DNA of 64,000 nt, from contig CAJXQC010000013.1 of assembly GCA_913058495.1 (NCBI GenBank), positions 1 to 64,000 on the forward strand, read 5' to 3'. Numbering within the stretch: position 1 is the stretch's first letter; every line of letters begins with the position of its first letter. A model generated the notes under the pieces. The model was not told where the DNA came from. It did not search any database and was given only the letters and a program-made list of their open reading frames with translations. The stretch is from an uncultured Balneola sp. GTDB taxonomy: Bacteria > Bacteroidota > Rhodothermia > Balneolales > Balneolaceae. Positions 1 through 64,000 of the stretch are shown piece by piece. The position numbers and the translations under genes were made by a program.

Positions 1-1
1 A

Positions 2-94
2 CCTGAAAGGATTATTCCTGCTTCGCAGACGCATCCGGATCATGCTCTCTTCTCCATCTTAAATACTAAGGGCATAGTTTATTTCAGCAATTAA
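2..94 (+). CDS. possible 3' end of a gene cut by the window edge
   Basis: A reading frame enters from the left edge and runs 30 codons to a TAA at 92-94, ending in the residues TKGIVYFSN. A second forward frame is also open for about 20 codons from the edge, so the choice rests only on length and sensible codon use. I do not recognise the peptide. It could equally be intergenic repeat DNA. Confidence 0.3.
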   Translation, partial: PERIIPASQTHPDHALFSILNTKGIVYFSN

Positions 95-246
95 TTAAAA
101 CTGTCAGCGAATTACATGTCATCTACAAGGATGACTAATAGAGTAAACTATTCCTTGCTTCTTTTAATAACATCCGAGCTAAAAAATTCATAATTTTAGA
201 GTCTGAAAGGGATTTTCATAAAACTTAATCACAAACAAATAATCTA

Positions 247-1203
247 ATGAAAGTAACAGTTGTAGGAGCAGGTGGAAATGTTGGTTCAACCGTAGCATTA
301 AGCGTTGCTCAAAGAGACTTCGCCAAAGAAGTGATCGCCGTTGATCTTGAACGCAAAGAAGACGATAAAACATTTTACCCCTCAAAGGGAAGAGCTTTAG
401 ATCAGTGGGAAGCATCACCGATTCATTTGTTCGATACAAGAGTTAAAGGAACTACTGATTATGCAGATACTGCAAATTCAGATGTTTGTGTGATTACAGC
501 CGGTGTTCCGAGAAGACCGGGAATGAGTCGTGACGATCTTTTAGAGATCAACGCAAATATTGTTAGAAGCGTAACTGAGCAATTGGTAAAGCACTCTCCT
601 GATACGATCATTATCGTTGTTTCTAATCCTTTAGATGTAATGGTTCAAGTTGCTAAAGATGCTTCCGGACTTCCATACGAGAAAGTAATGGGAATGGCTG
701 GGATCTTAGATACTGCTCGCTACCGTGCATTCATCGCTGAAGAATTAGACGTATCTCCAAAAGATATTCAGGCTTTGCTAATGGGTGGACACGGTGATAC
801 TATGGTTCCGCTTCCAAGGTTTACTACACTTGCCGGAATGCCAATTACACACTTCATTTCTGATGAAAGACTGGAAGAAATTGTAAACCGTGCTAAAAAA
901 GGTGGCGGAGAGATCGTTGGCTTGATGGGAACATCAGCTTGGTATGCTCCAGGTGCTGCTGCTGCTCAGATGGTAGAAGCAATTTTATTAGACCAAAATA
1001 GAATCTTCCCTGTTTGTGCTCACATTGACGGACAGTACGGTGTAGATGATCTTTACATCGGCGTTCCTGTGAAATTAGGCAAAGGCGGAATCAAAGAAGT
1101 AATTGAGGTTGAATTAACCAAAGAAGAAACCGATCTTATGCATCAGTCGGCTGATGCTGTGCGTGGCACACTCAACGACTTTAAAAAACTAATGAATAAG
1201 TAA
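247..1203 (+). CDS. mdh: malate dehydrogenase (LDH-like type)
   Basis: This is the NAD-dependent malate dehydrogenase of the TCA cycle, interconverting malate and oxaloacetate in the cytoplasm. The 318-residue protein has a dinucleotide-binding loop GAGGNVG at residues 7-13 and an Asp at 33 that suits NAD. The substrate arginines lie in RRPGMSR (R89-R95), D155 and R158 in ILDTAR, and the catalytic histidine H182 in GGHGDTMVP. Two local differences stand out from the usual LDH-like form. There is one extra glycine in the nucleotide loop (GAGNVG is usual), and about seven extra charged residues between D33 and the GRALD motif (residues 37-46). It stands alone, with a strong terminator after it. 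The start was chosen because the Rossmann strand begins right at the methionine. Confidence 0.96.
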   Translation: MKVTVVGAGGNVGSTVALSVAQRDFAKEVIAVDLERKEDDKTFYPSKGRALDQWEASPIHLFDTRVKGTTDYADTANSDVCVITAGVPRRPGMSRDDLLEINANIVRSVTEQLVKHSPDTIIIVVSNPLDVMVQVAKDASGLPYEKVMGMAGILDTARYRAFIAEELDVSPKDIQALLMGGHGDTMVPLPRFTTLAGMPITHFISDERLEEIVNRAKKGGGEIVGLMGTSAWYAPGAAAAQMVEAILLDQNRIFPVCAHIDGQYGVDDLYIGVPVKLGKGGIKEVIEVELTKEETDLMHQSADAVRGTLNDFKKLMNK

Positions 1204-1241
1204 ACAAACGAGGACTAAGGTCTTCACTACTTGCATTTATT

Positions 1242-1272
1242 AAGCCCTTCGAATTTCGGAGGGCTTTTTTTA
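1242..1272 (+). terminator. rho-independent terminator of mdh
   Basis: AAGCCCTTCGAA and TTCGGAGGGCTT form a 12-pair stem with one T-G wobble around a single-base turn, followed at once by a run of seven T. It lies 39 bases after the mdh stop and ends just before the toxin-antitoxin promoter region. Confidence 0.88.
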
Positions 1273-1273
1273 T

Positions 1274-1303
1274 TTGTCTAGACAATTAACCTGTACAATT
1301 GTA
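1274..1303. promoter_or_regulatory. two perfect palindromes before the toxin gene (candidate operators)
   Basis: TTGTCTAGACAA (1274-1285) and TACAATTGTA (1294-1303) are both perfect palindromes. They share the half-site ACAA/TTGT and are centred about 19 bases apart, just upstream of the toxin start at 1313. Type II antitoxins usually repress their own operon by binding such sites, so they may be the autoregulatory operator. A TATATTTA box (1302-1309) overlaps the second one. The operator role is inferred from position and symmetry. Confidence 0.4.
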
Positions 1304-1312
1304 TATTTATTC

Positions 1313-1705
1313 ATGAATATAGTAATTGACACTTCTGCGATCATCGCCGTACTCATTAATGAAAGTTCAAAAAAATCGATTATCAGAACGGTTACCGGAT
1401 GTACATTAATTGCGGCGCAATCTATTGATGCTGAAATTGGTAATGCTATTTCAGCCATGTTTAAGAGAAAAAGAATTAACCTTATTCAAGCTGAAAAAGT
1501 CATTAATAATTACAATAAAATTGCGATCCGAAAGGAAAAAATCAGAATATTAGATGCAATAAAGCTTTCGTTAGAACTTAATATTTATGCTTATGATGCC
1601 TACGTATTAGACACTGCATTGAAATTTAAAGCCCCCATTTTAACTCTTGATAAAGAATTGGAAAGAAAGGCACAGGAATTAAATATTGAAATCCTGGAGA
1701 TTTAA
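1313..1705 (+). CDS. PIN-domain toxin, VapC family
   Basis: This is a 130-residue PIN-domain ribonuclease of the VapC type, which in characterised cases cleaves tRNA or rRNA when freed from its antitoxin. The acidic metal-binding residues are visible: D6 in VIDTSAI, E41 in DAEIGNAI, D95 in YDAYVLD and D113 in TLDKEL. The start at 1313 (MNIVIDTSAI) places D6 at the usual position; a longer frame from a TTG at 1274 would run back through the palindromic operator candidate and is unlikely. The antitoxin follows two bases after the stop. The order toxin then antitoxin is the reverse of most VapBC and Phd/Doc loci. Confidence 0.87.
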   Translation: MNIVIDTSAIIAVLINESSKKSIIRTVTGCTLIAAQSIDAEIGNAISAMFKRKRINLIQAEKVINNYNKIAIRKEKIRILDAIKLSLELNIYAYDAYVLDTALKFKAPILTLDKELERKAQELNIEILEI

Positions 1706-1707
1706 TT

Positions 1708-1929
1708 ATGAAAGTTTATACATACTCACAAGCAAGACAAAAGCTTGCAAAAATATTGGATGAGCTTGATCAAAATGAGACAGCCATTATCAAACGCCGG
1801 GATGGACGTTCCTATGAACTAAAATCCATCAAAGAAGATAAATCTCCTTTAGATGTTGAAAGTGTTGACGTAGATATCTCTATTACAGAAGTGAATGATA
1901 TAATACGAGAGTACAGAGAGCGAAGCTAA
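1708..1929 (+). CDS. Phd/YefM-type antitoxin
   Basis: This 73-residue protein matches the Phd/YefM antitoxin pattern: an N-terminal DNA-binding fold beginning TYSQARQKLAKILDEL and the basic strand AIIKRRDGRSYELKSI, followed by an acidic C-terminal tail (residues 48-73) suited to wrapping a PIN toxin. It starts two bases after the toxin stop, so the pair is translationally coupled. It is expected to neutralise the toxin and repress the operon through the palindromes at 1274-1303. Family membership is by motif; pairing is by position. Confidence 0.8.
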   Translation: MKVYTYSQARQKLAKILDELDQNETAIIKRRDGRSYELKSIKEDKSPLDVESVDVDISITEVNDIIREYRERS

Positions 1930-1978
1930 GATTATAATAACTCTTTCTTTACTTGGATTTGACAGGGCGAACTTAAAG

Positions 1979-2011
1979 ATTGGTCAGACGGCTTTAAGCT
2001 GTCCGACCAAT
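1979..2011. terminator. hairpin between convergent genes (possible two-way terminator)
   Basis: ATTGGTCAGACGGC and GCTGTCCGACCAAT form a 14-position stem with one mismatch and one wobble around TTTAA. It sits between the antitoxin (ending 1929, plus) and msrA (ending 2034, minus). No clear T tract follows on either strand, so it may instead be a dispersed palindromic repeat. Confidence 0.45.
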
Positions 2012-2033
2012 AAGACCGTGATCAAAGAAATAA

Positions 2034-2678
2034 TTATTCAGAAGATGATTTCTTGAGCAAATGCTTAAACTCTTTCTTGAATTTCTTGATCTTCGGAGCA
2101 ATTACATATGAGCAATATCCTGCATTGGGATTGTTCTCGAAGTAATTCTGGTGGTAATTTTCAGCCACATAGTAGTTTTTGAGAGGTTCTATGGTTGTGA
2201 CAATCGGATCATCCCATAAACCGGATTTGTCTGTTTTCTTTAATGAAGCCTCTGCTATTCTTTTCTGTTCTTCATTATGAAAAAAGATCACTGAACGGTA
2301 GTGCTCGCCAACATCATTTCCCTGTCTGTTTAAAGTAGTTGGATCGTGCGAATGCCAGTGGATTTCCAATAGTTGTTCGTAAGAAATTACCGAAGGATCA
2401 TAATGAACTCTGGCCACTTCCACATGACCGGTATTTCCTCTTACTACTTGTTTGTATGAAGGATCTTCAACGTGTCCGCCGGAATAACCGGATTCTACAT
2501 ATTCCACGCCTTCTACCAGCTCATATACAGCTTCAACACACCAGAAACATCCGGCACCAAAAGTAGCCGTTTCCAGTTTCTTTTCCATACTCTCGCTTTG
2601 CGCAAAAGTTAAAGATGTAAGGCTTAAAAACAGCCCTGTAAATAATAATTTCTTAAACATAGTATTTTTCATGTTCAT
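2034..2678 (-). CDS. msrA: exported peptide-methionine (S)-S-oxide reductase MsrA
   Basis: MsrA reduces methionine-S-sulfoxide in proteins. The 214-residue product carries the family signature with the catalytic cysteine C44 in GAGCFWC, followed by YSGG, GHVEVARVHYDP and WHSHDPTTLNRQGNDVG, and a late GYCSY cysteine able to resolve the disulfide. The usual motif is GCFWG; here it is GCFWC, giving a second cysteine at 47. An N-terminal hydrophobic signal ending LTFAQ at about residue 27 implies export to the periplasm. The start could be M1 (2678) or M7 (2660); M7 leaves a compact signal peptide. It is a single gene, convergent with the toxin-antitoxin pair. Confidence 0.94.
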   Translation of the reverse strand: MNMKNTMFKKLLFTGLFLSLTSLTFAQSESMEKKLETATFGAGCFWCVEAVYELVEGVEYVESGYSGGHVEDPSYKQVVRGNTGHVEVARVHYDPSVISYEQLLEIHWHSHDPTTLNRQGNDVGEHYRSVIFFHNEEQKRIAEASLKKTDKSGLWDDPIVTTIEPLKNYYVAENYHQNYFENNPNAGYCSYVIAPKIKKFKKEFKHLLKKSSSE

Positions 2679-2820
2679 TCTTGTTTTCTATAAGTAACAG
2701 ATTTAGAAGTAGAGTTATATCACAAATGGTTAACAATTTTAACCGCTAATTCCATTTCATTTTCTAAGTAATAACTTCATTTAGTACCTTCCATTTTATC
2801 ACTCACTTATATACTACGAA

Positions 2821-4869
2821 ATGTCTACCCTTTTCAGATTTGTGCCGATCTTTTTATTAATTGTTTTTACATCCTGTCTGAGCACCAAAATCGACAGAAT
2901 GGCAAAGAAAGCAACTTCTCCCATTCAATTACTGGATTCTCCATCAGGCCAACTTCAACTAATACTTGAGCTAAAGAGCGGTGTTCCTACTTACCGATTA
3001 AATAAAGGGCCCGAGTTTGTAATTCTTTCTTCTAATCTGGGTGTGGTGTTGGAAGAAGACGATCTTAGTAAAAACTTCGAAATAATCGGTTATGGAAAAA
3101 GGGATTCTTCCAGTACATGGACACAGCCCTGGGGTGAAGTGAAAGAAATTGCAGACAATCATCAGGAATTAGCTGTTTATCTGAAACATGATTCCGGTAA
3201 AAGAATGAATGTCATTTTCAGATTGTATGATACAGGACTTGGATTTCGCTATGAATGGCCAAATCAGGAAGCTATGGATGAGTTTGTGATAATGGAAGAA
3301 AAAACAGAATTCGTTTTAGCTGATGATCATGATTCCTGGTGGCTACAAGCTTATATCCCGAACAGATATGAACACCTGAACATTGCTTCAAAAGCGTCTG
3401 AAATTGACACCGCAGCAACTCCGCTAACTATGAAAACAGATAACGGACTATATCTGAGTTTTCATGAAGCGGCTTTAACGGATTATTCTTCAATGTCGCT
3501 GATCAACCGTGGAGAAAATAAACTGCAGGCTACGCTTTTTCCCTGGATGGATGGAACTGAACATAAAGTTCGGGCGAAAACTCCTTTTGTATCTCCATGG
3601 AGAACCATCAAAGTAAATGAAGATCTGGATGGTTTAGTGAACAATTACATTGAACTGAACCTGAATGAGCCCTCTAAAATTGAAAATACCTCGTGGATTA
3701 AGCCGGGGAAATATGTAGGCATTTGGTGGGACATGCACCTGAATCGAAAAACCTGGCATTCCGGCGAAAAGCACGGAGCTACTACTGAATACACAAAAGA
3801 ATGGATCGACTTTGCCTCAAAACACGGGTTCAACGGAGTGTTGGTTGAAGGCTGGAATGAAACCTGGGACGGCGACTGGACAAAAAATGCCGATCAATTC
3901 AGTTTTACAAAATCCTACCCTGATTATGATCTGGAAGAAGTTGTGGAATATGCTCAATCCAAAGGCACGAATATTATCATGCATAATGAAACTTCAACAG
4001 GAATCGAAAACTACGAATCTCAGATTGATGAAGCTTTTGATTATTACCAGCAATTGGGAATCAACACCATAAAATCAGGCTATGTTGGTGATATGATTGC
4101 GAACGGACAATGGCATCATGGACAGTATATGGTTCGTCATTACCGTAAAGTAGTAGAAAAAGCTGCTGAGCATGGAATTATGCTGGATGTTCATGAACCG
4201 ATCAAAGACACAGGAGTTCGCAGAACATGGCCAAACATGATGACCAGAGAAGGAGCCCGTGGACAAGAATACAATGCCTGGAGTGGAGACGGAGGAAATC
4301 CTCCGGATTACATTCCAACAATTTTGTTTACCAGAATGCTTTCCGGTCCATTTGATTATACTCCCGGAGTACTCGATCTTTTATTGAAAGATAATGAAGA
4401 AGGCCGTTCAAAGAACAGAGTTCACTCTACTCTGGCGGGTGAACTGGCCGTTTATGTTGTTATCTATAGCCCACTTCATATGGCTGCTGACCTCATCCAT
4501 AATTATGAAAATTATCCTATCCCATTTCAGTTTATAAAAGATGTTCCTACCGATTGGGAATACACAAAAGTACTTGCCGGTGAAATTGGGAAACATGTTA
4601 CTGTTGTAAGAAAAGACCGAAATTCTGATGATTGGTATCTGGGCGCTGTAACAGATGAAAATGAACGGGAATATGTAGTTGATCTGAGTTTTCTGGATGA
4701 TGGAAAAGAATATGAAGCCATTATCTATTCTGATGGTCCGGCCGCAGACTATGAAGTTAGACCTCAGTTATTGATCAAATATGGACAGATCGTTAACTCG
4801 GTTTCTACCTTAAAAATAAATATGGCTCGAGGCGGAGGTATGGCCGTTCAATTTAAAGTAAGAAACTGA
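2821..4869 (+). CDS. glycoside hydrolase family 97 lipoprotein (SusB-like alpha-glucosidase)
   Basis: This 682-residue GH97 enzyme probably releases glucose from alpha-glucans at the outer face of the cell or in the periplasm. The N-terminus is a lipoprotein signal with the acylated cysteine at C19 (VFTSC). A beta-sandwich domain (about 30-285) precedes a TIM barrel (about 295-560). From memory, the five key glutamates of Bacteroides SusB are E194, E439, E508, E526 and E532. They map here with one constant offset to E145, E390, E459, E477 and E483. The strand-4 site that is Asp in retaining members reads KSGYVG. This points to the inverting alpha-glucosidase subgroup. No SusC/SusD genes are adjacent, so it is not in a classic PUL. 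Confidence 0.92.
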   Translation: MSTLFRFVPIFLLIVFTSCLSTKIDRMAKKATSPIQLLDSPSGQLQLILELKSGVPTYRLNKGPEFVILSSNLGVVLEEDDLSKNFEIIGYGKRDSSSTWTQPWGEVKEIADNHQELAVYLKHDSGKRMNVIFRLYDTGLGFRYEWPNQEAMDEFVIMEEKTEFVLADDHDSWWLQAYIPNRYEHLNIASKASEIDTAATPLTMKTDNGLYLSFHEAALTDYSSMSLINRGENKLQATLFPWMDGTEHKVRAKTPFVSPWRTIKVNEDLDGLVNNYIELNLNEPSKIENTSWIKPGKYVGIWWDMHLNRKTWHSGEKHGATTEYTKEWIDFASKHGFNGVLVEGWNETWDGDWTKNADQFSFTKSYPDYDLEEVVEYAQSKGTNIIMHNETSTGIENYESQIDEAFDYYQQLGINTIKSGYVGDMIANGQWHHGQYMVRHYRKVVEKAAEHGIMLDVHEPIKDTGVRRTWPNMMTREGARGQEYNAWSGDGGNPPDYIPTILFTRMLSGPFDYTPGVLDLLLKDNEEGRSKNRVHSTLAGELAVYVVIYSPLHMAADLIHNYENYPIPFQFIKDVPTDWEYTKVLAGEIGKHVTVVRKDRNSDDWYLGAVTDENEREYVVDLSFLDDGKEYEAIIYSDGPAADYEVRPQLLIKYGQIVNSVSTLKINMARGGGMAVQFKVRN

Positions 4870-4943
4870 TTACAAATTATGTCCCCATTTTCAATTCTGA
4901 TTTGTTATCAGAGTGAACATCAACTTTAAAAAATTGAAAGAAC

Positions 4944-5279
4944 ATGAATAAATACATGCTATTATTATTTGACCGGGAAGAGGCTTTTAATGAAATGTCG
5001 CCCGAAGACATGCAGAAAGAAATTGGACTGCATATGAGTTGGATAGAGAATCTTGGAGACCATTATGATTCCGGCGAGCCATTGCTTCCCGAAGCTAAAA
5101 CTATAACAGGGAAAAATAAAGTAGTAACTGATGGACCATTTATAGAATCGAAAGAGCTATTAGGCGGTTTCTACATCATTAATGCAAATAGCTTGGAAGA
5201 AGCTACTGAACTAGCTAAAGGATGTCCGACTTTGGGATTGGGCGGAAGTGTTGAAGTTCGGGAAGTCATGAAAATGTAA
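4944..5279 (+). CDS. YCII/DGPF-domain protein partnered with an ECF42 sigma factor
   Basis: This is a 111-residue protein of the YCII-related superfamily (PF03795), with the hallmark DGPF at residues 63-66 and the later LGGFYIINANSLEEATELAK segment. DGPF proteins are habitual neighbours of ECF42 sigma factors, and here the sigma gene begins on the very next base after the stop codon. The protein has no signal peptide and is cytoplasmic. Its biochemical role is not established for the family; the context suggests it is regulated by, or works with, the sigma factor. Confidence 0.9.
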   Translation: MNKYMLLLFDREEAFNEMSPEDMQKEIGLHMSWIENLGDHYDSGEPLLPEAKTITGKNKVVTDGPFIESKELLGGFYIINANSLEEATELAKGCPTLGLGGSVEVREVMKM

Positions 5280-6560
5280 GTGGATACCAAACTCACATAT
5301 TCTGATTCAAAAAACATAGAACATCTTTTTCGACATCAGTCGGGAAAGATGTTTTCCATTCTGATTCGCTTGTTTGGCTTTGATAATTCCAGCCTTATCG
5401 AAGATATTATTCAGGAAACCTTTCTGGCTGCAATGAAAACCTGGAGCGTAAAAGGCGTTCCCGAACAACCCGAAGCTTGGCTGATGCAGGTTTCCAAGAA
5501 TAAACTCATCAATGAGCTAAAAAAAAGAAGCAACCGAACTCGTCTGAATGAACAATTTGCAGGCGAGAAACTGGAAGAAAAAGTTGATGAGCTTTTTTTG
5601 GACAAAGAGATCAAAGACAGTCAACTAAGAGCCCTTTTTGCATGCTGCAATCCTTTTCTGAACAAGAAAGAACAGATCATGTTGACCCTTAAGATCTTAT
5701 CAGGTTTTAATAACTCCGAAATTGCAAACGCACTGCTAAGTAGCCCCGACGCCGTCAAGAAAGCAATATACAGAGCTAAAAAGTCTCTTCAGGAGCAGGA
5801 TATTGACCTGAACGCTCCTTTTATTCACGAAATAAAGGAACGAATTGACACCGTTCATACCATCATTTACCTGATCTTCAATGAAGGGTATAAACAGACC
5901 TCCGGCAACTCTGTGATCAATGAAGACCTGTGTTTCGAAGCTTCTCGTCTTGCAGTTTTGGTTTCAAGTATTGATGGTGATCACCAACCTGAAAGTTATG
6001 CGTTGCTGGCACTTATTTACTTTTCGATGGCGCGATTTCCGGCCAGAATAAACGCTAATGGAGAAATGATAGAACTTGAAACTCAGGATCGTTCTTTGTG
6101 GGATAAGGAAATGATCCATGCCGGCACCTTATTGCTTGCCAAATCACGAAATACAAAAAGCATCTCAGCTTATCATCTTGAAGCTACTATTTCTTCCATT
6201 CACTGTATGGCAAAAAGTTTTGAAGCTACAGATTGGGAAAGCATAACTATTTGTTATCAAAAATTGACAGCTTTTGATGATAATCCGATCGCTCAAATAA
6301 ATTACGCGATTGCGTTAAGTAAATGGAAAGATTCGAAAGCCGGTCTCAAAAAATTAGATGAGATTGAAGAGAATATTTCAAAGCCTATCAAACACTTATT
6401 TTATGCCGCAAAAGGAGCGATGCTTTTGGATGACAAGCAATATGGAATTGCTAAATCCTATTATCAGGTCGCTTTTGATCTTTCAAAACATGATATGGAT
6501 AAGAAATTTTTATCAAAGAAAATCCAATTGTGTGATCGAGAAGGATTGAATATGAATTAA
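5280..6560 (+). CDS. ECF42-group RNA polymerase sigma factor with C-terminal TPR-like extension
   Basis: This is a 426-residue extracytoplasmic-function sigma factor. Region 2 is at about residues 11-82 (IEHLFRHQSGKMFSILIRL through PEAWLMQVSKNKLINELKKR) and region 4 at about 115-165. A long helical extension after region 4 (about 180-426) replaces a separate anti-sigma factor, as in the ECF42 group. The start is a GTG at 5280 directly abutting the TAA of the DGPF gene, because the next ATG (residue 24) would remove the first helix of region 2. Zero spacing implies translational coupling. What signal it answers cannot be told from sequence. Confidence 0.92.
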   Translation: MDTKLTYSDSKNIEHLFRHQSGKMFSILIRLFGFDNSSLIEDIIQETFLAAMKTWSVKGVPEQPEAWLMQVSKNKLINELKKRSNRTRLNEQFAGEKLEEKVDELFLDKEIKDSQLRALFACCNPFLNKKEQIMLTLKILSGFNNSEIANALLSSPDAVKKAIYRAKKSLQEQDIDLNAPFIHEIKERIDTVHTIIYLIFNEGYKQTSGNSVINEDLCFEASRLAVLVSSIDGDHQPESYALLALIYFSMARFPARINANGEMIELETQDRSLWDKEMIHAGTLLLAKSRNTKSISAYHLEATISSIHCMAKSFEATDWESITICYQKLTAFDDNPIAQINYAIALSKWKDSKAGLKKLDEIEENISKPIKHLFYAAKGAMLLDDKQYGIAKSYYQVAFDLSKHDMDKKFLSKKIQLCDREGLNMN

Positions 6561-6619
6561 CTATTTTCATTTCCGCTTTTCATTTGACTATTATTCTGCA
6601 TAATCATCCCAATTATATT

Positions 6620-7870
6620 ATGCGATTTTCAATCTTTTTATCCGTTCTGATTTTGTTCTCTCCTTTGTTACAGGCACAGTCAACCGCCGGAGAATACTAT
6701 CAAGCAGCAAACAAAGCATATGAAGAAAATAATTTCTCTGCATTTCTTTCGCATCTGGAAAAAGCGAATGAATTAAGAGCTAATCACCGAACTATTCTTT
6801 ACAATCTTGCTTTAGCCTATACTTTAAATGATCAACATGACAAAGCGATTGAAACTCTGAAATATCGCTCTTCTTTTTATGCTGTAAATGATTTTGACCA
6901 AGATGAAAAATTAGCTCCGCTAAAGACATTACCGCAATATCAGCAACTTCTCTCTCAGATTGATGAACAGAATAAACCGATTCTCAACAGCTCTCTTCAT
7001 TTTGAATTTGAGCAAAAAGGCTTTCATCCTGAAGGCATAGCTATTCAACCTGAAACAGGTGACTTCCTGATTTCTGATGTCCGATGCGGACTTATTTCTT
7101 CATTCAATAGAGACGGATCGGAACTTAAACCCATTTTGGATCTAAAGAAATTTGGATTCTGGGGTGCAATGGGAATGGCCTTCGATAAACAGGATTCTAA
7201 CATGCTTTGGGTTAGCACTTCTGCTCTTCCTAATTACTGTGAATATTCCGATTCTCTGGATGGGAAATCTGCAGTACTTAAAATTGATTTAAAGAAAAAA
7301 CAGTTAATTCGATCTTATACTGTGGAAGGTCATCATGTATTTGGTGGCTTGGTAACAACTGAAACCGGCGCGGTATATGTTTCTGATTCCTCTGAGCCGA
7401 TCGTATACAAAATTACAAAGCAGGCTGATAAACCCGAAGAATTCTTAAAACCTGAGGGATTATTTAATCTTCAGGGATTGGCCTTGGGAGAAGAAAACAC
7501 GCTTTACATATCTGAATATATAACCGGAGTGTACTCTGTGGATCTCTCCTCTAAAAAGATAACTCCTGTAATTTCAGAAACCCAACTTACACGCGGAACT
7601 GATGGGCTTTATTTTTCTAACGGTCAGTTGTATTTGATGCAGAATGGAACCAGACCTTTTCAGGTTGCCAAGGTGGATGTCAGTAGTTCATCTATGGAAA
7701 TTGTAGACAGAGCTGTTCCGGAATTAAATGAACCGACACTTGGCATCATCAAAAGCGGAATCCTTTATTTCATAGCAAACAGTCCGTGGGCTTTTTATGA
7801 TGAAGGTAATAACCCAAAATTAGATGAATGGCCGATGCTTCAGATTAGAAAGCTGAATATTCAAAAGTAA
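6620..7870 (+). CDS. exported TPR plus beta-propeller (SMP-30-like) protein
   Basis: The 416-residue product has a signal peptide ending LLQAQS at about residue 20. Helical repeats resembling TPRs follow (about 24-125; AFLSHLEKANELRANHRTI, YNLALAYTLNDQHDKAIETL). The C-terminal part (about 130-416) has repeated short strands such as GFHPEGIAIQPETGDFLISD and GALYVSD-like turns, typical of SMP-30/gluconolactonase/NHL six-blade propellers. The start at 6620 was preferred over one 12 codons earlier because it gives a normal signal peptide. Family-level call only; the substrate is unknown. It lies 59 bases after the sigma gene and could be one of its targets. Confidence 0.78.
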   Translation: MRFSIFLSVLILFSPLLQAQSTAGEYYQAANKAYEENNFSAFLSHLEKANELRANHRTILYNLALAYTLNDQHDKAIETLKYRSSFYAVNDFDQDEKLAPLKTLPQYQQLLSQIDEQNKPILNSSLHFEFEQKGFHPEGIAIQPETGDFLISDVRCGLISSFNRDGSELKPILDLKKFGFWGAMGMAFDKQDSNMLWVSTSALPNYCEYSDSLDGKSAVLKIDLKKKQLIRSYTVEGHHVFGGLVTTETGAVYVSDSSEPIVYKITKQADKPEEFLKPEGLFNLQGLALGEENTLYISEYITGVYSVDLSSKKITPVISETQLTRGTDGLYFSNGQLYLMQNGTRPFQVAKVDVSSSSMEIVDRAVPELNEPTLGIIKSGILYFIANSPWAFYDEGNNPKLDEWPMLQIRKLNIQK

Positions 7871-7900
7871 AAAGCCCGTTCCAAAACTGAAACAGGCTTT
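7871..7900 (+). terminator. weak hairpin after the propeller gene
   Basis: AAAGCC (7871-7876) pairs with GGCTTT (7895-7900), with two internal mismatches in the extended stem. It immediately follows the stop codon. It lacks a good T tract, so the assignment is tentative. Confidence 0.4.
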
Positions 7901-7908
7901 CTGAAAAG

Positions 7909-7992
7909 TGCTCACGAATGGAGTCGAACCATCACGACCGTTAAGTCACACGCCCCTCAAGCGTGCGCGTCTACCAATTCCGCCACGTGAGC
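7909..7992 (-). tRNA. tRNA-Leu, anticodon GAG
   Basis: The minus strand folds as a class II tRNA of 84 bases. The acceptor stem is GCTCACG/CGTGAGC with discriminator A, the D arm contains GGAATTGGTAGAC, and the anticodon stem CACGC/GCGTG encloses the loop TTGAGGG with anticodon GAG (7956-7958 on the given strand). A long variable arm and a T arm with GGTTCGACTCC follow. The variable arm and the sequence identify leucine. The 3' CCA is not encoded. Confidence 0.95.
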
Positions 7993-8044
7993 TTAGTAGG
8001 CGTCAAAGATACTATTACATTCATAAAAAAGCATTAGATAATTA

Positions 8045-8114
8045 GTGTGATGGTGTTATAGTGTTAGGGTATTTCTTTAGAAATTTTCACCCTAACACTA
8101 TAACACCATCACAC
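8045..8114. repeat. perfect 25-bp inverted repeat, 20-base spacer
   Basis: The 25 bases at 8045-8069 are exactly reverse-complemented at 8090-8114, separated by an AT-rich 20-base spacer. Immediately to the right the unit CATCACAC recurs (8107-8122), so the arm grades into short direct repeats. The arms begin GTGTGATGGTG. It lies between tRNA-Leu and the terminator of the dnaA operon and overlaps no gene. It could be a mobile miniature element or a dispersed palindrome. Confidence 0.8.
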
Positions 8115-8164
8115 CATCACACCGTCAGTATACTTCAACATCTTTATAGCTTTTAAACTACAAA

Positions 8165-8198
8165 AAAGCCCGCCTTGAAAAAAATCAAAGCAGGCTTT
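8165..8198 (-). terminator. rho-independent terminator facing the dnaA operon
   Basis: Read on the minus strand, AAAGCC-TGC-TTTGA and TCAA-GCGG-GCTTT pair around a T-rich loop, with two internal mismatches, and are followed by a run of six T. It is the first terminator-like structure downstream of the TPR gene ending at 8399. It is therefore the likely end of the dnaA-folB-folK transcript. Confidence 0.6.
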
Positions 8199-8209
8199 AA
8201 CGCTCAATG

Positions 8210-8305
8210 CTATTTTTTGAACAGCACTTCAGGCGTAGGCGAATCTCTTAATGTGATCTTAAGACGATTCGATTCATCCTGAAGTTTTGAAATATTACTT
8301 ATCAT
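8210..8305 (-). pseudogene. possible gene remnant beside a palindromic repeat
   Basis: A 31-codon minus-strand frame from an ATG at 8305 ends LRDSPTPEVLFKK just before the terminator at 8165-8198. Its codon use and composition look protein-like. The frame continues upstream only as translation of the palindromic element at 8311-8392. It may be the 3' remnant of a gene that the repeat inserted into, or a tiny gene. I have no family for it. Confidence 0.22.
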
Positions 8306-8310
8306 TTTCT

Positions 8311-8392
8311 TTGTCATTTCGACCATAGGGAGAAATCTAGAAATGGATGTTAAAAAAATCTTTAGATTTCTCACATCCGTTCGAAATGACAA
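8311..8392. repeat. 82-bp palindromic dispersed element (REP-like)
   Basis: TTGTCATTTCGA (8311-8322) is perfectly reverse-complemented by TCGAAATGACAA (8381-8392). Inner arms AGAAATCT (8331-8338) and AGATTTCT (8364-8371) also pair, giving a long cruciform or hairpin. Elements with this TCATTTCGA...GAAATCT outline are familiar as dispersed intergenic palindromes in Bacteroidota-type genomes and are often mis-called as small ORFs. It ends 6 bases from the stop codon of the TPR gene. Confidence 0.75.
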
Positions 8393-8398
8393 GCTCAA

Positions 8399-8944
8399 TT
8401 ACTCTTCTTCTAACTGTCTGCGTGCGTAATCATTCTCAGGATCGATCTTAAGCGCTTGCTCGTAGTAAGTAGCAGCTTTATCAGCTTGGCCTCCGCGTTT
8501 GATCATATCTCCCATTAGGATCCAATTTTCAGGATCTTGCGGAGATTTCTTGATCCGGTCGATAGTATAAGGAATTGCTTCTGCTCCTCTTTCCGTCATC
8601 AGCATTAACATTACTTTACTTCTGTGAGCTCCGGCAAAATCATCGATTTCAATCGCTTTGTCAAAATCTTCTTCGGCTTCCTTCAGCTCTTCTTTATTCA
8701 TGCGAATATTTCCCCGCAAATTAAAATAAGCAGCCTGTTCATTATCCAATTCGATCGCTTTGTCAATGTTCTTTAAACTCAGATCAAATTGTTCAAGCTG
8801 TTGAAAGATCAATGCTTCTAAGTAATATGCCTCGTGAGAATCTTCGTTTTCTTTTTGAAGTTCCCGCGCTATATCTAACGCATGGTCAATATCTTTATCT
8901 TTCAGTAGTTCGAAACCGTGATTTAATTTCTCTTCGAAATTCAT
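8399..8944 (-). CDS. tetratricopeptide repeat protein
   Basis: This 181-residue soluble protein is built almost wholly from TPR helices: at least four units, with the signatures AYYLEALIFQQLEQFDLSLK, AYFNLRGNIRMNKEELKEAE, WILMGDMIKRGGQADKAATY and YEQALKIDPENDYARRQLEE. It has no signal peptide or membrane segment, so it is a cytoplasmic adaptor of unknown partner. It is the last gene of the dnaA-led operon, four bases after the DUF4834 gene. Confidence 0.88.
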   Translation of the reverse strand: MNFEEKLNHGFELLKDKDIDHALDIARELQKENEDSHEAYYLEALIFQQLEQFDLSLKNIDKAIELDNEQAAYFNLRGNIRMNKEELKEAEEDFDKAIEIDDFAGAHRSKVMLMLMTERGAEAIPYTIDRIKKSPQDPENWILMGDMIKRGGQADKAATYYEQALKIDPENDYARRQLEEE

Positions 8945-8948
8945 GGAC

Positions 8949-9158
8949 TTAATTTTCTTTATTGGTTATGTCTTCGTAGTCAGCGTCTTCAATCTGGTCG
9001 ATATTCTTTCTCTTGTTGTTACTTCCTGTCGACCGCGTATTTCCAAATCCCTGAAACGGATTGAATTGGCTATTTTTCTTCTTGGAAGGTAAGAACATTC
9101 TGTTCACGTATCTTAAAAAAAGTATAAAACCTATAATAAGTAATAACTTGAATAACAT
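8949..9158 (-). CDS. DUF4834-like small membrane protein
   Basis: This 69-residue protein has one N-terminal membrane helix (about residues 2-17), a basic and polar middle, and a C-terminal IEDADYEDI motif. The arrangement and the terminal acidic motif match the DUF4834 family found in Bacteroidota, whose function is unknown. It sits two bases after the deoxynucleoside kinase and four bases before the TPR gene, well inside the operon. Confidence 0.72.
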   Translation of the reverse strand: MLFKLLLIIGFILFLRYVNRMFLPSKKKNSQFNPFQGFGNTRSTGSNNKRKNIDQIEDADYEDITNKEN

Positions 9159-9160
9159 GT

Positions 9161-9802
9161 CTATGGTGCAATATGAATATGTGTTTTTGAATGCAACGGC
9201 ATCTCAAAAATTTGTTGTTCTATATAATTCAGATGCTCTTCATTATTAACAAAATCTATTTCCGAAGCATTTATTGTGATCAAAGGAGATCTGTTATAGT
9301 GATAGAAAAAATGATTATAGGCGTCATTCAGTTCTTTTAAGTAATCTCTGGTAATATGTTGCTCATAATCTCTTCCCCGCCTGTCAATATTTTCCATCAA
9401 GCGATCAACCGACGATTGTATAAAAATAATTAAATCAGGCTGAGGTGCAATTCCCTGCATGATATTAAAAATACTATCGTACAATGCCATTTCATCCTGA
9501 TCCAGATTCAAACGCGCAAAAATTCTGTCTTTATCAAAAATATAATCTGAAATCGTGATCTGACTAAACAGATCCTGACTCATCATATTTTGCTGTTGCT
9601 TAAACCGGCTCGCTAAAAAAGCCAATTGTGTTTGAAAAGCATACCGCTCTCTGTCTTCATAAAACTTTGGCAGAAACGGATTGTCTTCAAATTCTTCCAG
9701 CACAATTCTGGCATTTTTTCGTTCTGCCAGCAAATGTGCAAGCGATGTTTTCCCCGCTCCGATAACACCTTCAATAGCAATAAAATCAAAATGGTTCGAC
9801 AT
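9161..9802 (-). CDS. deoxynucleoside kinase (dAdo/dGuo kinase family)
   Basis: This 213-residue deoxynucleoside kinase phosphorylates salvaged deoxynucleosides to dNMPs. The P-loop is GVIGAGKTS (12-20). An LEEFEDNPFL segment supplies the catalytic Glu, followed by YEDRERYAFQTQLAFLASR and the DYIFDKDRIFA strand with its DR pair, then the lid arginines around RLMENIDRRGRDYE. Specificity for dA/dG or dC cannot be decided by eye. Its start directly abuts the folK stop, so it is co-translated. Its place between folate genes and dnaA fits a supply role for DNA precursors. Confidence 0.9.
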   Translation of the reverse strand: MSNHFDFIAIEGVIGAGKTSLAHLLAERKNARIVLEEFEDNPFLPKFYEDRERYAFQTQLAFLASRFKQQQNMMSQDLFSQITISDYIFDKDRIFARLNLDQDEMALYDSIFNIMQGIAPQPDLIIFIQSSVDRLMENIDRRGRDYEQHITRDYLKELNDAYNHFFYHYNRSPLITINASEIDFVNNEEHLNYIEQQIFEMPLHSKTHIHIAP

Positions 9803-10291
9803 CTACCAGGCTAACTTTGTTTTTTCTATTCTGATTTCAGGAGCTTCTTTGATCAGCTCCTCTATAGTCTGAGCATTTTTTATATCCCTCCAATCCGGAA
9901 AAATCTCCTTTAAAGGTAACAGAACGAACATTCTGAATTTATACTCGGCATGAGGAATAATAAGGGTATCTGTTTCAAGCACCAAGTTATCATATACAAT
10001 TATATCAAGATCTATGTTTCTTGATGTCCACTTTGGATAACGGGATGGTCTGCCCTGCTTTTTCTCTTGTTTTTTGAGCTCATTGAACAATTGAGATGGG
10101 CTTAGATCGGTATCGATCTTAATGACTGCATTCAAAAAGTCATTCTCACTTGGGCCAACCGGCTCAGATTTGTAGATAGATGAAGAAACAATTTCAGTTT
10201 TGCTGATCTGTTTTAAAAACTCTTTTGCATCTAGCAGCTGTTGATGAGGATTATTAAGATTTGATCCTAGCGCTATTACTACCGGGGCCAT
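9803..10291 (-). CDS. folK: 2-amino-4-hydroxy-6-hydroxymethyldihydropteridine pyrophosphokinase
   Basis: HPPK transfers pyrophosphate from ATP to 6-hydroxymethyl-7,8-dihydropterin in folate synthesis. The 162-residue length is usual. Hallmarks are the N-terminal ALGSNLNNP, the pterin-binding YKSEPVGPSENDFLNAV and the metal-binding RNIDLDIIVYDN with IPHAEYKFR. Its start lies 13 bases inside the end of folB and the deoxynucleoside kinase begins on the base after its stop, showing tight coupling. Confidence 0.96.
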   Translation of the reverse strand: MAPVVIALGSNLNNPHQQLLDAKEFLKQISKTEIVSSSIYKSEPVGPSENDFLNAVIKIDTDLSPSQLFNELKKQEKKQGRPSRYPKWTSRNIDLDIIVYDNLVLETDTLIIPHAEYKFRMFVLLPLKEIFPDWRDIKNAQTIEELIKEAPEIRIEKTKLAW

Positions 10292-10635
10292 TGCATTGTG
10301 ACTTCAGAGTATTCAGTTTCTCCCTCCATGGGTGGATTGAGTTTTCTTACTTTCACTTCGAGGTTGCTCAAATCAAATTCTTTAAAAAGCTTTTCCCCAA
10401 TATTTAGCGTCAGTGTTTCGATCAAATTGAGAGAATGGCTTTTCATGATCTCTTCCACAAGCAGCCTTACTTTAGCGTAATCGATGGTATGATCCAGATT
10501 ATCAGTTTCGCCTGCTTTTTGAAGTGAAAGACCAAAGGCTAAGTCAACTTCAAAAATATTTCCGATGATCTTTTCCTGTTCAAAAACCCCGTGTAACCCA
10601 TGAAATTTGAGCCCTTTTATTACGAGCTTATCCAT
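10279..10635 (-). CDS. folB: dihydroneopterin aldolase
   Basis: FolB converts 7,8-dihydroneopterin to 6-hydroxymethyldihydropterin, the substrate of FolK encoded next. The 118-residue chain has GLKFHGLHGVFEQEK near the N-terminus, DHTIDYAKV in the middle (with the substrate-contacting Tyr) and LIETLTLNIGEKLF near the catalytic region. It starts four bases after the dnaA stop and overlaps folK by 13 bases. Reading dnaA into a folate gene is unusual and makes this operon notable. Confidence 0.95.
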   Translation of the reverse strand: MDKLVIKGLKFHGLHGVFEQEKIIGNIFEVDLAFGLSLQKAGETDNLDHTIDYAKVRLLVEEIMKSHSLNLIETLTLNIGEKLFKEFDLSNLEVKVRKLNPPMEGETEYSEVTMQWPR

Positions 10636-10639
10636 GATT

Positions 10640-12082
10640 TTAAAGACTGGCTACTTCGATACGCTGCTGCAATTCATCAAGCATTTTCTTGTGCTTATGG
10701 CTTGTAGTAACTCTTTCTTCTACAGTTGATATAGCGTGGATTACTGTGGAATGATCGCGTCCTCCGAAGTGAAGTCCAATTGTTTTCAAACTCGACTTTG
10801 TATATTTCTTGGAGAAATACATTGCAATTTGTCGTGCCTCAACAATCTCCTGCTTTCTGGTTTTTTCGCGAACTTTATTAGTATCAATTCCGAAATAATC
10901 GCATACATAATTCTGAATTGATTCTATGGAAATCTGAGTATTGGACTCTTTTACCATGTCTTTGAGCACACGCTTTGCCATAGCCAAATCAATATCATCT
11001 ATGTTCTGAAGAGATGCATGAGCAAGCAACTTTATGATAGCTCCTTCCAGATCCCGAACATTTGATTTGAAATTATGAGCGATAAATTCAATGATTTCTG
11101 AATCGATCTCTATCCCGTTATCCTGAGCTTTACGCTCCAGAATTGCATAACGGGTTTCGTATTCCGGCATTTGAAGATCGGCACTTAATCCCCATCCAAA
11201 TCTTGAGATCAATCTTTCCTCAATATCAGGCACATCTTTTGGAGCCCTGTCGCTACTTAAGATAATTTGCTTACCATCCTGATGAAGAGCATTAAAAATG
11301 TGAAAGAATTCTTCCTGAGTTTTTTCTTTTCCACTGAAAAACTGAATGTCATCTACAATCAGAACATCAATATTTCGATAGAACATTGAAAACTCACTTG
11401 CACGGTTATTTCTGATGGCATGAACAAATTCATTAGTAAAAGATTCTGAAGAAATATAGAGCACAGATTTTTCGTCCCCGAACTTCTGCTTTATCTTATT
11501 TCCGATACTTTGTGCAAGATGAGTTTTACCAAGCCCTGTTGGACCATATATAAACAGCGGATTGAAAGAATTACTTCCGGGATTATCAGCAATTGCCATG
11601 GCTGCTGATCGAGCCAAACGGTTACAATCACCCTCAATGAATCTATCAAAAACGTAAGAGCTGTTTAAGTTCGAATCTACTTTTGTCTTTTTGATTCCTG
11701 GAATCACAAATGGATTTTCAATTCTCTCCGGATAATAATCCTTATAACCTCCGTTCATTTCCTGAGGTTCAACCGGACCCATTGGTCGTTGAGGCAAACG
11801 AATTGAACGGTTGTGTTCAAAATGTTCAGACTTTTCCATTACTATAGAATATTCAAGCTTACCTTCCGGTCCTAAAACTTTTGCGAGCGTGGAACGCAAC
11901 ATTGAATAGTAATGCTCTTCCAGCCATTCGTACCAAAACTGGCTGGGAACCTGAATGGTTAACGTATTATCTGCAAGAGAAATCGGTTTGATAGGCTCAA
12001 ACCAAGACTTAAATTTCTGATAGCTTATGTTATCCTTAATAATGTCTAAGCACTCGTTCCATGCTTCCTCAGCAGATATCAT
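10640..12082 (-). CDS. dnaA: chromosomal replication initiator DnaA
   Basis: DnaA is the AAA+ initiator that binds DnaA boxes and melts oriC. The 480-residue product has domain I (about 1-85), a short linker, Walker A GPTGLGKT (180-187), Walker B LIVDDIQF (241-248), the sensor region LSSDRAPKD (275-283), and a C-terminal helix-turn-helix ending in GGRDHSTVIHAI, the DNA-binding signature. The start at 12082 (MISAEEAWNECLDI) was chosen over an upstream ATG at 12151 because domain I normally begins there, and the longer frame would extend over a DnaA box at 12139-12147. It heads the minus-strand operon dnaA-folB-folK-kinase-DUF4834-TPR. dnaN is not nearby and recF is 6.7 kb away. Confidence 0.97.
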   Translation of the reverse strand: MISAEEAWNECLDIIKDNISYQKFKSWFEPIKPISLADNTLTIQVPSQFWYEWLEEHYYSMLRSTLAKVLGPEGKLEYSIVMEKSEHFEHNRSIRLPQRPMGPVEPQEMNGGYKDYYPERIENPFVIPGIKKTKVDSNLNSSYVFDRFIEGDCNRLARSAAMAIADNPGSNSFNPLFIYGPTGLGKTHLAQSIGNKIKQKFGDEKSVLYISSESFTNEFVHAIRNNRASEFSMFYRNIDVLIVDDIQFFSGKEKTQEEFFHIFNALHQDGKQIILSSDRAPKDVPDIEERLISRFGWGLSADLQMPEYETRYAILERKAQDNGIEIDSEIIEFIAHNFKSNVRDLEGAIIKLLAHASLQNIDDIDLAMAKRVLKDMVKESNTQISIESIQNYVCDYFGIDTNKVREKTRKQEIVEARQIAMYFSKKYTKSSLKTIGLHFGGRDHSTVIHAISTVEERVTTSHKHKKMLDELQQRIEVASL

Positions 12083-12450
12083 CCTCAATTCCAAATCTCC
12101 TAAAAAAATTTTCTTATTAACCCCAGACGAAAGGCTAGTTATCCACAGCAATTAAATGCCGGCTTGTTAAAATCTTGAATTGAAAATGAAGAATTATTTG
12201 GCTCAAGTCAAACGCAATAAACATGAAGATTCAAAAGTTATCCACATTTATGAAATCCCTGTAAAGCATTGCAAGACAACAGAGTAAAAATTTTAATGAA
12301 GAACGTTAATTTTTAACTTGACATACCGTAACATTGCCTTAACAAAGAATGAGACCTTTCAGCGGAGGGGAGGGATAACTTAAAATTATTTTTCCACAAG
12401 TTTTCCACATTTTGAATTTTACATTTAAAAAGCGCTTTTTCTACGATTAA
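12083..12450. other. probable replication origin region (DnaA boxes)
   Basis: This 368-base gene-free stretch upstream of dnaA holds four DnaA-box matches, all in the same orientation: TTATCCACA at 12139-12147 and 12238-12246, and TTTTCCACA at 12390-12398 and 12401-12409, the last two nearly adjacent. A very AT-rich segment (about 12286-12318) lies between the second and third boxes and could be the unwinding element. dnaA autoregulation may also act here. The boxes are seen directly; calling it oriC is inference and would need cumulative GC skew of the whole chromosome. Confidence 0.65.
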
Positions 12451-13314
12451 TTACTCTTTTGAAGCCACTAAAAATCTGTTCTTTTCATCCATATCTTTAA
12501 TCGCCTTAACATTCCATTTTAAAGACTTGAAAATCTGAACAATTTCATCAGAATGATTTTCATGTACTTCCAGATAAACCCTGCCATTTTTTTTGAGATT
12601 TTTTGAGCAGAACTTCTCAATTGCTTCAAACATATCTGCCATGCTTTTACAAAATAAAGCCAGATGTGGTTCAAAGTTTTTTACTTCTTTATCCAAACCA
12701 TCTTCTTCTTCTTCAAGAATGTATGGTGGATTTGAGACAATGATATCAAAACCTGAATCAAAAATATCAGATTCAGCATTGAACAAATCGTGTTGGATAA
12801 AATTTATATCTACTTTGTTTAAAGAAGCGTTTTGCTTTGCAAGTGTTAAAGCTTCATCAGAAATATCAATAGCAGTAGCATCCCATGATTCAAATTCCTT
12901 TTTAAGCGCTATGGGTATACAACCGGAACCCGTTCCAATATCTAAGACTGACAAGTCTTTTTTATTATCATTTTCTTCACAAATAATATGAACAAGTTGC
13001 TCTGTTTCTTGCCGGGGAATAAGGACGCTTGGGTTTACCTTCAGAGTTGAGTTATAAAACTCTGTTTCTCCCGTTATATATTGTAAGGGCTCATGATTTG
13101 CTCTTCTTTGTACAAAAGGCCTCAGCGTATCCAGTTCTTCTGCTGAAAGTGGCCGATCGTATTTAAGGTATAAATCTAATCGTTTTATTTGCAGGACATA
13201 CGCCAACAGCCACTCAATGCTCAATCGAGATGATTTAACTTCCTTTTTATCAAAATAGGAAGTTCCCCATTTCAGCATAGAAAGTACAGTCCACTCATTA
13301 AGAGTGTTTTGCAT
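12451..13314 (-). CDS. prmC: peptide chain release factor N5-glutamine methyltransferase
   Basis: PrmC methylates the glutamine of the GGQ motif in release factors. The 287-residue protein has the N-terminal helical substrate domain (about 1-75), LIPRQETEQLV (98-108), the SAM-binding motif VLDIGTGSGC (123-132) and the catalytic SNPPYI (194-199). A single base is shared with the stop of the gene upstream, so the two are coupled. It reads toward the putative origin. Confidence 0.96.
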   Translation of the reverse strand: MQNTLNEWTVLSMLKWGTSYFDKKEVKSSRLSIEWLLAYVLQIKRLDLYLKYDRPLSAEELDTLRPFVQRRANHEPLQYITGETEFYNSTLKVNPSVLIPRQETEQLVHIICEENDNKKDLSVLDIGTGSGCIPIALKKEFESWDATAIDISDEALTLAKQNASLNKVDINFIQHDLFNAESDIFDSGFDIIVSNPPYILEEEEDGLDKEVKNFEPHLALFCKSMADMFEAIEKFCSKNLKKNGRVYLEVHENHSDEIVQIFKSLKWNVKAIKDMDEKNRFLVASKE

Positions 13315-13712
13315 TACTCGTCTTCTTTATCTTCTTTCGGAATATCGGAAATTTGTTCTTCCTGAACAGTTAATCCAAAGCGCTTACCAAAATCGATGAT
13401 AAAATCGACAACATTCGACTCTACATTTCTTTCTTCGGATAAGGAACTACCTCTGAATCCCATTCTCCCACCTGTCTTTTTAAGAACGATCTTATTATGA
13501 TCAGAAGTATTCTCAAATATACATGTGAGAGTAACACTTGAATTTATCTGCTTTTCATACTCCTCGTAAACAGCTACGTAAAGTTTATCTTTGTCTCCTT
13601 CTTTGCTGTGCTCATAAATGAACTTCGGTGCATATTCTTTAAACATCTTATCAGACATTCTGCGTAGTGTTGCAGCCGGACCAAAAACCAGAAACGTGGT
13701 ATGTGAATTCAT
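13314..13712 (-). CDS. conserved hypothetical protein upstream of prmC
   Basis: A 132-residue soluble alpha/beta protein without signal peptide or membrane helix. A central SSVTLTCIFENTSDHNKIVL strand region is followed by TGGRMGFRGSS, then an amphipathic helix VVDFIIDFGKRFGL and an acidic tail. I do not recognise it with confidence; it somewhat resembles DUF6054-like proteins. Its stop overlaps the prmC start by one base, so they are translated together, but that alone does not give it a function. Confidence 0.7.
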   Translation of the reverse strand: MNSHTTFLVFGPAATLRRMSDKMFKEYAPKFIYEHSKEGDKDKLYVAVYEEYEKQINSSVTLTCIFENTSDHNKIVLKKTGGRMGFRGSSLSEERNVESNVVDFIIDFGKRFGLTVQEEQISDIPKEDKEDE

Positions 13713-13807
13713 ACTCAGTATTTATTTCATATTAAATTTTGGCTGAAAATAACATGTTATTGACTTAAGGCAATAAGAAAATCCGTTATTTTTCGTTGAA
13801 TTTGTGT

Positions 13808-13815
13808 TACCTTTC
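13808..13815 (+). promoter_or_regulatory. candidate -7 box TACCTTTC
   Basis: TACCTTTC differs by one base from the Bacteroidota TAnnTTTG element and sits 24 bases before the start codon at 13839. No convincing -33 TTG is seen at the expected distance, so confidence is low. Confidence 0.3.
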
Positions 13816-13838
13816 TTTTCATGCAAAACTTTACCGAT

Positions 13839-14648
13839 ATGAAAAAGTTATTTTTATTAACCTTAGCGAGCTTTACGCTACTTTTTACATCAAATGTGTT
13901 CGCTCAGTTTGGAGAACCGGAAGTTAGAAAAAAAGACGTTCCTAAAAATTTATACGATGAAGGTTACAAATCCGGGTTCGGATTTGTATTCGGAGCGAAT
14001 GATTTTGGTTTCGGTGTTGGTGGGCAATATCGTAAAGTTGTGAGCAGATATACCGAAGCACATTTAACTTTCAAAATTTCCGGGCTGAAAGATCCCCGTG
14101 AACAAACATTTATTGATTATTTCTTTGGCACGAAAACAGTCCCCGAAAAATATCGAAGAGTCATAGCATTTCCTGTCTCTATTGGATTAAAGAAACGATT
14201 TCTCGCAGAAGATATAACTGACAACTTTAGATTTTTTGGCAGCCTGAGCGGGGGTCCCGTTTTTGCTTTTTCATATCCCTATTTTAATGACCGTAACGAC
14301 AACGGCTTCAGAGAAAACAATAACGTAAGGTATGGAACAATTGAGCGGCCAAATGATGTTTTTACGGGGTGGAGCGAAGGAGGTTGGCGCCTTGGATTAT
14401 CCGGAAGTGCAGAGCTTGGTATCGACTTTAACAGTAATTTTGCAAATCTGCAGAGTTTCCAGTTTGGTTACAATTTCTACTACTTCGAGAATGGATTACA
14501 AATTCTTGAACCCGCGCAACCTCAACTAAGCCCTGACGGTTCACCGGTGTTTGTAGATTCTGAACTTCAAACCGTGCCTAATTTTGATCCAAAAAAATTC
14601 TACGGGTCAGTACAAATCAGCTTTATTTTTGGCTGGATGTGGGACTAG
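13839..14648 (+). CDS. probable outer-membrane beta-barrel protein
   Basis: The 269-residue product from the ATG at 13839 has a clear signal peptide (MKKLFLLTLASFTLLFTSNVFAQ-like, cleaved after about residue 21). The mature chain shows alternating aromatic and small residues typical of barrel strands (SGFGFVFGANDFGFGVGG, FQFGYNFYYFENG) and ends with an aromatic residue pair, FGWMWD. It has no recognised family. The frame begins six codons earlier, but the chosen start gives a normal signal. It converges on the HAD gene and their stop codons overlap in CTAG. Confidence 0.75.
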   Translation: MKKLFLLTLASFTLLFTSNVFAQFGEPEVRKKDVPKNLYDEGYKSGFGFVFGANDFGFGVGGQYRKVVSRYTEAHLTFKISGLKDPREQTFIDYFFGTKTVPEKYRRVIAFPVSIGLKKRFLAEDITDNFRFFGSLSGGPVFAFSYPYFNDRNDNGFRENNNVRYGTIERPNDVFTGWSEGGWRLGLSGSAELGIDFNSNFANLQSFQFGYNFYYFENGLQILEPAQPQLSPDGSPVFVDSELQTVPNFDPKKFYGSVQISFIFGWMWD

Positions 14649-15334
14649 TTCATTAATAACTTCTTGAACCACTCTTCAGGCTCCGATAAATCAGATATAA
14701 TTAAATCCGGTTCATATACTTCTAATTGTTCTTTTGAAAACCTACCTGTGGTTACGGCCACACACTTCATCCCCGCATATTTTGCACACTCAACATCCCG
14801 GGGAGTATCACCGATAATTATAAATTTTGACGGATCTGTTTCTATATCAAGATTTTTTTGCACCTCTTTAAGTGCAATTAGCGGTAGTTGATTTCGGTCC
14901 TTGTCAAACTCACCGAACGCACCGAATTTAAATCTGTAATCGATGTCAGCTACTTTCAACTTTGCCTTTGCCGCACTGGGATAATTACCTGTAAGCAATC
15001 CGATGTACGCTCCCATTTCGTCAAAGAAGGAGATCGCCTCATCAACATATAAATGCCTTTTTATATGATCTGATAACATCTCCAGATCTGTTCTTTTAAG
15101 ATATTCTGATTTTAAATCTTTATATAGAGCTTCATCAAAATCATGATTTATTAAAAATGAAGTCAGGATATCGTGGTCTGTTCTTCCGGAGAACCCTTCT
15201 TTCTCCATATCCGGATAATCGATCTCAAGATCATCCAGAATTCTCCGGATTAAAGGACGGTTAAATTTCCTGTCAACAGTTAGTAAGGTTCCATCAATAT
15301 CAAAGAGTATTACCCAGGGATGTTCTGTATTCAA
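14645..15334 (-). CDS. HAD-superfamily phosphatase (phosphoglycolate phosphatase-like)
   Basis: This 229-residue haloacid dehalogenase-type hydrolase has motif I FDIDGTL (nucleophile D12, acid D14), motif II LLTGNY, the conserved lysine region further on and motif IV IIGDTPRDVECAKYAG. A helical cap (about 25-95) places it with the Gph/PGP-like subfamily. The substrate cannot be decided from sequence. The stop codon shares CTAG (14645-14648) with the convergent outer-membrane gene, so there is no space for a terminator between them. Confidence 0.87.
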   Translation of the reverse strand: MNTEHPWVILFDIDGTLLTVDRKFNRPLIRRILDDLEIDYPDMEKEGFSGRTDHDILTSFLINHDFDEALYKDLKSEYLKRTDLEMLSDHIKRHLYVDEAISFFDEMGAYIGLLTGNYPSAAKAKLKVADIDYRFKFGAFGEFDKDRNQLPLIALKEVQKNLDIETDPSKFIIIGDTPRDVECAKYAGMKCVAVTTGRFSKEQLEVYEPDLIISDLSEPEEWFKKLLMN

Positions 15335-15410
15335 AATATGCGTCAGTTTATTTAATTGTTAAGTTACGAAAGCTTCAATAAAAGGGCTTTAAGAACATAT
15401 TAAATCGTGG

Positions 15411-15418
15411 TACCTTTA
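15411..15418 (+). promoter_or_regulatory. candidate -7 box TACCTTTA before enolase
   Basis: TACCTTTA resembles the Bacteroidota TAnnTTTG element and lies 34 bases before the eno start. The same TACCTTT core is found before the outer-membrane gene at 13808. The -33 element is not convincing. Confidence 0.32.
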
Positions 15419-15452
15419 ATATCTTAAAAATTAATTTACCCGGAGACTTTAA

Positions 15453-16739
<1,287 letters not shown>

Positions 16740-16782
16740 CCAACAGCTAACCTATTTATAATTTCAGATTCCTTTTTTATCT

Positions 16783-18714
16783 ATGCGTTATTTAATTCCG
16801 TTATTTTCTCTTTTTTTAGCTACTACTGTTTTTGGTCAAACAGACAATATTTTCCCTTCAGAAACGGGGGAAACTCTTATTAATAGCTTACAGGCTAATT
16901 ATTCTGTTACTAATCCCTTGGGATATAGTGGCGCTAGAGACCAAATGTATGGTTCTAACAACATCGATAATACAGATGGTACATTAACAGGCATATATTC
17001 CGGGTTTACGATTATGGTGGCTCAAAATACGAATACGGCTCGAAGCGAATCCTTTGATAAAGGAATAAATACCGAGCACACCTGGCCACAAGGAATGTTT
17101 GGTAGTGATGAACCTATGCGGGGTGACATTCATCATATTTTTCCTACTAGAATAGATGTAAACAGTGACAGAGGTAGCTTACCATTTGGAGAGAGCCCCG
17201 ACAATCAAACTACAAGATGGTATAGAAATTCATCGGAATTATCTTCAATTCCTACTTCCAATATTGATGAGTACAGCGAGTTATTAAGCGGTTCACTATT
17301 TGAAGTGCGTGAAGATCATAAAGGAAATACTGCACGCGCTATTTTTTACTTCTGGGCTATCTATCAAGATAGATCAAATGTTGCAGACGATGCAGGCTTC
17401 TTTAACGGAATGAAAGATGTTCTGCTTGCTTGGCACGACCTTGACCCTGTTGATCAGGCAGAAGTTGACAGAAGTCTTGGAGCAGAATCTGCTCAGGGTA
17501 ACCGTAACCCATTTGTGCATGATACAACCTTGGTAAGAAGAGCTTACTTTGGGGGTTCAGCAAACCCTGACCCTACCATCAGCAACCCGCTTAACGGGGA
17601 GATTGTGAATATTCAGAGTTCTGGTTTTACAGTTAATTATGATGACCAGGGACAGGAAAAATCAGTACAGTTTAATTATGATTCCGGTCTTTCAACAGAA
17701 GATCCAAACGGAGATCCATTTACGATGTCTGATTATGAAACTATAGCTGAAGCTTCTGTCAATTGGCAGGAAGATCAGGCATCAGCCAGCGGCAGTAAAG
17801 CAACTATGGTTACTGTGCAGGATTTCGGTGATTCTCCTCCTGATACAGTAATTGGTTCCGGATCATCTTCCAGTTTGATTCTGACAGGTATTTTTGACGG
17901 AACGCTTAGTGGCGGAACTCCAAAAGGTGTTGAACTATTTGCAACAGAAAATATCGAAGACCTGAGTTTTTATGGCATTGGTTCTGCTAATAATGGTGAC
18001 GGAAGTGATGGTGTAGAATTAACACTTTCGGGTTCTGTTGCTGAAGGTGAGTTCATTTATATAGCCACTGAAGAAAACAATTTTAATACTTGGTTTGGCC
18101 TTAATCCCGACATAGTAGACGATATGGCTGTTGCTATAAATGGCAACGATGCTATTGAGCTGTTCTATGACTCCACAAAAGCTTTTACCGGAAACGAACT
18201 GGTTGTAGATATTTTTGGAGAAACAAACGCCAGCGCTACTTCCTGGTCTTATACCAACGGATGGGCATACCGTAGTAGCTCCACTGGCCCTGATGGCAAT
18301 ACTTTTGCAGAAAGCAACTGGACGTATTCCGGTGACAATGCATATGAAGGAACTTCGAATAATGCCGATGCTAATAATCCAATGCCTGTAAAAAGCTTTG
18401 AGCCGGCTAACCCAACCGGTACCGAAGATGATGAGAGTATTAAGCTCCCCGAAACAATTAATTTGGCTCAGAACTACCCCAATCCGTTTAATCCAAGTAC
18501 TATAATTACTTATCAACTTGGAAGCTCTCAAAATGTAAGTTTAGTCGTTTATGATCAGCTTGGCAGAAGAGTTGCTTCGCTGCAGAACGGCCCAAGGAAC
18601 AGTGGTACTCATCAGGTTACTTTTGATGCAACAAATCTTAGTTCAGGAGTATACTTTTATCGTCTTACAACGGAATCATCAGTTTTGACAAAAAAAATGC
18701 TTTTGATCAAGTAG
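16783..18714 (+). CDS. secreted endonuclease I with lamin-tail-like domain and type IX secretion tail
   Basis: The 643-residue exported nuclease has a signal peptide (cleaved near TTVFGQ) and an endonuclease I (EndA/NucM) domain at about 20-260. The latter carries the His-metal signature NTEHTWPQ followed by RGDIHHIFPT and RNSSELS. A linker region precedes a lamin-tail-like beta domain (about 360-520; GTPKGVELFATENIEDLSFY). The C-terminal tail (about 560-643) begins NYPNPFNPSTIITYQL and ends GVYFYRL then a lysine-rich terminus, matching the T9SS type A sorting signal. It probably degrades extracellular DNA for nutrients at the surface. Confidence 0.93.
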   Translation: MRYLIPLFSLFLATTVFGQTDNIFPSETGETLINSLQANYSVTNPLGYSGARDQMYGSNNIDNTDGTLTGIYSGFTIMVAQNTNTARSESFDKGINTEHTWPQGMFGSDEPMRGDIHHIFPTRIDVNSDRGSLPFGESPDNQTTRWYRNSSELSSIPTSNIDEYSELLSGSLFEVREDHKGNTARAIFYFWAIYQDRSNVADDAGFFNGMKDVLLAWHDLDPVDQAEVDRSLGAESAQGNRNPFVHDTTLVRRAYFGGSANPDPTISNPLNGEIVNIQSSGFTVNYDDQGQEKSVQFNYDSGLSTEDPNGDPFTMSDYETIAEASVNWQEDQASASGSKATMVTVQDFGDSPPDTVIGSGSSSSLILTGIFDGTLSGGTPKGVELFATENIEDLSFYGIGSANNGDGSDGVELTLSGSVAEGEFIYIATEENNFNTWFGLNPDIVDDMAVAINGNDAIELFYDSTKAFTGNELVVDIFGETNASATSWSYTNGWAYRSSSTGPDGNTFAESNWTYSGDNAYEGTSNNADANNPMPVKSFEPANPTGTEDDESIKLPETINLAQNYPNPFNPSTIITYQLGSSQNVSLVVYDQLGRRVASLQNGPRNSGTHQVTFDATNLSSGVYFYRLTTESSVLTKKMLLIK

Positions 18715-18766
18715 GATATACGAGTACAACTACATTTTTTCGTCTGATTATTTGTACTATTGGAGC

Positions 18767-19897
18767 ATGAGAATTACTTCGCAGGAATTGCTTCATTTTA
18801 GAAATCATGTTAAAACCTCGGTTAACTGGGCTCCGCATCTTAATGTAATAACCGGACCAAATGGCGCGGGGAAAACCAGCCTGATCGATGCCATTCACTT
18901 TTTATGCATGTCCCGAAGCTTTGTATCTACAACTGATCAATATGTGATAAACAGTGACGAAAAATATTTCATGATCAAAGGGCATTTTGAAGGCAAGATT
19001 CGTTCTGAATTTGATGTAAGTTGCTCATACTCTCGTGGAGATGGAAAGAAGATTTTTGTAAATGACTCTCCATTAGACCGACTTTCTGATCTGATCGGTA
19101 TGGTTCCTGTTGTTGTTCTTGCTCCTGATGACAAAAAACTTACACTCGAAGGTCCGATTGAAAGGCGATCTTTTCTTGACTCTTTTATCAGTCAAATTTC
19201 GATATCGTATCTCCGGGATTTAATTGATTACCGAAAGGTTAGAAGACAACGGAATACTCTTTTAAAAGATTTTCAAGGCTCTGTTTCGGTATTAAAATCA
19301 TATTTAGAGCCCTGGGATATTCAACTTGTCGAAAGCGGGTCAAGAATAATAGCAGCTCGATTTGCTGTACTGGAAAACTTTAAGGCATACCTTGAAAGAG
19401 ATTATGCTATGATCTCAGGTATGGATCTTACAACCGGTCTCGAATATCAGACTTTTTGTGAACCTTCAGTCGATGCTCAGGATATTCAGATTCAGTACAA
19501 AAAAGTTCTTGAACAAACCATTGATAAAGAAATAGAAAGAGAACAAACGCTGACCGGCCCACATAAAGATGAAGTAATTTTTTATTTGGATGATTTTGAA
19601 CTTCGACGATTTGGGTCGCAGGGACAGCACAGATTATTCGCTCTTTCTCTGAAACTAGCTCAACTTCACTATTATTCTGATGAACTGGACGACCTTCCCA
19701 TTTTAATGCTGGACGATGTTTTCGGAGATCTTGATCTCAAAAAAACTGAGATCCTTCTTAATGCCTTGCAGGATCATGAAGGGCAAACTTTTATAACCTC
19801 CGCAAATCCGGTACCTTTCGAAGAATATGTCGATTTTGATGGGAATAGAAATAAATTCTTTTCTGTTAAGGATGGTGTAATTAAGGAAGAAGAATGA
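18767..19897 (+). CDS. recF: DNA replication and repair protein RecF
   Basis: RecF is an ABC/SMC-like ATPase that loads RecA at gapped DNA with RecOR. The 376-residue product has Walker A GPNGAGKTS (30-38), a signature-like FGSQGQHRLFALSLKLAQ and Walker B PILMLDDVFGDLD. The start at 18767 (MRITSQELLHFRNH) is preferred over an in-frame TTG five codons earlier, because RecF proteins begin at this strand. Its last four bases overlap the DciA-like gene. In many bacteria recF lies next to dnaA-dnaN; here it is 6.7 kb from dnaA. Confidence 0.96.
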   Translation: MRITSQELLHFRNHVKTSVNWAPHLNVITGPNGAGKTSLIDAIHFLCMSRSFVSTTDQYVINSDEKYFMIKGHFEGKIRSEFDVSCSYSRGDGKKIFVNDSPLDRLSDLIGMVPVVVLAPDDKKLTLEGPIERRSFLDSFISQISISYLRDLIDYRKVRRQRNTLLKDFQGSVSVLKSYLEPWDIQLVESGSRIIAARFAVLENFKAYLERDYAMISGMDLTTGLEYQTFCEPSVDAQDIQIQYKKVLEQTIDKEIEREQTLTGPHKDEVIFYLDDFELRRFGSQGQHRLFALSLKLAQLHYYSDELDDLPILMLDDVFGDLDLKKTEILLNALQDHEGQTFITSANPVPFEEYVDFDGNRNKFFSVKDGVIKEEE

Positions 19898-20187
19898 GAT
19901 TCGATACTCCAAAACCAATAAGTGATTCGCTCCAAAAATATTTGGATAAGTTTCCTCATAAAAAGAAACTCAGGCAAGGAATGGTATTGGCTGTTTGGGA
20001 AGAAGTTGTTGGTAAGCGTATCGCATCTCAGGTAACAGATATACATTTTGAATCAGGAAAACTGGTTGTTAAAGTATCCAATCAGGTTTGGAGACATGAA
20101 ATTCACGCCAATCGTTTTAGCATTGCAAAAAGGTTAAATACCAGAGTAAAAGCTCAAATAGTTGGTGATATCATTGTTCGAAGTTAG
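19894..20187 (+). CDS. DUF721 / DciA-like protein (probable helicase loader)
   Basis: A 97-residue DUF721-domain protein. The family includes DciA, which interacts with the replicative helicase DnaB in bacteria that lack DnaC/DnaI loaders. The KH-like core is visible: VLAVWEEVVGKRIASQV, then the strands TDIHFESGKLVVKVSNQVW and a terminal helix with RLNT. The start overlaps the recF stop by four bases (ATGA), so it is co-translated with a replication/repair gene, which supports the role. No extra N-terminal helicase-binding helix region is obvious beyond the domain. Confidence 0.82.
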   Translation: MRFDTPKPISDSLQKYLDKFPHKKKLRQGMVLAVWEEVVGKRIASQVTDIHFESGKLVVKVSNQVWRHEIHANRFSIAKRLNTRVKAQIVGDIIVRS

Positions 20188-20221
20188 TTGAATAAGGGCG
20201 AGTTCAAATCTATATTAACTT

Positions 20222-21235
20222 ATGGCTGATAATTCCTATCAAAATATTAAAGAGCGTATACTTTCTTATGTAAAGAAAGGAACAAAACCGGGCGAGGATG
20301 ACGATGGCAATAAGATCGTAACCAAAGAAAGCGCCTTGGTATTTGTATTCGCATATTTAATTGCCATAAGTTTGTGGTTCGCTGTTAATCTGAACGGCAT
20401 TTTCAATATCAGCGTAAATATGCCTTTGGAGATAGGAGATATACCCGCTGATCTCGCCCTTACAGATAATCTGCCTGAATACGTTGAAGTGAGCTTATCG
20501 GGAACGGCATTACCTCTTATAAATTTGTACAATAATCCTCCGACCATACCAATCGATGTGGACGAATCGGAAGTGAATTTATTTAATCAGATTCGTCAAC
20601 AAATGAATTCCTATCAGGAGGTCGAGGTCTCAAAAGTTGAGCCTATTCTGATCTCAGTAAATCTTGAACAGAAAATTACAAAGAAAGTCCCCATTAAATT
20701 AAACTGGGATCTTAGTTTTGAACCTCGGTTTGGCTTAATAAGTAACCCGATGATCTCTCCGGACAGCATTACAATAACCGGTGCTGCGTCTCAAATAGCT
20801 CCCATTACTGAATGGGCGATCAATGATACATTAAAGCTTTCCGGTATTAAAGATGATATTTCTCAGGTTATTCCGGTCACCAATACCAATCCTCTTATGG
20901 AGGTTTCTCTGGATGAGATTTCTTTAACTGCGGATGTATCTGAGTTTACAGAAAATGAGGTAAGTGTTTATATAAGAACACGAAACCTTCCCCGAGGACA
21001 AAACATCACATACAATCCTTCTTCTATCGTGATTAAATATGATGTTCCACTAGAACAGTTTTCTGAAATCCAGAATGAAACTCCTTATGTAGTTTACGTT
21101 CCCTATCGTAAAATTCAGGAAGACCAAACCGGTTTTGTAACTCCGGATATTGAATTAGTAGCGACCAAATATGCATTGAAGATCAGGAGCTTCCAGCCCA
21201 AAGCAGTCGCTTATTTTAGTGTGGTGGATCAGTAA
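20222..21235 (+). CDS. YbbR-domain membrane protein (CdaR-like)
   Basis: A 337-residue protein with a short cytoplasmic head, one membrane helix (about 38-56; LVFVFAYLIAISLWFAV) and an extracytoplasmic region made of tandem YbbR-like beta units (about 65-335). The repeated pattern PxxIxVxGxxxxL is seen in YVEVSLSGTAL and SITITGAASQIA. In Firmicutes YbbR/CdaR regulates the diadenylate cyclase CdaA; no cdaA is in this window. It follows the DciA-like gene by 34 bases and converges on ispH with 7 bases between stops. Confidence 0.85.
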   Translation: MADNSYQNIKERILSYVKKGTKPGEDDDGNKIVTKESALVFVFAYLIAISLWFAVNLNGIFNISVNMPLEIGDIPADLALTDNLPEYVEVSLSGTALPLINLYNNPPTIPIDVDESEVNLFNQIRQQMNSYQEVEVSKVEPILISVNLEQKITKKVPIKLNWDLSFEPRFGLISNPMISPDSITITGAASQIAPITEWAINDTLKLSGIKDDISQVIPVTNTNPLMEVSLDEISLTADVSEFTENEVSVYIRTRNLPRGQNITYNPSSIVIKYDVPLEQFSEIQNETPYVVYVPYRKIQEDQTGFVTPDIELVATKYALKIRSFQPKAVAYFSVVDQ

Positions 21236-21242
21236 AAAGTTA

Positions 21243-22493
21243 TTAGCTAATAGCTGACAGCTTTTTATCAAAAGGCTCTATTACTTCGTCAACTTCTTTC
21301 ACACCCTCAAAGAATTCCAACACCCGAAGCATCACCTCATCAACCAGAACATCAGGGCAGGAAGCGCCGGAAGTTAGTGCTACTTTCAGCGGTGACTTAT
21401 CGTTTGGAAGCCAGTTGCTGGTCTCAAGTATTTCTTTTTTCCACTGATCGAAATGAGCTATTTCATTTTCTGACTTTATTTCTCCGGCATCGCGAACATG
21501 GAAAGTTGGGAAGGAATGTTCCAGAATTTCGACTAGGTGCATGGTGTTTGACGAATTATATCCTCCCACAACCAAAGCGATGTCAGCATCCGTTTCAGCT
21601 AGTGCTAATGTCGCCGATTGATTTTCATTGGTTGCATAGCAAAGGGTATCAGATGTGTCAGCAAAATGATTCAGAATATCAGACTCGCCATAAAGTTTGA
21701 TTGCAGCTTCTTTCAGAATATCCATTACTTCCTGCGTTTCTGTAGCAAGCATGGTGGTTTGATTGATTACTCCAAAGCGCTTCAAGTCCGTATATGGATC
21801 AAAGTTTGGAGTAGATTTATGTCCAAAATACTTTTCAAAATCTGACAACGGTCGGTCTTTAGTCATGATCTCAGCTAAGATCTCAGCTTCATCTGGACTC
21901 AAAACCACAACCACTTCAGAATGCTCAGCGCTGTGCGAAAATGTAGCTCGGGTTTCTTCGTGTTCGTGCTTACCGTGAACTACTAAGCTGTATTCCTTTT
22001 TACCCAGTTGCTTCCCTCTCTTCCAGACTTTCTCTACAAACGGACATGTTGTATTAAACTCATATGGATCAATCCCAACCTTTTGAAGTTCATTCTGAAT
22101 TTCAACGGTGGTACCAAAAGCAGGCACTATAACGATATCTTCGGACTTTAGAGAAGCAATCGGAATTCGTTCAGTACCGTCCGTATCAAATAAGAACTTC
22201 ACTCCCTTTTTTAGTAAATCTTCATTCACTGTTGGGTTATGGATCATCTCGCTTAGCAAATAGATATTCTTATCTGAATTTTCTTCTACCGCCCGATATG
22301 CTATATCTATTGCGTTCTCCACTCCGTAACAAAATCCGAAAAACCTTGGAATCAAAAACTGAACAGGACCAAAATCCAACACGGTCGGCTCAAGGTCTTT
22401 CTTCATTGGATCGGTTATTTTAGTCGCCTCTTTAACCTTTCGGATAACCGGCGATTTGTACATCTCTGGAATTTGGAATTTTTTTCTGGCCAT
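21243..22493 (-). CDS. ispH: 4-hydroxy-3-methylbut-2-enyl diphosphate reductase (long form)
   Basis: IspH makes IPP and DMAPP in the last step of the MEP pathway with a [4Fe-4S] cluster. The three cluster cysteines are C55 (FGFCYGVENA), C150 (NTTCPFVEKVW) and C379 (SGASCPDVLVDEVM). Substrate residues appear in SEMIHNPTVN and VHGKHEHEETRATFSH. At 416 residues it is about 100 longer than the E. coli enzyme, with a 45-residue N-terminal lead and extra internal segments, as in the longer cyanobacterial/plant-like and Bacteroidota forms. It is transcribed alone. Confidence 0.95.
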   Translation of the reverse strand: MARKKFQIPEMYKSPVIRKVKEATKITDPMKKDLEPTVLDFGPVQFLIPRFFGFCYGVENAIDIAYRAVEENSDKNIYLLSEMIHNPTVNEDLLKKGVKFLFDTDGTERIPIASLKSEDIVIVPAFGTTVEIQNELQKVGIDPYEFNTTCPFVEKVWKRGKQLGKKEYSLVVHGKHEHEETRATFSHSAEHSEVVVVLSPDEAEILAEIMTKDRPLSDFEKYFGHKSTPNFDPYTDLKRFGVINQTTMLATETQEVMDILKEAAIKLYGESDILNHFADTSDTLCYATNENQSATLALAETDADIALVVGGYNSSNTMHLVEILEHSFPTFHVRDAGEIKSENEIAHFDQWKKEILETSNWLPNDKSPLKVALTSGASCPDVLVDEVMLRVLEFFEGVKEVDEVIEPFDKKLSAIS

Positions 22494-22564
22494 GCGTCAA
22501 ATATAAGAAGGTATCAGGCAAACATCAGTGTTATGGAATCCGTTTCAGAACAAATTTTAAACAT

Positions 22565-22596
22565 AAAAAAAGCCCGATAGTTTTCTACCGGGCTTT
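22565..22596 (-). terminator. rho-independent terminator of the DsbA-like gene
   Basis: On the minus strand AAAGCCCG-G-TAG and CTA-T-CGGGCTTT pair around AAAA and are followed by a run of seven T. It lies just after the stop of the DsbA-like gene at 22612. Confidence 0.85.
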
Positions 22597-22611
22597 ACAA
22601 ATTGTTTTTGA

Positions 22612-23181
22612 TCAGTACTTCATTCTGGATTCGATCATTGCTTTAAATCCTGCATAGTTTTGAGGTAAACGCTCAACTTTTTTCCCATCAATAAAAAATG
22701 TAGGAGTTGAATTCACGCCCAGGGCTGTACCTTCTCTTTTATCTGCAAGTACACGCCGATTCAATCTGGCTGAATTCATGTCTTGTTCAAATTTATCCAT
22801 ATCAAGATCCAAATCCTTAGCATAGCCAATAAAAATAGCTTTTGCATTTCCTCTGCTCCATTGCTCCTGACCTGTAAACAACATTTCGTGCATTTCAATA
22901 AATTTACCTTGTTCACGAGCGGCTTCAGCTGCTCTTGCAGCCAAATCTGCATGCTGGTGCATTCTCAACGGATAATTTTTATAGATAACTTCTATACGGT
23001 CACCAAAGTCTTTTTTAGCCTGGTTTAGCATCTGTCCATAAAATTTACAAGCAGGACATTGATAGTCACTGAATTTCGTGATTTTGAGCACGGGTAAGTC
23101 CGGCATTTCCCTGTCCTGAGCATTTGCAAAGTTTATGGTAGCTAAACCCAGCATCAGGGTAAAAAATAATACTTTCTTCAT
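22612..23181 (-). CDS. exported DsbA-family thiol oxidoreductase
   Basis: A 189-residue periplasmic thioredoxin-fold protein with a signal peptide (MKKVLFFTLMLGLATINFANAQ-like). The redox motif is CPAC at C42-C45 in KFSDYQCPACKFYGQML, a helical insertion is seen, and the cis-proline loop is VNSTPTFFIDG. It matches the DSBA-like/BdbD/DsbG type that oxidises or isomerises disulfides. The start at 23181 is preferred because the 14 codons upstream would precede a proper signal peptide. It follows the cysteine desulfurase by 47 bases on the same strand; no DsbB is nearby. Confidence 0.88.
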   Translation of the reverse strand: MKKVLFFTLMLGLATINFANAQDREMPDLPVLKITKFSDYQCPACKFYGQMLNQAKKDFGDRIEVIYKNYPLRMHQHADLAARAAEAAREQGKFIEMHEMLFTGQEQWSRGNAKAIFIGYAKDLDLDMDKFEQDMNSARLNRRVLADKREGTALGVNSTPTFFIDGKKVERLPQNYAGFKAMIESRMKY

Positions 23182-23228
23182 GTCGATGGTTTTTTTCAAA
23201 TTTTCAGCTGTGTAACGAAACATCTTGA

Positions 23229-24368
23229 TTAAAATTTCGCTTTAGCAAAATGACGTTTTAAGATAGTGTCTATTTTTTCAATTATCACATCAATTTGATC
23301 TTCTGTATTTTTTTTTCCAAATGATAATCGTACAAATTCTCTTGCTTCCTCATCCGATCTCCCCATGGCTTTCATTGTTCTATTGGGTTTGTCCGACCCA
23401 ACCTGACAAGCACTCCCTGTTGAGATAGCCAGTCCCGCTTGTGAGCATTCCAGCATCAAAAACTGACCTTCCATCCCTTTAAACCTTATCCCAAGAATAT
23501 TAGGCAACTTGTTTTCAGATGAACCTTCATCCGTAAACTCTATTCCTGTTTCTTCCAGCTTTTCCATCAATTTAGATCTCAGCATAGTCAATCTGATATG
23601 CTCATCTGTTCTTTCTGTATAATTGAGCTTAGCTGCCGTAGCAAAAGCCGCAATTCCCGCAACATTTTGTGTTCCGGCTTTCAACCCTTTTTCCTGAGAT
23701 GTTCCGGGTATTTCAGGTTTTGAGTCAATGGTTTTGTTTAAATAAAAAGCTCCCACACCTTTCGGACCATACACTTTATGCGATGATACTGAGAGAGCGT
23801 CTGTCCATCTTGCTTCTATCCCTAGTTTGCAAAAAGTCTGAACGCAATCGGAATGAAAAAATACACCGTGTTGCTTTGAAAGTTTTCCAATAGCTTCCAG
23901 ATCCTGAATTACACCTGTTTCAGAATTTGCGTGCTGAATTGATATCAATGCCGTCTCATCTGTTATCAGCTTGCTTAATTCATCTATCGAAATCATACCG
24001 GAAGAATTCACTCCTATTTTTGAAACTCTGTAGCCTGTACGCTCTAACTCATCAAATAGATTTCTTACCGAAGAATGCTCAACATCTGAAGTTATAATAT
24101 GATTTCTGGAAGTATCAGAAGCACTAAGCAGTGCCTTAATCGCAAGTTGATTCGACTCTGACCCGCCACCGGTAAAGATAATCTCTTCAGCTTCAGCCTG
24201 AATAATTTTAGCGATCGTTCGCCTACCGGCATCCAATAACTGTTTGGCCTCAGCACCAATGTCATGAAGGCTACTTGGATTGCCATAATAATGTTTAGAA
24301 ACATTCACTAGTACCTCAAGAGCGGTATCGTGAATAGGAGTTGTAGCTGCGTGATCCAGGTAAATCAT
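23229..24368 (-). CDS. cysteine desulfurase (NifS/IscS-like)
   Basis: This PLP enzyme takes sulfur from L-cysteine for Fe-S clusters, thiamin or tRNA thiolation. The 379-residue chain opens MIYLDHAATTP. The pyridoxal lysine is K198 in SVSSHKVYGPKG and the persulfide cysteine C321 in STGSACQVGSDKPN. The Cys loop resembles group I (NifS/IscS). No iscU or other Fe-S assembly gene is adjacent. It is divergent from nadC; since NadA needs a [4Fe-4S] cluster, a NAD-linked NifS role (as in Bacillus nad loci) is plausible. Confidence 0.92.
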   Translation of the reverse strand: MIYLDHAATTPIHDTALEVLVNVSKHYYGNPSSLHDIGAEAKQLLDAGRRTIAKIIQAEAEEIIFTGGGSESNQLAIKALLSASDTSRNHIITSDVEHSSVRNLFDELERTGYRVSKIGVNSSGMISIDELSKLITDETALISIQHANSETGVIQDLEAIGKLSKQHGVFFHSDCVQTFCKLGIEARWTDALSVSSHKVYGPKGVGAFYLNKTIDSKPEIPGTSQEKGLKAGTQNVAGIAAFATAAKLNYTERTDEHIRLTMLRSKLMEKLEETGIEFTDEGSSENKLPNILGIRFKGMEGQFLMLECSQAGLAISTGSACQVGSDKPNRTMKAMGRSDEEAREFVRLSFGKKNTEDQIDVIIEKIDTILKRHFAKAKF

Positions 24369-24394
24369 AAATCGTTCTTTTTCAAGAAATGCTG

Positions 24395-24402
24395 TATCTT
24401 TA
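24395..24402 (+). promoter_or_regulatory. candidate -7 box TATCTTTA before nadC
   Basis: TATCTTTA is one base from the Bacteroidota TAnnTTTG element and lies 42 bases before nadC in the 76-base gap shared with the divergent cysteine desulfurase. No clear -33 motif is seen. Confidence 0.3.
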
Positions 24403-24444
24403 TTGTCTTAATAAAATACCTAAAAATCTGAGGCTTTTACAGCC

Positions 24445-25278
24445 ATGATCTCTATTCATTTTAAAGAAATTATTGAAAGCGCTCTTCGCGAAGATATCGG
24501 TATGGGAGATCTTACTTCTAAATCGATTTTTGATGCTGATCATTACTCAAAAGGTACATTTATTGCAAAAGCTGAAGGCACCTTATCCGGGCTTGAAGTT
24601 TTACAAATAGCTTATAATTTTTTGGAAGAGGATGTAAACGTAAATCTTCTGAAAAAAGATGGGGACTCCGTAGATATCAAAGAGAGAATTGCTGAAGTAG
24701 AAGGACCTACACAGGTTTTACTTTCTGCTGAGAGAGTAATTCTTAATTTAGTTCAACATTTGTCCGGTATTGCTACATCCACTGCTGAAGTTATACGATT
24801 TTTGGATGATCCAACGATAGAAATTGTTGATACCAGAAAAACTTTGCCCGGACTCAGAGTACTCCAAAAATATGCTGTAACCTGCGGGGGTGGCAAAAAT
24901 CACCGATTCAGATTGGATGACGGAGTTATGATCAAAGACAATCACATAAAAGCAGCCGGAAGTATTACTAAAGCTGTTGAGTTGGTACGTTCTAATATCG
25001 GTCATATGGTAAAGATTGAAGTAGAAACGGAATCTGAAGATCAAGTGTTGGAAGCTGTAACAGCTAAAGCAGATGTAATTATGCTGGATAACCGAACACC
25101 TAAAGAGATCAAAGAATTGGTCAAGCTGATTCCTGATGAAATTTTAGTTGAAGTTTCAGGGGGAATTACGCCCAATACGATAAGCAGTTTTAAAGACTGC
25201 GGAGCTGATGTAATTTCATTAGGTTGGCTAACGCATTCTGTAAAAGCAATGGATATAAGTTTTAATTTGAATACTTAA
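24445..25278 (+). CDS. nadC: nicotinate-nucleotide pyrophosphorylase (quinolinate phosphoribosyltransferase)
   Basis: NadC turns quinolinate and PRPP into nicotinate mononucleotide in de novo NAD synthesis. The 277-residue protein opens with ALREDIGMGDLTSKSIF. It carries AERVILNLVQHLSGIAT, the substrate arginine segment VDTRKTLPGLRVLQKYAV, the GGGKNHRFRLDDGVMIKDNH stretch and the barrel segment VSGGI near the C-terminus. It precedes nadA by 100 bases on the same strand, the gap being filled by a repeat hairpin. Confidence 0.97.
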   Translation: MISIHFKEIIESALREDIGMGDLTSKSIFDADHYSKGTFIAKAEGTLSGLEVLQIAYNFLEEDVNVNLLKKDGDSVDIKERIAEVEGPTQVLLSAERVILNLVQHLSGIATSTAEVIRFLDDPTIEIVDTRKTLPGLRVLQKYAVTCGGGKNHRFRLDDGVMIKDNHIKAAGSITKAVELVRSNIGHMVKIEVETESEDQVLEAVTAKADVIMLDNRTPKEIKELVKLIPDEILVEVSGGITPNTISSFKDCGADVISLGWLTHSVKAMDISFNLNT

Positions 25279-25285
25279 GATCAGT

Positions 25286-25362
25286 CACAAAAACACAAGC
25301 GCACGAATTCTTTTGATAATTAAGAAGATTTATAAATCCTTTCGTGTTTTAGAGTTTTTGTG
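25286..25362. repeat. hairpin-forming dispersed repeat between nadC and nadA
   Basis: CACAAAAAC (25286-25294) pairs with GTTTTTGTG (25354-25362), and the inner CACGAA (25302-25307) with TTCGTG (25341-25346). The CGTGTTTTAGAGTTTTTGTGG wording is of the kind found in dispersed intergenic repeats. It may end or attenuate the nadC transcript before nadA. Confidence 0.55.
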
Positions 25363-25378
25363 GCGTTATTTTTAAACC

Positions 25379-26488
25379 ATGGATGTACTAGACATTTTAG
25401 AAGTTGAATCGGAAGTATCTCTTCCAAAACGCTACTCAGAACTTTCTGTTGAGGAAATGGAGAGTCGTGTTAAAGAGATAAAAAATAAGTTCGGCGAACG
25501 ATTATTCATTCCGGGACATCATTACCAAAAAGATGAAGTGATTCAATTTGCGGATGCACGAGGAGACTCTCTGAAATTAGCTCAGATCTGTGCTTCAATG
25601 AATAAAGCAGAATATATTGCATTTTGTGGTGTGCATTTTATGGCCGAAACTGCCGATATGCTTACACGTCCTGATCAGAAAGTGATTCTTCCCGACCTGA
25701 GAGCAGGCTGTTCTATGGCTGATATGGCGGACATTGACCAGACTGAGAGAGGATGGAAGCAGATGCAGGAGATCTGGGGAGATACTATTCTTCCATTGAC
25801 TTATGTGAACTCCACTGCAGCTATAAAAGGCTTTGTTGGAAAGAACGGTGGAGCTTGTGTTACGTCCGGAAATGCTGATAAAATGCTGGAATGGGCTTTC
25901 ACTCAAAAAGAGCGAATTTTATTTTTACCTGATCAACATTTGGGTAGAAATACAGCTGTTAAACTTGGAGTAAAACTGGAAGAAATGGCCGTTTATGCTC
26001 CTCTCACAAATTCTTTCGAATACGAAGGAGATTTTGACGATGTCAAAGTCATCTTATGGAAAGGACATTGCTCAGTACATGAGAAATTCAATATTCAGCA
26101 CGTTGAAAACCTGCGTAAGCAAGAGCCTGTAATGAAGATTCTGGTTCATCCGGAATGTACATACGATGTTGTTCAAGCGTCCGACTTAGCAGGCTCAACC
26201 AATTTTATCATCGAAACTTTGAATGCAGCTGAGCCCGGATCAAAATGGGCTATTGGTACCGAGATGAATTTGGTAAACCGACTTAAGGATGAACATCCTG
26301 ACAAAACCATAGTGTCTTTAAATCCGTTTATGTGTCCTTGTTTAACTATGAACAGAATTGATCTTCCTCATTTGCTGTGGAGCCTCGAAAAACTGGAACA
26401 AGGTGAAGTTGTTAATCAAATCAGTGTATCACAAGAAGTCACAAAAAATGCACTTCTTTCTTTAGAACGAATGCTGGAGCGCTCTTAA
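25379..26488 (+). CDS. nadA: quinolinate synthase
   Basis: NadA condenses iminoaspartate with DHAP to quinolinate, using a [4Fe-4S] cluster. The 369-residue chain carries the three cluster cysteines C111 (AGCSMAD), C231 (GHCSVH) and C321 (CPCLTMN), in the spacing of the Bacillus-type enzyme. Other family marks are GHHYQKDEV (46-54), [10 protein letters not shown] (142-151) and HPECTYDVV. nadB, which supplies iminoaspartate, is not in this window. It is co-oriented with nadC and divergent from a NifS-like gene. Confidence 0.97.
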
Positions 26489-26559
26489 ATACTTAAAATT
26501 ATTTTTCTCTTTAATAAATAAAGTCACATATTTGGCCTCAATTTTAAAACTGAGGCTAT

Positions 26560-27186
26560 ATGGATAATTTTAAGAAGGGTATTTTTTTAATTGGTTTGGC
26601 GATTGTTTTCTGGGGTTGTGCTTCATCCTATAAGAATATAAACCCATCAAGCCTTAACTATCCTGAACGTCCTGAAGCCCAGGGAATAACTTTTTCTTAC
26701 AGAGCGGGTGTACTAACAGAAGCCGGAAATAGTAAACTTGCTAAAAAAGAGCGTAAGAGTGATTTTAAGTTAATTGCTGTTGAAATTAAAAATAATACCG
26801 GAAGAGATCTTACTTTTGCGGATGATCTAGAGCTAAAACTCAGCTATAGAAATGTTGACCCATTATCTTCAAAAGAGATTCACGGCAAGATCAAGCAAAG
26901 CCCGCCATCCTATCTTCTTTATCTTTTGCTTACTCCTATTAACGTTACAACATACAATGAAAACACCGGAGCTTCATCGGGCCCAATTCCAATTGGACTG
27001 GGAGCCGGACCCATCATTACTTTACTCAACGTGGCTTTGTCAGCTACTGCAAACAGCTCCCTTAAAAAAGAACTCAACCAAAATGATATACTGAATCAGA
27101 TAATTCCTGATGGAGAAACCACGTATGGTTTAATAGGAGTTCCGAACTTTTCCGGGGGCACCCTAAGCTTAGAATTAAAAAATTAG
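26560..27186 (+). CDS. hypothetical lipoprotein
   Basis: The 208-residue protein has a lipoprotein signal with the acylated cysteine in VFWGCASS (about C20). A beta-rich domain follows (FKLIAVEIKNNTGRDLTF). A hydrophobic, glycine-rich stretch (about 145-170) is seen late in the chain, then a final GETTYGLIGVPNFSGGTL strand pair. No family recognised. It stands 71 bases after nadA and may be separate. Confidence 0.72.
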   Translation: MDNFKKGIFLIGLAIVFWGCASSYKNINPSSLNYPERPEAQGITFSYRAGVLTEAGNSKLAKKERKSDFKLIAVEIKNNTGRDLTFADDLELKLSYRNVDPLSSKEIHGKIKQSPPSYLLYLLLTPINVTTYNENTGASSGPIPIGLGAGPIITLLNVALSATANSSLKKELNQNDILNQIIPDGETTYGLIGVPNFSGGTLSLELKN

Positions 27187-27262
27187 ATTATCGAACGAAA
27201 CTCATATCTCTCTAGTTACATCAATACAGAATAATTTAATATCAAACTAAAATATTTCGAAA

Positions 27263-27619
27263 ATGAGCTATTTAGAGAAGATAAACGACATTTACACTCA
27301 ACTTGGGCAAGGAAAAGCGTTGGATGCTTTTGATCAATATTACCATTCGGATTGTGACATGGTACTGGAGGATGGAAAAGTGGTTTCCGGAAAAGAAAAA
27401 AACAGAGAACGTGAAATCGAATTCTTTTCAAGTGTAGAGGAGTTTCATGGCCTCAATGTGAAATCAGTAACATCGAATGAAGAAAATGCAACTACAGCAG
27501 TAGAATGCACAATGGATGTCACCTTTAAAGGCGGCGACAGAATGCAGATCGAACAGGTAGCAACTCAGAAATGGGAAGGCGACCATATCGTAAAAGAAAG
27601 ATTTTACGGAACCAAATAA
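27263..27619 (+). CDS. SnoaL-like / NTF2-fold protein
   Basis: A 118-residue cytoplasmic protein with the SnoaL-like (NTF2 cone) pattern: an N-terminal helix pair with ALDAFDQYYHSDCDMVLEDG, then EREIEFFSSVEEFHGLNVK, then three long strands ending QVATQKWEGDHIVKERFYG. Many such proteins bind small hydrophobic ligands or are stress-associated; no catalytic role can be assigned. It is a single gene with its own terminator. Confidence 0.83.
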   Translation: MSYLEKINDIYTQLGQGKALDAFDQYYHSDCDMVLEDGKVVSGKEKNREREIEFFSSVEEFHGLNVKSVTSNEENATTAVECTMDVTFKGGDRMQIEQVATQKWEGDHIVKERFYGTK

Positions 27620-27641
27620 GGATAAAATTATTCTTTCTACT

Positions 27642-27674
27642 AAAGCCCTATATGTAAAATATGGGGCTTTTTTT
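27642..27674 (+). terminator. rho-independent terminator after the SnoaL-like gene
   Basis: AAAGCCCTATAT and ATATGGGGCTTT pair over 12 positions with one wobble around GTAAA, followed by a run of T. It is 22 bases after the stop codon. Confidence 0.88.
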
Positions 27675-27701
27675 ATTGCTTTGATTTCCATTCCTTTCAG
27701 A

Positions 27702-28649
27702 ATGAAAAATCTGATTCCTTTTTTCTTTTTATTTCTGCTTTCATGTGGTAACGATTCTTCAAACAATAAACCTGTTACCAGTCCGTCTCCTGAAATTGAA
27801 TTAGTGGTTTTGGGAATTGCCCAAGACGCCGGCTTCCCTCAAGCTGGTTGCGAAAAAGAAAACTGTCAGCTTTATTGGGAGGGGAAAGAAGAAAGACGCC
27901 ATGCCACTTCACTGGGACTAATTGATCATACTTCAGGCAAGTACTGGTTGTTTGAAGCTACTCCGGATTTTAAAGATCAATTACATGCTGTTCAGGAATC
28001 TGCTGGAACGAATAAAAATCCATCCGGAATATTTCTTACTCATGCTCACATCGGCCATTATACCGGACTGATTCATCTTGGGCATGAAGTCATGGGTGCT
28101 TCAGGTGTTCCGGTTTATACTATGCCACGTTTTAAAAATTACTTACAAACTAACGGGCCCTGGGAACAATTAGTGAATTTTGAAAATATTGCACTACAGC
28201 AAATGACTGCCGATTCTGCCGTTAAACTTTCCGAAAACATAAAAGTAACTCCATTTCTTGTCCCACATCGGGATGAATACTCTGAAACGGTTGGATACAA
28301 AATTGAAACTGAAAACAAATCCGCACTTTTTATTCCTGACATCAATAAGTGGAACATCTGGGAAAGGTCTATTATCGAGGAAATATCAAAAGTTGATTAT
28401 GCTTTTCTGGATGCTACTTTTTATGATTCTGATGAATTACCCGGGCGGGATATGAGTGAAATTCCACATCCTTTTGCGGAAGAAAGCATTGAGCTGTTTA
28501 AAAATCTTTCTGACTCCGAGAAAGCTAAAGTTCATTTTATCCATTTTAATCATACAAACCCGTTGATATTAGACAGCCCGCAAAGAAAACACGTTAATGA
28601 ATTAGGCTTTAATGTGGCTTTTGAGGGAATGAGTATCAATCTGAATTAG
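27702..28649 (+). CDS. PqqB-like metallo-beta-lactamase-fold lipoprotein
   Basis: The 315-residue protein has an SPII signal ending FLLSCGN (about C15). It shows the MBL fold with the metal motif THAHIGHYTGL and further His/Asp residues (PHRDEYSET, FIPDINKW, FLDATFYD). The opening VLGIAQDAGFPQAGC with the CQLYW pair is the PqqB-type start. Unlike true PQQ biosynthesis enzymes it is exported and stands alone, with no other pqq gene near. A periplasmic hydrolase is likely. The start at 27702 gives the lipobox at the right distance. Confidence 0.85.
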   Translation: MKNLIPFFFLFLLSCGNDSSNNKPVTSPSPEIELVVLGIAQDAGFPQAGCEKENCQLYWEGKEERRHATSLGLIDHTSGKYWLFEATPDFKDQLHAVQESAGTNKNPSGIFLTHAHIGHYTGLIHLGHEVMGASGVPVYTMPRFKNYLQTNGPWEQLVNFENIALQQMTADSAVKLSENIKVTPFLVPHRDEYSETVGYKIETENKSALFIPDINKWNIWERSIIEEISKVDYAFLDATFYDSDELPGRDMSEIPHPFAEESIELFKNLSDSEKAKVHFIHFNHTNPLILDSPQRKHVNELGFNVAFEGMSINLN

Positions 28650-28737
28650 AACATGAACTTGTAAAAGTCCATATTTTGATTGGGCGGTTAACACAAGTTC
28701 AATTATTTTCAATCAATAACTAACTCAATGTATTGAT

Positions 28738-29952
28738 ATGAATAAGCACTCTGTTTTTTTCCTTGTTCTTCTGTTTTTAACAAGCTCCGTTTCTGCTCAA
28801 ACTTACTTTCCCGGGAAATGGGGAGATTGGGAAAAGAAAAGTCCATCCGAACTAGGCTTGAATGAAGCCTGGATAGATTCTGCTGTTCAATATGCTCAAA
28901 AGATGGAATCGACAAATCCGCGAAGCATGGAAGAGAATCATTATGGAACTTTTGGCAGAGAACCTTTTGGTTATGGAATTGGCCCATTCAAAGATCGTGG
29001 CCCTCAAACAGGTATTATCATAAAAGACGGATATATCGTTGCTGAATGGGGAGAGCCTTACCGTGTTGATATGACTCACAGCGTTACCAAAAGTTTTTTG
29101 TCATATACAGTTGGTTTAGCATACGATAAAGGATTGATTCGGGATGTGAACGATAAAGTAGATCCATACATGGCTCCAATCCTGGAAATGCAGTGGGATG
29201 ATAACAGAAATAAAGCTGATTATTACGGCTCACCAAAAATAATGGAGCCTTTTAAAGGGGAGCATAATTCAAGGATAACCTGGAATCACTTGTTAAGACA
29301 AACAAGCGATTGGGAAGGAACTCTCTGGGGTAAACCGGACTGGGCAGACCGACCAAGCAGAGAGCGTTCTGAATGGGGGAAAAGAGAAAGAAAAGAACCC
29401 GGAAGTGCTTACGAGTACAATGATGTGCGTGTAAACCTATTGGCTCTAGCTGCTATGAATGTTTTAAGAGAACCTCTACCGAAAGTTCTCAGAGAAAACA
29501 TTATGGATAAAATTGGTGCTTCACCAACATGGCGCTGGCAAGGTTATGAAAACTCATGGGTTGTTATTGACGGGCAACAAATGCAGGCTGTAAGCGGCGG
29601 TGGGCATTGGGGTGGTGGCATGTTTATTTCTGCCAGAGATCAAGCCAGATTTGGCCTGTTAACTTTAAACAATGGGAATTGGAATAGTGAGCAATTGGTC
29701 TCTGAAGAATGGAATAAGATGGCTCAAACACCAACAGAAGCTCAATCCGATTACGGATTTATGAACTGGTTTTTAAATACTGACAAGAAGCGTTTACCCA
29801 GCGCTCCGGAGTCTTCGTTCTTTCATCTGGGCTCGGGAGTAAACATGGTCTATGTAGATCAGGAAAATAATTTGGTTATTGTTGCACGATGGATCAATGG
29901 CTCAGCTATGGATGGAGTAGTTGACAGAGTTTTAAGAGCATTTGATGATTAA
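28738..29952 (+). CDS. exported serine hydrolase, beta-lactamase/esterase family
   Basis: The 404-residue protein has a signal peptide ending SSVSAQ (about residue 20) and a PF00144-type fold. The nucleophile motif is SVTK (S115-K118) in DMTHSVTKSFLSYTVGL. The second motif reads YND (Y227) in SAYEYNDVRVNLLALA, instead of the usual YSN or YAN. A late HLGSGVNMVY can serve as the third motif. Class C-like serine hydrolases include carboxylesterases, D-aminopeptidases and 6-aminohexanoate hydrolases; the substrate cannot be told. Confidence 0.87.
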   Translation: MNKHSVFFLVLLFLTSSVSAQTYFPGKWGDWEKKSPSELGLNEAWIDSAVQYAQKMESTNPRSMEENHYGTFGREPFGYGIGPFKDRGPQTGIIIKDGYIVAEWGEPYRVDMTHSVTKSFLSYTVGLAYDKGLIRDVNDKVDPYMAPILEMQWDDNRNKADYYGSPKIMEPFKGEHNSRITWNHLLRQTSDWEGTLWGKPDWADRPSRERSEWGKRERKEPGSAYEYNDVRVNLLALAAMNVLREPLPKVLRENIMDKIGASPTWRWQGYENSWVVIDGQQMQAVSGGGHWGGGMFISARDQARFGLLTLNNGNWNSEQLVSEEWNKMAQTPTEAQSDYGFMNWFLNTDKKRLPSAPESSFFHLGSGVNMVYVDQENNLVIVARWINGSAMDGVVDRVLRAFDD

Positions 29953-29972
29953 TCGTTATTTAAATTTCACAA

Positions 29973-30007
29973 AAAAAGCATTTCTAAATTAATAGAGATG
30001 CTTTTTC
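29973..30007. terminator. bidirectional terminator
   Basis: AAAAAGCATTTCTA and TAGAGATGCTTTTT pair over 14 positions with one wobble, flanked by A and T tracts so it works in both directions. It lies between the convergent serine hydrolase and the small exported gene at 30034. Confidence 0.82.
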
Positions 30008-30033
30008 ATTTTAAATAGCGTCACTAAATTTTC

Positions 30034-30426
30034 TTACCAGTCAAAAGCATTGAACTTAATTTCTGGCAAAACTTCTGGTTGTCCACTTAATGTCAGCTCT
30101 CGAGTTCTTTCTTCATTCTCTGTAGAAAGAAGCCTCTCAATCACAAAATTATAAGTAAGCAGATCGTTGTTATAAATTGCGGGAAATACCACCGCCACTG
30201 AATATACACTGTCAATAGGTGCGGTATCTGTAAGTTCTAAATACTGACCTGAGTTTTCACCTAGTGGAGCAATGTCGCCTTTCAAATAGATCTTATTTGT
30301 TAACGTGTTAAATAGCCCGTTATCCAAAGCATATTTCATATCCACATTGAATGTTACTGATGTTTGTGCTTGGCTAAAAGCTGTTAAACTTATAGCGAAC
30401 GCCATTATAAGTATTACTTTTTTCAT
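30034..30426 (-). CDS. small exported beta-sandwich protein downstream of pseudopilin-like operon
   Basis: A 130-residue protein with a signal peptide (ending TAFSQAQ, about residue 20). Its mature chain opens TSVTFNVDMKYALDNGLFN and contains YLKGDIAPLG. The VTFxVDM opening recurs in Bacteroidota extracellular proteins, often starch-binding-like or SusE-like sandwiches. It follows the DUF4900-like gene by 54 bases on the same strand and may be part of that operon. No firm function. Confidence 0.65.
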   Translation of the reverse strand: MKKVILIMAFAISLTAFSQAQTSVTFNVDMKYALDNGLFNTLTNKIYLKGDIAPLGENSGQYLELTDTAPIDSVYSVAVVFPAIYNNDLLTYNFVIERLLSTENEERTRELTLSGQPEVLPEIKFNAFDW

Positions 30427-30480
30427 AGTACTTTTATTTTATTAGTATTTGTTTTTTTAAAGTCTTTGTTCAGCTTCATT

Positions 30481-31797
30481 TCAATATCCACTAGTATTAG
30501 AAACAACTCTCTCCTTCCAGGAAACCACAGTAAAAACACTTTCTCTAGGAAAATGAGGAGGAATTGAATTCCCTAATCTTTCATCATATTCATATTTCTT
30601 TGTATATCCGGTTACACCATATCTACCAAAAGTTCCTACGGGACCTCTTGTTTCCTGGATAATTCCACCAAGTAAGTCAATATTACCTCTGTGAGATCCT
30701 GCAACATAATTTTCCACCCTGAAAGAACTTCCCAAAGCCATAAATGAACCATGAAGCTTAAGGTCTTTAGATCCTGTTCTTGAATGAGCATTTTGATCTA
30801 TTAAGATATCTCCTTCACTCACTACCCCTAACAAATCTGTGGATGAGTCATCTACTCTCGGATCAACGTTATAAGCAATGTCATCATAGATCTCTACTTC
30901 CTCTTCAGAATGTATGGTTATTTGTCCTGAAACAGTTCCTTCCAAATAAATTTTTTCGCTTGAAGAAAGTATTCCGTTATGTGTTTCTTTAGGATAATTT
31001 ACAAAGGCTGTCCAATTTCTTGAACCGCTATCATATTCACTCACTTCAATACTTCCATCAGATTGCATAATCATATACGATAATCTATTGAAGGTAAGCC
31101 CATCGCTTATAGCGGCAGTTTTTAAAGCAGCTACTTTTGCTCCGGATGGCAATTCTCTGGTTTGTGCATTAAAATCTGTGGTTCCTTGAAAATCCGGAGT
31201 AGCATCTCCCTCCACAGTTCCATCTCTTCCTCTCCATAAATTCGGACTGGATACATGACCATAGAATGTAGGAGAGCCTGACATCTTGAACGTTCCGTTT
31301 GTATGTATAGGCCCACTAATTTCATCTGATGAATAAAAATATATATTATTCCCTGAGCTGGTTTTTTCTTTGTCTGAGAAGTAGGAATATTTAGAAAACG
31401 AATCTCTTCTCATTAAAACTTCAGTAATTACTTTACTATCACCATAGGTAGCCTCGCTAAACAACAGAACCTTAAAGATGTCCCACCCTCCCTCGCCTAC
31501 AGAGTATAAGGAGTCTCTGGCATCAAGTTCATCAATGTTTTCAATATCATAGGTCTTTAGAGTTGCGTTTCCGGGCAGAATACTTCCCCCTGTGAGTTCG
31601 CCTTCCCATGTATTATCACTTCTTATTTTTTCAATAGCTGTTTGAATTAGACTATTTGTAGAGTTTCTAGCCTGAACCTCACTTATAGCATCTGCAGAGC
31701 GTTCGGGTAATAAGCTAGCACGCTGGCTATTTGAATACTGGATAATTCCGGAAAGCATTACTAAACCACTTACTAATAAAAGCATTGATCGTCCCAT
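30481..31797 (-). CDS. PilX-like / DUF4900-type pseudopilin-like protein
   Basis: The 438-residue protein starts with a membrane helix at residues 4-23 and no separate leader. It continues as a polar helix (ADAISEVQARNSTNSLIQTA), the shape of PilX-type minor pilins. The rest resembles DUF4900, with short repeated strands typical of a beta-helix: DEISGPIHTNGTFKMSG, EKIYLEGTVSGQITIHSEEE, GDILIDQNAHSRTGSKDLKL, GGIIQETRGPVGTFGRYGV. There is no GFxxxE prepilin peptidase site. Eight bases separate it from the PilW-like gene upstream. Family membership is by pattern, not alignment. Confidence 0.68.
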   Translation of the reverse strand: MGRSMLLLVSGLVMLSGIIQYSNSQRASLLPERSADAISEVQARNSTNSLIQTAIEKIRSDNTWEGELTGGSILPGNATLKTYDIENIDELDARDSLYSVGEGGWDIFKVLLFSEATYGDSKVITEVLMRRDSFSKYSYFSDKEKTSSGNNIYFYSSDEISGPIHTNGTFKMSGSPTFYGHVSSPNLWRGRDGTVEGDATPDFQGTTDFNAQTRELPSGAKVAALKTAAISDGLTFNRLSYMIMQSDGSIEVSEYDSGSRNWTAFVNYPKETHNGILSSSEKIYLEGTVSGQITIHSEEEVEIYDDIAYNVDPRVDDSSTDLLGVVSEGDILIDQNAHSRTGSKDLKLHGSFMALGSSFRVENYVAGSHRGNIDLLGGIIQETRGPVGTFGRYGVTGYTKKYEYDERLGNSIPPHFPRESVFTVVSWKERVVSNTSGY

Positions 31798-31805
31798 AAT
31801 TCCTC

Positions 31806-32396
31806 CTAATAAATTAGATTATTTGCTACTATTCTGCGCTTCCAATAGGACCGATAGTACAATTCTGTTCCATTTTTTTTTGTCAAATAAGGTTCATTTG
31901 ATTCTACTAACACTTCAACTTCCACCTGTACTATATCTTCTATTTGTGCAGGTACATTACCATCTATATCATAATAATTGATTTCAAAATCACTAACTGG
32001 ATAACGGAACTCAATTTCATTTGCCGGAATACTTGGAGTCTGATTCCATGTCCTGATAAGAACAAAATCATTCGGATTTGTTGTAGTCGTATCTAGCTCA
32101 GAAGTAATTGCCCACTCAACTAAGTCAAAATCATCTGATCCATCATCGTCAAAAATATTACCTCTAAAAATAATTGCGCTGTCTTCTGCCATTACAAAAG
32201 CCTCCGAAATACCTCTGTCATATCCTATTCTGTTCAAATCATTTTGGAGTATAGAAACGATGTTATCAAGCTTATTTTGTGTAATAACGCTTGAAGTTGT
32301 TTCAACAGTAGAGTTAAACAAGGAGTAATTATATGCTAAAATTGATATCAGCATTAAGCCCCCAATGATATATGTAGTTGCTAATCCTAAATTCAT
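31806..32396 (-). CDS. PilW-like pseudopilin-like protein
   Basis: The 196-residue protein has an N-terminal membrane helix at 6-27. It is followed by TQNKLDNIVSILQNDLNRIGYDRG, whose second half matches the PilW pattern in which a helix LxxDLRxxGY leads into a beta domain. The late strand region (EIEFRYPVSDFEINYYDIDG, VEVEVLVES) and the closing YRSYWKRRI also fit a minor pseudopilin. No GFxxxE motif precedes the helix, so processing by PilD is not expected. Its start overlaps the upstream gene by four bases. Confidence 0.68.
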   Translation of the reverse strand: MNLGLATTYIIGGLMLISILAYNYSLFNSTVETTSSVITQNKLDNIVSILQNDLNRIGYDRGISEAFVMAEDSAIIFRGNIFDDDGSDDFDLVEWAITSELDTTTTNPNDFVLIRTWNQTPSIPANEIEFRYPVSDFEINYYDIDGNVPAQIEDIVQVEVEVLVESNEPYLTKKNGTELYYRSYWKRRIVANNLIY

Positions 32397-32821
32397 CTTT
32401 CAAAAGACTTAATAAAGATTAAATCTACCTCCGTGCTAGGATCTACTTCTTCATTAATAACATTTACCGTTATCCTATATCTTTTTACCAGAGGATCCCC
32501 TTCATCAATATATTCTGAACTGGCATCAATTATGAAAGTATCCGTATACTCATCATTATAACCATAAGTCTCACTATCTGTGATTGGGTAACTGCTAAAC
32601 ATATAGTCAATATGGCTGGGATTGAGCATATTTTCATCTTCTCTTTGAACCAGCTTAACCTGCTCAATTACATCCTGTGCTCTTATTATAGTCCTGTATT
32701 CAACATCCGAACGAATTACTGTTTCCGAAGTGCTCAAAAAACTTCTGGCAGTATTAATGGTTAAAAAAGAGTAAACAACCATTGCGGCTGTTAAGTATAG
32801 TACATCAGAATAATCGTTCAT
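32393..32821 (-). CDS. PilV/GspI-like small pseudopilin-like protein
   Basis: The 142-residue first gene of the operon has a membrane helix at about 8-27 (LYLTAAMVVYSFLTINTA). An amphipathic helix (YRTIIRAQDVIEQVKLVQ) and a small beta domain ending RYRITVNVIN and EVDLIFIKSF follow. Size, order and helix-then-sandwich plan resemble PilV or GspI, but there is no leader peptide or GFxxxE site. Its last four bases overlap the PilW-like gene, so the trio is co-translated. A perfect DnaA box lies 14 bases before its start, likely by chance. Confidence 0.65.
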   Translation of the reverse strand: MNDYSDVLYLTAAMVVYSFLTINTARSFLSTSETVIRSDVEYRTIIRAQDVIEQVKLVQREDENMLNPSHIDYMFSSYPITDSETYGYNDEYTDTFIIDASSEYIDEGDPLVKRYRITVNVINEEVDPSTEVDLIFIKSFER

Positions 32822-33064
32822 AACTATATTGGATTGTGGATAACATTATACGAAGCTTGATTCTCATTAGATGTTTTTTATACAATATCTAATTTTTATA
32901 AAGAAAACTTAATATTTAAATGTCTCTCCGGTTTAATTATCGTCATTTTTAGTCAATCATTAAAGATAATCTCTTATTATAGCTTTAAGCTTTCAATAAT
33001 AAGAGCTACTTGTTATTAATTTGTTACTAAATGAAACTCTAATGTCACTACAAAAAGTAAAATA
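32822..33064. other. AT-rich divergent intergenic region with inverted repeats
   Basis: This 243-base gap separates the pseudopilin-like operon from the divergent SDR gene. It holds a perfect 10-bp inverted repeat, CTCTTATTAT (32971-32980) and ATAATAAGAG (32996-33005), a 7-bp pair ATTAGAT/ATCTAAT, and one exact DnaA box in reverse (32835-32843). The promoters of both transcripts must be here, but no clean box stands out. Confidence 0.5.
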
Positions 33065-33712
33065 ATGAGTAAAAAAGCTATTTTAATTGGTGCTACCGGA
33101 CTGGTTGGTTCACATGTTCTTCAACTTTTATTATCAGATGAGAGATACGAATCCGTAAAAGTGTTTCATCGTCGTAGTACCGGAATTTCTCACTCAAAAC
33201 TAACTGAACATATCATTGATTTTGATGATCAGGAATCCTGGAAGCCACTTGTTACCGGTGCTCATTTATTTTCAGCATTAGGAACAACTCTTAAAAAAGC
33301 CGGGAGTAAAGATGCTCAGTATAAGATTGATTACACCTATCAATATAATTTCGCTAAAATCGCTTCTGAAAATGGAGTGTCCAACTATGCTTTGGTTTCT
33401 TCTTTGGGAGCTAACCCTGATTCTGGATCCTTTTACCCTCGCATTAAAGGAGAATTGGATGAAGCCGTCCAAGAGCTGCCTTTTGATAATACATTAATTC
33501 TAAGGCCTTCTTTTCTGGATGGAAGCCGGGATGAATTTCGATTAGGAGAACGCATCGGGATAGCTGTAGCAAAAATACTATGTAAAGTTCCGGGGCTAAA
33601 AAAATATCATCCTGTAAAAGCAAAAACTGTGGCAAAAGCGATGATTGAAGGGTTGAAATCAAATCCTCAAAAAAACATTTATGAAGGCGAAGAAATTGCA
33701 AGACTTCTCTGA
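33065..33712 (+). CDS. atypical SDR / NAD(P)-binding protein (HTATIP2-like)
   Basis: The 215-residue Rossmann protein has the atypical SDR glycine motif GATGLVGSH (8-16), then VFHRRSTG, and ALVSSLGANPDSGSFYPRIKGELDEAV, which contains the YxxxK pair. The layout resembles the HTATIP2/CC3 and NAD(P)H-binding group. It has no signal peptide. The stop lies within the upstream leader of the M20 gene 70 bases before its chosen start. Substrate unknown. Confidence 0.85.
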   Translation: MSKKAILIGATGLVGSHVLQLLLSDERYESVKVFHRRSTGISHSKLTEHIIDFDDQESWKPLVTGAHLFSALGTTLKKAGSKDAQYKIDYTYQYNFAKIASENGVSNYALVSSLGANPDSGSFYPRIKGELDEAVQELPFDNTLILRPSFLDGSRDEFRLGERIGIAVAKILCKVPGLKKYHPVKAKTVAKAMIEGLKSNPQKNIYEGEEIARLL

Positions 33713-33782
33713 AACTCACCAGAATTGCAGAACACTTTTTTTTAGCCTACATTTTTCACCAAATTTAATCCCTCTGAAAACC

Positions 33783-35081
33783 ATGAAAAAACTTCTTTCG
33801 CTTCTTATTCTTTCTCTGATCACCTTATCTCTTACCGCACAATCATCTGACCTCAAAGAGATGATTGACAAACGCGCCAATGAACTTGAAGAACAAGTCA
33901 TTGAATGGCGGAGATATTTTCATGAAAATCCTGAATTGTCCAATCGCGAATTCAACACCGCTGAGAAGATTGCAGAGCATTTGGAGAGCCTCGGAATGGA
34001 AGTGCAAACCGAAATTGCGCATACAGGAGTCGTCGGTATCTTAAAAGGAGGAAAACCGGGTCCCGTAGTTGGTCTTCGAGCCGATATTGATGCTCTTCCC
34101 GTGATCGAACGTACAGATGTTCCTTTTAAATCAACGGTAATGGGAGAATATCAGGGAAATGAAGTTGGTGTGATGCACGCCTGCGGTCACGATACTCATA
34201 TAGCAATTTTAATGGGAGTTGCACAGATCTTAACTGAGATGAAAGACGATCTGAAAGGAACAGTGAAGTTTATTTTTCAGCCGGCTGAGGAAGGTGCCCC
34301 CAAAGGCGAAGAAGGCGGAGCCGAGCTGATGGTAAAAGAAGGCGTTCTCAAAAACCCGGATGTGGATGCTATTTTCGGACTGCACATTTCTGATGACACT
34401 CCGGTTGGAGAACTTGAATACCGACCAAAAGGAATTATGGCCAGTGTGAATAGCTTCGACATAAAAGTAACCGGAAAACAAGCCCACGGTTCTGCTCCCT
34501 GGGGCGGAATCGATCCGATTGTAACTTCAGCACAGATCATCAATAATATTCAGACTATTGTTAGCAGAAGTATGCCACTAACTCGTCAGGCTGCGGTTGT
34601 TACCGTTGGCGTAATTAATGGAGGAGTAAGAAATAACATTATCCCTGAAGAAGTAACCATGCAGGGAACCATCAGAGCTTTAGATGAAGAAATGAGGCAA
34701 CTGATCTTTAAAAGATTGGAGACAGTCGTTCAAAATACTGCCGAAAGTAATGGCGCAGTTGCTGAGTTGACTATCAACAAAGGCTACCCGATCACATATA
34801 ACGATCCTGAGCTAACCGCTCAAATGTTGCCAACATTAGTAGAAACAGCCGGTAAAGAAAATGTGAAGTTGATCAATGCCATAACAGGAGCCGAAGACTT
34901 TTCTTTCTTCCAGAATGAAATACCGGGTTTATATTTCTTTGTTGGTGGAAAAGCACCAGGACGTGAAGCTTCCGGTCATCATACTCCTGATTTTTATATT
35001 GATGAAAGCGGATTAAAACTCGGTGTAAGAACCATGAGTAATCTGGTAATTGATTATATGGATCAGACTGCCGGAAAATAA
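33783..35081 (+). CDS. exported M20-family amidohydrolase
   Basis: The 432-residue zinc hydrolase of the M20D group (IAA-amino acid hydrolase, N-acyl-amino acid amidohydrolase, hippuricase) has a signal peptide ending LSLTAQ. Metal and catalytic residues are visible in VGLRADIDALP, MHACGHDTHIA, FQPAEEG and FGLHIS, with a late GAEDFSFF. The dimerisation domain lies at about 205-320 (KVTGKQAHGSAPWGGIDP). The start at 33783 (MKKLLSLL) is chosen because the 34 upstream codons overlap the SDR gene and hide the signal. Confidence 0.93.
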   Translation: MKKLLSLLILSLITLSLTAQSSDLKEMIDKRANELEEQVIEWRRYFHENPELSNREFNTAEKIAEHLESLGMEVQTEIAHTGVVGILKGGKPGPVVGLRADIDALPVIERTDVPFKSTVMGEYQGNEVGVMHACGHDTHIAILMGVAQILTEMKDDLKGTVKFIFQPAEEGAPKGEEGGAELMVKEGVLKNPDVDAIFGLHISDDTPVGELEYRPKGIMASVNSFDIKVTGKQAHGSAPWGGIDPIVTSAQIINNIQTIVSRSMPLTRQAAVVTVGVINGGVRNNIIPEEVTMQGTIRALDEEMRQLIFKRLETVVQNTAESNGAVAELTINKGYPITYNDPELTAQMLPTLVETAGKENVKLINAITGAEDFSFFQNEIPGLYFFVGGKAPGREASGHHTPDFYIDESGLKLGVRTMSNLVIDYMDQTAGK

Positions 35082-35148
35082 TCTACCTGAATGGGCGGTG
35101 TTTAGGAGAGTTAAAAGAAATACATTGCCATTTAATAAACTAGATTGT

Positions 35149-36516
35149 ATGAAAAGGTTTTTACTTTATGGATTGATAACGGCATTATTAATGCTTTTTT
35201 CTTTTCCTACGATCGTAGCCCAAAGTAATACCGTCTCAAAAAAGGACGGTCGGATCATCGCAACTGTTAACAATGTATCTGCCGGCATGCTTAACAAGCA
35301 AGCCCAGGCTGTAGATGATGCGAAGTTAATGAAGTCCTTCGATATCACTATTCAATGGTGGTCGCTGATGGGAGAGCCCGTTGAGAAATATGATTTTACT
35401 TGGTATGACTCGGGTAGATTTATGATGGGCAATACAACCATTACCCGCAACATGCTGCAGAAATACCCGGATCTGCTCAAACGATTTGATAATATTCAGC
35501 CGGTTGAAGTTTGGGTATTTTTGGAAGGTGATATGTCGGGCAAGACTCTTTCTGTGAAAAGAGGTAAGCTTCCTTCTTCGTCGCTTAGCACTAGCCGGTT
35601 GGGCTCCTATAAAAGAGACGGTCAATCTTATGACCGCTATTCTACTTCGGGAGAATTTATATATATGATCGATCAGGTTAAAATCCTAGCTTCAAAGAGT
35701 GAGCGGAAAGGCGACGGGATTGTTGGGGGTAGTCCACATTGGAATGAGTTTCTTTTTTGGGATGACGGTTCTTCTCACTATAGCGCCAAATCGTATAAAA
35801 AGGGGAATAGATCCGACAATGCTCTTCTTAAAAGTAACAAATTGAGTTTTGATCAAATTGATAAAGTAACTCTAACTGCATCCCTTCATAAAGTAGAATG
35901 GCCTGATTATGAATTGGAAGCCATTGCTGATCGATACGCCAAATATGAAAGCGGAGAATTGAATCCTGCCAATGCCGCAAAAGAACTAGAAGATTTGAAT
36001 GATCTACTTTCGGGATCAGGACAAACAGTTACAGATTTCAATATTGAATCGCGTGATGGAAAACGCGGAGTGGTAGCCGGTGACGGACGCATCCTTATTC
36101 CGTTCAAAGATTGGAATATTTCGAGTTATGATCCAAAAACAAGAATGGCTGAGATAAGGAAGGATTTGCGTTCTGAGGTCGATTCAAAAAAATTATGTGG
36201 TCGTAAAAATTATTCTTCCAGATCGGAAGTAATTATTAAAATTCTAGTATATAGTTTAGCTACCGTAAATAGTTCAGGAGATTATGTTATCCCTCCGAAA
36301 AAGTATGGTAGAGTATGGAATGATTGGCTTCCTCCATTGGTATTAACAGCAGGAAACTTCAACGACAAAAGAACCCAAGCAGAAAAAGAAGCTGACGAAA
36401 GACGTTATGAAGCTACAAAAGAGCGAAATCGTAGTGAGTGTGATTCTTGGGAAGCTAATCGAATTTCTCAAATTGAAAGTCAGCTTAGATCTGAAGGAAT
36501 TGCTGTTCAAGATTGA
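35149..36516 (+). CDS. hypothetical exported protein, first gene of an envelope cluster
   Basis: A 455-residue protein with a signal peptide (MKRFLLYGLITALLML..., cleaved near IVAQS). The mature part is mixed alpha/beta and tryptophan-rich (ITIQWWSLMGEPVEKYDFTW, QPVEVWVFLEGDMSGKTL, SPHWNEFLFWDDGSSHYS). A highly charged C-terminal helix runs from AEKEADERRYEATKERNR. No family recognised. The start at 35149 was chosen for the signal peptide over an in-frame start 33 codons earlier. Six bases separate its stop from the next gene, so they are probably one transcript. Confidence 0.72.
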   Translation: MKRFLLYGLITALLMLFSFPTIVAQSNTVSKKDGRIIATVNNVSAGMLNKQAQAVDDAKLMKSFDITIQWWSLMGEPVEKYDFTWYDSGRFMMGNTTITRNMLQKYPDLLKRFDNIQPVEVWVFLEGDMSGKTLSVKRGKLPSSSLSTSRLGSYKRDGQSYDRYSTSGEFIYMIDQVKILASKSERKGDGIVGGSPHWNEFLFWDDGSSHYSAKSYKKGNRSDNALLKSNKLSFDQIDKVTLTASLHKVEWPDYELEAIADRYAKYESGELNPANAAKELEDLNDLLSGSGQTVTDFNIESRDGKRGVVAGDGRILIPFKDWNISSYDPKTRMAEIRKDLRSEVDSKKLCGRKNYSSRSEVIIKILVYSLATVNSSGDYVIPPKKYGRVWNDWLPPLVLTAGNFNDKRTQAEKEADERRYEATKERNRSECDSWEANRISQIESQLRSEGIAVQD

Positions 36517-36522
36517 AATATT

Positions 36523-36927
36523 ATGAAGAAGAATATTTTATTTATTCCTGTTTTACTGATGCTATTTCTAGTTTCGATTCCAGTATATTCTCAAACTTCA
36601 AAATCAGACCAGATATTAGCTTACATAAGCCGTGCAAATGTAGCCTTAACAAATAATAACTGGAACAGTGCTTTAGAATCCGTTAATGAAGCCCAAAAAT
36701 TAGCGGGGCAAAATATTGCAGCTTTTGAAATCATCCGTATCCGCTCTTACTATGGAAAAGCAGAATTTTTAACTGCTAAACGCAGTTTGGATAGCTTTTA
36801 CGAGCTAAACCCTAATCAATCTCAGATCACAGAGGTAGCACCTTACGCTAGCATGATAGATGATGAAATTCAGGTAAAGAAAGACAGAATTGTAGAGCTT
36901 GAAAATCGGGAAAAAGAGGCAAAATAA
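36523..36927 (+). pseudogene. 5' part of a TPR-like envelope protein, ended by an in-frame TAA
   Basis: A 134-codon frame with a signal peptide (ending SIPVYSQ) and helical repeats (YISRANVALTNNNWNSALES, IRSYYGKAEFLTAKRSLDSF) ends in the coiled segment ENREKEAK followed by TAA at 36925-36927. The same frame then stays open for 660 further codons, beginning RKEKEIADYD and continuing the coiled coil. The two parts therefore read as one 795-residue protein split by one stop codon. A CAA to TAA change is the simplest explanation, but sequence error or read-through cannot be excluded. Confidence 0.75.
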
Positions 36928-38910
36928 AGAAAAGAGAAGGAGATAGCAGATTACGACCAAATTTATGCAACAGTAAATGTAAGTAAGCAAGCAGTATTAT
37001 TAGCGAATAGAACTAGGATAAGAATAGCTAATAAGATCAGAAATGCATCTTCTGCTGAAATGGATAGAGTTTTTTTTGATTATTACCCTTTTAATACGGA
37101 TGCCAGGATTAAAATGAATTACAGACTCGATCCTTTTCTGTCATTAATGCCAGACAGAAAAAATGGCCTCCTGATCGATATTGATAGTGCCATAACTCCA
37201 TTTACTGTTGACAGCGATTTTTGTGCTCGCTGGACTGAAGATAAATTTACAGTAAGATACAGTCTCACTTATGATATTGTAACATCCCCTTCAGATATTT
37301 ACGCAAAATCTGAATTATCTCTTAATATTAGACGAATATACATCACCGATAAATACAACCCTTTTATTTACGGTTGTGGTTCTCAAGGTCGATATAACTC
37401 AATTGAACAAGCAAATGAAAAGGTTCATAATGAGACTCTGGAGTATGCAGAGTCTAAGATAAAAGCTATTTACAGGAACCCCTCATTTAAGAAGGAAGAA
37501 TCGATAGCATACACCAAAAACAGAAAAGAATTTGAGTGGTTCTTTGTCAACGCTTTCTATACGTCAGGCGCATCTTCTTATTCCCAGTTAAAAAGGGAAT
37601 GGGATAACATACAGTTAGAAGAACAAAAAAAGGAAGATGCAGATCGATTAGCTCGGGAACAGCGTCAAGCCGAAATAAGGGCAAAGGAAGAAGCGAAAAG
37701 AAGAAATGAAGCCAAACTGACTTCTCTTAAAAATGATCTAGATAGCGCCAGCTCAGGAACTGATTTATACGTTATTCGACACAAACTAATTGCTTATAAA
37801 GAACAGAAAGTCCTGATGGGATATAGTACTCAGAATGAAGATTCCAGGATGGATGCACTAAAAGAACAGATCAAAAAACAGGAACAGCAATTAAAAGCTA
37901 CCTTTGAGCAATACCTATCAGAAGGAAAATCTGCCATTGAAAACAAACAATTTGAGTCTGCTTTAGAGATCCTGGAAAAAGCAAAAGACTTAAAAGAAAG
38001 TAATCCTGAAATTTATTTCGGTGGTGATTACGAAATTGAAGACCCGATCCGAAAAGCGGAAAAGGAATTGGCGGCTGACCGAAATGCCCTGCAAAGATCT
38101 ACTGAACTCGTTGTTGATGATAACCATAATCTAGCCTATGAAAAGCAGATCCTTGTAAGAGCCATATCGCTACAACCGGAAAATGAATCCTTCAAGCAAA
38201 AGCTGGAGCAGGTCCATCTTCGTCTCAAAGTAGTTCCGTTACTCAAAGAGGGTGATGAGTTATTGCGAGAGGATAAAATATCCGAAGCGATCAATGTATA
38301 TAAATCTGCTTTAGAGATTATGCCTGAGCTGGATGTGACGAAGAATAAAATTCAGTCGGCTCTACAGGCGCTTTCAGCTAAATCTCAAAGTAAGCATCAG
38401 TTGCTGGAAGAGATCCGGACTGAATTGAGCAATACTGATGAATTTGATGATGTCGCCAAAGAAAAAGCCAGGCAAAGAGTGTTGGATTATATCAAAGACT
38501 TTCCCGACGAGGTGGAATTATTAGTTGCTGCCACGGATCTATTCATACAGGAAAAGTTAGGGCTGGAAGATGCTTTTAATATGACTCAAGCTGTGTTAAA
38601 AACAGATCCTGAGAATGTAGCCAATCTCAATAATCTTGGAGAAATCTTTTATTTGAATAATCAGACCGAAGAATCTATGTCTGCTTTTCAGCAAGCCTGG
38701 AATCTGGGAGATAAGAATAATCCAAATACCTTAAAACGATTGACTCAAGGTAACTATACACTCTATTTAAGAACAAAAGAAATTGGTTTTGCTCAAAATG
38801 CCTTGAAAGCTGCATTATATGCTCAGAATTTGAATTTAGACGATCCTGTTTTTTCCAGAGTGACTACCAATTTATGTAACACCAACGAAAACCTGTCTTG
38901 TAATGAATAA
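36928..38910 (+). pseudogene. 3' part of the split TPR-like protein
   Basis: This 661-codon open stretch is in frame with the fragment upstream. It has no start of its own before an ATG at 37060 that lacks a visible ribosome site. Contents are a beta-rich region (about the first 170 codons, DARIKMNYRLDPFLSLMPD), a charged coiled coil (EEQKKEDADRLAREQRQAEI) and several TPR-like helix pairs (YLSEGKSAIENKQFESALEI, GDELLREDKISEAINVYKSA, VANLNNLGEIFYLNNQTEES). Its last eight bases overlap the first OmpH-like gene. Whether any product is made depends on the TAA at 36925. Confidence 0.72.
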
Positions 38911-39436
38911 GTACCTGCTACTAGTATTAGTATTAATTTTTTCAACTGATCTGACGGCCCAGATTAAATTTGGCTATGTAGATTATGTTGCCGTTTTGGA
39001 AAGTAATTCCGAAGTGGCACAACTTAATGAACGTCTTGAGAAATATGCTGAAGCACTCAGAAATGAAGCTGACAGCCTTGATAATTTGTTCAGATCCGTC
39101 GTGCAAGAAATGCAGGGAATGGATGTTCAATCAATGAATCCAAATGGTCCTGAAAGAGCCAAGTATGAAAAACTTAACGTTCGCCTTATGATCCTGGAGG
39201 AAAATTCAGAAACCCAAAAACGAGAACTTGAGCAACGTTACCAGCAGCGCAGATCGCAATTGCTGGATCCCTTTTTCAAAAAAGTAAGCCGAGCGATGGA
39301 TGAGATTGCACTTGAGAATGGAGTACAAGTAATTCTGGATCCGACCTCAGCACCGGAAAAAATCAAGAAAGCATTGGAATCAGAATCGGTAATTGACCTT
39401 ACCAATCAACTAACACAAAGACTTTTAGAATATTAA
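38903..39436 (+). CDS. OmpH/Skp-like periplasmic chaperone, copy 1
   Basis: A 177-residue exported protein with a signal peptide ending STDLTAQ and the Skp/OmpH plan: a short strand FGYVDYVAVL, a long coiled-coil hairpin (about 40-135) and a terminal strand VQVILDPTSAP. Skp traps unfolded outer-membrane proteins as a trimer. Here it overlaps the TPR gene by eight bases and is followed four bases after by a second OmpH-like gene. It may serve the cluster rather than general OMP traffic. Confidence 0.85.
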   Translation: MNKYLLLVLVLIFSTDLTAQIKFGYVDYVAVLESNSEVAQLNERLEKYAEALRNEADSLDNLFRSVVQEMQGMDVQSMNPNGPERAKYEKLNVRLMILEENSETQKRELEQRYQQRRSQLLDPFFKKVSRAMDEIALENGVQVILDPTSAPEKIKKALESESVIDLTNQLTQRLLEY

Positions 39437-39440
39437 TATT

Positions 39441-39983
39441 ATGAAAAAGATCATAGCTCTATCATTTTTCTTCCTTTCAAGTTTATCGACTAGTGAGTTA
39501 AAGGCGCAAGATTTTGAATTCAGGCTAGTAAATAAACAATATCTGTTTTCGCAAGTAATGTCTAAGGTTGGTATGTCTATAGAAAGAGACATGGCCCAAT
39601 ACGTAGATTCTTTAGATTATGCGAATAGTGCTGAGCGTAGAGCAAAAGAATCTTTGATTAGAGAGGGGCAAGAGAAGTTAAAAACCGCAGAAGGGATGAA
39701 TTTGGTAAGTTCTCAAACGACCATGAACCTGCTTCTAAATGACTATAATAAATTTATTGAGAACTTAGAACTGAAGAAGCAGAAAAAGTATGAACAACTT
39801 TTAGCACCTTATAAAAAAAGCATGAATGAAGCTATCCAATCAGTCGCTGATCAGAATAATATCGATCATGTAATACCAACACATGATGAAAATGGTAAAC
39901 AGATTGTTTTGTATTTTTCTCCTCAAGAAGCTCAAAAATACGATATGACATTACAGGTATTAGAATACTTGAACAGTAATTAA
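39441..39983 (+). CDS. OmpH/Skp-like periplasmic protein, copy 2
   Basis: A 180-residue exported protein with a signal peptide (ending ELKAQ) and a Skp-like plan: FRLVNKQYLFSQVMSKVG, a long helical hairpin (about 45-140, LIREGQEKLKTAEGMNLVSS and ENLELKKQKKYEQLLAPYKK) and a short terminal strand VIPTHDENGKQIVLYF. It is clearly different in sequence from copy 1, so it is a diverged paralogue rather than a recent duplicate. It lies four bases after copy 1. Confidence 0.8.
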   Translation: MKKIIALSFFFLSSLSTSELKAQDFEFRLVNKQYLFSQVMSKVGMSIERDMAQYVDSLDYANSAERRAKESLIREGQEKLKTAEGMNLVSSQTTMNLLLNDYNKFIENLELKKQKKYEQLLAPYKKSMNEAIQSVADQNNIDHVIPTHDENGKQIVLYFSPQEAQKYDMTLQVLEYLNSN

Positions 39984-40004
39984 TTCGCCATAACTATTAC
40001 CAAT

Positions 40005-40496
40005 ATGCCTGAACCTAACGAAAGCCTAGACTTTGAACAGTCTAATGGAGGCTCATCCAAAAAAGAGGGTTGTGGAAGTGGTTGTTTAGGTGCCTTCGTA
40101 ATTCTTATTGGAGCTGTTATTTTTGGGTATTGCTCACTTGATGACAGGGACTATTACATGATGCCCGGGGAAGCCAATATGTCTACCGATGCCCTTGAAC
40201 AAACGTTCAAAGAGATCGACAGGATTCTTCCCGATTCTTTAGTCATTGACGATCCTTTAAATCCATATAATCATTACAGCCAAGCTGAATCTTTTGGGAA
40301 TATGTTTTACGGATTAAATCCAGTAATCATGACGGCCCTAAAAGCCGATACTTCTAAGAAATACAGGTTCCAATATATCGCTCGTGTTGATCATGTAGAT
40401 GCTAATGAATTTGTGATTCGAGACTTTTTAGTGGATAGTATCTGGAGATATAAGCCAATAGATCTCGATTCTGAAGATTCTTTATGGGACAATTAG
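40005..40496 (+). CDS. hypothetical single-pass membrane protein
   Basis: A 163-residue protein with a short polar head, a cysteine- and glycine-rich stretch (KEGCGSGCLGAF) leading into one membrane helix (about 27-44), and an acidic extracytoplasmic domain. No family recognised. It follows the second OmpH-like gene by 21 bases on the same strand and is the last member of the cluster that begins at 35149. Confidence 0.65.
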   Translation: MPEPNESLDFEQSNGGSSKKEGCGSGCLGAFVILIGAVIFGYCSLDDRDYYMMPGEANMSTDALEQTFKEIDRILPDSLVIDDPLNPYNHYSQAESFGNMFYGLNPVIMTALKADTSKKYRFQYIARVDHVDANEFVIRDFLVDSIWRYKPIDLDSEDSLWDN

Positions 40497-40525
40497 TTCA
40501 TAAAGTCCGTTCATTCAGGGTTCAT

Positions 40526-40936
40526 TTATTCTACAGTTACTATAAAATAAAATTTCGAGCCTTCTAAGTTTTCTAACCAATAGGCTCTTTCAGTGCTATC
40601 AACAGCTGATCCTGCTCCAAATCTGTTTACAAAATACACTTTTACGGAGCCTTCTGCTTTTCCCTTTACTATAGCTAAATGTCCTCTTTTAGCTTCATCA
40701 TACCTTATTGATACAATTTCAGGATCTTCTGAAAAAAGTCCCGGCGCATAACCACCCCACATCATTCCTTGCCTATAATTTAATATCTCCTTTTCATCAC
40801 CTTTCTCAATCTCAATTACTTGCGAAGATGTATTCATTGACTTACAATCTTCTATTAAACATTTAGTGCCGCCACAGCCAACAAGCAGAATACTAAACAG
40901 GATTAACATACACACTGAAATACATCGATTAATCAT
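40526..40936 (-). CDS. hypothetical lipoprotein
   Basis: A 136-residue protein with a clear SPII signal, lipobox LLVGC (about C21), followed by a second cysteine-containing stretch (GGTKCLIEDCKS) and a beta-rich domain. No family recognised. It is convergent with the membrane gene upstream and divergent from the serine hydrolase. Confidence 0.68.
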   Translation of the reverse strand: MINRCISVCMLILFSILLVGCGGTKCLIEDCKSMNTSSQVIEIEKGDEKEILNYRQGMMWGGYAPGLFSEDPEIVSIRYDEAKRGHLAIVKGKAEGSVKVYFVNRFGAGSAVDSTERAYWLENLEGSKFYFIVTVE

Positions 40937-40983
40937 GAGATAAATAGTACATTACTGATATAAGTTCATTTAATATATCAATT

Positions 40984-42051
40984 ATGAAAAAGTATTTTCT
41001 GCTAAGTATTTTTTGGTTTGTCAGTATATCCGGATTCGCTCAGGATTTCGAGAAAGAGATTCAACAAGCTGACTCTATTGTAACCGAATTCTTTTCTGAA
41101 CATAAATTACCGGGAATGAGTATTTCGGTATTCAAACAAGACCGAATGATCTGGTCAAAAGGATATGGCTATGCTGATGTTGAAAATAGTATTCCTGTGG
41201 ATCCATCCAGAACTTTATTCAGAATCGGAAGTGTTTCTAAAACTCTTACTGCTTCAGGATTGGGCTTATTGATTCAGGATGGTGTACTGGAACCTGATGA
41301 CGAAATTCAGGAATGGGTACCGGAATTTCCGCCAAAGAAATACCCAATTACGATCAAGCAAGTATCAGGACATCTTGCAGGTATCAGACATTATCGAGGG
41401 GATGAATTTATGAACACCAAAAAATACGAGACGGTAATGGGTGGTTTGGTCTTCTTTAAAGACGACTCGTTACTTTTTGAGCCCGGAACCAAATATCAAT
41501 ATTCAAGCTATGGTTGGAACTTAATAAGTGCTGTTATTGAAAAGGCAGCTCAAAAACCTTTTCTCGAATACATGGAATCGGAAGTCTTCTCACCATTAAA
41601 TATGAACAATACGCTACCTGATTGGGCAGATGAAGATGTTCCAAACAGAACCAAATTCTATATATGGCGTGGTGGACAAAATGTAGAAGCGCCATATGTA
41701 GATAACAGTTATAAATGGGCCGGCGGTGGTTTTATCGGAACTACCGAAGATTTGATCAATTTTGGAGCAGCACATTTTGATTACGATTTTCTAAATGAAG
41801 AAACTCAGGAAGTACTTATCACATCATTAGAAACTTCAGATGGAAATTCTACTAATTATGGAATGGGATATAGTACTTTGCAACATGCAGGAAATAATTG
41901 GGTTGGACATTCAGGAGGTTCTGTTGGAGGAAGTACCATGTTTTTGGTGAATAAAGAACATCGGATAGTTATTGCATATACGATCAATCGCTCCGGTGCT
42001 TCATTTGATGACCTTCATTTTAAGATCGGAGAACTTTTTATTACAAAATGA
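40984..42051 (+). CDS. exported serine hydrolase, beta-lactamase/esterase family (second copy)
   Basis: A 355-residue PF00144 enzyme with a signal peptide ending SGFAQ. Motif 1 is SVSK (S83-K86), motif 2 YSS (Y173) in YQYSSYGWNL, and motif 3 HSGGSVGG near the end, all intact and closer to the family norm than the copy at 28738. The opening LPGMSISVFKQDRMIWSKGYG is typical. The last four bases (ATGA) overlap the methyltransferase gene, an unexpected partner. Substrate unknown. Confidence 0.9.
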   Translation: MKKYFLLSIFWFVSISGFAQDFEKEIQQADSIVTEFFSEHKLPGMSISVFKQDRMIWSKGYGYADVENSIPVDPSRTLFRIGSVSKTLTASGLGLLIQDGVLEPDDEIQEWVPEFPPKKYPITIKQVSGHLAGIRHYRGDEFMNTKKYETVMGGLVFFKDDSLLFEPGTKYQYSSYGWNLISAVIEKAAQKPFLEYMESEVFSPLNMNNTLPDWADEDVPNRTKFYIWRGGQNVEAPYVDNSYKWAGGGFIGTTEDLINFGAAHFDYDFLNEETQEVLITSLETSDGNSTNYGMGYSTLQHAGNNWVGHSGGSVGGSTMFLVNKEHRIVIAYTINRSGASFDDLHFKIGELFITK

Positions 42052-42902
42052 TATATCCCGATAACTGGATTGATTATGAACTCATCGATCATGGGCTTGG
42101 TCGAAAACTGGAACGATTTGGTGAAGTAGTTCTTGATCGCCCGGAGCCATCTGCAAATTGGAAAAAATCAAAACCTGCAAACGAGTGGAATAGGGCTGAA
42201 GCGGTTTTTACTGAGAATAAAAATCAGAAGGGTAGTTGGAATAAAGATCTCAACGATTGGAATATTTCTTATCCATTTGGGGATTCTGAGATCATATTTA
42301 AACTTAGCCAAGGCTCTTTTAAACATCCCGGAATCTTTCCGGAACAAGCCGAAAACTGGAGATTCATACGCAATAAATGTATCGAACTGATTGGGAAAGG
42401 GATCACTCCAAAATTTCTAAACCTGTTTGCATACACAGGCGGAGCAAGCTTAGCCGCTGATCTGTCCGGAGCGGAAGTAACACATATCGATTCTGTAAAA
42501 AGCGTGGTTAACTGGGCGCGAGAAAATGCAGAACTCAACAATATTGACTCTATCCGGTGGATCGTTGAAGATGCACCAACGTTTGTAGAAAAAGAGATTC
42601 GTCGTGGAAACAAATATCATGGAATCATTATGGATCCTCCAATATTCGGACTTGGACCAAAAGGAGGTAGATGGAAACTGAACCGTGATCTTCCGAAATT
42701 GATTGAAAACGTAATGAAACTGCTTGATGAAAAAAACAGGTTCTTCATAATGAATACGTATTCACCTCAACTTCCTCTCAATGATTTAGAAAAGATTCTT
42801 AGTGCATTGCCCGATTTCCCAACAACCTTTGAAGCTACTACACTTGGTTTAATGAGTACACCCGGAAAAGAATTACCCCTTGGAAACTTGGTAAGGTTTT
42901 AA
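42048..42902 (+). CDS. class I SAM-dependent methyltransferase (rRNA Cyt/Gua type)
   Basis: A 284-residue cytoplasmic methyltransferase of the RlmI/RlmK-like PF10672 group. Motif I is NLFAYTGGASLAADLSGA, the acidic end of strand 2 is VTHIDSVKS, and motif IV IIMDPPIFGLGPKG marks base methylation. An N-terminal beta region (about 1-80) would contact the RNA. It overlaps the serine hydrolase by four bases. The specific rRNA position cannot be told. Confidence 0.87.
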   Translation: MIYPDNWIDYELIDHGLGRKLERFGEVVLDRPEPSANWKKSKPANEWNRAEAVFTENKNQKGSWNKDLNDWNISYPFGDSEIIFKLSQGSFKHPGIFPEQAENWRFIRNKCIELIGKGITPKFLNLFAYTGGASLAADLSGAEVTHIDSVKSVVNWARENAELNNIDSIRWIVEDAPTFVEKEIRRGNKYHGIIMDPPIFGLGPKGGRWKLNRDLPKLIENVMKLLDEKNRFFIMNTYSPQLPLNDLEKILSALPDFPTTFEATTLGLMSTPGKELPLGNLVRF

Positions 42903-42913
42903 ATTCGAATAAT

Positions 42914-43660
42914 ATGACCTGTAAAAATTGCGGAAAAGAAGCTAGTGGGGATTTTTGCTCTCACTGTGGTCAAAAAACAAAAGTAGATCGAATAAACGCT
43001 CAGTAAATACTTTCTGAGATCCCAAACACCTTTCTCCAAATTGACACCGGATTATTCTTCACGATCAAAGAGTTTTTTATAAGACCGGGAAATAGTATCC
43101 GGGAATACCTGAAGGGAAAAAGAAAAAACTACATAAGACCTCTGTCTTATGTTTTGTTGCTTTCTACCTTTTATGCATTACTCGCTAATTTAGTTTCTGA
43201 ATCCACTTTTTTAGGAGAAGTTGTGCTCGGTATGGCGGAAGGTGGTACTTCTACAAAATCAGATCCTGTATTATCAACTGTTTTGCAATGGATAGCTGAA
43301 AATCATGCATACTCGACCGTTCTGTTTCTTCCTTTCTTTTCTCTTTCATCCCTTATTGCATTTAAAAAGTATCGATACAATTTTTTTGAGCACTTTGTAA
43401 TTAATGCTTATATCACCGGGCAACAAGCTGTTATTTATTCTTTTTTTGTACTCGTTCAATATATTGGAAACATCAATTTATACTACTATCCCCTCATATC
43501 ACTCTGTCTCTCCATAGGCTTTGCTTTTTGGACATTCACACAACTCTTTAGTCCGGCCGGAAAGATCAGTTCCTTCTTAAGAACTTTAATGGCTTATATT
43601 TTATGCTATATGATAATTCTGGCTTTTTTTGTGATTGGCTTTATAATACATCTGGTCTAG
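42914..43660 (+). pseudogene. DUF3667 membrane protein interrupted by an in-frame TAA
   Basis: The frame from ATG at 42914 starts with a zinc ribbon (C3, C6, C15, C18; MTCKNCGKEASGDFCSHCGQ) and reaches TAA at 43004-43006 as codon 31. The same frame then reads ILSEIPNTFLQIDTGLFF, the family signature RPGNSIREYLKGKRKNYIRP, and four to five membrane helices to 43660. A continuous DUF3667 protein would be 248 residues. The longest ATG-initiated piece after the stop begins at 43154 and lacks the signature. One base change explains the break. DUF3667 function is unknown. Confidence 0.78.
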
Positions 43661-44886
43661 CTTTCCGGATTACCAACCTTACCTATAAATAATATTGCAC
43701 CGGATTCCTTTTCTCTTAATATCATTACATATGATCTGTTAAAATTAAAAACAGGATTACTCGGACCTACTGAAGTAGTTCCTATTCCAACGCTGGTAAC
43801 TGCAGCTGCTTCTGTGCCTTCTTCATCTAGTTTTAAGTATGTTTTATGTTTTACTTGTGATATTGCTAAACCACCATTTCGGTTAATATTGGAAAAGTCA
43901 GCCTGATTTGTGAAGGCGATTGGCATCCCCATATTTTTAAGCGGGTTATTTAAACTTTTTTCATAAGTCAGCTCAAGTTTTGGTAAAAATACATCTACGG
44001 TATCTTTTTCATTCTTACTATACCACTTTTCTAAGTTATCCAAGGATAAATGAGTATCTATAAAAGAATCTATCGGAGTACTGCCTTCAGTCGGTTTTAT
44101 GAGTGACATTGTAAAAAGACCGTTTCCGTAAGGTAAGTCTATCATTTGTGTATTATCATCACTATAGAACTTTGCAGGAAGTTTCTGAGTCATCATATCT
44201 ACTTTTTTTACCTGACCATCCTCTTTATAAAAATTTCTTTCAGTAGTTTTTTCAGGATCAAACTCGTAGACCCAATCACCTTTGAAGTACACAGCATTTA
44301 TCAAATACATGATCATACCGGAGGGAATGCTCTCAATAATTTCGTTAATCTTTCCATGGGTTTTCTTTTGTACCCAGTTATTGATAACGTTTACAGATTC
44401 CGGGTCGTTGAAGTCTAACTCTGAGGATTCCGCATCAAAGTAGTTTGTCAAATTACTCGAGAAGTCTTCCTCAATCTGAAATCCTTGACTGCTCCATATC
44501 GAGTTTCCAATCTCCATTTGAACCTTGGGATCGAGATCTGTAAGTAATTCTTTGAGCGAACTATAACCCTCGTTTATTTCAGGAAGGGAGAGGTCGTGAA
44601 GCTCAAGTGTGCTTTGCATCTCATCAAAAGTTTGTCCATTTGCTCCGTTCAACGTCATTCCTAAAGCCATAGAAATACTTAATGGAGAAATAAAAACATT
44701 TTCTTCATCACTGCCGATAGCTAATTCTTTAAACATTTTGATGCTGAAAGATCGGTCAGCTTGTACAATTGCTTTTTCGCTTTTGCTTAATTCTCTGGGC
44801 AGTTCAGTACTGCCTGAATCGGAAACAGATCCGGAACAAGCAACGAAAATTGAGATAGTAAGTAATAGTAGCTTTGAGAATTTCAT
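43657..44886 (-). CDS. serpin lipoprotein (serine protease inhibitor)
   Basis: A 409-residue serpin with an SPII signal (FVACSGS, about C17) and the whole serpin fold: FSIKMFKELA, NVFISPLSISMALGMTLNGA, INNWVQKKTHGKI and the closing SYVMILREKESGAILFIGKV. The reactive loop reads EEGTEAAAVTSVGIGTTSV, with the small-residue hinge expected of inhibitory serpins; counting from P17 places Thr at P1 and Ser at P1'. It is probably surface- or periplasm-anchored and protects against host, predator or own proteases. Its stop shares CTAG with the DUF3667 frame. Confidence 0.94.
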   Translation of the reverse strand: MKFSKLLLLTISIFVACSGSVSDSGSTELPRELSKSEKAIVQADRSFSIKMFKELAIGSDEENVFISPLSISMALGMTLNGANGQTFDEMQSTLELHDLSLPEINEGYSSLKELLTDLDPKVQMEIGNSIWSSQGFQIEEDFSSNLTNYFDAESSELDFNDPESVNVINNWVQKKTHGKINEIIESIPSGMIMYLINAVYFKGDWVYEFDPEKTTERNFYKEDGQVKKVDMMTQKLPAKFYSDDNTQMIDLPYGNGLFTMSLIKPTEGSTPIDSFIDTHLSLDNLEKWYSKNEKDTVDVFLPKLELTYEKSLNNPLKNMGMPIAFTNQADFSNINRNGGLAISQVKHKTYLKLDEEGTEAAAVTSVGIGTTSVGPSNPVFNFNRSYVMILREKESGAILFIGKVGNPES

Positions 44887-45044
44887 AATCATTTTGTTTG
44901 TTGATACTTAAACATAATGAAAATAAGCTACTATTATTATATAGCGTTTTATATTATTTGCTTTAACGCCCCATCTAACTATTCCCTACACATCTATTTT
45001 GATCCAAAAAAAACTTACGAACAGTCGCGGAGGTCAGGAAAGAC

Positions 45045-45974
45045 TCAGTCTTCCTGATCTTTTTGTTTCTTCATTTCCTGCTTTTTGACTTCTCTCAACT
45101 TTAAAGCTTTTATTTCTTCCGCACTCATATTTTTTGTTTTCTCAGAAAGAGGTCTATCAGGTGACAGATCATTGTGTAGAGATTCTATAGATTTCTTTGT
45201 TTGATAGTGAGCATCTCCATTTGGCTCATATTTAATTTCGAAATCATTTACATTCTCAGTTGCATCGATCAGGCTTATTTCAACATAGCGATTGCCTTCT
45301 TCGTCTGTTCTGATCTTTGCATCACCGTGCATTCGCTCGCTGTTTTCATGTAAGAATCGGTTGATCCTAACTGCGATCTCATCCTCACTGATTTCCTTTT
45401 TTACTTTAAGGTCAAAAGTGTGCAGAGCTGACTCAAATACTGTTCGTTCAACAGTTTCTTCAATTGGCAGAATTTCCAGTGATTGAAAATCGAATATACT
45501 TGCTAAAGCACTTTTCTTTTCTTCAGCTATACGAAAGTCTGCCTTAGGGAGCACCATCACTACTTCTGTTAGTTTATCACCCTTAGCTTCTCCTGTTTGT
45601 TCATGTTCAATTAAAACCTGGCTGATACTTACTTGCGAAGGATCCAAGCCTGCTTCTTCAAATCTTAAACCAAAATTGGATTTGGTCTTGGATTCTATTT
45701 CCGGTGCAAACCCTTTGATCATATAGCCGATTTCTTCTTCGTGTTGCACAGGAACAGTACAGGCAATTAAGATCAGAGTTGTAAAAATTAGGGATGCTGC
45801 GATTTTATAAAGTGATTTCATTTTTCTGGGTTTTGAATTGTTGTTTTCTAACCAATCACCCAGGTTTTCAAATGAAGAATTATGCTTTGTGGTTTTTAAT
45901 TGATCAAAAGCTTCCGGAAGGTTCATAATCTCACCCAATGGATTTAATTTCTTTGATAACTTTAGTGGTTTCAT
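45045..45974 (-). CDS. membrane-bound probable anti-sigma factor
   Basis: The 309-residue product from an ATG at 45974 has a cytoplasmic head (about 1-52), one membrane helix (about 53-72, SLYKIAASLIFTTLILIACT) and a long charged extracytoplasmic part. It overlaps the end of the ECF sigma gene by 44 bases in another frame, the typical sigma/anti-sigma coupling. A longer start at 46058 would overlap by 128 bases and is less likely. No zinc-binding anti-sigma motif (HxxxCxxC) is seen, so the role rests on topology and position. Confidence 0.7.
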   Translation of the reverse strand: MKPLKLSKKLNPLGEIMNLPEAFDQLKTTKHNSSFENLGDWLENNNSKPRKMKSLYKIAASLIFTTLILIACTVPVQHEEEIGYMIKGFAPEIESKTKSNFGLRFEEAGLDPSQVSISQVLIEHEQTGEAKGDKLTEVVMVLPKADFRIAEEKKSALASIFDFQSLEILPIEETVERTVFESALHTFDLKVKKEISEDEIAVRINRFLHENSERMHGDAKIRTDEEGNRYVEISLIDATENVNDFEIKYEPNGDAHYQTKKSIESLHNDLSPDRPLSEKTKNMSAEEIKALKLREVKKQEMKKQKDQED

Positions 45975-46551
45975 GGTATAGATCTTTGGTTGATCGTTGA
46001 GACTTAAGAAATCTTTGTCGGGACGCAACATGTTGCGTTCTAACATCTTCTTCCTCAAGCATTACCATGAATTCCTTTAACTTTTTTCTGGTCCGGCTTA
46101 ACCGTGATTTTATAGTCGATTCACTTTTTTCACTTTGTATAGTGGTGATCTCCTCGATGGAAAAACCACCAATTTCAAACAGAAGAATTGCCGCTCGTTC
46201 TTGTTTGCTGATTTTAGATAATGCCGCGATCAAAATTTGATTGTCTTCAAAGAAATCATCCTCAAAGACCTTAAACGCTGCTTTACCGTCCTCAGAATCC
46301 AGCGACACAAACCTGCTCCAAAACGGCTTGCGAACCGAGTTATAAAAACTCCTTGTTATGATCTGAAAGAACCAACTTTTAAAGCTCGTTTTATCTCTCA
46401 GAGAATCAAAATTTTCGTAAGCTTTCAGCAATGCCTGTTGCATCACATCTTCAGCTTCTGATTTTGAAGCTCCTGAACATAAAGCTCTGCAATAATTAAC
46501 CGCATCGTTGTAATGTGGTTTTAGTAAATCAGTAAATTCAGATTCAGACAC
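45931..46551 (-). CDS. ECF-family RNA polymerase sigma factor
   Basis: A 206-residue sigma-70 family protein. Region 2 lies at about 10-80 (YCRALCSGASKSEAEDVMQQ, then ALLKAYENF and SFKSWFFQIITRSFYNSVRK). Region 4 lies at about 105-165 (SKISKQERAAILLFEIGGFS, IEEITTIQSEKSESTIKSRL) with the usual helix-turn-helix. It has no C-terminal extension. It is followed, with a 44-base overlap, by a single-pass membrane protein that is the probable anti-sigma factor. The serpin lipoprotein 158 bases further on could be a target. Confidence 0.92.
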   Translation of the reverse strand: MSESEFTDLLKPHYNDAVNYCRALCSGASKSEAEDVMQQALLKAYENFDSLRDKTSFKSWFFQIITRSFYNSVRKPFWSRFVSLDSEDGKAAFKVFEDDFFEDNQILIAALSKISKQERAAILLFEIGGFSIEEITTIQSEKSESTIKSRLSRTRKKLKEFMVMLEEEDVRTQHVASRQRFLKSQRSTKDLYHETTKVIKEIKSIG

Positions 46552-46713
46552 AGATCGTTTTTAGGAATTCATGTTTGCGCGCATTCACCCATAAGACACA
46601 TCAACTCAATAAAAAGTCGCAAAGTTTTTATAATGATCCAATGTAAGCACTTTCATAAGATTCTCTCTCTGAGGTTCATTATTATCTGTTCGACCTTTAA
46701 TTGATATTCAAAT

Positions 46714-48567
46714 ATGAAAGCAGGCTACTCTCTATTCTTAATTCTCCTATTCCTGATCCCTAATTCTCAAGCTCAGGAAGTAAAAGTCATCGATCCTCCG
46801 TTCTGGTGGGCAAATATGCCGGTGACAGAACTTCAAGTTCAGTTATACGGTGAAAATATCGGGACATACAGAGCAACAGTTAACTATGACGGAGTTGAGA
46901 TCAAACGTCAGATAGCTGTTGACTCTCCAAACTATCTGTTTATTTATTTAGACATTTCCGAAAAGGCAGAATCGGGGGAAATGGATATTATCCTTAAAAA
47001 TGGAGATGAATCCATTACAATTCCTTATGAACTATTGGAAAGAGAACCTGCAGAAGGACGATATCAGGGATTTGATTCAAAAGATGTGATCTATTTAATG
47101 ATGCCGGATCGTTTTGCAAATGGAAATCCCGACAATGATACTATTGAAGGAATGCTGGAATCTGCAGACCGTTCCAATCCTCAACGCCGACAGGGAGGTG
47201 ACATACAGGGTGTGGTCGATAATCTTGATTATATCAAAGATCTGGGAATTTCAGCGGTTTGGTTTACTCCGCTTTTTGAAAATGATATGACCACCAAGTA
47301 TGGTGCTTATCACGGGTATGCCGCTACTGATCTGTATAAAGTTGACCGGAGATTTGGAAGCAATGAAGAATATAAAGACATGATAGAAACTGTTCATGAG
47401 AAGGGAATGAAAGTTATCATGGATATGATCCACAATCATATTGGCGATCAACACTGGTGGATGAAAGACCTGCCAACCAAAGATTGGGTTCATGATTTTG
47501 AAAAATTGGGCCAAACGAATTTCAGGGGTTCCGTCGCTTCCGATCCATATGCATCTGAATTTGATTCACAGAAATTAGTTGATGGCTGGTTTGTTCCTGA
47601 AATGCCTGATCTGAATCAGGATAATGAATTGTTAACAGATTACTTGATCCAAAATACACTTTGGTGGATCGAGTATACCGGTGTTGATGGCATCAGAATG
47701 GATACCTATGTTTATCCCGATAAAGATTATATGGCGCGATGGTCAAAGGAAGTGCTGGAAGCTTATCCCGGATTTAATATCGTAGGAGAGGCTTGGGTAA
47801 ATACAGTTGCCGGTGAAGCTTATTGGCAAGAAGATAAAGACGGAGTTGATGATGGGTACGATTCTGAATTACCAAGTTTAACTGATTTCCAATTCGCCTT
47901 TGCTGTTCGTAAAGCGTTCAATGAAGACTTTGGCTGGACAGAAGGTCTTAGCCAACTATATTATGTGCTTTCTCAGGATTTTTTGTATTCAGATCCTATG
48001 AAGAATGTGACCTTTCTTGATAATCATGATATGAGTCGGTTTTTTGAGCACATCGGAAAACGAGAAGCAGAATTTAAAATGGCTCTTGCCTGGCTGATGA
48101 CAACACGCGGAATTCCTCAGATTTATTACGGAACTGAACTTATGATGGGTCATGAAAATAGAGGTGGAGATGATGAAGTTTGGAGACAAACTATGCCGGG
48201 TGGTTTTCCAAATGATTCTCGTTCTGTTTTCACAAAAGAAGGCAGAACTCAAAAAGAAAATGAAATTCATGAGTACACTAAGAAATTAATTCACTGGAGA
48301 AATTCTTCTCCTGCTATCCACGAAGGTAAACTTGTACATTTTATTCCTCAGGATAATGTATATGTCTATTTCAGAGTTCATAAAGATCAAACTGTTATGG
48401 TTGTAATGAATAACAGCGAGGAAAACAGAATGTTGGATCGTGCAAGATTTGCAGAAATTCTGGATCAATTTAAATCCGGAGAAAATGTACTAACCAGCAG
48501 AACCATTAATCTTTCAGATGACTTTTCGGTTGATGCTAAATCAACTGTTATTTTGGAATTAAAGTAG
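46714..48567 (+). CDS. SusA-like GH13 cyclomaltodextrinase/neopullulanase
   Basis: This 617-residue exported GH13 enzyme cleaves alpha-1,4 bonds in pullulan, cyclodextrins or starch. A signal peptide (ending NSQAQ) is followed by the cyclomaltodextrinase N-terminal sandwich (about 22-112). The catalytic barrel has the nucleophile D330 with R328 in GIRMD, the acid/base E359 in VGEAW and D439 in FLDNHDMSR. A C-terminal sandwich (about 540-617) ends the chain. The GVDGIRMDTYVYPDK form is typical of the SusA-type group. Together with the GH97 at 2821 it suggests use of alpha-glucans. Confidence 0.93.
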   Translation: MKAGYSLFLILLFLIPNSQAQEVKVIDPPFWWANMPVTELQVQLYGENIGTYRATVNYDGVEIKRQIAVDSPNYLFIYLDISEKAESGEMDIILKNGDESITIPYELLEREPAEGRYQGFDSKDVIYLMMPDRFANGNPDNDTIEGMLESADRSNPQRRQGGDIQGVVDNLDYIKDLGISAVWFTPLFENDMTTKYGAYHGYAATDLYKVDRRFGSNEEYKDMIETVHEKGMKVIMDMIHNHIGDQHWWMKDLPTKDWVHDFEKLGQTNFRGSVASDPYASEFDSQKLVDGWFVPEMPDLNQDNELLTDYLIQNTLWWIEYTGVDGIRMDTYVYPDKDYMARWSKEVLEAYPGFNIVGEAWVNTVAGEAYWQEDKDGVDDGYDSELPSLTDFQFAFAVRKAFNEDFGWTEGLSQLYYVLSQDFLYSDPMKNVTFLDNHDMSRFFEHIGKREAEFKMALAWLMTTRGIPQIYYGTELMMGHENRGGDDEVWRQTMPGGFPNDSRSVFTKEGRTQKENEIHEYTKKLIHWRNSSPAIHEGKLVHFIPQDNVYVYFRVHKDQTVMVVMNNSEENRMLDRARFAEILDQFKSGENVLTSRTINLSDDFSVDAKSTVILELK

Positions 48568-48628
48568 TTTCTCTATGCCTTTTCGGAACTTTTGAGCTGT
48601 TTTCTGTTACAAACATCAAAAGTTAACT

Positions 48629-50032
48629 ATGGAAAAAGAGAATTATATCTGTCCCGGATGTGGTAGGATCAGAGAAGCACCTTCCACTCAGGATATTGCG
48701 CGTTGCAGCCTTTGTGGAACAACGGTAGAAAAAATTGAAGGGATTTGGGGAGAGAACCGACCTGAATCTGAGAACACTTCTTTTGACCCGGTTCATTTTC
48801 TAACAGGAGTCGTTTTTATTCTCCTCGGTTTCTTTCTGATCGTGCCTATTACAGACACCTCGTGGGGAAAGCCCATATTGAACCAATCATTTGTGTTTTG
48901 GGGAGTTATCTCTCTTTTTGTGATCAGTACCATCACGCTGATAATTGGGTTTATGATCAAACGAAAACATGCATACCTGATTTTGCGGTATTCTTTTCTT
49001 TTCGTATTTGCAGCCCTTATAAGATTGAGCTTTGTAGAAAATTCTCTTCCGCTGATGCAATCTGAGATCTACAACTCTCCCTCTGCTAACAATGAAGTCT
49101 CACCCGATTCTTTATTGAATGATCAGCCTTTATATACCAGTCGCGAACTTGAAGACCTTACCCGGTTATTTTTTGATCTGATGACAGACAAAGATCTTGC
49201 AGATGATATTGAAAGCAGCTCCAATCTCAATGTTAAGAAAACCCTTGATACCTCAGAAAACAATTATAATTATGAGATCATCCCTTCCGAAACAAATGAC
49301 CGTTTTCCGAATGGATTCAGAATTTCCATCCGGGATATTGTAGAGAACGATCTTCAGAATCAATACTATAGAGAAAGGGCCGGTGGTTTAGGGTTAAAAA
49401 TATCGAACAAGAATGATGCTATTGCCATAAAAGATGAAATTATACAACGGTTTGAAAATAATTACGATTTATTTGAATCCACCCCACAGCCTGATAACAA
49501 CCATTGGATTTCTATAAAAGGGAAAAACTATTACTGGGTTCGTTTTCTGACTTTAGATCAGGATTTTATGATCCTGGAGATCGTTCGGTATATGGACGAT
49601 GCGAATGCTCGTCAGCATAAAAATGTGATGGAACAAGTGAATAAAGCAGTAGCAGCAAAGAGCTTCACACCAAAGCCTCTCTCGCCTCAGGAAGCACTGG
49701 CTTGTAAGAAAAGTGCTGCAGAACTTGATGCCAAAAAGGATCGACTGAATGATCTCGAACTCAGGCTTACTTATCTTGATTTTGGAGATCCCAAATCTGA
49801 AGAACATCTTCAGAAAGAACGATTATTTACTAAGCTGTCACAAGATTATGCGCTGGACTTAAAACTATATAAATCCGGTTGTAGAGACAGTGTCTCATTA
49901 GACTTTCCAACTTTTGAACAGATTTGTAATTCTGATGATCTGATGAACAAAACAGGTTCCGAACCCTCCTCAAAGCAGGGAAACAGATTTTGCAAAGAAT
50001 TTCCGGATTACGCTCTCAGGATTCAAAGCTAA
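48629..50032 (+). CDS. zinc-ribbon membrane protein of unknown function
   Basis: A 467-residue protein opening with a zinc ribbon (C8, C11, C26, C29; CPGCGRIREAP and CSLCG). Three membrane helices follow (about 57-76, 87-108, 114-131), then a long soluble region with a charged coiled-coil segment (SAAELDAKKDRLNDLELRLT). The arrangement resembles zinc-ribbon membrane proteins but no family is recognised. It stands alone, 61 bases after the GH13 gene. Confidence 0.68.
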   Translation: MEKENYICPGCGRIREAPSTQDIARCSLCGTTVEKIEGIWGENRPESENTSFDPVHFLTGVVFILLGFFLIVPITDTSWGKPILNQSFVFWGVISLFVISTITLIIGFMIKRKHAYLILRYSFLFVFAALIRLSFVENSLPLMQSEIYNSPSANNEVSPDSLLNDQPLYTSRELEDLTRLFFDLMTDKDLADDIESSSNLNVKKTLDTSENNYNYEIIPSETNDRFPNGFRISIRDIVENDLQNQYYRERAGGLGLKISNKNDAIAIKDEIIQRFENNYDLFESTPQPDNNHWISIKGKNYYWVRFLTLDQDFMILEIVRYMDDANARQHKNVMEQVNKAVAAKSFTPKPLSPQEALACKKSAAELDAKKDRLNDLELRLTYLDFGDPKSEEHLQKERLFTKLSQDYALDLKLYKSGCRDSVSLDFPTFEQICNSDDLMNKTGSEPSSKQGNRFCKEFPDYALRIQS

Positions 50033-50099
50033 GTATTTGATTTAACTTTTTCGTACTCTTGTAAGAACACTTATTCTTTTAATAAAATCACTTTTGGTC

Positions 50100-51005
50100 A
50101 TGAAAAAACTTCTTTCGCTATCACTCATACTGACTTTTGTAGCCGGTATAGCTAATGCACAGGTTACTCTTAATTACAGTATCAGTTCCGGCACTACCTA
50201 CTCAACAAAAGTGGTTCTTGAACAGGATATTGCTCAAACCATTATGGGTCAATCCCAAAATGTTGACAGCGACCAAGGCTACGGAATCGAGCTTACTTTT
50301 ACTGACTTTGAAGATGGCAAGTACATTGTCACGATGGTTTATAATAGTATTATGATAAATCAACCTATGGCAGGTTTGAGTTATGATTCCGAAACTGCCA
50401 CATCAGAACCTACAGGACCAGCTAAAGCAATTGCTTCGGTTCTTGGTAAAGAGCTTCAATTCACTTTAAGTAAAACAGGAGAAGTTTCAAACGTAACAGG
50501 TTTTGAGGCTATGCTGGATTCTATGGCAGTAAATATGGGAATTACTGATGAAACTCAGGCATCGCTTTTTAAGTCTCAAATGTCTTCTCAATATAATACA
50601 GAGTCTATGAAGGACCAGCTTAAACGAACGTTGATCATTTTTCCTGACAGAGAACTGAATGAAGGGGATACATGGACGGAAGATCAATCCGTATCTATTC
50701 CTTTTGCCATGAATATTCAAACTACATATGAAGTTGCCGGTTATGATGACGAAACAGTTACCTTGAACGTTTCTTCAGATATTTTCACAGTAGGTGATGA
50801 AATGAATATGGGCGGAGCAACTATGACTCCCGACCTTACTGGCATCCAATCCGGGACCATTACAATAGATCGAAAAACAGGGTTTGTATTAAGTGCCGGT
50901 CATGAACAACTCATTTCTGGTGTTATGAATATGACTTCTCCTCAGGAGATGGAAATACCTATGGAAATCTCAGGTAAAACAGAAGTGGAAGGGTCTATTA
51001 AATAA
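50100..51005 (+). CDS. exported DUF6263-like protein
   Basis: The 301-residue product has a signal peptide (MKKLLSLSLILTFVAGIANAQ-like) and a beta-rich domain with the pattern of DUF6263 proteins. These read SISSGTTYSTKVVLEQDIAQ near the start, FPDRELNEGDTWTEDQSV in the middle, and end GTITIDRKTGFVLSAGHEQL then EMEIPMEISGKTEVEGS. Function is unknown; outer-membrane-associated or periplasmic. The start at 50100 was preferred over a TTG two codons earlier. It converges on the GNAT gene with no bases between the two stop codons. Confidence 0.72.
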   Translation: MKKLLSLSLILTFVAGIANAQVTLNYSISSGTTYSTKVVLEQDIAQTIMGQSQNVDSDQGYGIELTFTDFEDGKYIVTMVYNSIMINQPMAGLSYDSETATSEPTGPAKAIASVLGKELQFTLSKTGEVSNVTGFEAMLDSMAVNMGITDETQASLFKSQMSSQYNTESMKDQLKRTLIIFPDRELNEGDTWTEDQSVSIPFAMNIQTTYEVAGYDDETVTLNVSSDIFTVGDEMNMGGATMTPDLTGIQSGTITIDRKTGFVLSAGHEQLISGVMNMTSPQEMEIPMEISGKTEVEGSIK

Positions 51006-51515
51006 TCAGGTTTTCTTTAATTGATAATGATCAGTAATTATCTGAAGTCCGGTTTTTGAATCTTTTTCAAGCTCACTGTTAAGGTGCTCAAAATTAAATT
51101 TTTTGAGCACTTTTTTAATGCCTTTATTATTGGTATCGATATAGCCATTAATTGTCACAAGGCCCATTTCATCAAACCCAAACGAGATAGTTGACTGCAT
51201 GATCTCTGAACCAAATCCTTTTCCCCAAAACTCCGGTAAAACCCAGCAACCAATTTCAGCGGACTGTTCTTGATGGTCCCAATCATTAAATCCGGAAGCC
51301 CCAATCCATTCGGATTCTTTATCTTGAGCTTTCCACCAAATTCCTTTTTTCTCATCTATCAATGAACTATACCAGATCATTTGTTCTTGAGTTTCTTCAA
51401 TGCTGTTAAAGTGAACGCCATAGAACTTTGTCAAAACAGGATCAGAAAGTGCTTTGAATATAAACTTAAGATCATCAGGCTCTATTTTCTTAAATTTTAA
51501 TATTTTACCGTTCAT
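51006..51515 (-). CDS. GNAT acetyltransferase (RimJ/RimL-like)
   Basis: A 169-residue GNAT fold protein. The acetyl-CoA site lies in IGCWVLPEFWGKGFGSEIMQ and the following GLVTINGYIDTNNKGIKKVL, giving the Q/R-x-x-G-x-G/A and NxxS-like parts. The opening IEPDDLKFIFKALSDPVLTK is usual for the RimJ/RimL group that acetylates ribosomal proteins or antibiotics. The substrate cannot be decided. Convergent with the DUF6263-like gene. Confidence 0.88.
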   Translation of the reverse strand: MNGKILKFKKIEPDDLKFIFKALSDPVLTKFYGVHFNSIEETQEQMIWYSSLIDEKKGIWWKAQDKESEWIGASGFNDWDHQEQSAEIGCWVLPEFWGKGFGSEIMQSTISFGFDEMGLVTINGYIDTNNKGIKKVLKKFNFEHLNSELEKDSKTGLQIITDHYQLKKT

Positions 51516-51563
51516 TCATCCCTCACGATTCCATCAGAAAATATTCATTTATTTTGGCCCAGA

Positions 51564-52400
51564 TCAATTACCCATGCTGTAGATCGTTTGAATATCATCC
51601 AGTTGTTCCTGCCTTATCAGGTGTGTCTCCAGCTCCAGTTCCGTTTTCATTTGTTGATTTCGTTCCGGTCCCAAAGCATAGAAGATATTTAACTGTTCCA
51701 GTTCATTTTCAAAATACTTTTTAGTGAATTTATCTTTGAAGATTTTCTTTGAAATTAAGTCTTCAAAGTCATCGACCAACTCTTTCGAGTTTCCCAAAAA
51801 GAATTCATTTACTAATTTCTTTGAAGCTCTATTTATTTCACAAATAAAACGCATCGGAGCTAATCTGCCCAGCAATTGAGAAGGCAGATAATGTGCACTG
51901 TCAATCATTTGGTGTTTCAAGTACAACAACCTTAAAAGAGCTCCCAACCCTTTTCTTACTCTCGCATGACCTTTAAAACAGCCGTAAACTTTTGTGTACT
52001 CATCTAAAACTCTCATCGAAAGCCGGAATTCTCTTTTATTTCCCCGCCGTTTTGTTGATATATAATAATACGTTTCCGGTTTCTTGTTAGCGTGATTAAA
52101 AGGCGGACGAAGTGAACGAATAAGCAAATTCTCCAAAAGGATAGCATCCATTTCAGATTTACAGATCTCAAACCCAATTCGATCGATCTGGGCGATCATA
52201 CTCTGCACTTTCTTCGATTTCGAATATCTATAAGAAGTAATTCTCTTAAATAGATCTTTTGCCTTACCTACATAAAGAACTTCGTCTTTTTTACCGTACA
52301 TGGTATACACTCCGGGCTCATGAGGAGGCAACTCCTCCATGGCAGAGTTAACTCTTTCCTTTTGAGTGATCGATATGGGTTCAAAAAGATCTAAAGTCAC
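51564..52400 (-). CDS. GIY-YIG nuclease, UvrC/Cho-like
   Basis: A 278-residue protein with the UvrC-type GIY-YIG domain at about 22-110 (GVYTMYGKKDEVLYVGKAKD, then the glutamate segment EMDAILLENLLIRSLRPPFN) and a C-terminal region without the UvrBC or HhH domains. The size and layout match Cho-like homologues that make 3' incisions in nucleotide excision repair. No UvrA/UvrB is near. It precedes the DUF2911 gene by 30 bases on the minus strand. Confidence 0.87.
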   Translation of the reverse strand: MTLDLFEPISITQKERVNSAMEELPPHEPGVYTMYGKKDEVLYVGKAKDLFKRITSYRYSKSKKVQSMIAQIDRIGFEICKSEMDAILLENLLIRSLRPPFNHANKKPETYYYISTKRRGNKREFRLSMRVLDEYTKVYGCFKGHARVRKGLGALLRLLYLKHQMIDSAHYLPSQLLGRLAPMRFICEINRASKKLVNEFFLGNSKELVDDFEDLISKKIFKDKFTKKYFENELEQLNIFYALGPERNQQMKTELELETHLIRQEQLDDIQTIYSMGN

Positions 52401-52430
52401 TTAATAATATTATGTGAATCGGAATATTTC

Positions 52431-53600
52431 CTATTTACTGATCTCAAAATTTACTGAGTACACCGTATTTCCCCACACCAATTTTAACACGCCACCACTT
52501 CCTTCTTCTTCCACAAGAATAGTAAAGCCTTCGGTGCTGTCTTCTTTTTCAGAAACTGTCATTGGAACTCTGCCTAAATCCCTTTCTTGATCATAGGTTT
52601 GTCCATTTTGTCCTGTTTGTTTGTTGATGATAAGTATACCACCATTTTTTTCCGGAATAGTAAACAAAGTGTATTCACCTGCCGGCATTTTCACTTCACC
52701 GAATTCCAGATCAGAAGATGTTTTAAAGTGAGTGGCTCTGTTGGCACCGGTTCTCCATCTTTCACCAAAAGGAACAATACCACCAAACAAGTCTCTACCT
52801 CTTCTTTGAGGAGATCCATAAGAAACATTAACAACAGTGTTTCCAATTGTGAACTCTGCTTCAATAGCGCCGGATAAAGAACCGAATGGATTCCCCTGTT
52901 TGTCTGATGCTGCGAATCTCTTTGCAATACTATTTATTTCGATATCACTTTTTCGTTTTACTGTGAGCTTTCTGGTCGTTTGCGAAGCATCCAGTTCAAC
53001 AATATTACCGTTCTTATCTACATTAACTCCCATTACTCCGCGTGAAGGGTGGCGAATAGTCATTGAGTCAGTATCAATTTTTGCAACTATAAAAGTAGAC
53101 GCCCTGCTCCCTGTAAGTAATCTTTGATCAATACTGTCAGCGGTTGTTTCCATCGCGTTATTAAAAGCAATTTCAAAAGGCCAGTGAACCATATCTATAA
53201 ACGGAAGTATTCCTTCTTCATATCCTGCTTTTATAGTTCTGTAAGAACCATCGTTTGTTAAAACAGATACTACAAGCGAATCTCCGTTTCTTTTATAAGA
53301 TCTCTCCAGTACACCTTCAGCGTCAAAACCACTTTCCAGATCGAAATCTGTAATGGTCATTTCTTCAATCCCACCACTCTGCGTCAGGCTTAATTCATAT
53401 GATTTAAGAGAAGTTCTTGGACTCCGGAGTACAACTTTTGCTGAAATCGAATTTTCCGTTTTCTCGAATTTTTCAACAGCTAATGTATCGTTACCTAGTA
53501 AAGTAACATATCCTGCATTATTTGAGGTCTCTGTATTGTTAGTGCATGATACAAAAACACATATTGAAGTTACAAATAACCCGATTTTAAACTTTTTCAT
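52431..53600 (-). CDS. DUF2911 lipoprotein
   Basis: A 389-residue protein with an SPII signal (VFVSCTNN, about C19). The C-terminal half (about 230-389) has the DUF2911 pattern VSYGSPQRRGRDLFGGIVPF followed by GERWRTGANRATHF, then AGEYTLFTIPEKNGGILIIN and GVLKLVWGNTVYSVNFEI. Many Bacteroidota have several such proteins, of unknown function. The N-terminal half (about 25-225) is beta-rich and unique. Convergent spacing suggests a single-gene transcript. Confidence 0.88.
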   Translation of the reverse strand: MKKFKIGLFVTSICVFVSCTNNTETSNNAGYVTLLGNDTLAVEKFEKTENSISAKVVLRSPRTSLKSYELSLTQSGGIEEMTITDFDLESGFDAEGVLERSYKRNGDSLVVSVLTNDGSYRTIKAGYEEGILPFIDMVHWPFEIAFNNAMETTADSIDQRLLTGSRASTFIVAKIDTDSMTIRHPSRGVMGVNVDKNGNIVELDASQTTRKLTVKRKSDIEINSIAKRFAASDKQGNPFGSLSGAIEAEFTIGNTVVNVSYGSPQRRGRDLFGGIVPFGERWRTGANRATHFKTSSDLEFGEVKMPAGEYTLFTIPEKNGGILIINKQTGQNGQTYDQERDLGRVPMTVSEKEDSTEGFTILVEEEGSGGVLKLVWGNTVYSVNFEISK

Positions 53601-53624
53601 GATTCTGTTTTTTTCACTTTATAG

Positions 53625-54023
53625 TTAAGATAAGATCTTTTTTAAAGCAGCTACCTGAACTGGCTTCTTAATAAAGTCTGAAACTTTTTCATCCCATTCA
53701 ATTTTATACAGATCTTCTGTATTGGTATCCACTCTGGAGCTGATTACAAAGATCTCGACTTCCTTTTCGGCCTTCGATCTGATCGTATCAAATTCTTTTA
53801 AAAAATCCCACCCGTTCATTTCAGGCATGTCAATATCAAGCAAAATAAGATCCGGAAGACCTGCGCCGGATTCCATCATCTCCTGTATACCATCAAGTGC
53901 TTTTCTTCCATTTTCAAAAGTTGTTACATCATTTTCGGGCAGATGACTTTTAATGATCTTTTTAACCCCAAATGTATACACTTTGTCGTCATCAATTATA
54001 CAAACGCTTTTTGTCTTGCTCAT
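53625..54023 (-). CDS. stand-alone response regulator receiver
   Basis: A 132-residue REC-only protein: acidic pair D11-D12, phospho-acceptor D63 in LILLDIDMPEMNGW, S96 in VISS and K120 in FIKKPVQ. It has no output domain, so it acts as an adaptor or phosphorelay element. Its start overlaps the end of the histidine kinase gene by four bases, so the pair is co-translated. The alpha4-beta5-alpha5 face may give specificity for this kinase. Confidence 0.92.
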   Translation of the reverse strand: MSKTKSVCIIDDDKVYTFGVKKIIKSHLPENDVTTFENGRKALDGIQEMMESGAGLPDLILLDIDMPEMNGWDFLKEFDTIRSKAEKEVEIFVISSRVDTNTEDLYKIEWDEKVSDFIKKPVQVAALKKILS

Positions 54024-56617
54024 GTTAATCTAATTTTAAATGTTGTTCCCTTTCCGGGTGTACTTTCAACTTCGATTGATCCTCCAAGCGATTCAATCTG
54101 ATTTTTTGTTATAAATAACCCAATTCCTTTCGAGTTTTCATTTCCATGAAATGTTTTATACATCCCAAATAACTTGTCCCCGTGTTTTTCCAGATCAATA
54201 CCTAGTCCATTATCCGAGACTTCTAGGAATGGGTGGCCATTTTTTTCGTAAAGTTCTATGCTCACTTTAGCTTTTTTATCCGGATCTCTGTACTTAATTG
54301 CATTCGAGATCAAATTCAAAGTAATACTCTCAAGATATGCCGGATTATATTCTATGGTTAACTCATCATCGATGTTTTCTTCAAATTGTATGTTATAAGA
54401 CAGAATATCAGATATCAGAATCTCTTTTACCTTTTTGATCATTTCAGCAGGTTTTAATTCTTTCAGATCTTTTTCTGTTTTATACTGCTGATCGATGATT
54501 TCATTTAGATCTTCTATAGAAACGTTCAGTCTTTCTGAAGCTGTTTTCAGATAACCCATCAATTCTTCTTTCTCTTCTTCAGACTCCTCCACATCAAACA
54601 GCGATAAAAGCATAGAAATATTTCCTGCATGATTTCTAAGGTTATGAGAAACGATGTGAGCAAAATTCAATAACCTTTTGTTTTGCTCGCCAACAATATC
54701 CAGCGTTTCATTAAGCTGCATCTCTTTTTGTTTTCGCTGAGAAATATCCGTTACAACAGCCAGTACAGCCGGTTCATCTGATCCCTCTTGCTGGAAAGGA
54801 ACTTTTATGGTTTGATGGTACACTTCATTTCCGGAAGCATCCATAGATTTAATTTCCGGAATAAATAATGTTTCTCCGGTTTTAACAACCTTTACATCTG
54901 CAGCATGATATCCTTTAGCCAACTGCTCCGGAACTCCAAGATCTATATCTTTTTTACCTATGATCTCTTCTTCTGAAAGCCCAAAAAATTCTCGTGTAGC
55001 TTTATTGGCCATCAGATACTTTCCGTCAAGATCCTTAACAAAAATAAGGTTCGGAACGTTATCCAAAACAGACTCAAACTGCTTTCTCAATCTGTCATTC
55101 AGTTCCGAAATAGATTTCTCTCTGGTAATATCAGACAAGAATCCCGATGATAAAACAGAACCATCTGCCTGTAATTCCGGATTTGCTCTGCCTCTTACCC
55201 ATCGAAGCCCTTTTCTTGGTAATATAATCCTGTACTCACAACTCCACTCCTGCTGAGTTTTTACAGACCATGTTATGGACTTCATTACCCTTGCAATATC
55301 TTCTTTATGAACCAATCTCAGTAATGGTTTTATGCTTGATCTCAAATCCTCAGGCTCGAGCTCCAGCACCTCTCTGATTCCTTCACTTACAAAGGGGAAG
55401 CTTACTTTCTCTTTTGCATCAACTCTGTGTAAGTAGAGGAAGCCGGGAGCTTGCTCAGATAGTTTTGTAAATAGCTTATTTCTTTCTTTTAACTCTTCTT
55501 CGGCTTCTTTTTGCCGAGTGATATCTCTGATGTAACCGTAGCCGAGAATACTGTTGTCTTTTTCAACTTCCAGAGTTGCATTACCCCTCAGCCATCTCGT
55601 TCCTTTTTCAGGGAGTTGAACTCTGTAATCACAATTCCATTCACTTTTTGACTCAACAGCTTTCTTCAAAGAATTTGTGAACCGTTTTCTGTCTTCAGGA
55701 TGAATTCTGGATCGTATTCCATCAACATTGTCCTTTACATCTGCCGGGTCCAGTTCGTAAATGTACTTAATTCCTTTACTGGCAAACGGAAAACAAGAAG
55801 TTCCGTCTTCGTTAAATTTATATTGATAGAAGAAACCCGGAACGTGTTCCGAAAGCCGTTGAAACATTTCATCACTTTCTTTCAACTTCTTTTTAGCGAT
55901 CTGTTCTTCAGTTATATCTCTGGTAATTCCATAGGTACCAATTAGAACTCCGTTTCCATCATACAAAGGCATTTTACTTGTTGATGCCCACGTCACTTTA
56001 GATGCATCATCTGCGTAAACTTCCTTTTCAATTTTGTTAAAAACCGGCTTTTCAGTTTTGATGATTTCCTGCTCATCATTAAATGCAGGTCTGGCATGTT
56101 CATCCTCAAAAAAATCAAAATCGGTTTTACCGATTATATCTGATGGATCATCCAACCCAAATTTTTCTGCACAGGCTTTATTAATTTTTATGAACCGACT
56201 TTCAAGGTCTTTGAAGTAAACACTTTCACGAATATTATCCATCAAACGCGTAAAAAAGAGTGCTTCTTCATTCAAAGAAAGTGTAAAATCATCCGGAGAG
56301 GAACCCAGTTCAGCGTATCCTGCCATCTTACTGATACCACCTTCCCCGTTCCTTTCAATAGCCTCCCCAACCCATTCCACAAAATACTTTGTACCATTGA
56401 TAGCATGATGAGTTTTTCGATAAAACGGAATCCCTTCGCTTACTTCTGCACTACAAAAAGCTTTAAGAATCTCTCCTTTAAAGTTTTCGGGAACAAGGTC
56501 TGCATCTTCACCAAAAAGCTTTAAAAAAGTAAGACCTAGACTCAATTCTTTAGATTGAATATTCCATACCCAACTGGACTTAGGTATCTCTTTTCTATGT
56601 GATTCAATCAATTTCAT
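54020..56617 (-). CDS. soluble multi-PAS sensor histidine kinase
   Basis: An 865-residue cytoplasmic kinase without membrane segments. Five PAS-type segments can be followed at about 15-105, 125-245, 250-370, 375-500 and 505-635; segments 3 and 4 are paralogous (both carry the PGF-Y and FPF-S-GI pattern) and look duplicated. The phosphoacceptor H658 lies in IVSHNLRNHAGN, and the ATPase domain shows ITLNLISNAIKYR, VSDNGLGIDLEK and NSKGIGLFITKNQ. Its gene overlaps the receiver gene by four bases. With no output domain on the partner, the downstream effect is unknown. Confidence 0.93.
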   Translation of the reverse strand: MKLIESHRKEIPKSSWVWNIQSKELSLGLTFLKLFGEDADLVPENFKGEILKAFCSAEVSEGIPFYRKTHHAINGTKYFVEWVGEAIERNGEGGISKMAGYAELGSSPDDFTLSLNEEALFFTRLMDNIRESVYFKDLESRFIKINKACAEKFGLDDPSDIIGKTDFDFFEDEHARPAFNDEQEIIKTEKPVFNKIEKEVYADDASKVTWASTSKMPLYDGNGVLIGTYGITRDITEEQIAKKKLKESDEMFQRLSEHVPGFFYQYKFNEDGTSCFPFASKGIKYIYELDPADVKDNVDGIRSRIHPEDRKRFTNSLKKAVESKSEWNCDYRVQLPEKGTRWLRGNATLEVEKDNSILGYGYIRDITRQKEAEEELKERNKLFTKLSEQAPGFLYLHRVDAKEKVSFPFVSEGIREVLELEPEDLRSSIKPLLRLVHKEDIARVMKSITWSVKTQQEWSCEYRIILPRKGLRWVRGRANPELQADGSVLSSGFLSDITREKSISELNDRLRKQFESVLDNVPNLIFVKDLDGKYLMANKATREFFGLSEEEIIGKKDIDLGVPEQLAKGYHAADVKVVKTGETLFIPEIKSMDASGNEVYHQTIKVPFQQEGSDEPAVLAVVTDISQRKQKEMQLNETLDIVGEQNKRLLNFAHIVSHNLRNHAGNISMLLSLFDVEESEEEKEELMGYLKTASERLNVSIEDLNEIIDQQYKTEKDLKELKPAEMIKKVKEILISDILSYNIQFEENIDDELTIEYNPAYLESITLNLISNAIKYRDPDKKAKVSIELYEKNGHPFLEVSDNGLGIDLEKHGDKLFGMYKTFHGNENSKGIGLFITKNQIESLGGSIEVESTPGKGTTFKIRLT

Positions 56618-56623
56618 TTAAAG

Positions 56624-58279
56624 CTATTTGAGTTCCTCCAACATTTTAAGTCTTGTAGCTTCAAATTCATCGCCTTGTTTCCATGTTTGAAGTTTATCAT
56701 CATTCAAAGCTCTGAAGCCAACCTCAAAAAATAAACGAGTATCTTTAACAGCTCCTGCTATATCCCAATACTCATTAATTTCGTCGTTCACAGAATGATA
56801 ATTAGCAGCTGAAACACTGTCTACAGTTTCTGCATACCCTTCAGGTTTATTCACAAATTCATTTCCCGGATTCGGAAAAATCGCAGGAATCCCAACTTTT
56901 GCCATGTTGAAATGATCTGATCGGTAGAAAATTCCTTGTTCAGGATTGGCATCCGGCTTAACTGTTCTGCCTTGCTCTTCGGCCACTTCCACAACTTTAT
57001 CAGCTAATGTATTTCTTCCGTAACCGATAATTACCAGGTCATTAGTCTCTCCGTATACATTCATCCCATCCAGATTAATGTTTCCGGTTACTTTTCCGGG
57101 ATGTACTGTTGGATTCTCCGCCCAATACTGAGAACCGAGCAATCCAACTTCCTCAGCCCCAACAACTACAGCAAGCACGCTTCTTTTTAATTCCGGTTGT
57201 ATAGATTTATACGCTTTCATTGACTCCAATACCGCGCTAACTCCGGCAGCATTATCTTCTGCACCGTTATTTACCGAATCACCATCAATAGGTTTTGTTA
57301 TTCCTAAATGATCATAATGCGCTGTTAAAACCAAATATTCATCTTTTAACTCCAGATCAGTTCCTTCAATCTTCGCAATTACATTTCTGGAATTAATATC
57401 TCTGTATTCAGCCTCAATGCTTACTGAAAGTCCTGTATTTTTTAATTCAACAGGTTCAAAATCCGGAGAATCCGCAGCTTCCAGCATCTCATCTATATCA
57501 AGTCCTGCTTGATTGAACAGAGCTTTACCGGCCTCGTAAGTTACCCAGCCATTCATTTCTGTATTTCCTTTATCCGCATTTTCATCACTCTTCACATAAA
57601 AACGCTCTCTGCTCCATCCATTTGAAACTACTCCCCAACCATAACCCGCTGTTGGTGTAGTATGGATTATGATCGCTCCCAAAGCACCCATTTCTTTAGC
57701 TTTCTCATACTTATAAGTATACCGACCATAATACAATCTAGTCTTCCCGCCAAAAAGCTCTTCGTCGTATTCAGGGTCATTATTCTTTATGATGATGATC
57801 TTCCCTTTTACATCCACTCCTTTGAAATCATCCCAGTTTTCTTCAGGCGCCTGAATTCCGTAGCCAACATACACCAGTTCAGCATCGTTGATGTCTACTT
57901 TTTCACTTTGATTTGAAGGCCATGCGACGAAATCCTCAAAAAAAGTAAAGGTGTTAATTGTACTCCTTCTTGAAGGTCTCCGAACTTCCATGGAATGGTT
58001 CATTGTTTTTTGTCCTAACAAAGGAAAGCGCTGAACATAACTTCCGTCATCAACACCTGAGGATGCTCCCATGGCTTTGAATTGCTCTACCAAATAATTT
58101 ACGGTTTTCTCTTCTCCTTCCGTACCGGTACTTCTTCCCAAAAACTCATCCGATGAAAGTGTTTCGATATGATTCATCATACCGCCTTTAGTTATTAATT
58201 GAGCGGCATTATCCACTTTCGAATTTGAACAGGAAATTCCGGTTGCTGCAAGTAAAATTAATACAAAAAGCTTTTTCAT
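56624..58279 (-). CDS. exported M28-family aminopeptidase with PA domain
   Basis: A 551-residue metallopeptidase lipoprotein (GISCSNSK, about C18). An inserted PA domain (about 105-240; VYVGYGIQAPEENWDDFKGV, AKEMGALGAIIIHTTPTAGY) precedes the M28 zinc site. Ligands are visible in TAHYDHLGI, NGAEDNAAGVSAVLE, VGAEEVGLLGSQYW, NLDGMNVYG and FYRSDHFNMAKVG. It trims peptides at the cell surface or in the periplasm. Six bases separate it from the kinase gene, on the same strand. Confidence 0.92.
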   Translation of the reverse strand: MKKLFVLILLAATGISCSNSKVDNAAQLITKGGMMNHIETLSSDEFLGRSTGTEGEEKTVNYLVEQFKAMGASSGVDDGSYVQRFPLLGQKTMNHSMEVRRPSRRSTINTFTFFEDFVAWPSNQSEKVDINDAELVYVGYGIQAPEENWDDFKGVDVKGKIIIIKNNDPEYDEELFGGKTRLYYGRYTYKYEKAKEMGALGAIIIHTTPTAGYGWGVVSNGWSRERFYVKSDENADKGNTEMNGWVTYEAGKALFNQAGLDIDEMLEAADSPDFEPVELKNTGLSVSIEAEYRDINSRNVIAKIEGTDLELKDEYLVLTAHYDHLGITKPIDGDSVNNGAEDNAAGVSAVLESMKAYKSIQPELKRSVLAVVVGAEEVGLLGSQYWAENPTVHPGKVTGNINLDGMNVYGETNDLVIIGYGRNTLADKVVEVAEEQGRTVKPDANPEQGIFYRSDHFNMAKVGIPAIFPNPGNEFVNKPEGYAETVDSVSAANYHSVNDEINEYWDIAGAVKDTRLFFEVGFRALNDDKLQTWKQGDEFEATRLKMLEELK

Positions 58280-58389
58280 TGTTAGAGATCGTTGGTTATT
58301 CTTTTATCCAACGAGTATAAATACTTTTCGGCACTTTTTTGAATCTGATTAGATACTTTATAGCCTAATTTCGTTAAAACTTTTATTTC

Positions 58390-59217
58390 ATGACATCATT
58401 TAGCGGCAAAACAGTTTTAATTACCGGATCAGCCAGCGGCATCGGTTTTATCATGGGGCGAATAGCTCTGGAAAGAGGTGCAAAACATCTTGTAATGTGG
58501 GACATCAATTCGGAGTCGCTTTCTGCTTCTGCCGACGAGCTGACATCAAAAGAATATTCCGTATCTACAAATCTGGTTGATGTGAGAAATAAAGAGCAAG
58601 TATCTAAAGTATCCGAAGAGGTTCTTAAAGAACAAGGCACTATTGATATACTTTTCAATAATGCAGGAATTGTCGTGGGTAAATCTTTCGCCGACCACTC
58701 CTATGAAGACATCGAAAATACCTTAGCCGTGAATTCTTTGGGATTGATGTACGTTGCCAGAGCCTTCTTACCTGCAATGATCGAAAAGGGATTTGGTCGC
58801 ATTATAAATATAGCTTCCGCTGCAGGATTGACTCCAAATCCGGGAATGACGGTTTATGCAGCCAGCAAGTGGGCCGCAGTTGGTTGGTCAGATTCGCTCA
58901 GAATAGAGCTGGAACAGAATCACGAAAACATAAAAGTTCTGACAGTGATGCCAAGCTACATCAACACAGGAATGTTTGATGGAGTGAAAGCACCATTATT
59001 AATTCCGTTACTTGATCCTGAAAAGATCTCAGCAAAAATTCTGAATTCCGTTGAAAAAGAAAAAGTCATTCTGAGAGAACCTTTTATGATCAAGCTCAGC
59101 CCATTTGTGAGAGGAATTTTACCGGCAAGAATTTATGATTTTGTAGCCGGAAAGATCCTGAAAGTTTACAGTTCAATGAATACATTCACAGGAAGAAAAG
59201 GAGCTAAGGATGACTGA
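58390..59217 (+). CDS. short-chain dehydrogenase/reductase
   Basis: A 275-residue classical SDR with the nucleotide motif TGSASGIG (12-19), the N-A-G triad at 91-93, catalytic S143, Y156 and K160 (YAASK) and an AAGLTPNPGMTVY loop. D38 in MWDIN suits NAD. It overlaps the aldehyde dehydrogenase by eight bases, so the two act together, probably oxidising an alcohol to an aldehyde and then an acid. The extended C-terminus (about 220-275) contains a hydrophobic helix that may bind membrane or a long-chain substrate. Confidence 0.92.
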   Translation: MTSFSGKTVLITGSASGIGFIMGRIALERGAKHLVMWDINSESLSASADELTSKEYSVSTNLVDVRNKEQVSKVSEEVLKEQGTIDILFNNAGIVVGKSFADHSYEDIENTLAVNSLGLMYVARAFLPAMIEKGFGRIINIASAAGLTPNPGMTVYAASKWAAVGWSDSLRIELEQNHENIKVLTVMPSYINTGMFDGVKAPLLIPLLDPEKISAKILNSVEKEKVILREPFMIKLSPFVRGILPARIYDFVAGKILKVYSSMNTFTGRKGAKDD

Positions 59218-60583
59218 TCTGCAAATACATCTGGATAGACAAAAAGAATTCTTCCGAACAGGAGCCACGAAAGATATCTCCTTCAGAGTTGAACAGCTTA
59301 AAAAGCTGAAAGAAATTCTGGTTGAAAACGAGCAATTACTGATCGACGAAGTTCATAAAGATTTTCAGAAATCTGCTTTTGAAACCTACGTTACTGAGAT
59401 CGGATTGGTAATTACGGATATCAATTTTGCGTTGAAAAACATTGAATCTTGGACCAAACAGAGATCTGTTTCAACACCTCTTGTAAATTTCCCTTCCAAG
59501 AATTTCATAATTACTGAGCCTTACGGATCAGCTCTTATCATAGCTCCCTGGAATTACCCCATTTTGCTTTCGATGCAGCCCTTAGTGGGTGCAATTGCCG
59601 CCGGAAATACTGCGATCTTAAAACCATCTGAACTTACCCCTCATACTTCATCTGTTTTAGAAAGGTTGATCTCTGAATCTTTTGATCCTGAATTTTTGAA
59701 AGTCATTCTCGGTGGTGTTGAAGAATCTTCAACGCTGGTAAAAATGGATTTCGATTACATCTTTTTTACAGGAAGTACACGTGTTGGCAAAATAATTATG
59801 CGCGAAGCCGCCGAGCGGTTAACGCCTCTTACTTTAGAATTAGGAGGGAAAAGCCCTTGTAAAGTTGATGAAACAGCTAATTTGGAAATTTCTGCAAAAA
59901 GGATCGCCTGGGGTAAATTCGTAAACGCCGGACAAACCTGTGTTGCTCCTGATTATCTGTTGGTGGAAAAATCAGTAAAAAAGGAATTTTTGGAACACCT
60001 TAAGACTGCCATAAATCAGCTGTATGGTGATGAACCGAAAGAGAGCCCTGACTATCCAAGAATTATCAATGATGCACATTTTGATCGATTGGCTTCTCTT
60101 TTGAGCGACGGCGAAACTGTAATTGGTGGAGAATCCGATAAAGAAACAAAATACATCGCTCCGACCATACTCAACAATATCTCTCTTGAAGATAAAATTA
60201 TGCAGGACGAGATCTTCGGACCAATTCTCCCGGTTTTGGATTATACATCAGTTGAGGATTGCATATCCATAATCAATGCTCGTCCCCGACCGCTCGCACT
60301 ATACATATTTACTTCCAATCAGAAGCTCGAAGATCGCATTTTAAATACTGTTTCGTTTGGAGGGGGTGCAGTAAACGACACCATTGCTCAACTTGGAAAT
60401 CATCATCTGAGTTTTGGCGGAGTAGGCGCCAGTGGGTTTGGGTCATACCACGGTAAATCCAGTTTTGATTCCTTTTCCCATCAAAAAAGCGTAATGAAAA
60501 AACCATTCTGGCCCGATGTTCCAATCCGTTATGCACCGTATGATGATCTTAAATTGGGTTTGGTGAAGAAGGTTTTGAAGTAA
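59210..60583 (+). CDS. aldehyde dehydrogenase (class 3-like)
   Basis: A 457-residue NAD(P)-dependent ALDH with catalytic C244 in NAGQTCVAPDY, general base E210 in TLELGGKSP, N114 in APWNYP and the C-terminal GASGFGSYHGKSSFDSFSHQ. Length and the class 3-type ends match fatty or aromatic aldehyde dehydrogenases. It is co-translated with the SDR before it (eight-base overlap), suggesting a two-step alcohol to acid pathway. Confidence 0.93.
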   Translation: MTDLQIHLDRQKEFFRTGATKDISFRVEQLKKLKEILVENEQLLIDEVHKDFQKSAFETYVTEIGLVITDINFALKNIESWTKQRSVSTPLVNFPSKNFIITEPYGSALIIAPWNYPILLSMQPLVGAIAAGNTAILKPSELTPHTSSVLERLISESFDPEFLKVILGGVEESSTLVKMDFDYIFFTGSTRVGKIIMREAAERLTPLTLELGGKSPCKVDETANLEISAKRIAWGKFVNAGQTCVAPDYLLVEKSVKKEFLEHLKTAINQLYGDEPKESPDYPRIINDAHFDRLASLLSDGETVIGGESDKETKYIAPTILNNISLEDKIMQDEIFGPILPVLDYTSVEDCISIINARPRPLALYIFTSNQKLEDRILNTVSFGGGAVNDTIAQLGNHHLSFGGVGASGFGSYHGKSSFDSFSHQKSVMKKPFWPDVPIRYAPYDDLKLGLVKKVLK

Positions 60584-60605
60584 ATGTTTTAATACCCACC
60601 CCCGT

Positions 60606-60643
60606 CCCCTCCCTAAGATTAGGGAGGGGTGCTCCAAAGGAGC
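60606..60643. repeat. double hairpin intergenic repeat
   Basis: CCCCTCCCTAA (60606-60616) and TTAGGGAGGGG (60619-60629) form a perfect 11-bp stem with a two-base loop. A second hairpin GCTCC-AAA-GGAGC (60631-60643) follows at once. This C-rich and G-rich wording stands out against the AT-rich surroundings and is of the kind seen as dispersed repeats in Bacteroidota. It could also end the SDR/ALDH transcript, but no T tract follows. Confidence 0.7.
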
Positions 60644-60692
60644 GGGGAGGGTCTGATAAACTCATTTAAATATATTAGTTTACATTCTATCA

Positions 60693-61688
60693 ATGAACAA
60701 CACATTCAAAGCATATCAGGTAAAAGAGAATAATGATGGATCCTTTTCATCAGAAATAAAACAAGTTCCTTTTTCCGTTTTGCCGAATAACGAAGTTTTG
60801 ATAAAAGTGCATTATTCATCACTGAATTATAAAGATGGGTTGTCTGCATCCGGAAATAAAGGTGTTACCAAATCATATCCATTTATTCCGGGAATTGATG
60901 CTGCAGGCGAGGTAGTGGAAGATAAAACCGGATCTTTCAAAGAAGGTGAAAAAGTGATCATCACCGGATACGATCTTGGGATGAATACTTCAGGTGGATT
61001 TGGTGAATACATCAAAGTGCCGGCGGATTGGATTGTTCCTCTTCCTGAAAACCTATCGCTACTTCAATCCATGATCATTGGAACAGCCGGATATACAGCC
61101 GCTTACGGAGTTACCCGATTAAAACGGGAATTGATCAAGCCGGAATCAGGATCGGTTGTTGTAACAGGAGCTACCGGAGGCGTTGGAAGCATGGCTGTAT
61201 ATCTTCTTGCTAAACTTGGATACTCCGTGATCGCGGTGACCGGAAAAATGGATCAGAAAGCACTTTTGGAATTATTGGGAGCGGAGAAAGTAATTCACAG
61301 AGATGACCTCTATCCGGAGAAAAAAGCGTTGCTTAATTCGGGAATTTACTCTGCCGCTATTGATACCGTGGGTGGAAAAATGCTGGAAGCCCTGATTCCG
61401 CAAATGGAACAAGATGGCGCCATTGCCTGCTGTGGAAATATTTTGGATCATGAACTTAACACCAATATTTATCCATTTATCCTTCGTGGAGTAAGTCTTC
61501 TGGGTATTGATTCCGGAATTACTAAAATGCCTTTTCGTTTAAAAATCTGGGAAATGCTTAATGAGACCGCCGGTGATTTTCCTAAAGAAGCTTATTCGGT
61601 TGTTTCTCTGGATGAACTAGACGATGAAATTGAAAAAATACTCGCAGGAAAGCAGGTTGGAAGAACTGTTTTGAGGCACGAAGTGTGA
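60693..61688 (+). CDS. YhdH/YhfP-family quinone oxidoreductase (acrylyl-CoA reductase-like)
   Basis: A 331-residue zinc-independent MDR enzyme. The family marks are SSLNYKDGLSASGNKGV, PFIPGIDAAGEVVE, a GYDLGMNTSGGFGEY loop and the Rossmann motif VVTGATGGVGSMAV with a helix that recognises NADPH. Characterised members include acrylyl-CoA reductase (AcuI) and YhdH. It follows a repeat hairpin after the ALDH gene and appears to be a single gene. Confidence 0.92.
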   Translation: MNNTFKAYQVKENNDGSFSSEIKQVPFSVLPNNEVLIKVHYSSLNYKDGLSASGNKGVTKSYPFIPGIDAAGEVVEDKTGSFKEGEKVIITGYDLGMNTSGGFGEYIKVPADWIVPLPENLSLLQSMIIGTAGYTAAYGVTRLKRELIKPESGSVVVTGATGGVGSMAVYLLAKLGYSVIAVTGKMDQKALLELLGAEKVIHRDDLYPEKKALLNSGIYSAAIDTVGGKMLEALIPQMEQDGAIACCGNILDHELNTNIYPFILRGVSLLGIDSGITKMPFRLKIWEMLNETAGDFPKEAYSVVSLDELDDEIEKILAGKQVGRTVLRHEV

Positions 61689-61846
61689 CTCGACCGGCTC
61701 CCATATACTCTCTAACAATTTGTAAATTTTGAACTTACTCATTTTTACGAGTGTTAGATTGAACTAATTTCCACAAATTAATGCTTTTTATGTAGTATTT
61801 TTATCAAATGATACAAAACGCTACCACCTTTAAGGAGTAGAAAAGT

Positions 61847-63361
61847 ATGATGTCCAAAAATGTTTTATTTATCGGAGAGAACTCTGGATCTAAGTGGATT
61901 CTTGTTATGCTCATAGTTGCTTGCCTGAGTATCAGTTGTACTGAAACCCAGGAGGCACCGAAACAAGAGATATCCACTTTAGCCACCATTACCGAGCCTG
62001 TTAAAAGAGATTATGCAGAAATTAAAAACACAGGTATACTTCGGGTAATTACAAGCTACAGCTCCAGTACCTATTTCCTGCACCGCGGTATTCAGGCTGG
62101 CTTTGAATATGAGTTGATCAAAAACTTTGCTAAGGAACATGAACTGGCTTTGGAAGTGATCATAATAGGTGAAAACGAAAATCCTTATGATCTTCTGAAT
62201 TCCGGAGAAGGAGACTTGATCGCCGCCAGTTATACCATCACAGAAGAGCGAAAAGAAGTAGTAGATTTTACCCGGCCTTATAATATGGTTGATCAAATAG
62301 TTGTGCTGTCAGAGGAATTAGGTCAGGAACCTGAAAGCATTACTGACATGAGTTCCATTCCGATTACCGTTCGACGTAACAGTTCATACTATGTAAAACT
62401 AAAAGAGCTTCAGGACGAAGGGTTTGACCTTACGATCAATGTTGTAAGCGACGACATGGACACCGAAGCGCTGCTTTTTCAGGTTGCAAATGGAACGTAT
62501 AGCGCCACCGTAGCTGATGACAACTTTTTTCAAGCCAGTAATAAATATATGGACGGTCTTGTTAAAGGTCCTATGATCGCGGAAAATGATACCATCGCTT
62601 GGGCGGTAAGAAAAAATGCGCCTGACCTGATAACTAAATTCAATAAATATTTATACAAGCATTTTAGATTCAGTAATGACGGTATTCCAAAAAGATCAGC
62701 TTTTCTGAATGTGCTCCGGAAAAAATATTTTGAAGGCAGTACTCCTGTAGCAGATTATTTCACACCTGATATTGAAGTTCAGCGATTTGGAGGAATTTCT
62801 CCTTACGACAGTTTACTGCAAACCGTGGCTTCGGAATTTGATCTGGATTGGGTGATGTTAACTTCTATTGCTGCACAGGAATCTAAGTTTGATCCTAATT
62901 CCGAAAGCTGGGCCGGCGCCGTTGGAATTATGCAGGTTCTGCCACGATTTTCTGAAATTCCACTGGAGTCTTTATACGATCCTGAAATAAATATCCGTGA
63001 AGGAGCCAGAATTCTGAAAGAACAAATGGATCATTATTCTTATATGGATTCTACTTCTCAATGGCAGTTTGCGCTGGCTACTTATAATGCCGGTCCCGGT
63101 CATGTTGCCGATGCACGTCGTTTGGCTATTGACCACAATGATGATCCTAACGAATGGGAAAGCGTTTCTAAGGCCTTACTCAGACTTATGCAGCGTAAGT
63201 ATTACCAACATGCCCGCTACGGGTTTTGTCGCGGAATTGAAACGGTTCGTTACGTAAATGAGATCACCAACCGATCAAATACCTACGAAGCTATTCTCGC
63301 CTTATCCCAAAGCAGAAACGACTCTTATCCCGGGGTTTTAGGATTTAAAACGATTAATTGA
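61847..63361 (+). CDS. mltF: MltF-like membrane-bound lytic transglycosylase
   Basis: A 504-residue lipoprotein (LSISCTETQ, C31) with an N-terminal periplasmic binding-protein domain (about 60-275; ILRVITSYSSSTYFLHRGIQ) joined to a C-terminal lysozyme-like domain. The catalytic glutamate is E345 in SIAAQESKFDPN, followed by SWAGAVGIMQVLP and YNAGPGHVADARR. This is the MltF layout, cleaving peptidoglycan with formation of 1,6-anhydromuropeptides. An AAGGAG site lies 14 bases before the first ATG. It stands alone. Confidence 0.93.
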   Translation: MMSKNVLFIGENSGSKWILVMLIVACLSISCTETQEAPKQEISTLATITEPVKRDYAEIKNTGILRVITSYSSSTYFLHRGIQAGFEYELIKNFAKEHELALEVIIIGENENPYDLLNSGEGDLIAASYTITEERKEVVDFTRPYNMVDQIVVLSEELGQEPESITDMSSIPITVRRNSSYYVKLKELQDEGFDLTINVVSDDMDTEALLFQVANGTYSATVADDNFFQASNKYMDGLVKGPMIAENDTIAWAVRKNAPDLITKFNKYLYKHFRFSNDGIPKRSAFLNVLRKKYFEGSTPVADYFTPDIEVQRFGGISPYDSLLQTVASEFDLDWVMLTSIAAQESKFDPNSESWAGAVGIMQVLPRFSEIPLESLYDPEINIREGARILKEQMDHYSYMDSTSQWQFALATYNAGPGHVADARRLAIDHNDDPNEWESVSKALLRLMQRKYYQHARYGFCRGIETVRYVNEITNRSNTYEAILALSQSRNDSYPGVLGFKTIN

Positions 63362-63388
63362 GGTTACTGTTTTTACCTCATCTAGTTC

Positions 63389-63859
63389 AAGCGTCCCGCT
63401 TGGACGGATAAGTTTGCTAAAATACACACGTACGACGCTTGCGTTAGTTTGGGGTCTCAAGTAGAGCTTTGAAAACTAGAAAAAATTATAGAGCAGGGAA
63501 TTGGTCTTTAAGATGCTGAATATATTCTCCGGGGAAGTCTACTTCTTTTTTGGGAATGAAATAAGCATCAAGAATCAATGTAACCAAAGGCCCAATGATA
63601 AAGTACGTCATTACAAATAACGTATCATAACCTACAGCCAAAATTTGACCTACAGCAATTCCCGCCATAAATAAATTCAAGAGATTTATGATACGAACCC
63701 ATTCGGGAGCTTTTTTAAAATTAGGAACAGTAATTTTCATAATTCTGGGATTTACGTTTGTAATCAAACCGTCTAACATACTCTATACGAATCGTAATCT
63801 ATATAATTCTAGGATAATGTTCAGTTTTTCCTTCCGAATCTTATTTAAGCGTCCTGCTT
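63389..63859. repeat. two copies of an AAGCGTCCxGCTT mini-hairpin
   Basis: AAGCGTCCCGCTT (63389-63401) and AAGCGTCCTGCTT (63847-63859) differ at one base and flank the small membrane gene at 63486-63740. The first forms a perfect 5-bp stem. They may be parts of a dispersed repeat family; the region between is not itself repetitive. Confidence 0.45.
63486..63740 (-). CDS. small membrane protein of unknown function
   Basis: An 84-residue protein (from the ATG at 63740; an upstream ATG at 63779 would add 13 residues) with two membrane helices (about 17-35 and 40-58 of the shorter form) joined by VGYDTLFVMTY, and a polar C-terminal tail (KKEVDFPGEYIQHLKDQFPA). No family recognised. It is flanked by mini-hairpin repeats and has no clear partner genes. 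Confidence 0.6.
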   Translation of the reverse strand: MKITVPNFKKAPEWVRIINLLNLFMAGIAVGQILAVGYDTLFVMTYFIIGPLVTLILDAYFIPKKEVDFPGEYIQHLKDQFPAL

Positions 63860-64000
63860 CAAGTCATTCAGTAGCGTAAGCCGGAATCTAATTTTTAATT
63901 ATGATTTTCTCTTAAATCACAATCTGGACCCTCTGCATTCGCCGGAGGATGACTTGGTGTCGAATAAATTTCTAAGTTTAAACTCTTCCAGAGTTTGAAA
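63780..64000. other. right-edge intergenic DNA
   Basis: This last 221 bases hold one AAGCGTCC-type mini-hairpin (63847-63859) and a CCTC/GAGG pair near 63930-63947. No convincing gene start or end is seen before the window stops. Confidence 0.5.

Follow-up and report, generated by a model that had tools for sequence, protein, structure and literature searches.

A minor-pilin-like gene trio of an uncultured Balneola probably encodes the tip proteins of a leaderless type IV-like pilus

The window analyzed here, a 64,000-nucleotide stretch from the draft genome of an uncultured Balneola sp., contains genes that probably encode the tip proteins of a leaderless type IV-like pilus. In the reading that we favor, to which we assign a probability of roughly 0.8, V142, W196, and X438 supply the tip and priming minor pilins to a type IVa-like pilus, which has its machine genes on contig C11 of this genome and is built from pilins made already mature. 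The observations on which this reading is built are gene order and conservation, the predicted folds of W and X, the homologs of machine proteins, and the finding of no leaders, no N_methyl matches, and no detectable A24 prepilin peptidase. An earlier note on this DNA had offered as its first option a diverged filament-tip complex that is not processed, and this option is supported by the fold, the missing leaders, the machine genes, and the operon linkage described below.

Table 1. Features of the trio and the gene that follows it (positions in the window)
Gene	Description	Position	Strand	Evidence
V142	leaderless minor pilin at PilV/GspI position, first gene of module	32393-32821	-	ORF; orthologs conserved
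W196	leaderless minor pilin, PilW/GspJ-like	31806-32396	-	ORF; alignment A2; AlphaFold; Foldseek
X438	leaderless large minor pilin, GspK/ComZ-like	30481-31797	-	PF16241; AlphaFold; Foldseek
E130	small protein with Sec-type signal peptide, possible partner	30034-30426	-	ortholog position; alignment A6

The four open reading frames claimed by the earlier note were all found where it had placed them on the minus strand (Table 1). V142 and W196 share 4 nt (ATGA), W196 is separated by 8 nt from X438, whose start is preceded by AGGAGG, and a gap of 54 nt lies between X438 and E130. A hydrophobic helix begins within the first few residues of V142, W196, and X438, in line with the membrane helix that had been ascribed to each N terminus, and E130 starts with a cleavable-looking signal peptide. 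The DUF4900 assignment of X438 also held, with a match to PF16241 at an E value of 4.6e-8 (33.7 bits against a gathering cut-off of 29.4); the same family was matched at E ≤ 0.05 in 16 of 29 X homologs. A Bactofilin match in X438 (E value of 0.006, below cut-off) was read as generic beta-solenoid similarity. Apart from DUF4900, none of the four proteins gave a credible PDB or Pfam sequence match; Pfam and NCBIfam searches with V142, W196, and E130 yielded nothing credible, and for E130 neither a family nor a PDB match was found. The likeness of W196 to GspJ/PilW is one of fold only; by sequence, W196 had no credible match in Pfam, NCBIfam, or the PDB.

The AlphaFold model of W196 (pLDDT of 90.7) consists of a helix spanning residues 3 to 55 and a following beta-sheet, and that of X438 (pLDDT of 84.8) of a helix spanning residues 2 to 60, a sheet, and a beta-solenoid with DUF4900. 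The best Foldseek match of W196 was 3cfi_B from the EpsI:EpsJ pseudopilin complex, with a modest E value of 3.1e-3 and a probability of 1.00; among the 50 matches listed, none of the others rose above a probability of 0.21. For X438, the top three matches were the three chains of 6qvi, ComZ of Thermus thermophilus (best E value of 4.0e-11, probability of 1.00). ComZ, a pilin into which a beta-solenoid is inserted, has been proposed as a tip-located DNA receptor, and its pilin domain resembles GspK (PMC6561018). Global TM-scores between X438 and ComZ are low (0.27 to 0.37), a plausible reason being that the superposition treats two domains and a long helix as a single rigid body; the joining of a beta-solenoid to a pilin-like domain, as in ComZ, is seen both in the X438 model and in its Foldseek matches. 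X438 differs from ComZ in being shorter and in having DUF4900, and ComZ belongs to the Thermus competence pilus, which has a prepilin peptidase system. Structure predictions devoid of a pilin-like fold had been named as evidence against a filament-tip complex; both models are of the helix-plus-sheet kind, with pilins as their top matches. The order of a small, a GspJ-like, and a GspK/ComZ-like protein is that of a minor-pilin tip set, upholding the likeness to PilV-PilW-PilX that had been drawn from the sequence.

To place the start codons, the first residues of the trio proteins are informative: V begins with M[NS]DYSD, W with MNxGI, and X with MGR or MGK in the alignments, and since conservation sets in at the initiator Met, the starts of V, W, and X are fixed. 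The ORF list contains no earlier in-frame start for V142, W196, or X438, and the open frame of X438 reaches only 7 codons upstream of its ATG (445 versus 438 aa). Among 331 distinct N termini, comprising pilins together with V, W, and X, none carries a GFxxxE-type site (0/331), as the earlier note had claimed for the trio; an upstream in-frame start is absent in 319 of them, and the upstream stop lies at a median distance of 3 to 5.5 codons. A hidden GFxxxE leader brought to light by an upstream start, the other finding that had been named as contrary evidence, is thus ruled out by the ORF list and the scan of the 331 N termini, in which no upstream start shows a leader. No class III prepilin leader, marked by G(-1) and E(+5), is found. 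Because Glu5 of canonical pilins is not conserved in the leaderless pilins, their assembly chemistry must differ from that of canonical pilins.

The enzyme that would cut such leaders is not detected either. Profile searches of the window draft genome gave no match to the A24 prepilin peptidase (PF01478) or to N_methyl (PF07963), searches that were positive in 12 (PF01478) and 8 (PF07963) of 14 control genomes, and in the phylum sample the A24 peptidase is absent from 115 of the 130 genomes with an MGQQQ pilin. As the major pilins are also leaderless and the peptidase is missing genome-wide, the peculiarity is one of the pilus as a whole. It is very unlikely that some divergent or unknown peptidase nevertheless processes the pilins close to the N terminus, for instance after Gly2. 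This residue is invariant in the pilins and X, recalling Gly-1 of prepilins, but it is missing from W and V in the window genome; there is no basic leader to remove, K or R being found within the first six residues in 0 of 205 pilins; and the scarcity of the A24 peptidase just described, in the window genome and in most of the phylum-sample pilin genomes, argues in the same direction. Met-Gly is, moreover, a good substrate of methionine aminopeptidase, which also counts against a dedicated processing step.

A machine that could assemble unprocessed subunits is encoded in the same genome. The remark that no assembly ATPase or platform gene lies nearby is true of the window but not of the genome, which has both on contig C11; the proposed check for type IV pilus genes elsewhere returned two T2SSE ATPases, PilC, a secretin, and leaderless pilins. 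The genome is 99.4% complete, and its T2SSE ATPases number exactly two, both in a single C11 operon that contains, in order, the secretin, a PilO-like protein, a PilM-PilN fusion, a PilT-type ATPase, a cNMP-binding protein, PilB, PilC, and two MGQQQ pilins. PilB (G000:C11; 592 aa, with a partial MshEN) matches PF00437 at 6.1e-98, the PilC platform PF00482 at 2.5e-29, and the secretin PF00263 at 6.5e-28, and the PilT-type label of the second ATPase (414 aa) was given from its place in the operon and its size. In profile comparisons with the 3jc8 pilus-machine model, which is from Myxococcus xanthus, the PilM-PilN fusion matched PilN (E value of 1e-9) and the PilO-like protein matched PilO (E value of 2.2e-4). 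The cNMP-binding protein (L033:11103-11603 on G000:C11; PF00027, 7.6e-12) lies between PilB and PilT; with a length of 160 to 170 aa it is kept at the same place of the pil operon in L093 to L097, and it may link the activity of the pilus to signaling by a nucleotide.

The C11 pilins begin with MGQQQLLLVILVTIIVGIATVVAI, and M1 to L6 are invariant in a 20-sequence alignment. Searches against named families gave weak matches only; the pilin profile matched mature Geobacter PilA with an E value of 0.008, in a weak local alignment that sets the initiator Met approximately 3 residues ahead of Phe1 of mature PilA. A profile comparison between the pilin alignment (A5) and the W alignment (A2) was not significant, so that the link between pilin and W is one of fold and operon rather than of sequence. 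A third MGQQQ pilin of 146 aa stands alone on contig C31 (L161:5743-6183 on G000:C31).

The same components could be those of a leaderless type II-like secretion system, in which the trio would tip a short pseudopilus in the periplasm, as GspI-J-K do, and exoproteins would be pushed out through the secretin. W196 resembles the EpsI:EpsJ complex, the minor-pilin fold is common to type IV pili and type II secretion systems (T2SS), and a secretin is present; this interpretation is nonetheless unlikely, because the sequences of PilM-PilN and PilO match pilus proteins of Myxococcus, a second, putatively PilT-type ATPase is encoded, several major pilins occur per genome, and some of the same genomes have a separate leader-bearing system with N_methyl genes. 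The GspI-GspJ-GspK tip complex of T2SS (3cfi EpsI:EpsJ) shares with the trio the fold of W196 and the small, medium, and large order of V, W, and X, but here there is no leader or peptidase, and the companion proteins are of the PilM/N/O type.

Evidence of that separate system comes from relatives that possess the A24 peptidase. In the class sample of 146 genomes, PilC of the leaderless type is present in 103, the peptidase in 13, and both in 11, and all 11 genomes with both have a second, distant GspF (approximately 21 to 26% identity), which we take to belong to another, canonical system. Coordinates link its parts in the family sample: in five of six examples (G043, G055, G005, G024, and G013), the peptidase is accompanied by N_methyl genes and the second GspF within approximately 30 kb of a single contig, and in G053 these are divided between contigs C16 and C17; in G036, whose assembly is fragmented, no second GspF was seen. 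Ordinary leader-bearing pseudopilins such as MKDFRSENGYSLVESL are encoded at 3.26 to 3.29 Mb of G043:C1 (L244, L245). The canonical system of G043, G053, G005, G013, G024, and G055 is probably a T2SS. The presence of the second GspF in 11 of 11 class-sample genomes makes it unlikely that the peptidase of these relatives acts on the leaderless pilus.

Homologs of X438 were found in 38 of 58 Balneolaceae genomes, and the order V-W-X, whose conservation had been put forward as a check, is constant across the fetched Balneolaceae loci; because the genes recur in the same order and with conserved first residues, the arrangement is not a matter of chance. The fetched modules contain two classes of X, long (421 to 500 aa, with DUF4900) versus short (342 to 377 aa). 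A homolog of E130 follows long-type X in nearly all of them, except in L045 and behind the first of the two copies in L039, and stands behind short-type X in no set. The earlier note had cast E130 as a possible partner of the trio; gene order behind long-type X makes E130 and its homologs (L036 to L054) candidate partners of the X solenoid. Adjacent pairs of V-W-X modules, one long-type and one short-type, occur in L040, L041, L042, L043, L045, L047, and L048, and in L039 both modules are of the long type, hinting that paired modules are alternative pilus tips.

The link between the trio and the pilus machine comes from relatives in which the two are joined. In L095 and L097, which are outside the family, the operon reads pilA-PilC-PilB-V-CRP-W-X-PilT-PilM-PilNO-secretin, with the V ortholog directly behind PilB; a similar arrangement with V, W, and X in the pil operon is found in L149, L151, and L154, and a Calditrichaeota MAG (L226) has pilA-PilC-PilB-V-W-X. 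The association with an assembly ATPase, which had been proposed as support for a filament role, is therefore observed, V, W, and X lying inside the pil operon beside PilB. The C11 operon contains no V, W, or X, and the window X is the only one found in the genome; the window module is therefore most simply explained as the minor-pilin set of the C11 machine, encoded at an unlinked site. In the family sample, PilC is present in 37 of 38 genomes with the trio versus 8 of 20 without it (Fisher P value of 1.5e-6, kinship ignored), and an MGQQQ pilin accompanies X in 105 of 109 phylum-sample genomes (kinship likewise ignored). Some Balneolaceae have PilC and no detected X, which indicates that the window-type set is not universal. 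We consider it extremely improbable that the trio is a non-filament, membrane-anchored surface complex with a borrowed pilin fold, independent of the C11 machine: although the trio of the window genome is unlinked to any assembly gene, its location inside the pil operon in relatives and its co-occurrence with PilC and the MGQQQ pilin speak against such independence.

On the favored reading, in which the trio is the minor-pilin set of the C11 pilus, all pilins of the leaderless system would be born mature. Translation of a pilin would start at, or within approximately 3 residues of, the would-be peptidase cut, and translation initiation would replace proteolytic maturation. Each subunit would enter the inner membrane by its N-terminal hydrophobic helix, the Met before Gly2 may be taken off by methionine aminopeptidase, and PilB and PilC would polymerize the subunits through the secretin with no cleavage step. 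V, W, and X would prime and cap the fiber; by analogy with the proposal for ComZ, X438 may be the tip subunit with its beta-solenoid carried outward and exposed, and W196 and V142 may connect X438 with the shaft in the manner of GspJ and GspI. Surface adhesion or motility, or DNA uptake by the solenoid tip, could be the biological role, and this is the least certain part of the proposal.

This system and the type IVa pilus have in common homologous ATPases, the platform, PilM/N/O, the secretin, and a minor set with the pilin fold. Here, however, no pilin has a class III leader, there is no N_methyl match and no prepilin peptidase, a conserved MGQQQL start takes the place of the F/M-T-L-x-E mature end, PilM is fused to PilN, a cNMP-binding protein is part of the operon, and the minor pilins are unlinked in the window genome. 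Because neither of two defining features, the class III leader and the prepilin peptidase, is found, we do not file the system as a canonical type IVa pilus, although we read it as working like one.

A scan of a named genome collection found MGQQQ pilins in Melioribacter, other Ignavibacteria, Kryptoniota, and MAGs labeled Calditrichaeota; MAG contigs labeled Deltaproteobacteria and Clostridium (L225, L237) also encode them, as mislabeled bins or by transfer. Type IV pilus genes have been reported in Melioribacter roseus (PMC3534657), and MAGs labeled M. roseus have pilA-pilA-PilC-PilB-PilT-PilM-PilNO-secretin of the leaderless kind. In the open literature, a scope that takes in few subscription papers and no bioRxiv preprints, we found no relevant description of leaderless pilins, DUF4900, or type IV pili in Balneolota. 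It appears likely that a large part of Bacteroidota (Balneolaceae, wider Rhodothermia, Ignavibacteria/Melioribacteraceae, and Kryptoniota), together with the cases labeled Calditrichaeota, has type IV pili without prepilin processing, in which the start codon lies at or near the cut site and the MGQQQL end replaces the processed N terminus with Glu5.

A survey counts the prepilin peptidase among the ancestral components of type IV filaments (PMC6668835). The leader of prepilins and the peptidase that removes it are regarded as central to these filaments, and a widespread system without both would show that cleavage is dispensable. Leaderless pilins would explain why annotation based on leader or peptidase misses pili here, for example, in Melioribacter roseus. 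If the reading is true, the roles of the leader in membrane insertion and in blocking early assembly would be separable from assembly itself, and these pili would constitute a natural experiment on Glu5.
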